A DNA stretch of 35,475 nucleotides from the NCBI GenBank assembly GCA_017307205.1, contig JAFKGN010000172.1, positions 1-35,475 on the forward strand. The letters are read 5' to 3'. This stretch comes from Caulobacterales bacterium (GTDB taxonomy: Bacteria > Pseudomonadota > Alphaproteobacteria > Caulobacterales > Caulobacteraceae). Made by a program: the position numbers and the translations under genes. This document shows, piece by piece, positions 1 to 35,475 of this stretch (positions are counted from its first letter, which is position 1; each line of letters starts with the position of its first letter). A model generated the notes under the pieces. The model was not told the DNA's origin and did no database searches. It saw only the letters and a program-made list of their open reading frames with translations.

Positions 1-2831
1 GTCGCCAGGCGCTTCTTGAGGGCCTTGAAGTCCTTCTCCCCACCCGCGCGGGCCAGCAGGGCCTGGAAGGCGGCGGGTTCGTCCTCGGGATCGGCGTCGT
101 CCTCCAGCGCCACCTTGAGCAGCTGGGTGAGGTTCTGTTGCAGGGCCCAGGCGTCCTGCAGGTCGGCCAGGGCCGCGTCATCCGCCAGGCCGCGTGCACG
201 CAGCTCCGCCAACACCTCGGCGGTGTTCGGCTTCAGCGGCCCGCCCTCGGCGGCGTGGGCCAGTTGCAGATACTGGGCGGCGAACTCGATATCGACCAGG
301 CCGCCGGGCGACAGCTTCAGGTCCCAGGGGCCGGAGGGCGGTCGCTCGCGCTCCATCAGCGCCCGCATCTCGCGCACGTCCTTGACGATGGTCTTGGGGT
401 CACGCGTCTGGCGCAGCGCCTCCTCGATGGCCGCCGTCGCCTCGGCCGCGAACGCCGGGCTGCTCGCCCAGACCACCCGGGCGCGGGTCATGGCCAGGAA
501 CTCCCAGGTCTCCGCCTCGCCGCCGGCGTAGTAGTGTTCGAACGCCCGGAAGCTCACCGCCACCGGCCCCTGGGTGCCCGAGGGCCGCAGCTGTAGATCG
601 ACCTCGTAGAGCCCGCCCTCAGCCGTCGGCGCCGACAGGGCCGAGACCATCCGCTGGGTGAACCGGCCGTAGACCGTCTCGGCCGCCCAGCCCTTGATCT
701 GCGACATCGCCGCCGGATCGTCGGCCCGGTAGAGAGTCATCAGGTCGAGATCCGAGCGCGCGGTCATCTCGCGCGAGCCGCACTTGCCCAGCGCCACCAC
801 CGCCACCTGACCGGGGAAGTCGCCGCCGACCCGCTCGACCTCGGCCAGGGCCGCCGGCGCGAGGCCGCTGACGATCACATCGGCGAGGTCGGCGAAGGCG
901 CGCCCGGCGTCCGCGGCGGACGCCTGGCCGCCCATGACCTGCGTCCCGATGCGGAACTGCTGCTCGCGATGGAAACGGCGCGCCAGGTCCATCGCCACTT
1001 CGAAGCCGACATCCTTCCAGCCGGCCGCCTCCTGAGCCTCCACCGAGACGGGGTCGAAGAAGGCCGGATCAAGCAGGGCGTCGAGCGCCGAGGCCTTGCG
1101 GGCCAGGGTGGTCGCCAGGCGCGGCGCGTAGGCCAGCACCTGCACCAGCAGCTCCAGCAGGCGCGGCTGGGCCAGGAACAGCGACTGGATCTGCACGCCG
1201 GACGACAGCCCGCCGAAGAAGTCCCCGAAGCGGCGGAAGGCGACGTCGGGCGCGCCGACGGCGTTGGCGGCGTCGAGCAGGCGCGGCGCCAAACGGGTGA
1301 ACAACTCACGCCCCCGCGCCGTGCGGGTGGCGGCGATATGGCCGTGGTGCCACCCGCGGATGGTCTTGGAGACCCGCTCCGGCTCGGAGAAGCCCATGCG
1401 TTTCAGGGTCGCCAGGGTCTCAGGGTCGTCGTCGACGCCGGTGAACACCAGGCTGCCGAAGCGGGAAGACAGCTCCTCTTCGCCGGCGAACAGCACGCCG
1501 TAGTGGCCGTTGACCGTCTTCAGGGTCTTGCCGACCGCCGTATCGAAGGCGGCAAGGGTCTTGAAGCCGGCGAGCGCGCCGATGGCGGTGCGGGCGACCG
1601 GCGCCTCGGGCAGCTTGTGGGTCTGCTCGTCGGCGATCATCTGCACCCGATGCTCCCAGGCGCGGAGGGCCGCGTAGGCGGCGGCGAGATCGACGGCGAC
1701 CGGCGGGGCGACATGGCCGTCCTGCACCAGGGCGGCCAGCGCATCGAGCGTGCGTGGGCTGCGCAGCTCCGGGTGGCGACCGCCGAGGATCAGCTGCTGG
1801 GTCTGGACGAAGAACTCGATCTCGCGGATGCCGCCGCGGCCGAGCTTGAGGTCGGCGCCGGCCGGATCGAGCCGCTCGTCCACCTTGTGGGTGTGGATCT
1901 GGCGCTTGATCGAGTGGATGTCGGCGATGGCGGCGAAGTCGAGATTGCGCCGCCAGATGAACGGCTGCAGCTCGCCCAGGAAGGCCTCGGCGCGGGCGAT
2001 GTTGCCGGCCACGGCGCGGGCCTTGATGTGGGCCGCCCGTTCCCAGTTCTGGCCGACGCTCTCGTAGTACTCGAGGGCCGCCTCGACCGGCATGGCCGGC
2101 GGCGTCGAGGAGGGGTCCGGGCGCAGGCGCAGGTCGACGCGGAAGACATAGCCCTCGCCCGTGCGGTCCTGCAGGCTGCGGATCAGGCTCTGGGCGACGC
2201 GCCGCGCCACGGCCTGGTGTTCGACGCCCTCGGCCAGCGGCAGGGCGGACGGCTCGTAGAAGAGCGAGACGTCGATATCCGACGAGTAGTTCAGCTCGAA
2301 GGCGCCATGCTTGCCCATGGCGATGCAGAAGAAGCCGGGCAGCGGACCTTCCGGCCCCTGCCCCACGGCGGTCAGGGCGCCGCGGTCGAGCTCGTCGCGC
2401 GCGGCCAGCAGCAGGGCGGCCTGGACTGAGGCGTCGGCGAAGCGGGTCAGGGCGCCGGTGACGGCGTCGAGCTGCCAGACGCCGCCGAGGTCGCAAAGGG
2501 CGGTCAGCAGATGCAGGTCGGCCTTCAGCCGGCGCAGTTCGTCCAGCGGCGCCGGGCCGTCCGGCGCGGCGCGGGTCGCGACCAGCACCTCGTCGAGCAT
2601 CGTCTCGGGATCGCCGTTGAGGATGGCGACCAGTCGCGCCGGGCGACGGCGCGCGAGCCCCGTCAGATACGGCGAGGCGGCGAACACCGGGGCCAGCGCC
2701 GGCCAGGCGGCCTCGACGACCGCCGCGCCCTCGGCGTCCAGCTTGCCGAGGATCGTCTCGCGCGCCCGCTCGGCCGCGACAGGGTCAACCACGGGCCCAC
2801 AGGGCTGAAGACGCATACCCAGTCCCGACAT
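1..2831 (-). CDS. glnE: Bifunctional glutamine synthetase adenylyltransferase/deadenylase, C-terminus cut by window edge
   Basis: GlnE attaches AMP to and removes AMP from glutamine synthetase in the cytoplasm, tuning ammonia assimilation with PII. About 943 codons are visible and the reading frame is still open at base 1; family members are usually 940-990 residues, so only a short tail is missing. Both nucleotidyltransferase halves are visible: an N-terminal site with ELNYSSDIDVSLFYE near residue 184, and a C-terminal site with GKCGSREMTARSDLDLM near residue 695, each carrying the D-x-D metal pair. The chosen ATG at 2831 shares its A with the stop of the upstream sensor kinase (TGATG), which implies translational coupling; a second ATG lies five codons further in. 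The long plus-strand open frame at 969-2429 is a shadow of this gene. Identification is firm; the exact start is likely. Confidence 0.95.
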   Translation of the reverse strand, partial: MSGLGMRLQPCGPVVDPVAAERARETILGKLDAEGAAVVEAAWPALAPVFAASPYLTGLARRRPARLVAILNGDPETMLDEVLVATRAAPDGPAPLDELRRLKADLHLLTALCDLGGVWQLDAVTGALTRFADASVQAALLLAARDELDRGALTAVGQGPEGPLPGFFCIAMGKHGAFELNYSSDIDVSLFYEPSALPLAEGVEHQAVARRVAQSLIRSLQDRTGEGYVFRVDLRLRPDPSSTPPAMPVEAALEYYESVGQNWERAAHIKARAVAGNIARAEAFLGELQPFIWRRNLDFAAIADIHSIKRQIHTHKVDERLDPAGADLKLGRGGIREIEFFVQTQQLILGGRHPELRSPRTLDALAALVQDGHVAPPVAVDLAAAYAALRAWEHRVQMIADEQTHKLPEAPVARTAIGALAGFKTLAAFDTAVGKTLKTVNGHYGVLFAGEEELSSRFGSLVFTGVDDDPETLATLKRMGFSEPERVSKTIRGWHHGHIAATRTARGRELFTRLAPRLLDAANAVGAPDVAFRRFGDFFGGLSSGVQIQSLFLAQPRLLELLVQVLAYAPRLATTLARKASALDALLDPAFFDPVSVEAQEAAGWKDVGFEVAMDLARRFHREQQFRIGTQVMGGQASAADAGRAFADLADVIVSGLAPAALAEVERVGGDFPGQVAVVALGKCGSREMTARSDLDLMTLYRADDPAAMSQIKGWAAETVYGRFTQRMVSALSAPTAEGGLYEVDLQLRPSGTQGPVAVSFRAFEHYYAGGEAETWEFLAMTRARVVWASSPAFAAEATAAIEEALRQTRDPKTIVKDVREMRALMERERPPSGPWDLKLSPGGLVDIEFAAQYLQLAHAAEGGPLKPNTAEVLAELRARGLADDAALADLQDAWALQQNLTQLLKVALEDDADPEDEPAAFQALLARAGGEKDFKALKKRLA

Positions 2832-4240
2832 CAGGCCCCCGGCGCCGAGGGCAACACCAGGGCCACCCGCAGGCCCGGCCCCATTTCGCCGACCTTGCCC
2901 GGCCCTTCAGACAGCTCCAGCCGGCCGCCGTGCGCCTCCGCCACGGCCGAGACCAGCGAGAGGCCCAGGCCCGCGCCGGGCTCGCTGCGGCTGTTCTCCA
3001 GCCGCACGAAGCGTTGCACCACGCGGGCGCGATCCTCATCCGGCACGCCCGGCCCGGTATCCGTCACCGAGAACTCGATCTCGCCCGAGGAGCGGCGGCG
3101 CACGCGCAGCATCACCGCGCCGCCCGACGGCGTATATTTGCAGGCGTTGTCGATCAGATTGGCCACGGCCTGGGCGATGAACTCGCGGTTGGCCCGCAGC
3201 GGCAGGCCCGGCGTCACCTCGGCCTTGAATTCGAGACCCTTGTCCTCGCACAGCGGCTCGTAGAGTTCCGAAACGTCGGCCGCCAATTCGCCGGGGTCGA
3301 ACTCCTGCTGGTCCGGCGCGCGGCCGGCCGATTGCAGGCGGGCGATGGCCAGCACGGCGTTGAAGGTGCGCAGCACGCCGTCGGCGTCGTCCAGCGCCGT
3401 CTCCAGCGCCCGGCGCGGATCGCCCTTGCCGGCCTCGACGTCGATCAGGGCCACCTCCATGCGGGCGCGCAGGCGGGCCAGGGGGGTGCGCAGATCATGG
3501 GCGATGGCGTCGCCGGCGTGGCGCAGGCCGCCCATCGAGCGCTGCAGCTGATCCAGCATGTCGTTCAAGCCGGCCGCGAACTCGTCGTACTCATCCTTGG
3601 TGCCGCGCAGCTTGACGCGCGCGTGAAGATCCCCGCTTCGGACGGCGGAGACCACGTCGACCAGGCCCTGCATCGAGCGGCTGACGTTGCGGCTGACCAG
3701 CACCCCGCCGGCCAGGCCCACCACCAGCACGAGCGCCGCCGCGCCCCACAGCGCCCGCACGATGCTGGCCACGAAGCTTTCCGACTCGCCGACATCGGCG
3801 CCGACAAACAGCAGCTCGCCGCCAGAGAGCTTGCGCTGCAGCCCCCGCGCCGGGCGCTTGACGGGGGCGCCGTCAGGGTCGGTCTCGGTGACCGAGAAGC
3901 TGGCCCAGCTGTCGTTGTCGGTGCGCTCCTCGACGGGCGAGGTTTCCAGCGAGCCGGAGATGCGCGTGCCGTCGGGCTTCATCAGCAGATAGAGGAACGG
4001 CCGCTCGCCCGCCGCCCGTTCGATCAGGGTCTGGTTTAGGCCATTGACCCCGCCGAGGCGATAGGCGGCCTGCAGCGAGCCCATCTCGCGGCTGATGTCG
4101 GCGTCGGCGCGGCGCGCCACCTCCCCCGCCGTGGCGAAGTAGCTGTAGCCGAGGAACGGGGCGGCGGCCCCGGCGAACAACGCCAGGAACAACAGGGTCA
4201 GCTGGAACGGCGTGGTGCGGAACAGCCTCGGCAGGCGCAT
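2831..4240 (-). CDS. Sensor histidine kinase paired with the regulator at 4256
   Basis: An inner-membrane two-component sensor of 469 residues. The layout is: membrane segment at about 11-33, periplasmic domain at about 35-160, second membrane segment at about 162-184, HAMP linker, then the dimerisation/phosphoacceptor helix with AIAHDLRTPLARLRAR, where H248 is the expected phosphorylated histidine. The ATPase domain has the N box NLIDNACKYTP, the G1 box DTGPGVPDE and the G2 box GAGLGLSLV. It starts 15 nt after its response regulator and ends overlapping glnE, so the three genes look like one transcript. The nearby HtrA protease suggests envelope-stress sensing, comparable in arrangement to Cpx-type systems, but the signal is not shown by the sequence. 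Confidence 0.93.
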   Translation of the reverse strand: MRLPRLFRTTPFQLTLLFLALFAGAAAPFLGYSYFATAGEVARRADADISREMGSLQAAYRLGGVNGLNQTLIERAAGERPFLYLLMKPDGTRISGSLETSPVEERTDNDSWASFSVTETDPDGAPVKRPARGLQRKLSGGELLFVGADVGESESFVASIVRALWGAAALVLVVGLAGGVLVSRNVSRSMQGLVDVVSAVRSGDLHARVKLRGTKDEYDEFAAGLNDMLDQLQRSMGGLRHAGDAIAHDLRTPLARLRARMEVALIDVEAGKGDPRRALETALDDADGVLRTFNAVLAIARLQSAGRAPDQQEFDPGELAADVSELYEPLCEDKGLEFKAEVTPGLPLRANREFIAQAVANLIDNACKYTPSGGAVMLRVRRRSSGEIEFSVTDTGPGVPDEDRARVVQRFVRLENSRSEPGAGLGLSLVSAVAEAHGGRLELSEGPGKVGEMGPGLRVALVLPSAPGA

Positions 4241-4255
4241 GGCCCGGACCTGGCC

Positions 4256-4927
4256 TTAGGGGTCGAGGCGGTAGCCCGCCCCGCGCACCGTCTGCAGCAT
4301 CGGACGGTCGAAGCCCTTGTCGATCTTGGAGCGCAGACGCGAGACGTGCACGTCGATGACGTTGGTCTGCGGGTCGAAGTGATACTCCCAGACCTTCTCC
4401 AGCAGCATGGTGCGCGTCACCGACTGGCCGGCGTGGCGCATCATGAACTCCAGCAGCTGGAATTCGCGAGGCTGCAGGTCGATCTCCTTGCCCTGGCGGT
4501 GCACGGAGCGATTGATCAGGTTCATCTCCAGATCGCCGACCTTCAGGGTGGTGGCGACCGCCCCCGTCTCACGGCGACGCGACAGGGCCTCGACCCGGGC
4601 GATCAGCTCGGCGAAGGCGTAGGGCTTGACCAGATAGTCGTCGCCGCCGGCCTTGAGGCCGGTCACACGATCCTCGATCTCGCCGAGGGCGGAGAGGAAC
4701 AGCACGGGCGTGTTGTCGCCTTCGCGGCGCACGGTCTCGACGACTTCGACGCCATTCATCTTCGGCATCATCCGGTCGACGATCAGCACGTCGAATTCAC
4801 CGTCGCGGGCGGCGGCGAGGCCAAGGGCGCCGTCGGCCGCATGCACCGTCTCGAAACCGGCTTCCTGCAGGCCCCGCGTCATGGCGGCGGCGGCCTCAAG
4901 ATCGTCTTCGATGACGAGGATGCGCAT
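4256..4927 (-). CDS. OmpR/PhoB-family response regulator
   Basis: A cytoplasmic DNA-binding regulator of 223 residues. The receiver domain (1-120) has the acidic pair D8/D9, the phosphoacceptor D51 in VLIVDRMMP, S79 and K101 in YLVKP. The C-terminal winged helix (about 130-223) has LQPREFQLLEFMMRH and ends in the recognition/wing segment VRGAGYRLDP. It lies upstream of its likely kinase with a 15-nt gap. Only 23 nt separate its ATG from a strong hairpin terminator belonging to the HtrA gene, so expression must come either from read-through or from a promoter overlapping that hairpin. A G-rich stretch (GGGGG) about 7 nt before the ATG may serve as ribosome binding site. Confidence 0.94.
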   Translation of the reverse strand: MRILVIEDDLEAAAAMTRGLQEAGFETVHAADGALGLAAARDGEFDVLIVDRMMPKMNGVEVVETVRREGDNTPVLFLSALGEIEDRVTGLKAGGDDYLVKPYAFAELIARVEALSRRRETGAVATTLKVGDLEMNLINRSVHRQGKEIDLQPREFQLLEFMMRHAGQSVTRTMLLEKVWEYHFDPQTNVIDVHVSRLRSKIDKGFDRPMLQTVRGAGYRLDP

Positions 4928-4950
4928 GGATGACCCCCAAATAGCAAAAC

Positions 4951-4978
4951 GGCCGGGACCGACGACTCGGTCCCGGCC
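4951..4978 (-). terminator. Strong intrinsic terminator between the HtrA protease and its regulator
   Basis: A perfect 12-bp inverted repeat (GGCCGGGACCGA and TCGGTCCCGGCC) encloses a 4-nt loop. Read on the minus strand it is followed by GTTTTGC, so it fits a terminator for the protease gene that ends at 5006. It stands 23 nt before the ATG of the response regulator, so it may also work as an attenuator setting the ratio of protease to regulator. A GANTC site (GACTC, 4964-4968) spans the loop and the first base pair of the stem. Confidence 0.8.
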
Positions 4979-5005
4979 GAATTGAAGTCCGAAGACCAGT
5001 CTCGG

Positions 5006-6610
5006 CTATTCGATCTTGAGCGGCAAGAAGCCCGAGCGCTGGCCACGCAGGAAGCCCGCGAGCACGCTGGTGCGGCCCGACTTCTTCGCCGCGTCGATCG
5101 CCGCGCTCATCTCAGCGGCGGTGGTGACCGGACGCTGGTTGACCGTGGTGATCACGTCGCCGCGACGCAGGCCCTTGTCAGCGGCGTCGGAGCCCTGGCG
5201 GACACTGTCGACCACCACGCCGTTGACGGTAGGCGCGAGGCTGTAGCGCGTGCGGGCGGCGGCATCGATGCCGGTCACCTGCAGGCCGAGCACCTGCTGG
5301 GTGGCCGGAGCGCCCGGGCGCGGCGTGGCGCCCGAACGCGGCGTGCCGCTGTTGTCATTGGCCGCCAGCTCGCTTTCCGACGGACGCACGCCCGAGCGGA
5401 TGTTGACCACCTGACGGCGGCTGTCGCGGATCACGTCGAGGCGGATGGTCTCGCCCGGCCGCGACTTGGCGACTTCGCGGGTCAGCTCGGAGCTGTTCTT
5501 GATGGCCACGCCGTTGACCTGGGTCACCACGTCGCCACGGCGCAGGCCGCCGCCTTCCGCCGGACCGCCGGCCACCAGGTCGGCGACGATGGCGCCTTCG
5601 GTGTTCGACAGGCCCTGGGTTTCGGCCATTTCCTCGGTGAACGGCTGGATGGTCGCGCCGATGTAGCCGCGGGTGATCTTGCCGCCGCTCATCAGCTGCT
5701 TGGTGATCGACTCGGCGGTGTCGGCCGGGATGGCGAAGCCGATGCCGACCGAGCCGCCCGACGGCGAGAAGATCGCCGAGTTCACGCCGATCACGCGGCC
5801 GTAGATGTCGAAGCTCGGACCGCCCGAGTTGCCCCGGTTAATCGGGGCGTCGATCTGGATGTAGTCGACGAAGGACGTGTCGCCGATGTCGCGGCCGTAG
5901 GCCGAGATGATGCCGGCCGTCGCCGTGCCGCCCAGGCCGAACGGGTTGCCGATGGTGATCACCCAGTCGCCGACGCGCGGCTTGGAGGCGTTCTCGAAGG
6001 AGACGTAGGGGAACTTGACCGAGCGGGCCTTGGGGTCCTCGACCTTGATGACCGCCAGATCGGTGCCTTCGTCGCGACCGACGACGGTGGCCTTGTATTC
6101 CTTGCCGTCCTTCAGGGTGATCGAGATCTCCTCGGCGTTCTCGACCACGTGGTTGTTGGTGACGATGAAGCCGTCCTCGGAGACGAAGAAGCCCGAGCCG
6201 CTCGATTGCTGACGCGGACCGCGCGGCGAGTCGCCGCCGCCAGGCGCGCTGTTGTCGTCGTCACCGCCGCCCTGACCGCCTTGGCCGCCCTGACCACCCT
6301 GCCCGCCGAACGGGAAGTTCTCGAAGCCGGGGATGCCGCGCAGCGGATTGTTGGCCTGGGCCTGAGCCCGCGAGGTCACGTCGATCGAGACCACTGCCGG
6401 CGAAACCTTTTCGAAGATGTCGGCGAACGACATCGGCGCGCCCGGAGGCGGCGCGAAAATGGGGGTCACCGCCGAGGCGCGGATCAGGCCGGCCTGCGTG
6501 TCCTGGGCGGCCGCGGGGGTCATGCGCAGACCCACGCCCGCGAGGGCGGAAGCGGCGACACCGACGCCGGCCACTGCGCCCACCAGAAAACCCGTCTTCC
6601 TTGCAGCCAT
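5006..6610 (-). CDS. degP: Do-family (HtrA/DegP) periplasmic serine protease
   Basis: A periplasmic quality-control protease/chaperone of 534 residues that degrades misfolded envelope proteins. It has a basic N-terminus and hydrophobic signal segment (about 5-35, ending TPAAAQ). The trypsin-like domain has the triad H154 (VTNNHVVE), D184 (GTDLAVIKV) and S262 (INRGNSGGPSF). Two PDZ domains follow at about 300-395 and 430-530. Residues 101-127 form an unusual glycine-rich insert with four GGQ units followed by an acidic DDD run, at the place where the flexible LA loop lies in this family. A good ribosome site (AAGGA) stands 7 nt before the ATG. It is the first gene of the protease-regulator-kinase-glnE series on the minus strand, but a hairpin terminator follows it. 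Confidence 0.95.
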   Translation of the reverse strand: MAARKTGFLVGAVAGVGVAASALAGVGLRMTPAAAQDTQAGLIRASAVTPIFAPPPGAPMSFADIFEKVSPAVVSIDVTSRAQAQANNPLRGIPGFENFPFGGQGGQGGQGGQGGGDDDNSAPGGGDSPRGPRQQSSGSGFFVSEDGFIVTNNHVVENAEEISITLKDGKEYKATVVGRDEGTDLAVIKVEDPKARSVKFPYVSFENASKPRVGDWVITIGNPFGLGGTATAGIISAYGRDIGDTSFVDYIQIDAPINRGNSGGPSFDIYGRVIGVNSAIFSPSGGSVGIGFAIPADTAESITKQLMSGGKITRGYIGATIQPFTEEMAETQGLSNTEGAIVADLVAGGPAEGGGLRRGDVVTQVNGVAIKNSSELTREVAKSRPGETIRLDVIRDSRRQVVNIRSGVRPSESELAANDNSGTPRSGATPRPGAPATQQVLGLQVTGIDAAARTRYSLAPTVNGVVVDSVRQGSDAADKGLRRGDVITTVNQRPVTTAAEMSAAIDAAKKSGRTSVLAGFLRGQRSGFLPLKIE

Positions 6611-6827
6611 GTTCGTTTCGTTCCTTCGCCGGCCCGGCCGGACTTGTTTGGTCTGGGAAACCTAAGCGCCCCGCAAAGAAGCGCAACGCCTCGTAAGCGA
6701 TAGAGTGTCCGCAAGCGTTTCTTGGGGCCTCTCCATGGCGCAATCGTGTCAGATGAATTTCAGGTCCGACGCACGCTTATGAATAAAAGGCCGAACGCAA
6801 GGCGCGGAAGTTCTAACGACCCCAGAC

Positions 6828-8174
6828 CTAGGCGGCCGCCCGTCGACGGATGATCTGGGCTGCCTGTTCGTCGCTGGAAAGGGCCATGAGGTTGGCGGCG
6901 ACGTCGAGATACAGCCGCGCCCGGTCCAGATTCGAGGCCTCTTCCGACCGCAGGTGGGCCAGCAGATCGTCAGAGTAGTTGGCAAGGCGCGTGTTCACCG
7001 CCTCCAGCGCCTTGGCGCGGGCCGAGCCGAAGCCCGCGGTGCCCGCAACCGGGCGCAGCCCCTCGGCGAAGATCAGGGCGGTCTCGGCCTGCTGGACAAG
7101 CTGCATGTCCGGGTCGGCAGTGAGACGCGGGGCAAGCTTGGTCATCCGGCCGGCGAAGCGGATGGTTTCCAGCGGCAGGGCCGCGGCGACCAGCCCGTCG
7201 ATCATTTCGAGCCGGGCCTCGACGAGCGCGGCCTTGGCGGCCTTCTGCTCGGCGATGCGCGCGCCCATCGGTCCATCGCGCGCGGTCTGCACACAGGCCT
7301 TGAAGTCCGAGATCGCCAGGCTGGCGTCATGCACGGCGCGAGCGGCGGCGCGGGCCGCCTGCCGGTCGGACCGCTTGATGTCGAAAGCCTTGAGCGTGGC
7401 GAGCTGGGAGTCGATATCGGCCAGCACGTCGTTCGCGAGCCCCGCCATCTCCGAGCCCGCCAGGTAGCGTTCGCTCGGATGGTCCATGACGGTCGAAAGC
7501 AGCCGCATCGTCTGCCAAGGCGTCTCAAGGCGCGAAGCCAGCATTTCCACGAAACGTGGCCCGGCGTCCTGCGACAGGGCGACGGCGTCGCGGAACGCCA
7601 GCCGCGTCAGGGTCGCGGCGTCATCATCCATGCGCCGCATCCAGTCGTGCAGATTGGGCAGGGACGAACGGACGATGGGCGCAAGATCCAGGCAGGCGGC
7701 CATGCTGTCGGCGCCCGACTTGACGGCGGAGTCGCAGATTTCGGCGGCGGCGGCGAAATCCGGTTGCGCCCGGGCGCGCAACCCGTCGCCGGCCGCCGAG
7801 CAGAGGGCGTTGAAGACCAGGGTCTGCTCAGCCACCGTCTCCTCATTCTCGAACTCATCGAAGCCGAAACCGCGGGCCTGAGCGACGAGATCAGGCGACT
7901 GCGCCTTAAGACCGGACCACAGGCGACGCAGGACGCGGGGCGGATAGACCAGCCGGCCGACCCGCCGGCCGCCGCGGCACAGGCCGGCGATGGGGGCCAG
8001 GGCGATGTTGCGGACCGAGCGCTCTTCCGCCTCGACCTCGACCATCTCGCGCACGGGGCCGAGCACCCCGCCCGGCGGGGAATTGGCGAGCGCGTGGGTA
8101 AGGCCGACGATCGTTGCGTCAGGAACGCTTTCCACGAGGGCGCGGACGGCCTGAAGCTTCGGGGGCGAAAGCAT
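6828..8174 (-). CDS. Conserved-looking hypothetical helical protein
   Basis: I do not recognise this 448-residue protein. It has no signal peptide or membrane segment and is rich in alanine, leucine and charged residues in a pattern that suggests an all-helical, possibly repeat-like (HEAT-type) cytoplasmic protein. Third-position GC is as high as in neighbouring genes, which supports real coding. It stands alone between two transcription units, with a possible promoter at 8204-8211 and an inverted repeat further upstream. The ATG at 8174 is the first in-frame start after the promoter candidate; no strong ribosome site precedes it. The function is unknown. Confidence 0.8.
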   Translation of the reverse strand: MLSPPKLQAVRALVESVPDATIVGLTHALANSPPGGVLGPVREMVEVEAEERSVRNIALAPIAGLCRGGRRVGRLVYPPRVLRRLWSGLKAQSPDLVAQARGFGFDEFENEETVAEQTLVFNALCSAAGDGLRARAQPDFAAAAEICDSAVKSGADSMAACLDLAPIVRSSLPNLHDWMRRMDDDAATLTRLAFRDAVALSQDAGPRFVEMLASRLETPWQTMRLLSTVMDHPSERYLAGSEMAGLANDVLADIDSQLATLKAFDIKRSDRQAARAAARAVHDASLAISDFKACVQTARDGPMGARIAEQKAAKAALVEARLEMIDGLVAAALPLETIRFAGRMTKLAPRLTADPDMQLVQQAETALIFAEGLRPVAGTAGFGSARAKALEAVNTRLANYSDDLLAHLRSEEASNLDRARLYLDVAANLMALSSDEQAAQIIRRRAAA

Positions 8175-8203
8175 TAATGCGCGCTGCTCGTCTCGCCGAG
8201 ATT

Positions 8204-8211
8204 GATTTATC
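8204..8211 (-). promoter_or_regulatory. Candidate -10 element of the hypothetical gene
   Basis: The minus-strand octamer GATAAATC matches 7 of 8 positions of the Caulobacter housekeeping -10 consensus GCTANAWC. It would give a start about 23 nt before the ATG at 8174. No good -35 element stands at the usual distance; TTGCCGG is present but about 18 nt away. This is inference from consensus only. Confidence 0.35.
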
Positions 8212-8236
8212 GGCCAGGCGACCCTCGCGCCGGCAA

Positions 8237-8256
8237 GGTTAAGACTTCCCTTAACC
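8237..8256. repeat. Perfect 7-bp inverted repeat, possible operator
   Basis: GGTTAAG and CTTAACC are separated by 6 nt. The repeat is centred roughly 50 bp upstream of the inferred transcription start of the hypothetical gene and lies just past the stop of the PhoQ-like kinase. It resembles a CtrA box (TTAA-N7-TTAA), but the spacing between the two TTAA cores is 8 nt, not 7. It could also be a weak terminator for the kinase gene, though no T-run follows. Confidence 0.4.
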
Positions 8257-8264
8257 CGTTATTT

Positions 8265-9656
8265 TCAATCGCTTACCCGAGGCAACTCCAAGTTGACTGA
8301 GAGTCCTCTCAGACTCGCCTCGCCAAGGCTGACCGATCCGCCGTAGGCTCGCGCCAGGTCATCAACAATCGACAGGCCGAGGCCCGAGCCCGGCGCATTT
8401 TCGTCGAGCCGAGCGCCTCTGCGCAGCATCTCGCCGCGCTGATCGGGGCTGATTCCCGGCCCGTCGTCCTCGACCACGATCTGCAGCCGCTCCTCCGAGA
8501 TCGGCGTGGCGACCACGCGGATGCGACCCGTGCACCACTTGCCGGCGTTCTCCATGACGTTGCCGACGATTTCGAGCAGGTCCTGCTTCTCGCCCTGGAA
8601 GTAGAGATCGTCCGGCGCGCGCCAGTCGATGACGACTCCCTTGTTTCGAAAGATCTTTTCCAGCGTCCGCGCCAGTTCGTCGAGCACCGGGGCGACCGCC
8701 GTGCGCTCGCCCAGCGACTGGGCGCGGGCGGCGGCGCGGGCGCGGCGCAGGTGGTGATCGACCTGCCCGCGCATCACTTCAGCCTGGCGTGTGACCACTT
8801 CGGAGAGTTTGCCGGGCTGCTGACCGGCCTCGGTCAGCATCACCGACAGGGGTGTCTTCAGGGCGTGGGCGAGGTTGCCGACGTGGGTGCGCTGGCGCTC
8901 GACCACTTCCTGATTGTGCGCGACCAGGGCGTTGAGCTCGCCGGCCAGCGGGGACAGTTCAACCGGATAGTCGCCTTCCAGGCGTTCGGCCTTGCCGCGA
9001 CGCACGGCTGCGACCTCGCGCCGCAGGGCGAACAAAGGCTGCAGACCGAGCCGAACCTGCAGCAGCACCGCCAGCATCAGACCGGCGCCGAGCGCGACCA
9101 GGGTGATCACCGTGACGATGGCGAAACGGCGGGTGTCGACGCTCAGGGGCCCGCTGTCCTCGGCGGCCAGCAGCACCACCGGATCGACCCGGCGCGGCAG
9201 GCGCACCTGCAGCGCCCCCACGCGCAGACGCTGATTGTCCGGCCCCTCGGCGGAGTAGAACTGCGTCACGCCGGGATGCAGCGCCAGCGCCCTCACCCCG
9301 CCCGGCGGCGGCGGCAGGGGCGCGGCGTCGACCAGGGAGACGGAGCGCACGATCTCGCGCAGACGTCCCTCGCGGGTCGGCTCGGCGATCGACCAGTACT
9401 TGCCGGAGAAGCCGCGCAGGGTGCGGGTGTCGGCCAGCGACGGGGCGATGATCGCGCCATCGACGTCGACGCCGACCCCTGCGGAAAGATTGTCGATCTG
9501 CTCGGCGAGGCCACGATCGAACCGCGCCTCGGCGGCCCGGCTGAAATAGAGGGTCAGGGCGACGCCGGCGATGACCAGCACCGCAAGGCTCCACAGTCCG
9601 GCCAGCAGCACCAGCCGAAGGGTCAGCGACGGACGACGCCGTCCTGCAGCCGTCAC
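8265..9656 (-). CDS. PhoQ-like sensor histidine kinase
   Basis: A membrane sensor kinase of 463 residues. Membrane segments lie at about 12-37 and 178-200, with a periplasmic domain between them. The phosphoacceptor motif is NLAHALKTPLSVML with H264; this ALKTPL form is typical of PhoQ-type kinases. The ATPase domain shows VGNVMENAGKW (N box), EDDGPGIS (G1) and GSGLGLSIV (G2). I chose the GTG at 9656 because it overlaps the stop of the response regulator (GTGA) and directly precedes the first membrane segment. The longer open frame reaching 10085 is an artefact that runs through the regulator in another frame. It forms an operon with the regulator and a PepSY protein. Confidence 0.92.
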   Translation of the reverse strand: MTAAGRRRPSLTLRLVLLAGLWSLAVLVIAGVALTLYFSRAAEARFDRGLAEQIDNLSAGVGVDVDGAIIAPSLADTRTLRGFSGKYWSIAEPTREGRLREIVRSVSLVDAAPLPPPPGGVRALALHPGVTQFYSAEGPDNQRLRVGALQVRLPRRVDPVVLLAAEDSGPLSVDTRRFAIVTVITLVALGAGLMLAVLLQVRLGLQPLFALRREVAAVRRGKAERLEGDYPVELSPLAGELNALVAHNQEVVERQRTHVGNLAHALKTPLSVMLTEAGQQPGKLSEVVTRQAEVMRGQVDHHLRRARAAARAQSLGERTAVAPVLDELARTLEKIFRNKGVVIDWRAPDDLYFQGEKQDLLEIVGNVMENAGKWCTGRIRVVATPISEERLQIVVEDDGPGISPDQRGEMLRRGARLDENAPGSGLGLSIVDDLARAYGGSVSLGEASLRGLSVNLELPRVSD

Positions 9657-10333
9657 GGCTCGGAGGTCTCGCCTTCCAGCGGCACGATCCGGTAGCCGAG
9701 GCCACGGGCCGTTTCGATGCGATCCGGCCCGATCTTCTTGCGCAGGCGGCCGATGAACACCTCGACGGTGTTGGAGTCGCGGTCGAAGTCCTGGTCGTAG
9801 AGGTGCTCGACCAGCTCGGTGCGGCTGATCACCCGGGCTTGGTGCATCATCAGGTAGTGCAGCAGGCGGTATTCCAGCGAGGTGAGCCGCAGCGGCTCGC
9901 CGTTGACGCTGGCGCGGGCGGCGCGCGGATCGAGGCGCAGGCCGCCGCAGGTCAGGTTCGGCGAGGCGTGCCCGGCCGAACGACGCAGCAGGGCGCGCAG
10001 GCGGGCCAGCAGTTCCTCGGTGTGGAAGGGCTTGGTCAGGTAGTCGTCGGCGCCGGCGTCGAACCCGGCCACCTTCTGGCTCCACGCGTCGCGGGCGGTG
10101 AGGATCAGCACCGGCGTGGTGATCCCGTCGCGCCGCCAGCGCTCCAGCACCGACACCCCGTCGATCTTCGGCAGGCCGAGGTCGAGCACGATGGCGTCGT
10201 AGGGCTCGGTGTCGCCGAGGAACTGAGCTTCCTCGCCGTCGGGAGCATGGTCCACCGCATAGCCGGCGTCGGCCAGGGCCAGCTTCAGCTGGCGCGCGAT
10301 GTCGGCGTCGTCTTCGACCACCAGAATGCGCAT
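9653..10333 (-). CDS. PhoP/QseB-like OmpR-family response regulator
   Basis: A 226-residue response regulator. The receiver domain has D8/D9, phosphoacceptor D51 (AIVLDLGLP), T79 and K101 (YLTKPF). The DNA-binding winged helix has LTSLEYRLLHYLMMH and the segment DRDSNTVEVFIGRLRKKIG, then ARGLGYRIVP. Its ATG comes 1 nt after the stop of the PepSY gene, and its own stop overlaps the kinase start, so the three proteins are translationally coupled. A tandem repeat upstream of the PepSY gene has the 11-bp spacing typical of sites bound by dimers of this regulator family, which suggests autoregulation. Confidence 0.94.
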   Translation of the reverse strand: MRILVVEDDADIARQLKLALADAGYAVDHAPDGEEAQFLGDTEPYDAIVLDLGLPKIDGVSVLERWRRDGITTPVLILTARDAWSQKVAGFDAGADDYLTKPFHTEELLARLRALLRRSAGHASPNLTCGGLRLDPRAARASVNGEPLRLTSLEYRLLHYLMMHQARVISRTELVEHLYDQDFDRDSNTVEVFIGRLRKKIGPDRIETARGLGYRIVPLEGETSEP

Positions 10334-10334
10334 G

Positions 10335-10676
10335 TCAGCCTCCGTCCATCGCGAGAATCGCGCCGCTTTGCGGATCGATGATGAAGTCGATCACCCGGCC
10401 GTCGGGCGTGCGAATCCGCACCCGATAGTTGGCCCCGGCAAGGCTGGCGTCGAGCACCTGACCACCACCGGCGCGGCCGCGGGCGATGGCGACCGCCCGC
10501 TCCATGCCGATCACCTGACCGCCGCGCGACTGGCCCGGAGGCCCATTGCCGTCCGGCCCACGCCCACGCCCCTGGGCCACCTCAAAGGCGCCCGGCGGCA
10601 GGCGCACCTGCGCATCCGCAACCACGGGGGCTGCGGTGACGAGCAGGGCGGCGATGAAAGCCAGGTTACGGATCAT
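10335..10676 (-). CDS. Secreted PepSY-domain protein
   Basis: A 113-residue protein with a clear signal peptide (residues 1-23, MIRNLAFIAALLVTAAPVVA). Residues 52-110 fit a PepSY domain: VIGMERAVAIARG, then a beta-rich YRVRIRTPDGRVIDFIID and a PQSGAIL ending. PepSY proteins in this position often accompany PhoPQ-like systems and may modulate the kinase from the periplasm; that role is inference. It is the first gene of the operon. No Shine-Dalgarno sequence is present, and a -10-like element ends 7 nt before the ATG, so the transcript may be leaderless. Confidence 0.85.
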   Translation of the reverse strand: MIRNLAFIAALLVTAAPVVADAQVRLPPGAFEVAQGRGRGPDGNGPPGQSRGGQVIGMERAVAIARGRAGGGQVLDASLAGANYRVRIRTPDGRVIDFIIDPQSGAILAMDGG

Positions 10677-10683
10677 GCGGCGA

Positions 10684-10716
10684 TATCTAGGAGTCGCGGG
10701 CTGAATAGCGGCTGAA
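10684..10716 (-). promoter_or_regulatory. Promoter with tandem operator for the PepSY/PhoPQ-like operon
   Basis: On the minus strand TTCAGCC occurs twice (plus-strand copies 10699-10705 and 10710-10716) with an 11-bp period, the geometry of PhoP/OmpR-type direct-repeat boxes. A -10-like TAGATA lies at 10689-10684, 9 nt downstream of the box, with 7 nt left before the ATG. A GANTC site (GAGTC, 10691-10695) lies between box and -10. The operator covers the usual -35 position, as at activator-dependent PhoP promoters. This is inference from spacing. Confidence 0.55.
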
Positions 10717-10779
10717 CGGGACGGTTATGGCCAGACGAAGCGTGGCTGTCACCTGTCGGGCCGACACGACCCTAGCCCC

Positions 10780-11181
10780 TCAAGCCTTCGCCCGTATGTC
10801 GAACGCGACACGCGCGTCTTCGATCGCCTGAAGGTTCTTTTCCGCCCACAACCAGACGCCGCAGAAGGCCTCGCCCAGGCTGAGGCCAAGGTCGGTGAGG
10901 CGATACTCCACACGTGGGGGAATCACCGGGTGGATGGTGCGGATCACCAGGCCGTCCCGCTCCATCTGCCGCAGGGTCTGGGTCAACATCTTCTGGCTGA
11001 TGCCCCCGGCCAGTTCGCCCAGGCGCGTGAAGCGCAGCTCGCCGTGCTCGATCAGCACCTCGATCAGGATCATCGTCCACTTGTCGGCCACCCGGCCGAT
11101 GACCTCGTTGACCAGGGCCTCGACGCGCGGATCGACCGGCAGGTCGTGAACCGAGGGGGTCTTCCGCTGGGGCGAAGGCAT
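10780..11181 (-). CDS. HxlR-family winged-helix transcriptional regulator
   Basis: A 133-residue DNA-binding protein. The HxlR fold is visible in GRVADKWTMILIEVL, the helix-turn-helix ELRFTRLGELAGGISQKMLTQTLRQMERDGLV (split here only by description) and the wing VIPPRVEYRLTDLG. HxlR proteins often sense electrophiles or aldehydes. The usual N-terminal cysteine just before the first helix is absent; the only cysteine is late, in EAFCGVWLW, so a classical N-terminal redox switch seems unlikely. It is divergent from a short-chain dehydrogenase, with palindromic sequence in the 117-bp gap, which suggests that it represses that gene and itself. Confidence 0.9.
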   Translation of the reverse strand: MPSPQRKTPSVHDLPVDPRVEALVNEVIGRVADKWTMILIEVLIEHGELRFTRLGELAGGISQKMLTQTLRQMERDGLVIRTIHPVIPPRVEYRLTDLGLSLGEAFCGVWLWAEKNLQAIEDARVAFDIRAKA

Positions 11182-11196
11182 AGACGCTCTCCATCA

Positions 11197-11239
11197 GGTA
11201 AGTACCGAACGTTTCGGTGCCTACTTTCTATCGGTAAGT
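11197..11239. promoter_or_regulatory. Candidate HxlR operator between divergent genes
   Basis: ACCGAA and TTCGGT (11204-11209, 11213-11218) form an inverted repeat with a 3-nt spacer; outer AGTA (11201-11204) and TACT (11222-11225) extend the symmetry. The heptamer GGTAAGT occurs on both sides (11197-11203 and 11233-11239), 36 bp apart. The site sits 16-58 bp upstream of the regulator start and faces the dehydrogenase. Function is inferred from position and symmetry. Confidence 0.5.
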
Positions 11240-11298
11240 GACCCTTTATATCGATGTCCCGCGCCGATCACAGGCGGAAAATTCGAAAGGGACACACC

Positions 11299-12045
11299 AT
11301 GCGGATCACCGGAAACACCATCCTGATCACCGGCGGCGGCTCGGGCATCGGCCAGGCCCTGGCCTCGGCCCTGCACGCCAAAGGCAATCAGGTGATCATC
11401 ACCGGCCGCCGCCGCGAAGCGCTGGAGGCGACGGTCGCCGCCCACCCCGGCATGGCCTACGAGCTGCTCGACGTCACCGACGCCGAGGCCGTCCGCGCCT
11501 TCGCCGAGCGCATCGTCGTCGCCTGGCCGGCGCTGAACGTGCTGGTCAACAACGCGGGGATCATGGCGGCGGAGACTTTGACCGCTGATCCGGTCGACCT
11601 CGCCATCGCCGAGGCCACCGTGGCGACCAACATCCTCGGGCCGATCCGCCTGACCGCCGCCCTGCTGCCGCATCTGCGCGCCCAGCCGAAGGCCAGCATC
11701 GTCATCGTGACTTCGGGTCTGGCCTATGTGCCGCTGGTCGCCACCCCGACCTACAGCGCCAGCAAGGCCTTCATCCGTTCATACACCCAGTCGCTGCGCC
11801 GCCAGCTGCGCGGCACCACGGTGGAGGTGCTGGAACTCGCCCCGCCGGCCGTGGCCACTGACCTGATGCCCGGCCACGCCGAGAACCCCAACAGCATGCC
11901 GCTGGCCGACTACATCGCCGAGGTGATGAGCGTGCTCGAAGCCGGAAACACGAGCGACATCTTCGTGCAGCGCACCCGCTTCTTCTGCGAGGCCGCCCGC
12001 GAAGGCCGCTACGATCAGGTCTTCGAGGCCATCAACAGCCATTAG
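11299..12045 (+). CDS. Short-chain dehydrogenase/reductase
   Basis: A cytoplasmic NAD(P)-dependent oxidoreductase of 248 residues with a Rossmann fold. The cofactor motif TGGGSGIG is at 11-18, NNAG is at 84-87, and the catalytic residues N111, S139, Y152 and K156 (YSASK) are all present. It resembles the DltE-like SDR group, although the substrate cannot be told from sequence. I chose the ATG at 11299 because it directly precedes the Rossmann fold and AAAGGG lies about 8 nt upstream; an in-frame ATG at 11254 would add 15 poorly supported residues. The divergent HxlR gene is probably its regulator. Confidence 0.93.
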   Translation: MRITGNTILITGGGSGIGQALASALHAKGNQVIITGRRREALEATVAAHPGMAYELLDVTDAEAVRAFAERIVVAWPALNVLVNNAGIMAAETLTADPVDLAIAEATVATNILGPIRLTAALLPHLRAQPKASIVIVTSGLAYVPLVATPTYSASKAFIRSYTQSLRRQLRGTTVEVLELAPPAVATDLMPGHAENPNSMPLADYIAEVMSVLEAGNTSDIFVQRTRFFCEAAREGRYDQVFEAINSH

Positions 12046-12054
12046 GCCCGAGGG

Positions 12055-12981
12055 CTACTTCCGGCGGGGGGCGTAGGGCCGCTTGGCGCGCCATTGCTCG
12101 GAGAACTTCTCCAATTCGCCGTCGATGGTGTCCGGCAGGGTGACCACCAGGCGCGCCACGAGGTCGCCCCGCTTGCCCTTGGCGTCCGCCAGGCCCCGCC
12201 CCTTCAGGCGCAACTGCGAGCCGCTGTTCGAGCCCTTGGGGATGGTGACCATCACGTTCCCCTCGGGCGTAGGCGCGGCCACCTTGCCCCCGAGCACGGC
12301 GTCGGGGACCGTCACCGGCAGGTCCATGACCAGGCCGTCGCCCTCGCGGCGGAACACCGGATGCGGCTTGATGGTCAGCTCGATCAGGGCGTCGCCCGCC
12401 CCGCCACGGCCGGGGGCGCCCTGCCCCTTCATCCGCAGGGTCTGGCCCTCGCTGACGCCGGAGGGAATGGTCACGTCGAGGGTCCGGCCGTCGGAAAAGG
12501 CCAGGCGCTTCTTGCCGCCCTTGATGGCCTCCTCGATGTCGATCTCCAGCTTGGCGCGCAGGTCCTGGCCGCGTGGATTAAAGCCTCCGCCGCCGCCCAT
12601 GCCGCCGCGCCCGCCGTTGCGGCCAAGGATCTCGCTGAGGATATCGGAGAAGTCGCCGCCGCCGGCGCCCGCGAAGCCGCCGCCGAAATCGCCCGCGCCG
12701 CGCTGGGCCCCGCCGAACGGGTGGCCGCCGCCGAACGGATGGCCGGTGAACTGCTCGCGACCGTCGGCGTCGATCTCGCCGCGGTCGAACTTCTTGCGCT
12801 TCTCCTCGTCGCCGAGAATGTCGAAGGCGCCGCTGACGCGCTTGAACCGCTCCTCGGCCGCCTTGTCGCCGGGGTTGGTGTCCGGGTGGAACTGCTTCGC
12901 GAGCTTGCGGAACGCCTTGCGGATCTCGTCCGCGCTCGCGCCGCGCTTTACGCCGAGCTCGGAATAGGGGTCACCGGCCAA
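12055..12981 (-). CDS. DnaJ/CbpA-like co-chaperone without zinc finger
   Basis: A type II J-domain protein of 308 residues that should stimulate DnaK ATPase in the cytoplasm. The J-domain (4-70) has YSELGV and HPD at 32-34. A Gly/Phe/His-rich linker (80-140) follows, then the two C-terminal beta domains that bind clients (from about 142 on; DLRAKLEIDIEEAIKGG). The CxxCxGxG zinc-binding repeats of DnaJ itself are absent, so it resembles CbpA. The start is a TTG at 12981, the only suitable start just before the J-domain; GGAG lies 11 nt upstream. It converges with the dehydrogenase, with 9 bp between the stops. Confidence 0.9.
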   Translation of the reverse strand: MAGDPYSELGVKRGASADEIRKAFRKLAKQFHPDTNPGDKAAEERFKRVSGAFDILGDEEKRKKFDRGEIDADGREQFTGHPFGGGHPFGGAQRGAGDFGGGFAGAGGGDFSDILSEILGRNGGRGGMGGGGGFNPRGQDLRAKLEIDIEEAIKGGKKRLAFSDGRTLDVTIPSGVSEGQTLRMKGQGAPGRGGAGDALIELTIKPHPVFRREGDGLVMDLPVTVPDAVLGGKVAAPTPEGNVMVTIPKGSNSGSQLRLKGRGLADAKGKRGDLVARLVVTLPDTIDGELEKFSEQWRAKRPYAPRRK

Positions 12982-13058
12982 GGGTCTGAAGTCTCCGCGA
13001 AGGTCTAAAGCCGATCAATTAGGCGGTTCGACGCTAGGCGCAACTGCCAGGGCCAAGC

Positions 13059-13544
13059 TCAGGCGTCGCCGCCCTCAGGATCGTCCTCGCTCTTGTCCCG
13101 CGCCAGGTCCCAGGCGGTGAAGTCCAGGGCGTCGTCCTCGTCCTCCAGCACGGCCTCGGAAATCGTCTGGTTGCGCACCGAGACGCCGGCCCGGTGCACG
13201 CTTTCCGGATCGCCGGTGATCAGCGGATGCCACTGCGGCAGGGGCTTGCCCTCGTGCAGCCGGCGATAGGCGCAGGACGGCGGCATCCATTGCAGGCCCT
13301 CGATATTGTAGGGGGTCAGCTTGATGCAGTCGGGCACATGCGCGCGGCGGTTGGCGTAGTCGGAGCAGCGGCAGGCAGCGCTGTCGAACAGCTTGCAGTG
13401 CACGCGGGTGGGGATGATCTCGCCGCTGACTTCGTCCTCGAAACGGATCAGGCAGCAGAGGCCGCATCCGTCGCAGAGGCTCTCCCACTCGCGCACGGTC
13501 ATCTGGTGGAGGGCTTTGACCTCCCAAAAAGGCTTGTGCGGCAT
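13059..13544 (-). CDS. UPF0260 (YcgN-family) cysteine-cluster protein
   Basis: A 161-residue cytoplasmic protein of the UPF0260 family. It has a cysteine-rich core: C24, C27, C30, C31, then C50, C58, C60, C73 and C91, a pattern expected to bind metal, probably an Fe-S or zinc centre. WESLCDGCGLCCL is the hallmark. The biochemical role is not established to my knowledge. It is divergent from the penicillin-binding protein with only 35 bp between the starts, so the promoters must overlap or lie in each other's coding regions. Confidence 0.9.
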   Translation of the reverse strand: MPHKPFWEVKALHQMTVREWESLCDGCGLCCLIRFEDEVSGEIIPTRVHCKLFDSAACRCSDYANRRAHVPDCIKLTPYNIEGLQWMPPSCAYRRLHEGKPLPQWHPLITGDPESVHRAGVSVRNQTISEAVLEDEDDALDFTAWDLARDKSEDDPEGGDA

Positions 13545-13579
13545 TCGCGCTTCTCTAGACCAAGGGAGGGCGGGCCGCC

Positions 13580-15673
13580 ATGCGTCGCGCTCGCGTGGGG
13601 ATGTCTTTGAGCGACAGGGATCGTCAGAACGCGCCGCCTTCGGCCTTCGGCCGTCGTCCGCCGGCCGAGACGTTCCGCGCCGATCTGGCGCATGCGCGGG
13701 CGCGGGCGATCCGTAGCTGGAGCCGAATCCTCGGCGTCGCCGCCATTGTGCTGCTGATCGTCCTCGCGGGCGCCGGCGCCTGGGTCTGGCATCGCTACCT
13801 GCGCGACACCCCCACCCTGCCCGGCCGCGAAGCGTTGTTCGCGGTCAATCGCGCCCCCGGAATCCGCTTTCAGGATGCAACTGGCCAGCTGATCGCCACC
13901 CGTGGGCCGCGTTACGGAGAACGGGTGACGCTGAAGGACCTGCCGCCCTACGTCCCGCAGGCCTTCCTCGCCGCCGAGGACCGTCGCTTCTACCAGCACG
14001 GGCCGATCGACCCCTACGGCATCATCCGCTCGGCCTGGGTCAACTGGCGCGCGGGCGAGGTGGTGCAGGGCGGCTCCACCCTTTCACAGCAGCTGGCCAA
14101 GGGCCTGTTCCTGACGCCGGACCAGACCGTCGAGCGCAAGCTTCAGGAAATGCTGATGGCCGCGCGGCTGGAGCGCGTGCTCAGCAAGGACGAGGTGCTG
14201 GAGCTCTACCTCAACCGCATCTTCTTCGGGGCCAACACCTTCGGTATCGACGGCGCGTCCCGCACCTATTTCGGCAAGCCGGCGTCGCAGCTGACGATCT
14301 CGGAAGCCGCCCTCCTCGCCGCCCTGCCCAAGGCGCCGTCGCGACTGGCCCTGACGCGCGGCATGTCGGGCGCCCTCGCCCGCCAGAAGCTGGTGCTGGC
14401 GCGGATGCGCAAGGAGCGCTGGATCGACGAGGCGCAGTACCGGCAGGCCCTGGCCGAGACGCCGCGCCTTTCGCCCACCGCACAGCAGAACGAAGGCGTC
14501 TACGGCTACCTGCTGGACTACGCCACCAGCGAGGCGATCCGCATCGCGGGGCCGAACTCGCCGGATCTCGTGGTCAAGCTGACGGTCGATCCGCGCCTGC
14601 AGGCCGAGGCGGCCAAGATCGTGCGGGAGGTGATGGCCACCGACGGCGCCAAGGCCGGCGCCGGCCAGGCCGCCCTGGTCGCCCTGTCGGAAGACGGCGG
14701 CGTGCGCGCCATGATCGGCGGGCGCGACTACAGCGAGAGCGTATTCAACCGCGCGGTCCAGGCCCGTCGCCAGCCGGGGTCCACCTTCAAGCCCTTCGTC
14801 TACGCCGCCGCCATCGACCACGGCGTGCTGCCGACCGATATTCGCCAGGACGCGCCTATTCGCTTCGGAAACTGGCGGCCGCAGAACTACGGCGGCGGCT
14901 ACCGCGGCCCGATCACCGTCGAGAGCGCCCTGATTAACTCGATCAACACCGTGGCCGTGCGCTTGGCGCAGGAGGCCGGGGTCGGCGCGGTCAGCAGCCT
15001 CGCCCGTCGCTTCGGCATCACCACCCTGCCGCCTCAGATCGACCTTTCGGTGGCGCTGGGCGCCTATGAGGTGACGCTGATCGACATGACCTCGGCGTTT
15101 CAGGTGTTCCAGCACGGCGGCGAGCGCACGCCGCCGCATGTGATCGACGCCATCGCCACCGTCGGCGGCCAGTCATTGTTCACCTGGACCCCGCCCAAGC
15201 CCGACGCGGTCTACGGCGTCGAGCACGCCAGCATGATGGTCAAGATGATGAAGAAGGTCGTGCAGTACGGCACGGCCCAGCGCGCCAGCTTCGGCCGCCC
15301 GGCGGCGGGCAAGACCGGCACCAGCCAGAACTGGCGCGACGCCTGGTTCGTCGGCTTCACCCCGGACTTCGCGGGCGGCGTCTGGGTTGGCAACGACGAC
15401 GACAAGCCGATGAACAAGGTGGTCGGCGGCGACCTGCCGGCGACGATCTGGCGGCGGTTCATGATCGCGGCCCACGAAGGCCTGCCGCCGCGCGACTTCC
15501 CGTTTCTGACCTCCGACGTGCTGCCCGCCACCAACGCCGACCCGCGCAACGGCTTTTACGACAGCCTGGCCGCCGAGTTCGGCCGCGCCGCCGCCGAGGC
15601 CCGCAGCGATGCGCCGATTGCGCCGAACGGAGCGCCGGACTATGTGCCGCCGTCCGCGGACCTTCCCTACTGA
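13580..15673 (+). CDS. Class A penicillin-binding protein (transglycosylase/transpeptidase)
   Basis: A bifunctional peptidoglycan synthase of 697 residues, anchored by one membrane segment (about 48-70). The glycosyltransferase-51 domain (about 105-270) has the catalytic E133 (AAEDRRFYQHG), GGSTLSQQLAK and KLQEMLMAARLE. The transpeptidase domain has S401 (GSTFKPF), S454-x-N456 (SIN) and K578-T-G (KTGTSQNW). All catalytic residues are intact. It is rather short and has no extra C-terminal domain; I cannot say which Caulobacter-type paralogue (PbpX, Y, Z, C or 1A) it matches. The ATG at 13580 has GGGAGGG 9 nt upstream. It is followed by uup after 36 bp and probably cotranscribed. Confidence 0.94.
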   Translation: MRRARVGMSLSDRDRQNAPPSAFGRRPPAETFRADLAHARARAIRSWSRILGVAAIVLLIVLAGAGAWVWHRYLRDTPTLPGREALFAVNRAPGIRFQDATGQLIATRGPRYGERVTLKDLPPYVPQAFLAAEDRRFYQHGPIDPYGIIRSAWVNWRAGEVVQGGSTLSQQLAKGLFLTPDQTVERKLQEMLMAARLERVLSKDEVLELYLNRIFFGANTFGIDGASRTYFGKPASQLTISEAALLAALPKAPSRLALTRGMSGALARQKLVLARMRKERWIDEAQYRQALAETPRLSPTAQQNEGVYGYLLDYATSEAIRIAGPNSPDLVVKLTVDPRLQAEAAKIVREVMATDGAKAGAGQAALVALSEDGGVRAMIGGRDYSESVFNRAVQARRQPGSTFKPFVYAAAIDHGVLPTDIRQDAPIRFGNWRPQNYGGGYRGPITVESALINSINTVAVRLAQEAGVGAVSSLARRFGITTLPPQIDLSVALGAYEVTLIDMTSAFQVFQHGGERTPPHVIDAIATVGGQSLFTWTPPKPDAVYGVEHASMMVKMMKKVVQYGTAQRASFGRPAAGKTGTSQNWRDAWFVGFTPDFAGGVWVGNDDDKPMNKVVGGDLPATIWRRFMIAAHEGLPPRDFPFLTSDVLPATNADPRNGFYDSLAAEFGRAAAEARSDAPIAPNGAPDYVPPSADLPY

Positions 15674-15709
15674 GGGCGCCGCGCCCTCTCCGAAAGCTCT
15701 GATCCCGTC

Positions 15710-17506
<1,797 letters not shown>

Positions 17507-17869
17507 AAGACCCGCGCCGGAGCCCCCGCGGGCGATTTCGCAGAACGCTGTGCGAAACTCGGCAAGCCCCTGAAATCTCTACACGACTCGCGGCGCCATC
17601 CACCGCTTCTGCACAGCTTTTGCGCCGGCATGTCCACCGGCGTTCGCGGCTGGGCCATTGTCGAAAATCCGGGTCCGGAACATCCTCAACCCGTCGAGAG
17701 GACATCGCGGCGCGGCCCACCAGGGAAACCCGGAAAGGCAAGCGAACGAGGGCCAAGCCGGCGCCGCTACCGAAGGTTCACCCCTTCAAGTGCGCCGCCG
17801 AGCAACGGCAGGGATCGGCAAGCGGACGCGAGGGAGACCCCGCGAAGCGCACGGACCCGAGGCTCGGCA

Positions 17870-17960
17870 GAGTTTCGAAGGCTTCGGCTGGAGGGCTCAA
17901 AACGGACCATCGCGGCTTCGGTCGCGACGCTCCGACGAGTTTCAAAGGCTTCGGCCAGAG
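17870..17960 (+). repeat. Duplicated hairpin module with TTCG loops
   Basis: A 24-nt segment (17870-17893) recurs at 17937-17960 with three differences, 67 nt later. Both copies share GAGTTTC, AAGGCTTCGGC and a final GAG. Both can fold into an outer stem (GAG.../...CTC) around a short stem capped by TTCG. Between them lies CGCGGC-TTCG-GTCGCG (17911-17926). The differing bases in the inner stem (GGC/GCT against GGC/GCC) keep pairing possible. Confidence 0.6.
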
Positions 17961-17970
17961 AACTCGGGCG

Positions 17971-18017
17971 AGGGGCGAGGCCGCCGGGCAACCGGAAGCC
18001 TCGCCCCTTTCTCGTTT
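17971..18017 (+). terminator. Intrinsic terminator ending the candidate RNA
   Basis: An 11-bp stem (17971-17981 AGGGGCGAGGC with 17998-18008) is followed by TTCTCGTTT. Inside the loop a second stem CCGG-GCAA-CCGG (17984-17995) carries a GNRA-type tetraloop. The T-rich tail is only on the plus strand, so it ends transcription from the left (uup or an independent RNA), not the minus-strand gene at 18022. Confidence 0.7.
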
Positions 18018-18021
18018 AGGC

Positions 18022-18333
18022 TTACTGGTTGCTCGGCGCGGGCGCCGGAGCCGGCATGCTCGGCGGCGCGACGTTGTCGGCCGCACGGTTGGCGGCGCCG
18101 GCCACGCTGCCGGCGGCTTCACCCACACTGCCAGCCGCGTCCGCCACCGCCCGCGTGCGCAGGGCGTCGTTCTGGCTGTTGCTCCACAGGAAGTAGCCGC
18201 CGACCGCCACGGCGACCAGCAGGACAAGGGCGATCAGCACGCCGCCCATGCCGCCACCGCCGCCTTCGCGTTCGATAACCGTGGTGTGGGGGGCGGTATC
18301 GGACTCCGTCACGCGTTCGACTGTCTTCGTCAT
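18022..18333 (-). CDS. Small single-pass membrane protein, unknown function
   Basis: A protein of 103 residues. It has an acidic/polar N-terminus, a run of five glycines, a single membrane helix (about 33-52, VLIALVLLVAVAVGGYFLW), then an alanine-rich amphipathic tail with repeated AAGSV/AAG units and a Pro/Ala-rich end. Positive-inside reasoning does not give a clear orientation. I chose ATG 18333 because GGGAG lies 7 nt upstream; the open frame continues further upstream but without support. I do not recognise the family. It converges on the terminator of the candidate RNA. Confidence 0.75.
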   Translation of the reverse strand: MTKTVERVTESDTAPHTTVIEREGGGGGMGGVLIALVLLVAVAVGGYFLWSNSQNDALRTRAVADAAGSVGEAAGSVAGAANRAADNVAPPSMPAPAPAPSNQ

Positions 18334-18482
18334 GAGAAATCTCCCAGTTTCGTCCCTGGCAAGCCAAACGGCGGGCGCGAACGCCTGTTCCACGGCGCTT
18401 AACCAACAGCCCCGGCCCACGCCGTCACTTCGCTTGGAATGAAGCGTCGCCGCGCCTACCTTCCGCGCGCGGAGGGCCTCCC

Positions 18483-19496
18483 ATGAGAATCGGCAAAATC
18501 CTGATCGGCGCGGCGCTGGCGGCCTTGGTCGCGGCCTGTTCGCCCAAGGCGCCGGAGCAGGCGGCCGACGGCGCGGTCGCCATCCGCTTCGCCACCGATT
18601 GGCGGGCCCAGGCCGAACAGGGTGGCTTCTACCAGGCCTTGGCCACCGGCGAGTACGAGAAGCGCGGTCTCAAGGTCACCATCATCCAGGGCGGCCCGGG
18701 TGTGAACGTGCCGCAGCTGGTCGCCGCCGACGCGGTCGAGATGGGCATGGGCTCCAACAGCTTCATCGCCATGAACCTGGCGGCCGAAAAGGCCCCGGTG
18801 AAGGCGGTCGCCGCCTTCATGCAGAAAGACCCGCAGGTGCTGATGGCCCACCCGGGCATGGGGGTGCGCTCCATCGCCGATATGAAGGGTCGCCCGATCC
18901 TGCTGTCCGACGCCTCGGTCACCGCCTTCTGGGTGTGGCTGAAGGCGAAGTACGGGTTCACCGACGCCCAGGTGCGCAAATACAACTTCAATCCCGCGCC
19001 GTTCATTGCCGAGAAGAGCGTGATCCAGCAGGGCTATGTGACCAGCGAGCCCTACACCATCGAGAAGATGGCCGGCTTTAAGCCCGCCGTCTTCCTGCTC
19101 GCCGACGAGGGATACCCCGGCTACGCCACCATGGTGCTGGCCTCCGACAAGCTGATCGCCGAGCATCCGGACGCCGTGCGCGCCTTCAATGAGGCCACCG
19201 CCGCGGGCTGGACCAGCTACCTGCACGGCGACGCCAAGCCGGGCGACGCGCTGATCATCCAAGACAATCCGGAGATGACGCAGGACCTGCTCGACCAGGC
19301 CCGTGAGAAGCTGCGCCAGTACGAGATCATCGAGGGCGGCGACGCCAAGACCCAAGGGATCGGCGTAATGACCGACGCCCGCTGGAAGACGTTCTTCGAC
19401 GTCGCCTCGGCCCAGGGCGTCTATCCGAAGACCCTGGACTACAAGAGCGCCTATACCCTGGCCTTCCTGCCCAAGCCCCCCGCCTCGGCCCCGTGA
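18483..19496 (+). CDS. NMT1/SsuA-type substrate-binding lipoprotein, orphan
   Basis: A 337-residue periplasmic binding protein with a lipoprotein signal (lipobox LVAAC, C19), so it should be anchored to a membrane. The fold matches the NitT/TauT/THI5-like family: a GGPGVNVPQLVAADAVEMGM segment and, later, SEPYTIEKMAGFKP. Such proteins bind sulfonates, nitrate, pyrimidine precursors or similar small molecules for ABC importers. No permease or ATPase gene lies nearby, so the partner must be elsewhere. Its stop overlaps the GTG of the ELM1-family gene. GGAGGG precedes the ATG by 6 nt. Confidence 0.9.
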   Translation: MRIGKILIGAALAALVAACSPKAPEQAADGAVAIRFATDWRAQAEQGGFYQALATGEYEKRGLKVTIIQGGPGVNVPQLVAADAVEMGMGSNSFIAMNLAAEKAPVKAVAAFMQKDPQVLMAHPGMGVRSIADMKGRPILLSDASVTAFWVWLKAKYGFTDAQVRKYNFNPAPFIAEKSVIQQGYVTSEPYTIEKMAGFKPAVFLLADEGYPGYATMVLASDKLIAEHPDAVRAFNEATAAGWTSYLHGDAKPGDALIIQDNPEMTQDLLDQAREKLRQYEIIEGGDAKTQGIGVMTDARWKTFFDVASAQGVYPKTLDYKSAYTLAFLPKPPASAP

Positions 19497-20470
19497 GCGA
19501 ACCGCTCGTCATCTGGGCGGTGTCGGACGGCCGCGCCGGCATCGAGGCCCAGGCGCTCGGCGTCGCCGAGGCGGTGGCGCGCCAGCGGCCGGCGACCATC
19601 GTGCGCAAGCATGTAGCCTGGAAGGGCTGGCTCGGCCGCCTGCCCTGGTGGGCGCACCTGTTCCCCCGTCGCGACCTGGAGCCGAGCAGCGGCATCGAGG
19701 CGCCGTGGCCGGACCTCTGGGTCGCCGCCGGCCGCGCCACCCTGCCCCTGTCGATCCGCATGAAACAATGGTCCGGCGGCAAGACCTTCGTGGTCCAGAC
19801 GCAGGATCCGCGCGTTCCGGCTCATATGTTCGATCTCGTCGCCCCGCCGAAGCACGACCGCCTGACGGGGGACAATGTCTTCCCGATCACCGGCGCCCCG
19901 CACCGGGTGACGCCCGCACGGCTGGAGGCGGAGTATCCGGCCTTCGCCGACCTGCTCGATCCCCTGCCCCACCCGCGCGTGGCGGTGCTGATCGGCGGGG
20001 CCTCGCGCGGCTTCGACCTGCCGCCGGAACGGGCCGCCGCCATCGCCAACGACCTGCAGCTGGCGCTGGAGGCCGAGGGCGGCTCACTAATGGTCACCTT
20101 CTCCCGCCGCACGCCGGAGGAGGCCAAGGCCCTGCTCACCGCCCGCCTGCGCGGCCTGCCGGGCGTGATCTGGGATGGCCAGGGCCCGAACCCCTACTTC
20201 GCCTACCTCGCCGCCGCCGACTATGTGCTGGTCACCGAGGACAGCGCCAACATGGCCACCGAGGCGGCCGCCACCGGCAAGCCGGTCTTCATCCTGAAGA
20301 TGGAAGGCGAGAGCCTGAAGTTCCGCCTGTTCCACGAAGAACTCGAACGCCACGGCGCAGCCCGCCCCTTCGGCGGGGCCTTCCATCGCTGGAACTATCA
20401 GCCGCTGCTGGAGACGGACCGGCTGGCGAGCGAGGTGCTGCGGCGCTTCGATGCGGGGCGCGCCCGATGA
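19493..20470 (+). CDS. ELM1-family protein (DUF1022), possible glycosyltransferase
   Basis: A 325-residue protein matching the bacterial 'mitochondrial fission ELM1' (DUF1022) family: WAVSDGRAGIEAQALGVAEA at the start, QTQDPRVPAHMFDLV, and GGASRGFDL in the middle. The last third (YFAYLAAADYVLVTEDSAN, then EAAATGKPVFI) looks like the nucleotide-sugar-binding half of GT-B glycosyltransferases. The bacterial function is not established to my knowledge. It starts with GTG overlapping the preceding stop (GTGA), and its stop overlaps the next ATG (ATGA). Because the next genes make an activated sialic-acid-like sugar, a transferase role is a reasonable guess. No signal peptide is seen. Confidence 0.88.
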   Translation: MSEPLVIWAVSDGRAGIEAQALGVAEAVARQRPATIVRKHVAWKGWLGRLPWWAHLFPRRDLEPSSGIEAPWPDLWVAAGRATLPLSIRMKQWSGGKTFVVQTQDPRVPAHMFDLVAPPKHDRLTGDNVFPITGAPHRVTPARLEAEYPAFADLLDPLPHPRVAVLIGGASRGFDLPPERAAAIANDLQLALEAEGGSLMVTFSRRTPEEAKALLTARLRGLPGVIWDGQGPNPYFAYLAAADYVLVTEDSANMATEAAATGKPVFILKMEGESLKFRLFHEELERHGAARPFGGAFHRWNYQPLLETDRLASEVLRRFDAGRAR

Positions 20471-21180
20471 TCCTCGCCGTCCTGCAGGCCCGGATGACCT
20501 CCACCCGCCTGCCGGGGAAGGTGATGCTGCCGCTGGCCGGGGCGCCGATGATCCTGCGGCAGGTCGAGCGGGTCGCCCGCAGCCGGCGCATCGACCGGCT
20601 GGTGCTCGCCACCAGCGTCGATCCCTCCGACGATATCCTCGCGGAAACCGTCGAACGTGAAGGCGTCGCGGTGTTTCGAGGCCCGCTCGCGGATGTGCAG
20701 GCCCGCTTCATCGCCGCGCTCGACGCCTATCCGGCCGACCACCTCGTGCGCCTGACCGGCGACTGCCCCCTGGCCGATCCGCACCTGATCGACGCCACCA
20801 TCGCCCATGTGCTGGCCTATGACGCCGACTACGGCTCCAACACCCCGCCGCATCGCACCTTCCCCAAGGGCCTCGACGTCGAGGTGATGACCGCCAAGGC
20901 CCTGCGCGAAGCCGCCGAAAGTCCGACCGACGAGGCGCGCCAGCACGTCACCTGGGACCTGCATCGCGGCGCCCACCGTTGGAAACAGGCCTTCCTCAGC
21001 CAGGCGATGCACGAGGGCGAGGTGCGCTGGACGGTCGACCGGCCGGACGACTACGCGTTCGTCAGCGCGGTCTACGACGGCCTCTACCCGCAGAACCACG
21101 CCTTCTCCTCGCTCGATATCCGCACCTTCCTGCGCCGGCGCCCGGACCTGGCGACTTATGGCGGGGATCGCAGGCTCTGA
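20467..21180 (+). CDS. SpsF-type cytidylyltransferase (CMP-sugar synthesis)
   Basis: A 237-residue nucleotidyltransferase of the SpsF/CMP-NeuAc-synthetase superfamily. The signature VLQARMTSTRLPGKVMLPL at the N-terminus is the nucleotide-binding loop, and LTGDCPLADP near 97 carries the metal-binding aspartate. SpsF in Bacillus acts with PseG/SpsG-like and NeuB/SpsE-like proteins, so this enzyme probably activates a pseudaminate- or legionaminate-like sugar as its CMP derivative. The true ATG is 20467, overlapping the ELM1 stop; an upstream open extension in this frame is not real. It overlaps the acetyltransferase gene (TGATG). The exact sugar is inference. Confidence 0.88.
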   Translation: MILAVLQARMTSTRLPGKVMLPLAGAPMILRQVERVARSRRIDRLVLATSVDPSDDILAETVEREGVAVFRGPLADVQARFIAALDAYPADHLVRLTGDCPLADPHLIDATIAHVLAYDADYGSNTPPHRTFPKGLDVEVMTAKALREAAESPTDEARQHVTWDLHRGAHRWKQAFLSQAMHEGEVRWTVDRPDDYAFVSAVYDGLYPQNHAFSSLDIRTFLRRRPDLATYGGDRRL

Positions 21181-21734
21181 TGGCGGTCGCCCTGCGCCCG
21201 GTCGTCGCCGACGACAGCCCGCGCCTGTTGGCCTGGCGCAACTCGCCCGACGTGCGGGCCTTCATGTACACCGACCACGTCATCGCGCCGGACGAGCACG
21301 CCCGCTGGTTCGCCGCCGCCGTGATCGATCCGACCCGGCGCTACTGGATCATCGAAGCCGATGGCCAGGGCGTCGGCCTCGCCAACCTCTACGACATCGA
21401 CACCGCCGATCGCCGCGCGACCTGGGCCTACTACATCGCCGATCCGTCGCAGCGCGGGCGCGGCGTCGGCGCCATGGCCGAGTTCCAGGTGATCGAGCAG
21501 GCGTTCGGCGCCCTCGGCCTCGCGCGGCTGGCCTGCGAGGTGCTCGAGACCAACCCGGCGGTCATCAAGCTGCACAAGCGGTTCGGCTTCGTGGAGACCA
21601 CACGGCTGGTCGGGCGGGCGACGAAGGACGGCCAGCCCGTCGACGCCATCGGCCTGGAGCTGACCGCAGACGCCTGGGCGGAAGCCGAGCCCGCAATGAC
21701 CGAGCGCCTACGGGGAATGGGCTTTCCCCTCTAG
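21180..21734 (+). CDS. pseH: PseH-type GNAT acetyltransferase
   Basis: A 184-residue GNAT enzyme. It starts LRPVVADDSPRLLAWRNSPDVRAFM, as PseH proteins do, and has the acetyl-CoA loop PSQRGRGVGAMAEF (about 97-110) and the motif NPAVIKLHKRFGF. PseH acetylates UDP-4-amino-4,6-dideoxy-beta-L-AltNAc with acetyl-CoA in pseudaminic acid synthesis (FlmH in Caulobacter). The start overlaps the preceding stop, and the next gene, pseG, encodes the following step on the other strand. Related RimJ-like acetyltransferases exist, but the context supports PseH. Confidence 0.85.
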   Translation: MAVALRPVVADDSPRLLAWRNSPDVRAFMYTDHVIAPDEHARWFAAAVIDPTRRYWIIEADGQGVGLANLYDIDTADRRATWAYYIADPSQRGRGVGAMAEFQVIEQAFGALGLARLACEVLETNPAVIKLHKRFGFVETTRLVGRATKDGQPVDAIGLELTADAWAEAEPAMTERLRGMGFPL

Positions 21735-21745
21735 CCCGGCCAAGC

Positions 21746-22675
21746 TTAGAGGATTGCAAGAATCCGCTCGGCCGCGCGGCCCGCGCCCTGGCCATCGCAC
21801 AGCGCGGCCGAGGTTTCCGACAGTCGCGCCCGCAGCGGCGCGGCCCGCACCAGCCGCCCGAACGCCGTCGCCAGCCGGGTCTCGAAGCCCGGCCAGCGCG
21901 CGTCGAGCGCCAGGGTCGCGCCCCGCTCGTCCAACTTCATGGTCAGGTCGCGCTGATTGTCGGCCAGGATCAGGGTGACGCTCGGCAGGCCGAGGCAGGC
22001 CCGCTCCCACAGGCTCGAACCGCCCGCCCCTACGCCGATGTCGGCCTCGGCGATCAGCTCAGCCATGGCGTCGGTCTCCACATGCAGGGTGATCCGCCCG
22101 TCCTTCGCCAGGGCCCGCAACACCGGGAAGCTGGGCGCGGCGGCCCCGACCACCACGTCGAGCGCGATGTCGCCGGCTGCCGGCAGCAGGGCCGAGACCG
22201 TCCGCGCGGTGATCCCGCCGACATCGGTCAGCCCTAGGGAAACCAGCGCCCGCTTGGCCTCGTCTCCGCGCCGCGCCAAGGCCGCCGGCCGCAGGAACCC
22301 GAAATCCGGCCGCACCAGCTGATACCCCGGCCCGTCCAGCGCACCGGGATCAATCACCAGCGCCGCGTCCGGATGCGGTCGCCCGAGATCCTCCAGCGCC
22401 ACCAGCTGGCCGCCGAGCGCCCCAAATGCCGCCTCCTCCACCAGCGACAGGCGATAGTGATCGACCAGCACCGCGTCGAAGCCGCCGTCCCCCGGCGCCG
22501 CGCGGCCGATCTCCGGCGAGGCGAAGGCGTCGAGCACCGGGGCGGTTTCAGGCGTCTCGAGAAACGCAACCTCGGCCCCGCGCGCCGTCAGCGCCCCGGC
22601 CAGGGTGAGGCAACGCATGACGTGGCCGCCGCCGATGGCCGGCCCAGCGTCGCAGACAAACAGGATGCGGCTCAA
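21746..22675 (-). CDS. pseG: UDP-2,4-diacetamido-2,4,6-trideoxy-beta-L-altropyranose hydrolase
   Basis: PseG removes UDP from the diacetamido sugar made by PseH, giving the substrate of pseudaminate synthase. The 309-residue protein has the N-terminal [19 protein letters not shown] with the conserved glycines and catalytic histidine, [20 protein letters not shown] in the middle, and the GT-B-like [16 protein letters not shown] with LILADNQ. I chose the TTG at 22675: it directly precedes RILFV and has GGAGG 4 nt upstream; the longer open frame to 23023 runs antisense through trxB. It converges with pseH; both stops lie inside a short CCTCTA/TAGAGG inverted repeat (21728-21752). Confidence 0.92.
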
Positions 22676-22771
22676 AGCGCCTCCGCCCGGCGCGCGCCGA
22701 TTGCAGCTCCGATGAGGACGCGGACAGAATTCTTCATGGGCGACGCTCTGATGCCATGCGTCGGAATCGGC

Positions 22772-22786
22772 CCTATATCTGCCGCC
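22772..22786 (+). promoter_or_regulatory. Candidate leaderless promoter of trxB
   Basis: CCTATATC (22772-22779) matches 7 of 8 positions of the Caulobacter -10 consensus GCTANAWC and lies 7 nt before the trxB ATG. That places transcription start at or next to the ATG. No Shine-Dalgarno sequence is present, consistent with a leaderless mRNA. No good -35 is visible. Confidence 0.45.
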
Positions 22787-23800
22787 ATGTCGAGCCCCGC
22801 CAAAGAGCCCCGCACCGTTCGCTGCCTGATCATCGGATCGGGCCCCGCCGGCTATACCGCCGCCATCTACGCCGCCCGCGCGCTGCTGCAGCCGGTGATG
22901 ATCGCCGGCATCCAGCCCGGCGGCCAGCTGACCATCACCACCGACGTGGAAAACTATCCCGGCTTCGCCGACGTCATCCAGGGCCCGTGGCTGATGGAGC
23001 AGATGCGCGCCCAGGCCGAGCATGTCGGCACCGAGTTCGTCGAGGACACCGTCGTCTCGGCCGATCTTTCGCAGCGCCCCTTCCGTCTGGTCTGCGACAG
23101 CGGCGACGTCTGGCTGGCCGAAACCTTGATCATCGCCACCGGCGCCCAGGCCAAGTGGCTGGGCCTGGAGAGCGAGCAGAAGTTCCAGGGCTTCGGCGTC
23201 TCAGCCTGCGCCACCTGCGACGGCTTCTTCTATCGCAACAAGGAAGTGGCCGTGGTCGGCGGCGGCAACACCGCCGTCGAGGAAGCCCTCTACCTAACCA
23301 ACTTCGCGTCCAAGGTCACCCTGATCCACCGCCGCGACGAGCTGCGGGCCGAGAAGATCCTGCAGGAACGCCTGTTCAGCCACCCGAAGGTCGAGGTGAT
23401 CTGGAACACCGCCATCGAACAGGTGGTCGGCGACAGCGACCCCATGGGCGTCACCGGCGTGAAGCTGAAGAACATGGTCAGCGGTGAGACGAGCGAACTG
23501 TCCGTCGACGGCGTGTTCATCGCCATCGGCCACGCCCCGTCGTCGTCGCTGTTCAAGGGCCAGCTGGAGATGGACAGCTCAGGCTATCTGAAGGTCCAGC
23601 CCGGCAAGACCGCCACCGCCATCGAAGGCGTCTACGCGGCCGGCGACGTCACCGACGACGTCTACCGCCAGGCCGTCACGGCCGCCGGCATGGGCTGCAT
23701 GGCCGCCCGGGAAGCCATGCGCTTCCTGGCCGAGAAGGACCACGAAAAGGCCCACCACCCGATCAGCCACGAAGAGGCCAACAAGATCGGGGTCTGGTGA
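22787..23800 (+). CDS. trxB: Thioredoxin-disulfide reductase
   Basis: A cytoplasmic FAD/NADPH enzyme of 337 residues that reduces thioredoxin. The FAD motif [10 protein letters not shown] is at 17-26, the redox-active pair is C141-A-T-C144 (SACATCDG), the NADPH motif is [12 protein letters not shown] (about 154-165), and the second FAD-binding motif ends [10 protein letters not shown]. The length is slightly above the usual 315-325, due to a short N- and C-terminal extension. I chose ATG 22787 because the FAD motif starts about 15 residues later and the -10-like element ends 7 nt before it. It stands alone, divergent from pseG. Confidence 0.96.
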
Positions 23801-23857
23801 TCCACGCCTAATTGCCAAGCTTGTAAATTCGCGCCACCGTCGAGCCGGGAGGCGCGA

Positions 23858-24442
23858 ATGACCGAAATGACCTTGGACGACGAGGCCTGGGAGGCGCTGC
23901 CTCTTCAGACCGGGCCCAACCTGGCTACGCCATGGGCCCGTTTCTGGGCGCGGGCGCTCGACATCACCCTTGTCGTAGTGATCGCCTCGATCCCCTTCTG
24001 GTTCCTCTTGGCGTTCACTTCGCCGGCCCTCTACGACGCCTTGCTGAATGGCGGCAAGGCGACCGATATTATTCTCCAGGTCATTCTCTTGCCGTTCGCG
24101 CTCCTGTTGGACGCGGTGATCATTCGCATCTTCGGAACAACGCTCGGCAAGGCGATCGTCGGCGCGCGGCTCCGGTCGATCGATGGTGAGCGCCTCGGCC
24201 TGCGGACACTGCTGCGGAGGACGCTTGGGCTCTACGTGAAGGGGTACGGCCTTGGCTTGCCGCTCATCAGCCTGATCACCTTCATTCGCTCGTTCTGGGC
24301 CGTCCGCGACGGCGGCATTGCTTCTTGGGACAGAGACAACGCGACGCGCGTCTTTGCCTACAAGCCCAACATCTTCCGCACCACGGCGTGCGCGATCCTG
24401 TTCATCGTCGTAGCGAGCTTGCTGACGCTCCTGGCCATGTGA
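23858..24442 (+). CDS. RDD-family inner-membrane protein
   Basis: A 194-residue membrane protein with the RDD hallmark R28, R32 and D35 (ARFWARALDITLV) in the first helix. Further hydrophobic segments lie at about 35-55, 66-86 and 172-192, and a helix pair near 112-140. GTTLGKAIVGARLRSIDGE is the typical cytosolic loop. RDD proteins are of mostly unknown function; some have been linked to ion exchange. GGGAGG stands 5 nt before the ATG. Codon use is less GC-biased than in trxB (many ttg, att and ctt codons), which could reflect recent acquisition. It converges with the next gene with 6 bp between stops. Confidence 0.88.
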   Translation: MTEMTLDDEAWEALPLQTGPNLATPWARFWARALDITLVVVIASIPFWFLLAFTSPALYDALLNGGKATDIILQVILLPFALLLDAVIIRIFGTTLGKAIVGARLRSIDGERLGLRTLLRRTLGLYVKGYGLGLPLISLITFIRSFWAVRDGGIASWDRDNATRVFAYKPNIFRTTACAILFIVVASLLTLLAM

Positions 24443-24448
24443 GCAGGC

Positions 24449-25759
24449 TTAGCCGGCCGGCGTCACCCGCCACACCGCATTGCCCACGTCATCGGCGACG
24501 AGCAGCGCGCCCTTGGTGTCGATCGCCACGCCCACCGGCCGACCGCGCGCCTTGCCGTCGACGAGGAAGCCGGTGAGCACGTCGCGCGGCATGCCTGAAG
24601 GCTTACCGCCCACGAAGGGCACATAGAGCACCTTGTAGCCGAACGGCGGATTGCGGTTCCACGAGCCGTGCTGGCCCACGAAGGCCCCGCCCTCGTAACC
24701 GGGCAGGCCGGTCCCGGTGTTGAACGTCAGCCCCAGCGAGGCGGTGTGCGTCCCGAGCGCATAGTCCGGCGGGATGGCCTTCGCGACCATCGCGGGATTG
24801 GCCGGCTTCACCCGCGCATCGACATGCTGGCCGTAGTAGCTCCACGGCCAGCCGTAGTGCGCGCCCGGCTTCACGCTGGTCAGGTAGTCGGGGACAAGGT
24901 CCGAGCCGATCTCGTCGCGTTCATTGACCACGGTGAACAGCTGACCGTCTTTCCAGCCCATGCCGTTGGGGTTGCGCAGGCCAGTGGCGAAGATGCGCTT
25001 CTGGCCCGTGGCCGGATCGATCTCCCAGATCGCCGCCCGCCCCTCCTCGGCCGCCAGGCCGTTCTCGGCGACGTTCGAGTTGGAGCCGACGGTGGCGTAG
25101 AGCCGAGTCCCGTCCGGGCTGGCGATGACGTTCTTGGTCCAGTGGTGGTTGCGCGGCCCGGCTGGCAGGTCGGTCACCTTCACCGGCGTCGCAGTGATCT
25201 GGGTCTGCCCCGTCTGATACGGGACCTTCAGGATCGCGTCGGTGTCAGCGATGTAGAGGGTGTCGCCGACCAGGGTCATGCCGAAGGGTGAGTTGAGGCC
25301 CGAAAGGAAGGTCGTCTTCATCTCGGCCACGCCGTCGCCATCGGCGTCGCGCAGCAGGCTGATGCGATTGGGGCTTTTCACGCCGGCGCCCACCTTGGCC
25401 ATCACCAGCCCCTGGATCTTGGCCTTGATCCCCTTGTTGTCGTCCGGCTTGGGCGGGGAGTTGGTCTCGGCGACCAGCACGTCGCCATTGGGCAGCGGCA
25501 GCAGCCAACGCGGGTGCTCCAGCCCGGTGGCGAAGGCGGCGACCTTCAGACCGGGCGCCGGGACCGGCGTCGCGCCGGCCGGCCAGCCGACCGCGTCGAA
25601 CACCTTCATGGTCGGCAGCAGGGTCTTCACCGGCGCCGGCAGTTGCGGATTGGGGCCGATCCCGGCGTCGGGCGGCAGCTTGGCGGTCTCGCCGCAGGCC
25701 GCGAGCGCGGCGGCGCAGGCGGTGACTAGAACCGAGAGGCGGAAGGTCGAGACAGTCAT
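24449..25759 (-). CDS. PQQ-dependent sugar (sorbosone) dehydrogenase-like lipoprotein
   Basis: A 436-residue six-bladed beta-propeller of the glucose/sorbosone dehydrogenase family, expected to use PQQ to oxidise aldoses or related sugars in the periplasm. A lipobox ALAAC (C22) predicts membrane anchoring. Family motifs: [44 protein letters not shown] and [12 protein letters not shown] near the presumed active site. ATG 25759 follows GGAG by 8 nt; the larger open frame continuing to 27238 is out of frame with the upstream transporter and false. It follows the CitMHS gene after 65 bp, and a GGAAC/GTTCC hairpin (25797-25813) lies between them. Confidence 0.9.
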
Positions 25760-25824
25760 GGCGAAGTCTCCGGAAGGGCGTGGAAGAGAACCAGCTGGAA
25801 CACCGGCGGTTCCGGTTCGCCGTC

Positions 25825-27141
25825 CTAGCCGGCGATCAGCGGGAAGGCCCCGATCGCCAGCGCCCCGAGCATCATCACCAGCGCCGCGCCGAGCGCCCAG
25901 CGGATGGTGAAGCGTTGATGCTCCGCCAGCTCGATCCCGACCATCGAGACCAGCAGATAGGTCGAGGGCACCAACGGGCTCAGGAGGTGCACCTGCTGAC
26001 CGATCAGCGAGGCGCGGGCCATCTGCTCGGGCGTGATCCCATAGGCCGCGCCCGCCTGAGCCAGGATCGGCAGCATGCCGAAGTAGAAGGCGTCGTTGGA
26101 GATCAAGAAGGTGAACGGCAGGCTGATCAGGGCCGTGATCGGCGCCATGTAGGGCCCGGCCTGCGGCGGGATGATCTCGATCACCGTCTTGGCCATCGCC
26201 TCGACCATGCCCGTGCCGGAAAGGATGCCGGTGAACAGCCCGGCCGCGAACACCAGGCCGCCGACCGAGAGGGCGTTGCCCGCATGGGCGTAGAGCCGCT
26301 CGCGCTGGTCCTCCAGCTTCGGATAGTTGACCACCAGGGCCACCGCGAAGCCGAGCATGAACATCACCGGCAGCGGCATGATGCTGAGCACCAGCCCGGC
26401 CATCAGCGCCAGGGTCAGGGCGAGGTTGAACCAGATCAGCTTCGGCCGCTTGGCGTATGAGCCGCCCTCCGGCAGCATCGGCTCTTCGGGCGCGTCCGGC
26501 GCGATGGATTGCGGCTCGGGCGGATTGAGCGCGAGGCGCGCCCGCTCGCGGCGGCCCAGCCACCACGCGACGAAGAACACATAGATCGCGGTCAACAACA
26601 GCGCCGGCAGCAGCGACAGGAACAGGGCCGCCGGGTCGAGATGCAACGCCGTGGCCGCTCGCGCGGTCGGCCCGCCCCAGGGCAGGAGGTTCGAGACGCC
26701 CGAAGCCATGATCGCCAGGCAGGCGAGGATGCGCACGTCCAGCTTCTGCTGTTTGAACAGCGGCAGCATGGCGACGATGGTGATCATGTAGGTCGTCGAG
26801 CCGTCGCCATCGAGGCCGACCACCAGGGCCAGGGCGACGACGCCGAACATGGTCCGCACCGGATCGCCCGCCGTGGCGCGGACGATGGCCTTCACCAGCG
26901 GCTCGAACAGCCCGGCGTCGATCATCACCCCGAAGTAGAGGATGGCGAACAGCAGCATCACCGCCGTCGGCGCCAGATCCTTGATGCCCGCCAGCATCAT
27001 TGGCCCGAGCTGCGGCCCGAAGCCGGCGACCAGCGCCACTGCGGTGGGCACGAGGATCAGCGCCGCCAGCGCCGAAAGGCGCCGCGTGGTGATCAAGGTC
27101 ATGAAGATCGCGACCATCGCGAAGCCGAGGCCAGACAGCAT
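25825..27141 (-). CDS. CitMHS-family citrate/metal-citrate transporter
   Basis: A 438-residue inner-membrane transporter with about 12 hydrophobic segments. Family features: [36 protein letters not shown], and near the end [18 protein letters not shown], then [16 protein letters not shown]. Members carry citrate in complex with Mg or Ca, or free, together with protons. The segment from 205 to 240 is a hydrophilic loop. The start GTG/ATG region: I used ATG 27141, which opens [13 protein letters not shown], the first helix. It lies 50 bp after lysC on the same strand and upstream of the sugar dehydrogenase. Confidence 0.92.
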
Positions 27142-27165
27142 GGTCAGCCCCTCCCGTGCGCGATG

Positions 27166-27196
27166 GCCGCCTTGATGGCGGCTCTAAGTTCTTAGA
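27166..27196 (-). repeat. Two small inverted repeats at the lysC 3' end
   Basis: GCCGCC-TTGAT-GGCGGC (27166-27182) and TCTAAG-TT-CTTAGA (27183-27196, overlapping the lysC stop) lie side by side. They could slow or end transcription after lysC, but no T-run follows, so this is not a classical terminator; read-through into the transporter remains possible. Confidence 0.4.
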
Positions 27197-28442
27197 GCTG
27201 GTCCAGCCCGTATGCCGCGTGCAGGGCGCGCACGGCAAGCTCGGTGTAGGCGCTGTCGATCAGCACGCTGATCTTGATCTCGGAGGTCGAGATCACCTGG
27301 ATGTTGACGCCCTTGTCGGCCAGGGCCTTGAACATCGACTGGGCGACGCCCGCGTGGCTGCGCATGCCGACGCCGATCACCGAGACCTTGGCGACGTCCT
27401 CGTTGACGGCGACTTCCTCGAAACCGATCTCGGCCTTGGCGGCGTTGACGATCTCGACGGCGCGCGCGGCGTCACGCTTGCCGACCGTGAATTCCATGTT
27501 GGCCAGGCCGCCGTCGCGCGAGCGCGACTGCACGATCATGTCGACGTTGACGTTGGCGTCGGCCAGGCGGCCGAAGATGGCCGACGACACGCCCGGATGG
27601 TCCGGCAGGCCCAGCAGGCTGACCTTGGCTTCGTCCCGGCTGTAGGCGACGCCGCTGACAATGCGCTTTTCCATGATCTCTTCCTCGTCGCAGACGACGG
27701 TGCCCGTGTCCTCGCCCGCTTCACCGGGCTCCGTAAAGCTCGACAGCACGCGCAGCGGCACGCGCTGGGCCATCGCCAATTCAACCGACCGCGTCTGCAG
27801 CACCTTGGCGCCCAGCGAGGCCATCTCCAGCATCTCCTCGTAGGAGATCTTGGCCAGGCGCTTGGCCTTGCTCTCGATGCGAGGGTCGGTGGTGTAGACG
27901 CCGTCGACGTCCGTATAGATGTCGCAGGACGCGCCGACGGCGGCGGCCACGGCCACGGCGCTGGTGTCGGAGCCGCCACGGCCGAGCGTGGTGATGCGGC
28001 CGTCGAGCGTGCGGCCCTGGAAGCCGGCGATCACCGCCACCTCGCCGCGATCCATCGAGGCCGAGAGGTTGGCCGGCGGAATGTCTTCGATGCGGGCGCT
28101 GCCGTGGGCTTCGCTGGTGATGATCGGCAGCTGCCAGCCGAGCCACGAGCGGGCGTTGAGGCCCATGTTGCGCAGGACCATGGCCAGCAGGCCCGCGGTC
28201 ACCTGTTCGCCCGAGGCGACGACGGCGTCGTACTCGTCGTCCGAGTCCGGCAGGCCCGGGGCCGCGCGGCCGGCCTGGTCGGTCCAGGCCACCAGCTCAT
28301 TGGTCTTGCCGCTCATCGCCGAGACGACGACGGCCACCTGCTTGCCCGAACGCACTTCGGCCGCCACCAGCCGACCGACGCGGCGGATGCGCTCCAGGTC
28401 GGCCACCGAGGTGCCGCCGAACTTCATCACCAACCGAGACAT
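27192..28442 (-). CDS. lysC: Aspartate kinase
   Basis: A 416-residue cytoplasmic enzyme that phosphorylates L-aspartate at the start of the lysine/threonine/methionine/diaminopimelate pathway. The kinase domain opens with KFGGTSV (7-13) and has [18 protein letters not shown] and [11 protein letters not shown]. Two ACT domains (about 265-335 and 345-416) fit feedback control by end products. Length matches the monofunctional, homo-oligomeric class of alphaproteobacteria. It is divergent from ubiG with 110 bp between starts, which hold a GANTC site (GATTC, 28471-28475). No clear ribosome site is seen. Confidence 0.96.
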
Positions 28443-28552
28443 GGACCGTGTCGCCGCCCTAAAACGCTTCGATTCTTCTTGCCGAACGGCCGGCGATCCG
28501 CCACGCCCCTCGACAAGAGGCCGCCTTCTAGCGACGGATTTTCACAACGGCA

Positions 28553-29308
28553 ATGTCGCAATCGTCCCAACAATCATCCATCGATCCGGCGGAAGTCGAA
28601 CGTTTCTCCCGCATCGCCGCCGAATGGTGGGACCCGAAGGGCAAGTTCGCCCCCCTGCACGTGTTCAATCCCGTGCGCCTGACCTTCATCCGCGAGACCT
28701 GCCTGGCGCGCTTCGGGCGCGACGGCGCGCAGGCCCAGCCCTTCCAGGGCCTGAAGCTGCTCGACATCGGCTGCGGCGGCGGCCTGCTGAGCGAGCCCAT
28801 GGCCCGCCTGGGATTTGACGTCACCGCCGTCGACGCCTCCGAACGCAATATCGGCACCGCCTCGACCCACGCGGCCGAACAGGGCCTGACCATCGACTTC
28901 CGCGCCTCCACCGCCGAGGCCCTGCTGGCCGAGGGCGCCGGCCCGTTCGACGTGGTCCTCAACATGGAGGTGATCGAGCACGTGGCCGATCCCGGCGAGT
29001 TCGCCCGCACCTGCGCCAAGATGCTGGCCCCCGGCGGGGTGATGATCGTCGCCACCCTGAACCGCACGCTGAAGGCCCTGGCCCTTGCCAAGATCGGCGC
29101 CGAATATGTTCTGCGCTGGGTTCCGGCGGGCACGCACGACTGGAAGAAGTTCCTCCGCCCCGACGAAATCCGCAGCTTCCTCGCCTTCGAAAAGGTCGAC
29201 GTCGAAGGCCCGTTCGGCGTCTCGTACGATCCGATCACCGGCCGCTGGAACCGCTCCGCCGACAGCGACGTGAACTACATGATGACGGTGACCAAGGCGG
29301 CAAAGTGA
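28553..29308 (+). CDS. ubiG: Ubiquinone biosynthesis O-methyltransferase
   Basis: A 251-residue SAM-dependent enzyme that performs both O-methylations in ubiquinone synthesis. The UbiG N-terminus ([20 protein letters not shown]) is distinctive. The SAM-binding motif [16 protein letters not shown] is at 69-84, and [11 protein letters not shown] is present near 142. It is divergent from lysC. The start at 28553 has no strong ribosome site. Its stop (TGA) overlaps the GTG of the next gene. Confidence 0.95.
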
Positions 29309-30252
29309 CCATGCGTTCGTCCGCCAAGTCCCGCCCCGTCGGCGGCCGCTTCGCCGGCATGAAGCTGCTGCGCGGCGGCGAGTTCATGATGGGCTGCGAC
29401 GACGAATACGCCGACGAGGCCCCGGCCCGCCCGGTCACCGTCGGCGACTTCTGGATCGACGAGACCCCGGTCACCAACGCCGAATTCGCCCGCTTCGTCG
29501 CAGAGACCGGCTACGTCACCTTCGCCGAAACCCCGCCCAATCCGTTCGACTATCCGGGCATGCCGCCGGAGAACGTGTTCGCCGGCTCGGTGGTCTTCAC
29601 CCCCGCCGACCGCCCCGTCCTGCTCAGCGAGTTCAACTGGTGGTCCTTCGAGCGCGGCGCCTGCTGGCGCAGCCCGCTCGGTGAGGGCTCCAGCATCGCG
29701 GGCATCGAGGATCACCCGGTGGTCCACGTCGTCCACGCCGACGCGACGGCCTACGCGACCTGGGCCCGCAAGAGCCTGCCGACCGAGGCCGAGTGGGAAT
29801 ACGCCGCCCGCGGCGGCCTCGAGGGCGCCCGCTACGCCTGGGGCGACGAATTCATCCCGAACGGCGTGCGCATGGCCAAGACCTGGGACGGCGAGTTTCC
29901 CTGGCGCAACGACGCCCCCGAGGGTCAGAAGCGCACGGCCCCGGTCCGCAGCTATCCGGCCAACGGCTACGGCCTCTACGACATGATCGCCAACACCTGG
30001 GAATGGACCGACGACTGGTACGTCGCCCAGCGCGAGGCGGCGAGTTGCTGCGGCAAGGGCCTGAAATCGACGACGGCCGCCGAAAGCCTCGATCCAACCA
30101 CGTCCCCGACCATTCCCCGCAAGGTGCTGAAAGGCGGCTCGCACCTCTGCGCCGAGAGCTATTGCCGCCGCTTCCGCCCCGCCGCACGCTGGGCCCAACC
30201 GATCGACACCTCCACTTCGCACGTCGGCTTCCGCTGCGTCGTGCGGAGGTGA
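29305..30252 (+). CDS. Formylglycine-generating enzyme (sulfatase activator)
   Basis: A 315-residue FGE-sulfatase family protein that converts the active-site cysteine of type I sulfatases to formylglycine. Evidence: an N-terminal [50 protein letters not shown], and the C-terminal [16 protein letters not shown]282 and C287 match the two copper-binding cysteines of human FGE (5 residues apart), and RPAARW and HVGFRC complete the core. This is what separates true FGE from other members. No signal peptide is seen, so it should act in the cytoplasm. It starts at GTG 29305 overlapping the ubiG stop (GTGA); ATG 29311 is the alternative. A sulfatase gene follows. Confidence 0.92.
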
Positions 30253-30284
30253 GGTATTTCGCCTTTGCAGGCTCATACTGAGTT

Positions 30285-30301
30285 CCGGCTGTCTTAGCCG
30301 G
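30285..30301. repeat. Small hairpin between the FGE and sulfatase genes
   Basis: CCGGCT and AGCCGG are separated by GTCTT. No T-run follows, so it is more likely an mRNA processing or stability hairpin than a terminator. It lies 26 nt upstream of the sulfatase start. Confidence 0.35.
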
Positions 30302-30326
30302 CCCGATCCTTAGGAGTATGTCACCG

Positions 30327-31826
30327 ATGCCCATGTCCCGCCGACAGTTCGCCCTCTCCACGGCGGCCGCCGTCACCGTTTACGGCAACGGCGTCATGGC
30401 CCAGCAGGTGAAGCGCCCGAACGTGGTCTTCGTGCTGAGCGACGACTGGCGCTGGGACGCGATGAGCGCGGCGGGCAGCAAGATCATCAAGACGCCGAAC
30501 ATCGACCGCATCGCCAATGAGGGCGCGCGCTTCGCCAACGCCTTCTGCACCACCTCGCTGTGCTCGCCGAGCCGCGCCAGCTTCCTGTCGGGCATGTACC
30601 CGCACATCCACGGCGTGGTGGACAACTTCACCGACTACCCGATCGACAAATACCCGAGCTACCACGCCAGTCTGTCGCAGGCCGGCTACGCCACCGCCTA
30701 CATCGGCAAGTGGCACATGGGCGAAGGCGACGACTCCCACCGCAAGCCGTTCGACTACTGGGCCAGCCACAAGGGCCAGGGCCAGTACTACGACACCGAA
30801 TTCCATGTCTCCGAGCGGGTCGCCCCGGGCAGCACCGAGACCAAGGGCGAGCGGAAGGTCATCAAGGGCTATTACACCCACGTGGTGACGCAGCTGGCGC
30901 TGGACTGGATCAAGCGCGCCCCGCGCCCCTTCTCTCTGCAGCTCGGTCACAAGGCGCCGCACGGCAAGTGGTATCCCGAGCCGAAGTACGAGCACGCCTT
31001 CGACAACCTCGACATCAAGAAGCCGCCGCTCGACCAGCTGGTCAACGAGGGCACGCCCGATTGGGTGAAGAAGCGCGTCGCCACCTGGCACGGCATCGAC
31101 GGCCCGCTATACGAGATGAAGGACTTCGCCGACTTCATCCGCGGCTACTACGGCACCATCCTGTCGGTCGATGACAGCATCGGCGCGCTCTACGCGGCGC
31201 TGCAGGAGATGGGCGAGCTCGACAACACCATCTTCGTGGTCGCCGGCGACAACGGCTTCCTGCTCGGCGAGCACGCCTCGATCGACAAGCGGACGGCCTG
31301 GGAAGAGAGCATCCGCATCCCGATGCTGGTGCGCTACCCGCCGGCCATCGCCAAGGGCACGGTCGTCGACGAGCTGGTCATGAACATGGACCTCGCCCCG
31401 ACGGTGCTCGACCTGACCAACGTCAAGCCGCCGGCCGCCGCGCCGAAGATGCAGGGTCTTTCGACCAAGCCGCTGTTCGGCAAGACCAAGCCGAAGGATT
31501 GGCGCAAGTCCGTGTACTACCAGTACAATTTCGAGAAGGAATTCCCCTACACGCCGAACGTGCGGGCGGTGCGGACCGACGAGTGGATTTATATGCACTA
31601 CCCCAACGGGGGCAGCGCGCCGGACACCGAGAAGGCCGAGCTCTACAACATCAAGACCGACAGCCGCGAGATGAACAACCTCATCGACAAGCCGCAGTAC
31701 GCCGCCAAGCAGCGCGAGCTGAAGGCCGAGCTGCTGCGCCTGCAGACGGTCACCGGCGCCCTGCCCGACAAGATGCCTCAGAGCCCGGCTCTGAGCTTCG
31801 CCATGCCGGACGCGGCGATCCGCTAG
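30327..31826 (+). CDS. Tat-exported type I sulfatase
   Basis: A 499-residue arylsulfatase-fold enzyme. The N-terminus SRRQFALSTAAA is a twin-arginine signal. Metal-binding D39/D40 (VLSDDWRWD) and the motif C79-S-P-S-R83 (TTSLCSPSRAS) are intact, where C79 would become formylglycine. AGDNGFLLGEH and a later lysine (KRTAWEE) are also expected at the active site. I chose ATG 30327: AGGAG lies 10 nt upstream, whereas it is only 1 nt from ATG 30318. The substrate (sulfated sugar, glycosaminoglycan fragment or other) cannot be read from the sequence. The adjacent FGE gene presumably matures it before folded export to the periplasm. Confidence 0.93.
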   Translation: MPMSRRQFALSTAAAVTVYGNGVMAQQVKRPNVVFVLSDDWRWDAMSAAGSKIIKTPNIDRIANEGARFANAFCTTSLCSPSRASFLSGMYPHIHGVVDNFTDYPIDKYPSYHASLSQAGYATAYIGKWHMGEGDDSHRKPFDYWASHKGQGQYYDTEFHVSERVAPGSTETKGERKVIKGYYTHVVTQLALDWIKRAPRPFSLQLGHKAPHGKWYPEPKYEHAFDNLDIKKPPLDQLVNEGTPDWVKKRVATWHGIDGPLYEMKDFADFIRGYYGTILSVDDSIGALYAALQEMGELDNTIFVVAGDNGFLLGEHASIDKRTAWEESIRIPMLVRYPPAIAKGTVVDELVMNMDLAPTVLDLTNVKPPAAAPKMQGLSTKPLFGKTKPKDWRKSVYYQYNFEKEFPYTPNVRAVRTDEWIYMHYPNGGSAPDTEKAELYNIKTDSREMNNLIDKPQYAAKQRELKAELLRLQTVTGALPDKMPQSPALSFAMPDAAIR

Positions 31827-31854
31827 GGCTGACGGCCTCCACCGAAGCGAAGCC

Positions 31855-31880
31855 GCCGAGGACTAGTCAACGTCCTCGGC
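31855..31880. repeat. 9-bp inverted repeat between convergent genes
   Basis: GCCGAGGAC and GTCCTCGGC enclose an 8-nt loop. The repeat overlaps the stop of the minus-strand gene at 31863 and lies 29 nt after the sulfatase stop. It may serve both converging transcripts, but neither side has a T-run. Confidence 0.45.
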
Positions 31881-32078
31881 GCGCTGCCGCGCTTCGCTGC
31901 GGGAGATCAAGGTGTCGAACTCGGCGATGCTCTTCTTGAGCTTGTCGATGGCCGCCTTGCTGACGTTGACATCCGAGGCGTGAATCTTGAGCGCGCCAGA
32001 CTCGAAGCGGCCGAGCTGTTCGATCAGCAGATCCCGAAGGTAGGACCAGCGCTCACGAATCTGCAGCGGTGTTTCCAC
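31863..32078 (-). CDS. Small hypothetical helical protein
   Basis: A 71-residue protein I do not recognise. It is hydrophilic and predicted helical: a first helix with RERWSYLRDLLIEQLGRF and a second, more heptad-like one with AAIDKLKKSIAEFDTLISR, which suggests a helical hairpin or coiled coil. The start is GTG 32078, overlapping the stop of the preceding gene (TAGTG), so the two proteins are probably made together and may interact. There is no signal peptide. Confidence 0.7.
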   Translation of the reverse strand: METPLQIRERWSYLRDLLIEQLGRFESGALKIHASDVNVSKAAIDKLKKSIAEFDTLISRSEARQRAEDVD

Positions 32079-32353
32079 TAGGCGGTCGCCGCCTTTTGCA
32101 GGGAGCTGTGAGCGGTGGCGCTGCGCACCAGCTTCACGCCGAGGAAGATCATCTGGCCTTCGACGAAGCTGACTTCCGAGACCGCGACGTCGCGGCTCAG
32201 CTTGATGATGGACTCGTCACGCTGCGTGACCTGCAGCTCCATCTTCTTGAGGTCGATCCCGGAGTCGCGGGCGTCCTCGACCAGCTTGCGCAGTTCGACG
32301 ATGCGGATGCGTGAAATCGACCCGGCGTGAGGCGAACGAGCGGGATTGGACAT
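32078..32353 (-). CDS. Small hypothetical protein, partner of the next gene
   Basis: A 91-residue protein of unknown function. The middle is charged and probably helical (RIRIVELRKLVEDARDSGID), then a strand-rich part with the hydrophobic segment VSFVEGQMIFLGVKLV follows. No membrane segment or signal peptide is evident. ATG 32353 has a strong GGAGG 4 nt upstream; the open frame reaches 32473, but the extra 40 residues have no ribosome site. Its stop overlaps the start of the 71-residue gene. Its promoter probably lies in the AT-rich region further upstream. Confidence 0.75.
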   Translation of the reverse strand: MSNPARSPHAGSISRIRIVELRKLVEDARDSGIDLKKMELQVTQRDESIIKLSRDVAVSEVSFVEGQMIFLGVKLVRSATAHSSLQKAATA

Positions 32354-32439
32354 GGGGCCTCCGGGGCGCGGGATCTCTGTAACGGCGATCAAGCCCGGCC
32401 TCAGGGCCGCATAGACTCTCGCCTCAGAATTCCTCATGG

Positions 32440-32640
32440 AACTTAGCAGATAACCGAAAAATATCGGCGCCATTTCCGAATAACGCTGCCCGATCAGGCG
32501 AAAATTCTGAAAATTATCGCCAAATTTTCCCGCGCCGTCCGCGCCTCGAAAATTGGAATTTCAATTCCAGAGTTTCAATAATCCACCCATCTCGCCCCTG
32601 TGATGGCGTGGATTTATCCGCATGCATTAGGGTGAATTCT
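32440..32640. promoter_or_regulatory. AT-rich intergenic region with repeated GAAAATT words
   Basis: The 337-bp space 32354-32690 holds no gene I can support. Its middle is markedly AT-rich against the GC-rich background. GAAAATT occurs at 32500-32506, 32509-32515 and 32548-32554, and inverted at 32523-32529. A 7-bp inverted repeat TGGAATT/AATTCCA (32554-32569, 2-nt spacer) follows, and GGCGA/TCGCC (32498-32502, 32516-32520) brackets two of the words. It lies between divergent genes, so promoters and operators for both sides are likely here. Confidence 0.45.
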
Positions 32641-32690
32641 GACTTCAGGACCTGCATCCCGCAGGATCGTGCCGTCACCGGAGATGCGGC

Positions 32691-32789
32691 ATGGCCAAGG
32701 GACAAAAGAAATCCAACAAGGAAGTCCGCAAACCCAAGAAAGAGAAGCCGAAGCCTCCCGAGGTCATCAAGGTCCAGATCGGACGCTAG
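32691..32789 (+). CDS. Very small lysine-rich protein (32 residues)
   Basis: This encodes a highly basic 32-residue peptide: MAKGQKKSNKEVRKPKKEKP followed by KPPEVIKVQIGR. Very similar MAKGQ..SNKE..KPKKEK micro-proteins occur in many proteobacteria, as far as I recall, with no known role; binding to nucleic acid or ribosomes would fit the charge. GGAG lies 7 nt upstream of the ATG, and a small hairpin CCTGC/GCAGG (about 25 nt further up) precedes it. Its stop TAG shares three bases with the stop of the convergent lipoprotein gene (CTAG, 32786-32789). Confidence 0.75.
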   Translation: MAKGQKKSNKEVRKPKKEKPKPPEVIKVQIGR

Positions 32790-33256
32790 GGCTGGGCGGC
32801 GCCGGCCGGCGGAATCTCCAGCGGGGCAGGATCGGGAAGAACGGCGGCGTTGGAGCTGGTCTCCGTCGTCGACACATCGACCGTCGCGGCGGGCGACGTC
32901 GCCGAGGCCGCCTCCTCCGCTGCGATCCGCGTCTCGGCCGCCCTCTTGTCGTGCGCGAGCTGCTTCTTTTCGAGATGGGCGTCGATCAGCTCGCCGCCGG
33001 TCGCGCCCAGGCTGGCGCCGGTGGGGCCCAGCGCCCCGCCCGCCGCGGCGCCCAGCACCGTCACTGGCTTGGCCTTGGTCGTCATGGCCCCAATACCCGC
33101 CCCAAGCGCGGAGCCCGCCATGGCGCCGGGCGGCCCGGCCACGGCGGCGCCCGCGACCAGACCGGCGCGCGAGCCCAGCGAGGCGCGCCCGGAGGCGCCG
33201 CAGGCGGCGACCAAGGTTAGGAGAAGGACGGCGACGATCAGGGGTGCGCGGGTCAT
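32786..33256 (-). CDS. Glycine-zipper lipoprotein, unknown function
   Basis: A 156-residue protein with a lipoprotein signal (LTLVAAC, C19). Residues 30-90 form a glycine-zipper-like segment with small residues repeated every four positions (VAGAAVAGPPGAMAGSALG, then GAAAGGALGPTGASLG). A charged helix (LEKKQLAHDKRAAETRIAAEE) follows, then a Ser/Thr/Pro tail. Such proteins usually sit in the outer membrane or its periplasmic face. ATG 33256 is preferred since the lipobox follows at the right distance; the open frame runs on to 33283. It ends with a stop shared with the convergent micro-gene. Confidence 0.8.
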   Translation of the reverse strand: MTRAPLIVAVLLLTLVAACGASGRASLGSRAGLVAGAAVAGPPGAMAGSALGAGIGAMTTKAKPVTVLGAAAGGALGPTGASLGATGGELIDAHLEKKQLAHDKRAAETRIAAEEAASATSPAATVDVSTTETSSNAAVLPDPAPLEIPPAGAAQP

Positions 33257-33319
33257 GTGTGGGGCGCCTTTCAGCTCCCACAACGTGCGCCCCGGCCCAG
33301 GCGTTCTAGCCGAGCTTGC

Positions 33320-33631
33320 TCAGCCCCGGCGGTTCATCGGCGGATCGTAGTGCGCCACGATGTCGGAAAGCTCGGCGTCGCGCGCCGAGGCCGCCACGTT
33401 CAGCCGGGTGTAGAGCCGGTTCACGCCGTGGCTTTTCACGGCCTCGTCCCAGCGGGTTCGGGCGTCGTCGGACAGGTTGTTGCTCTCGGACGCGAAGACG
33501 ATCGCCCACGAACGCTCTTCCGCTTTGACGTAGAGGAATTCGCCGCCCATCACGGAAACCTTCGCGCCGTCAGGCACTTGCTGAAACCGATAGGGCCCGC
33601 CATGGGCGCCCGCTACGTCCAGAAACAGCAT
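33320..33631 (-). CDS. Hypothetical protein of 103 residues
   Basis: I do not recognise this protein. It is a soluble, mixed alpha/beta sequence: strands in YRFQQVPDGAKVSVMGGEFLY and WAIVFASES, then a helix with DDARTRWDEAVKSHG and a final NVAASARDAELSDIVAHY. No signal peptide. Codon use matches neighbours, so it is likely real. It lies between the lipoprotein gene and the DUF1178 gene on the same strand with gaps of 63 and 73 bp; no operon is evident. Confidence 0.7.
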   Translation of the reverse strand: MLFLDVAGAHGGPYRFQQVPDGAKVSVMGGEFLYVKAEERSWAIVFASESNNLSDDARTRWDEAVKSHGVNRLYTRLNVAASARDAELSDIVAHYDPPMNRRG

Positions 33632-33704
33632 CGCTTCTCACCTGTACGCTACCAAGACCAGTGTTTCGCCTCGCTCGCCCGTGGGGCGAAAATGCGGCGC
33701 CGGC

Positions 33705-34136
33705 CTAATTGATCCGTGACTTCTTCGGCGGCGCCGGAGGCAGGGCGGCCACCTTAACACCATCTTCGCGCAGCGCCTTCACCTCGGCGGGCGTCGCCTC
33801 GCCATAGATGCCGCGCTCCTCCGACTTGCCTTCGTGAATGTCGCGGGCCTCCCGCGCGAAGGTGTCGCCGACATAGTCGAAATTCGCCTCGACATGCTCA
33901 CGAACCTGGCTCGCGGCCTGCATCACCATCTCGTGCATCTTGGCCTGAGCCTCGGGCGAAGCCTGGGCCTTCGTGCCGCTCACAGCCGGGGCCATGATCT
34001 GCTTGCGCACCGCCTTAGAGGCGCAGACCGGGCATTCCAGCAGTCCGCGCGCCGCCTGGTCGTCGTAGTCGGCCGACGCGCCGAACCAGCCTTCGAAGGC
34101 GTGGTCATGCTCGCAGGTCAGGGCGTACTTGATCAT
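33705..34136 (-). CDS. DUF1178-family protein
   Basis: A 143-residue protein of the DUF1178 family, common in alphaproteobacteria. The N-terminus MIKYALTCEHDHAFEGWFGAS and the later CPVC (C8, C35, C38) suggest a small zinc-ribbon. The rest is helical and charged with a proline-rich end (PPAPPKKSRIN). No known function. Its ATG overlaps the stop of the nitrilase gene (ATGA), so the two are coupled. Confidence 0.92.
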   Translation of the reverse strand: MIKYALTCEHDHAFEGWFGASADYDDQAARGLLECPVCASKAVRKQIMAPAVSGTKAQASPEAQAKMHEMVMQAASQVREHVEANFDYVGDTFAREARDIHEGKSEERGIYGEATPAEVKALREDGVKVAALPPAPPKKSRIN

Positions 34137-34966
34137 GACGCCAACGGAGCGGGGGCCGTGAAGGCGCGGGCGTTCTTCAGCGCCGGGATGGCGGCGCGAG
34201 CCTTGGCGGCTTCGGAGAGGTCGAGGTCGGCGATCAGAACGCCCGGCTCGTCATGCGCCAGCTCGGCGATCACCTTGCCCCACGGATTGATCGCCAGCGA
34301 ATGGCCATAGGTGCCGCGCCCGTCCTCGTGGAAGCCGCCCTGGGCCGCCGCCAGCACGAAGCTGCCGGTCTCGATGGCGCGGGCCCGCAGCAGCACATGC
34401 CAGTGCGCCTCGCCGGTCGGCCGGGTGAAGGCGGCGGGAGCGGCGATGATCTCGGCCCCGGCCAGGGCCAGGGCGCGGTGCAGCGCCGGGAAGCGCAGAT
34501 CGTAGCAGATGGTCAGGCCCAGTTTCACCGCAGGCGTCGCCTCGACCACGACGGCCTCGTCGCCCGGCTGATAGACCTCGCTCTCGCGCGCCGTCTCGCC
34601 GTTCGGCAGATCGACGTCGAACATGTGCATCTTGTCGTAGGTGGCGACGATCCCGCCGTCCGGCCCGACCAGAATCTCGCGATTGGCCGCCTTGCCGTCG
34701 TCCCGCCGCACCAGCGCCGAGCCGATCAGCAGATAGACGCCCAGCGCCTTGGCCTCGGCCCGCAGCCCCTGCACGACCGGGTCATCCTCCAGCGAGAACA
34801 GCGCCAGCTTGGAGCGATCCTTCTGCACGATGTTCGTGCACTCGGGCGTCAGGATCAGCTGCGCGCCCTCGGCCGCCGCCTGCCGCACCAACGGCAGCAC
34901 ATGGGCGAGCGCCGCCTCGTGGGTGGCGGGAGTGCGAAGCTGAACAAGACCGACGCGCAGGGGCAT
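34133..34966 (-). CDS. Nitrilase-superfamily amidase, Nit1/deaminated-glutathione amidase type
   Basis: A 277-residue carbon-nitrogen hydrolase with the triad E42 (LTPECTN), K112 (YDKMHMFDVDLP) and C154 (TICYDLRFP). FDVDLPNGETARESE and AAPAAFTRPTGEAHWHVLLRARAIE are typical of the Nit1/YbeM group, which hydrolyses deaminated glutathione; the neighbouring glutaredoxin gene agrees with this. It sits in the middle of a minus-strand operon with grxC upstream and DUF1178 downstream. Assignment to the Nit1 role is likely but not certain. Confidence 0.9.
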   Translation of the reverse strand: MPLRVGLVQLRTPATHEAALAHVLPLVRQAAAEGAQLILTPECTNIVQKDRSKLALFSLEDDPVVQGLRAEAKALGVYLLIGSALVRRDDGKAANREILVGPDGGIVATYDKMHMFDVDLPNGETARESEVYQPGDEAVVVEATPAVKLGLTICYDLRFPALHRALALAGAEIIAAPAAFTRPTGEAHWHVLLRARAIETGSFVLAAAQGGFHEDGRGTYGHSLAINPWGKVIAELAHDEPGVLIADLDLSEAAKARAAIPALKNARAFTAPAPLAS

Positions 34967-35021
34967 GGTCGGAACATGAGGATTTGGCGCGGGAACGCAA
35001 CCAATCCCGACGCGAACAGCG

Positions 35022-35279
35022 TCAGCCCGCCAGCAGCGCGTCCAGCTTGCCCTGGCGCTCCAGCATCATCATGTCGTCGCTGCCGCCAATGTGCTGCTCG
35101 CCGATAAAGATCTGCGGGAAGGTCACGCCGCCACCCGAGCGCTCGATCATCTCGCGCTTCTTCTCGGGGTCCATGCCGGCCTCGATCTCGGTGAAGTCGG
35201 CGCCCTTGTCGCCGAGCAGCTTAAGGGCGCGGGCGCAGTAGCCGCAGAAGGGTCGGGTGTAGATCGTAACGTGGGCCAT
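35022..35279 (-). CDS. grxC: Glutaredoxin 3
   Basis: An 85-residue glutaredoxin that reduces disulfides with glutathione. The active site is C12-G-Y-C15 (RPFCGYCARAL), where the classic form is CPYC; TFPQIFIGEQHIGGSDD holds the cis-proline and glutathione-binding residues. It starts 28 nt after the upstream ComF-family gene and precedes the nitrilase gene by 55 bp, so it probably belongs to one transcript. Confidence 0.95.
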   Translation of the reverse strand: MAHVTIYTRPFCGYCARALKLLGDKGADFTEIEAGMDPEKKREMIERSGGGVTFPQIFIGEQHIGGSDDMMMLERQGKLDALLAG

Positions 35280-35307
35280 GGAATCCGTGACGCGAAGCTT
35301 CAGCGCT

Positions 35308-35475
35308 TCATATAGCGCCGGATGAGGCTTCTTTAACCCGCGCCACCACCACGAGGTTCACCTGCGTCGCCCCGGCGGCCAGCAAGGCCCGCGCGCAGCC
35401 CTCCGCCGTGGCGCCGGTGGTCAGAACATCATCGACCAGCAGGATGCGCTTGCCCGCCACCGCCTTGGCCCGCGC
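35308..35475 (-). CDS. ComF-family phosphoribosyltransferase-like protein, C-terminal fragment
   Basis: The last 55 codons of a gene cut by the window end. [20 protein letters not shown] is the phosphoribosyl-diphosphate-binding motif of the ComF/GntX family, linked to DNA uptake or of unknown role. The stop is TGA at 35310-35308, after EASSGAI. The gene before it lies outside. The short 3' extension after VVVARVK is ordinary. No other frame gives a family match. Confidence 0.85.

Follow-up and report, generated by a model that had tools for sequence, protein, structure and literature searches.

6S RNA (RF00013) is a standalone, structured bacterial RNA that binds protein; it forms a single long hairpin with a central bubble and is about 160-200 nt long. 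The raiA, OLE, ROOL and GOLLD RNAs, which were found through covariation, are large and intergenic, and their functions are not evident from sequence. RNAs of the CsrB/RsmZ type, which are sponges for CsrA, combine several purine-loop hairpins with a terminator. Promoters of the EcfG type have the consensus GGAAC...CGTT. The Caulobacteraceae also have a standalone regulatory RNA gene of their own, GsrN; in the sections of PMC5869019 that deal with its homologues, these have a conserved C-rich 5' loop, typically lie near ecfG/nepR/phyR and are counted among the sigma-EcfG-regulated sRNAs.

The RNA that we describe here is encoded in the window, as we call the whole stretch of 35,475 nucleotides that was analysed, and it resembles these systems in different respects. 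Like 6S RNA it would be a standalone, structured RNA that may bind a protein, but the core proposed for it is branched. Like raiA, OLE, ROOL and GOLLD it is a large intergenic RNA recognized by covariation, with no function evident from its sequence; in contrast to them, it has no Rfam match, it has a strict promoter and a terminator of its own, and its strong matches fall within one bacterial family among the genomes searched. Several purine-loop hairpins and a terminator are shared with the CsrA sponges. However, a family search that detected CsrA in three of 14 control genomes found no match in any of the 12 genomes tested, among them the window's own at 79% completeness, and a CsrA sponge was rejected on this ground. 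Compared with GsrN, as portrayed in those sections of PMC5869019, it too is a standalone RNA gene of the Caulobacteraceae and might likewise be regulatory. However, its first loop is of the GNRA type (GAAA/AAA-type) and not C-rich, it adjoins uup/NMT1 or ppx, and its promoter is TTGC-N17-NANNNT, with a conserved -35 TTGC, instead of a sigma-EcfG promoter. Among the papers listed in searches of an open-access library, none describes this RNA in its title or in the opening of its abstract. We rate it as a new RNA family of a broad known kind, the standalone structured bacterial non-coding RNAs.

The gap that follows uup in the window covers 515 bp (17507-18021), from the uup stop (17506) to the stop of a convergent gene (18022). 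The genes concerned are the following (R1 and R3 are covariance models and A1 is an alignment, all described below).

15710-17506, plus strand: uup, encoding an ABC-F ATPase, upstream neighbour; Pfam ABC_tran and ABC_tran_CTD; best NCBIfam match Uup, below cut-off
17693-18017, plus strand: proposed non-coding RNA gene, about 325 nt; R3 match start, R1 match at 17934-18024, relatives in A1
18022-18333, minus strand: small glycine-rich gene, convergent, ATG at 18333, no Pfam or NCBIfam match
18483-19496, plus strand: gene for an NMT1/THI5-like substrate-binding lipoprotein (PF09084, E 4e-26), by synteny a recurrent downstream neighbour of the RNA

By eye, the product of the small convergent gene looks membrane-anchored; the gene ends 5 nt from the RNA tail.

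Sequence comparison leaves us highly confident that the 515-bp gap carries a conserved non-coding RNA gene. The best explanation of 17693-18017 is a standalone gene that would be a divergent member of a Caulobacteraceae RNA family absent from Rfam. The comparison places both ends in the family; it also shows a promoter of rigid form, helices that covary in relatives, an intrinsic terminator, no reading frame in common and, in Phenylobacterium, a second locus at which the RNA and the adjacent gene are convergent. The start of the gene is deduced from the promoter and the model, its end from the terminator. A preliminary description of this DNA had placed a structured RNA at 17640-18018. Conservation, covariation and a conserved promoter inside the gap bear out the structured RNA, but that start is about 50 nt too early: the RNA appears to begin near 17693, preceded at 17640-17692 by the promoter and other upstream DNA.

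When the window's genome and 60 relatives were searched at the DNA level, eight of the 61 genomes gave a match, the window's own included, and the other seven belong to the same genus. Most of them matched the terminator only; one (G028) matched window positions 17686-17748 and the terminator, in order. Alignment A1 consists of nine loci (L002-L008, L023 and L036), with the window left out and with RNAs of about 245-250 nt. In the structure derived from it, hairpins H1, H2 and H3 belong to a core closed by a helix P1, after which come H4 and the terminator H5. Of the cells in A1, 96.0% pair, against 90.0% in shuffles. Two-sided changes occur at 19 pairs, against 9.3 in shuffles and at most 6 in slid controls, over which structures derived from or hand-fitted to the counted alignments are favoured. 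A2, in which 21 Caulobacter sequences were aligned by fitting them to R1, has 33 such pairs compared with 15.9 when shuffled, and a covariation score of 0.291 compared with 0.151. For A4 (53 Phenylobacterium sequences in a plain MAFFT alignment, the structure being placed by hand after the Caulobacter one) the figures are 26 against 13.1 and 0.215 against 0.117. None of 500 shuffles reached the two-sided counts of A1, A2 or A4, or the covariation scores of A2 and A4. Conservation and compensatory changes in relatives had been named as checks in the preliminary description; homologues do recur in related genomes, and covariation in their alignments does exceed that of shuffles. Motifs of the form GG-GNRA-CC occur on average 3.23 times per RNA, as opposed to 0.15 times in composition shuffles, and three times in the window.

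The promoter and the proposed parts of the window RNA are these.

17658-17663, plus strand: -35 element TTGTCG; homologues have TTGY at -35, at an equal distance to 17693
17681-17686, plus strand: -10 element CATCCT, 17 nt after the -35 element, with A17682 and T17686
17693-17700, plus strand: 5' strand of P1, GUCGaGAG, with seven complementary pairs to 17930-17936
17706-17748, plus strand: H1, the conserved 5' hairpin, stacked short helices with GGGAAACC at the tip (R1, R2, R3, alignment A5)
17827-17844, plus strand: apical hairpin of H2 with a GAGA loop, GGGAGACC (R1 local match)
17870-17898, plus strand: extra UUCG hairpin, a near-copy of H4, in an insertion seen only in the window when compared with nine relatives
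17910-17927, plus strand: UUCG hairpin in the H3 position (sequence and minimum free energy (MFE) fold), assigned to H3 by its order only
17930-17936, plus strand: 3' strand of P1, CUCCGAC, pairing with the 5' strand
17937-17965, plus strand: H4, a UUCG-capped hairpin directly after P1 (R1 alignment)
17971-18017, plus strand: terminator, GCAA-looped stem 17971-18008 and tail TTTCTCGTTT; homologous terminators covary

TTGY stands exactly 35 nt upstream of the model 5' end in 69 of 74 homologues (21 from Caulobacter, 53 from Phenylobacterium; left out are the window copy and the seven further Caulobacter members that score less than 66 bits), and in all 69 of these A-11 and T-7 are invariant. 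By eye, four of the five exceptions (L077, L080, L112, L133) have a model start that lies 1-2 nt into the RNA, and the spacer of the fifth (L060) is 16 nt long. Counted from 17693, the window shows TTGT at -35, A-11 and T-7. Recognition of the sigma70 -10 element depends chiefly on A-11 and T-7, and the promoter of the window RNA looks sigma70-like. A simple consensus scan listed no promoter and a single terminator-like site, on the minus strand; it missed both plus-strand signals, which are non-canonical, with a GC-rich -10 element and an interrupted U-tract. A promoter pattern fitted to Phenylobacterium matched none of 75 Caulobacter genomes, though 30 of them have an R1 match; hence the pattern is too strict and says nothing about absence of the RNA.

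In the window the RNA has diverged, and in its middle, between about 17750 and 17925, where the extra hairpins lie, it does not align with the relatives. A terminator-led match is no proof of membership, and for this reason model R3 was built for the window from the 5' domain alone (30 sequences, window excluded), alongside R1, built from A1, and R2, built from the 53 Phenylobacterium sequences of A4, whose places come mostly from the top of the family R1 match list. R3 locates the family 5' domain, G(U/C)CGARAGG followed by H1, at 17693-17755 (37.3 bits; within the window E is 1.7e-6, against 0.25 for the next match), and this is the best match in the whole genome (E 1.1e-4). The 3' part, H4 and the GNRA-looped terminator, is found by R1 at 17934-18024 with 47 bits (E 3.3e-11 in the genome), more than the 24.7 bits that R1 attains at best in 384 other genomes sampled across the class; R2 gives it only 24.4-24.5 bits, no better than ordinary gene-end terminators. 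Together R1 and R3 recognize both ends of the window RNA, in order and on one strand.

Individual parts differ in how well they are marked. H1 scores 15.3 bits (E 0.0011) with R1 and 14.1 bits with R2, and by eye two of its pairs are swapped when compared with the Caulobacter consensus of A1, which leaves the stems intact. For H2 the local R1 match (17825-17848, model positions 73-96) reaches no more than 5.4 bits (E 0.95). The proposed structure is weakest at P1, for which the case is covariation in relatives, where the helix varies between U-A, U-G and C-G. It lies outside the MFE fold of the window RNA (-156.2 kcal/mol without it, -153.2 with it imposed, a cost of 3.0 kcal/mol) and within that of four of the nine seed RNAs. 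H4 appears as a full hairpin in the MFE fold of 17640-18018; the fold of 17693-18017 has its apical part only. The segments 17852-17898 and 17919-17965 form a direct repeat of 47 nt, 77% identical, with a UUCG hairpin in each; this is a hairpin duplicated locally within the RNA, and the nine relatives lack the stretch in which it lies. The loops named in the preliminary description are all present (cTTCGg at 17883-17886, 17917-17920 and 17950-17953, GCAA at 17988-17991), as is the terminator with a T-rich tail that it had reported.

The density of stem-loops had been called hard to explain by GC content alone. Folding energy by itself is only moderate evidence: 17640-18018 folds at -181.1 kcal/mol (z -2.76, none of 100 dinucleotide shuffles being equally stable), and 17693-18017 at -156.2 kcal/mol (z -2.49, 3 of 200 shuffles equally stable). 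It is conservation and covariation, beyond folding energy, that make the structure more than chance. A protein-coding gene was rejected. The open reading frame at 17630-18019, for 129 amino acids, has no Pfam family, and gaps in the alignments of relatives break the frame, internal pairwise gaps being multiples of 3 in only 6-14%, as expected of non-coding sequence.

The family is found chiefly in two genera. R1 matched 135 of 390 genomes of the bacterial family, in four of 22 genera: 82 Phenylobacterium (g30), 30 Caulobacter (g1), 22 genomes of g16 and one of g23. The 30 Caulobacter genomes, out of 75, comprise 20 scoring 154-263 bits (nine of them seed sources), one with 87 bits, eight with 42.8-65.1 bits, the window among these, and one (G061, 23 bits) that was discounted as a match to the terminator only. 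At least four g30 genomes (G311, G316, G390 and G405) match R1 weakly, with E 2.6e-7 to 9.9e-5. A pattern scan of named genomes gave 17 stretches, 11 of them titled Caulobacter, including Caulobacter ginsengisoli DSM 18695 (L097). One metagenome-assembled genome (MAG) labelled Brevundimonas vancanneytii (L099, CAMAVA010000002.1) carries a Caulobacter-type RNA, and its label looks wrong. Another MAG has two full-length copies (L103 and L105, on G029:C32 and G029:C3; 259.9 and 247 bits), which may be either a duplication or a mixture of strains. A virus-borne element was rejected, as the 26-base exact core pattern, which detects close copies only, had no match in viral contigs.

Low scores call for caution. 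Six weak R2 matches (L165-L170, 23.4-42.9 bits), from the window's genome, two other Caulobacter, one Phenylobacterium (two matches) and one g16 genome, were rejected as further copies, being located at the ends of protein genes, all six with terminators that have GNRA-like loops. These GC-rich terminators follow genes that by eye are rpsI-like, TonB-receptor-like and others, and they mimic matches to the RNA models; L171, at 92.2 bits with R2, is a true copy. Since R2 scores gene-end terminators at up to 42.9 bits, terminator-led matches, those in g16 included, are weak evidence, and the R1 matches in the 23 genomes of g16 and g23 suggest membership less strongly than the others. R2 also gave 24.7 and 28.5 bits in two genomes counted as lacking the RNA (G082 and G063). 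Across the order R2 matched 55 of 398 genomes, 16 of them outside the family with at most 36.2 bits, and among 384 other genomes sampled across the class R1 had two matches, of 24.7 and 23.1 bits. We take the R2 matches outside the family and the two class-wide R1 matches for the same gene-end-terminator artefact. The g16 matches inspected are terminator-led, at about 38 bits. Three g16 loci (L081-L083) share the promoter and have an NMT1 gene 0.5-1.8 kb further on, and for these reasons are probable members. R3 had no significant match in four g16 genomes and six other Caulobacter genomes, nor in four genomes with what we call type B (G009, G013, G024, G083) and three with type C (G015, G091, G093); the best score in this whole set was 23.5 bits (E 0.2). 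By eye, type B (L061-L064) and type C (L065, L066, L068) have a similar promoter, L065 lacking T-7. Types B and C and g16 are thus only probable members of the family, on terminator score, promoter and synteny. Type C looks like a third RNA type, with a 5' domain of its own, a similar promoter and terminator, uup upstream and NMT1 downstream.

The genes around the RNA fall into two main settings among 89 loci, a number that includes the window's own and four places fetched twice. At locus A (53 loci) the C-terminal part of uup and/or an NMT1/THI5-like gene lies alongside, at locus B (20 loci) genes of a ppx neighbourhood; 16 loci have neither, some because of short flanks. Four genomes (G313, G355, G321 and G315) have one copy at each locus, and 34 of the 82 Phenylobacterium genomes have two R1 matches, not all of them confirmed as two genes. 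Among 18 Caulobacter genomes chosen for having no R1 match, all 18 have the NMT1 gene, and in 12 of them no RNA-like segment was seen in the approximately 650 nt upstream of it. Neither was one seen in the approximately 700 nt after uup at 15 loci, three of which come from genomes carrying the RNA elsewhere. Absence of the RNA from Caulobacter genomes that lack an R1 match is supported at these two loci only.

How, then, might the RNA act? We lean, somewhat guardedly, towards a mechanism in trans through a bound protein, and the complete statement, a non-coding RNA gene of a divergent family acting in this way, is the best explanation and in our judgement somewhat more probable than not. The suggestion that the RNA is instead the leader of the NMT1/THI5-like transport operon, a riboswitch or attenuator ending in a regulated terminator, might draw on locus A, where NMT1 is often co-directional downstream. 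In the window, however, a convergent gene separates the RNA from NMT1, and no co-transcribed gene lies directly downstream. Of the six long loci of the B type, four (L070, L077, L078, L088) have a convergent gene next to the RNA, and in the other two (L072, L075) the next recognized gene is convergent as well, 2.1 and 4.0 kb away. At one locus (L086) NMT1 is 4.6 kb from the RNA, and the R1-negative Caulobacter retain NMT1 without an RNA upstream in the 12 inspected. Convergent neighbours and NMT1 retained without the RNA led us to reject a cis leader, which we consider improbable; locus B, the window and the distant NMT1 genes exclude a general role in cis, which is the reason for proposing action in trans. 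The gap could also be just an ordinary GC-rich 3' region of uup that has a strong terminator but does nothing as an RNA. The modest z values (about -2.5 to -2.8) and the GNRA-like loops of all six gene-end terminators mentioned above would fit, but the conserved promoter and covarying internal helices would not, and homologues adjoin genes other than uup too. Such a reading is hard to square with the 5'-domain match of R3 and the covariation, and we give it hardly any credence. Almost as little goes to the idea that the gap holds a copy, much diverged, of an RNA family already described. Divergence within the new family is rapid, so that homology could escape detection; on the other side, Rfam 15 (4227 families) gave no gathering-threshold match, either anywhere in the window or in relatives, for which 28 locus records were scanned (8 + 20; L062 and L084 overlap, leaving 27 places), well-conserved copies included. 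RNase P, tmRNA and SRP RNA were rejected on these searches, and seven matches of a permissive scan of 17400-18100 were dismissed as all far below gathering scores. 6S RNA is likewise excluded at the locus, a separate 6S match being found in 12 of 12 genomes (10 of them above the curated cut-off), in the window's own at G000:C38. The covariance-model search suggested in the preliminary description matched no known family, in agreement with its statement that the RNA could not be matched to RNase P, tmRNA, SRP or 6S RNA.

The main rival is a base-pairing sRNA acting in trans, whose folded body would protect it and whose short single-stranded parts would pair with target mRNAs. An own promoter and an intrinsic terminator, as in many bacterial sRNAs, would suit this, as would the C-rich H4 loop (CCCCCAAC) found in 32 of 53 Phenylobacterium copies; that loop, however, is not common to the nine Caulobacter seeds, which have UUCG or GCAA there. 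Moreover, the RNA is long (245-325 nt) and much of it is paired, and neither A2 nor A4 contains an unpaired run of at least 5 nt with every column at 90%. We hold base pairing to be rather unlikely, while giving it more weight than the other alternatives. Since no such run exists, and since A2 conserves GNRA loops as well as short internal loops of purines, the RNA would work through its structure and not through a seed.

The protein-binding mechanism that we favour could then proceed as follows. The housekeeping holoenzyme would transcribe the gene from about 17693. The transcript would fold with P1 closing a multibranch core of H1, H2 and H3, H4 and the terminator coming after it. It might act in trans as an RNA-protein particle or a protein-binding RNA, in which recognition would take place on a surface made up of the GNRA-capped arms and the conserved H1 domain at the 5' end with its internal loops of purines. 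The middle part is variable and would form a tolerant periphery, enlarged in the window by the hairpin duplication. It is a more tentative suggestion that we are dealing with a class of GNRA-rich multibranch RNA, not described before, that forms a dedicated ribonucleoprotein of the Caulobacteraceae, occupies two loci in part of Phenylobacterium, can freely gain or lose hairpins, and has no copy at either syntenic locus in a set of Caulobacter genomes.

That an RNA family covaries, has so nearly invariant a promoter and is matched by R1 in 82 Phenylobacterium and 30 Caulobacter genomes speaks for a function, not named in Rfam, that is being maintained. Although Caulobacter serves as a model genus, no such RNA was seen in its R1-negative members at the two syntenic loci inspected. 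A cultured and named carrier exists in Caulobacter ginsengisoli DSM 18695, so that direct experiments on this RNA are possible.
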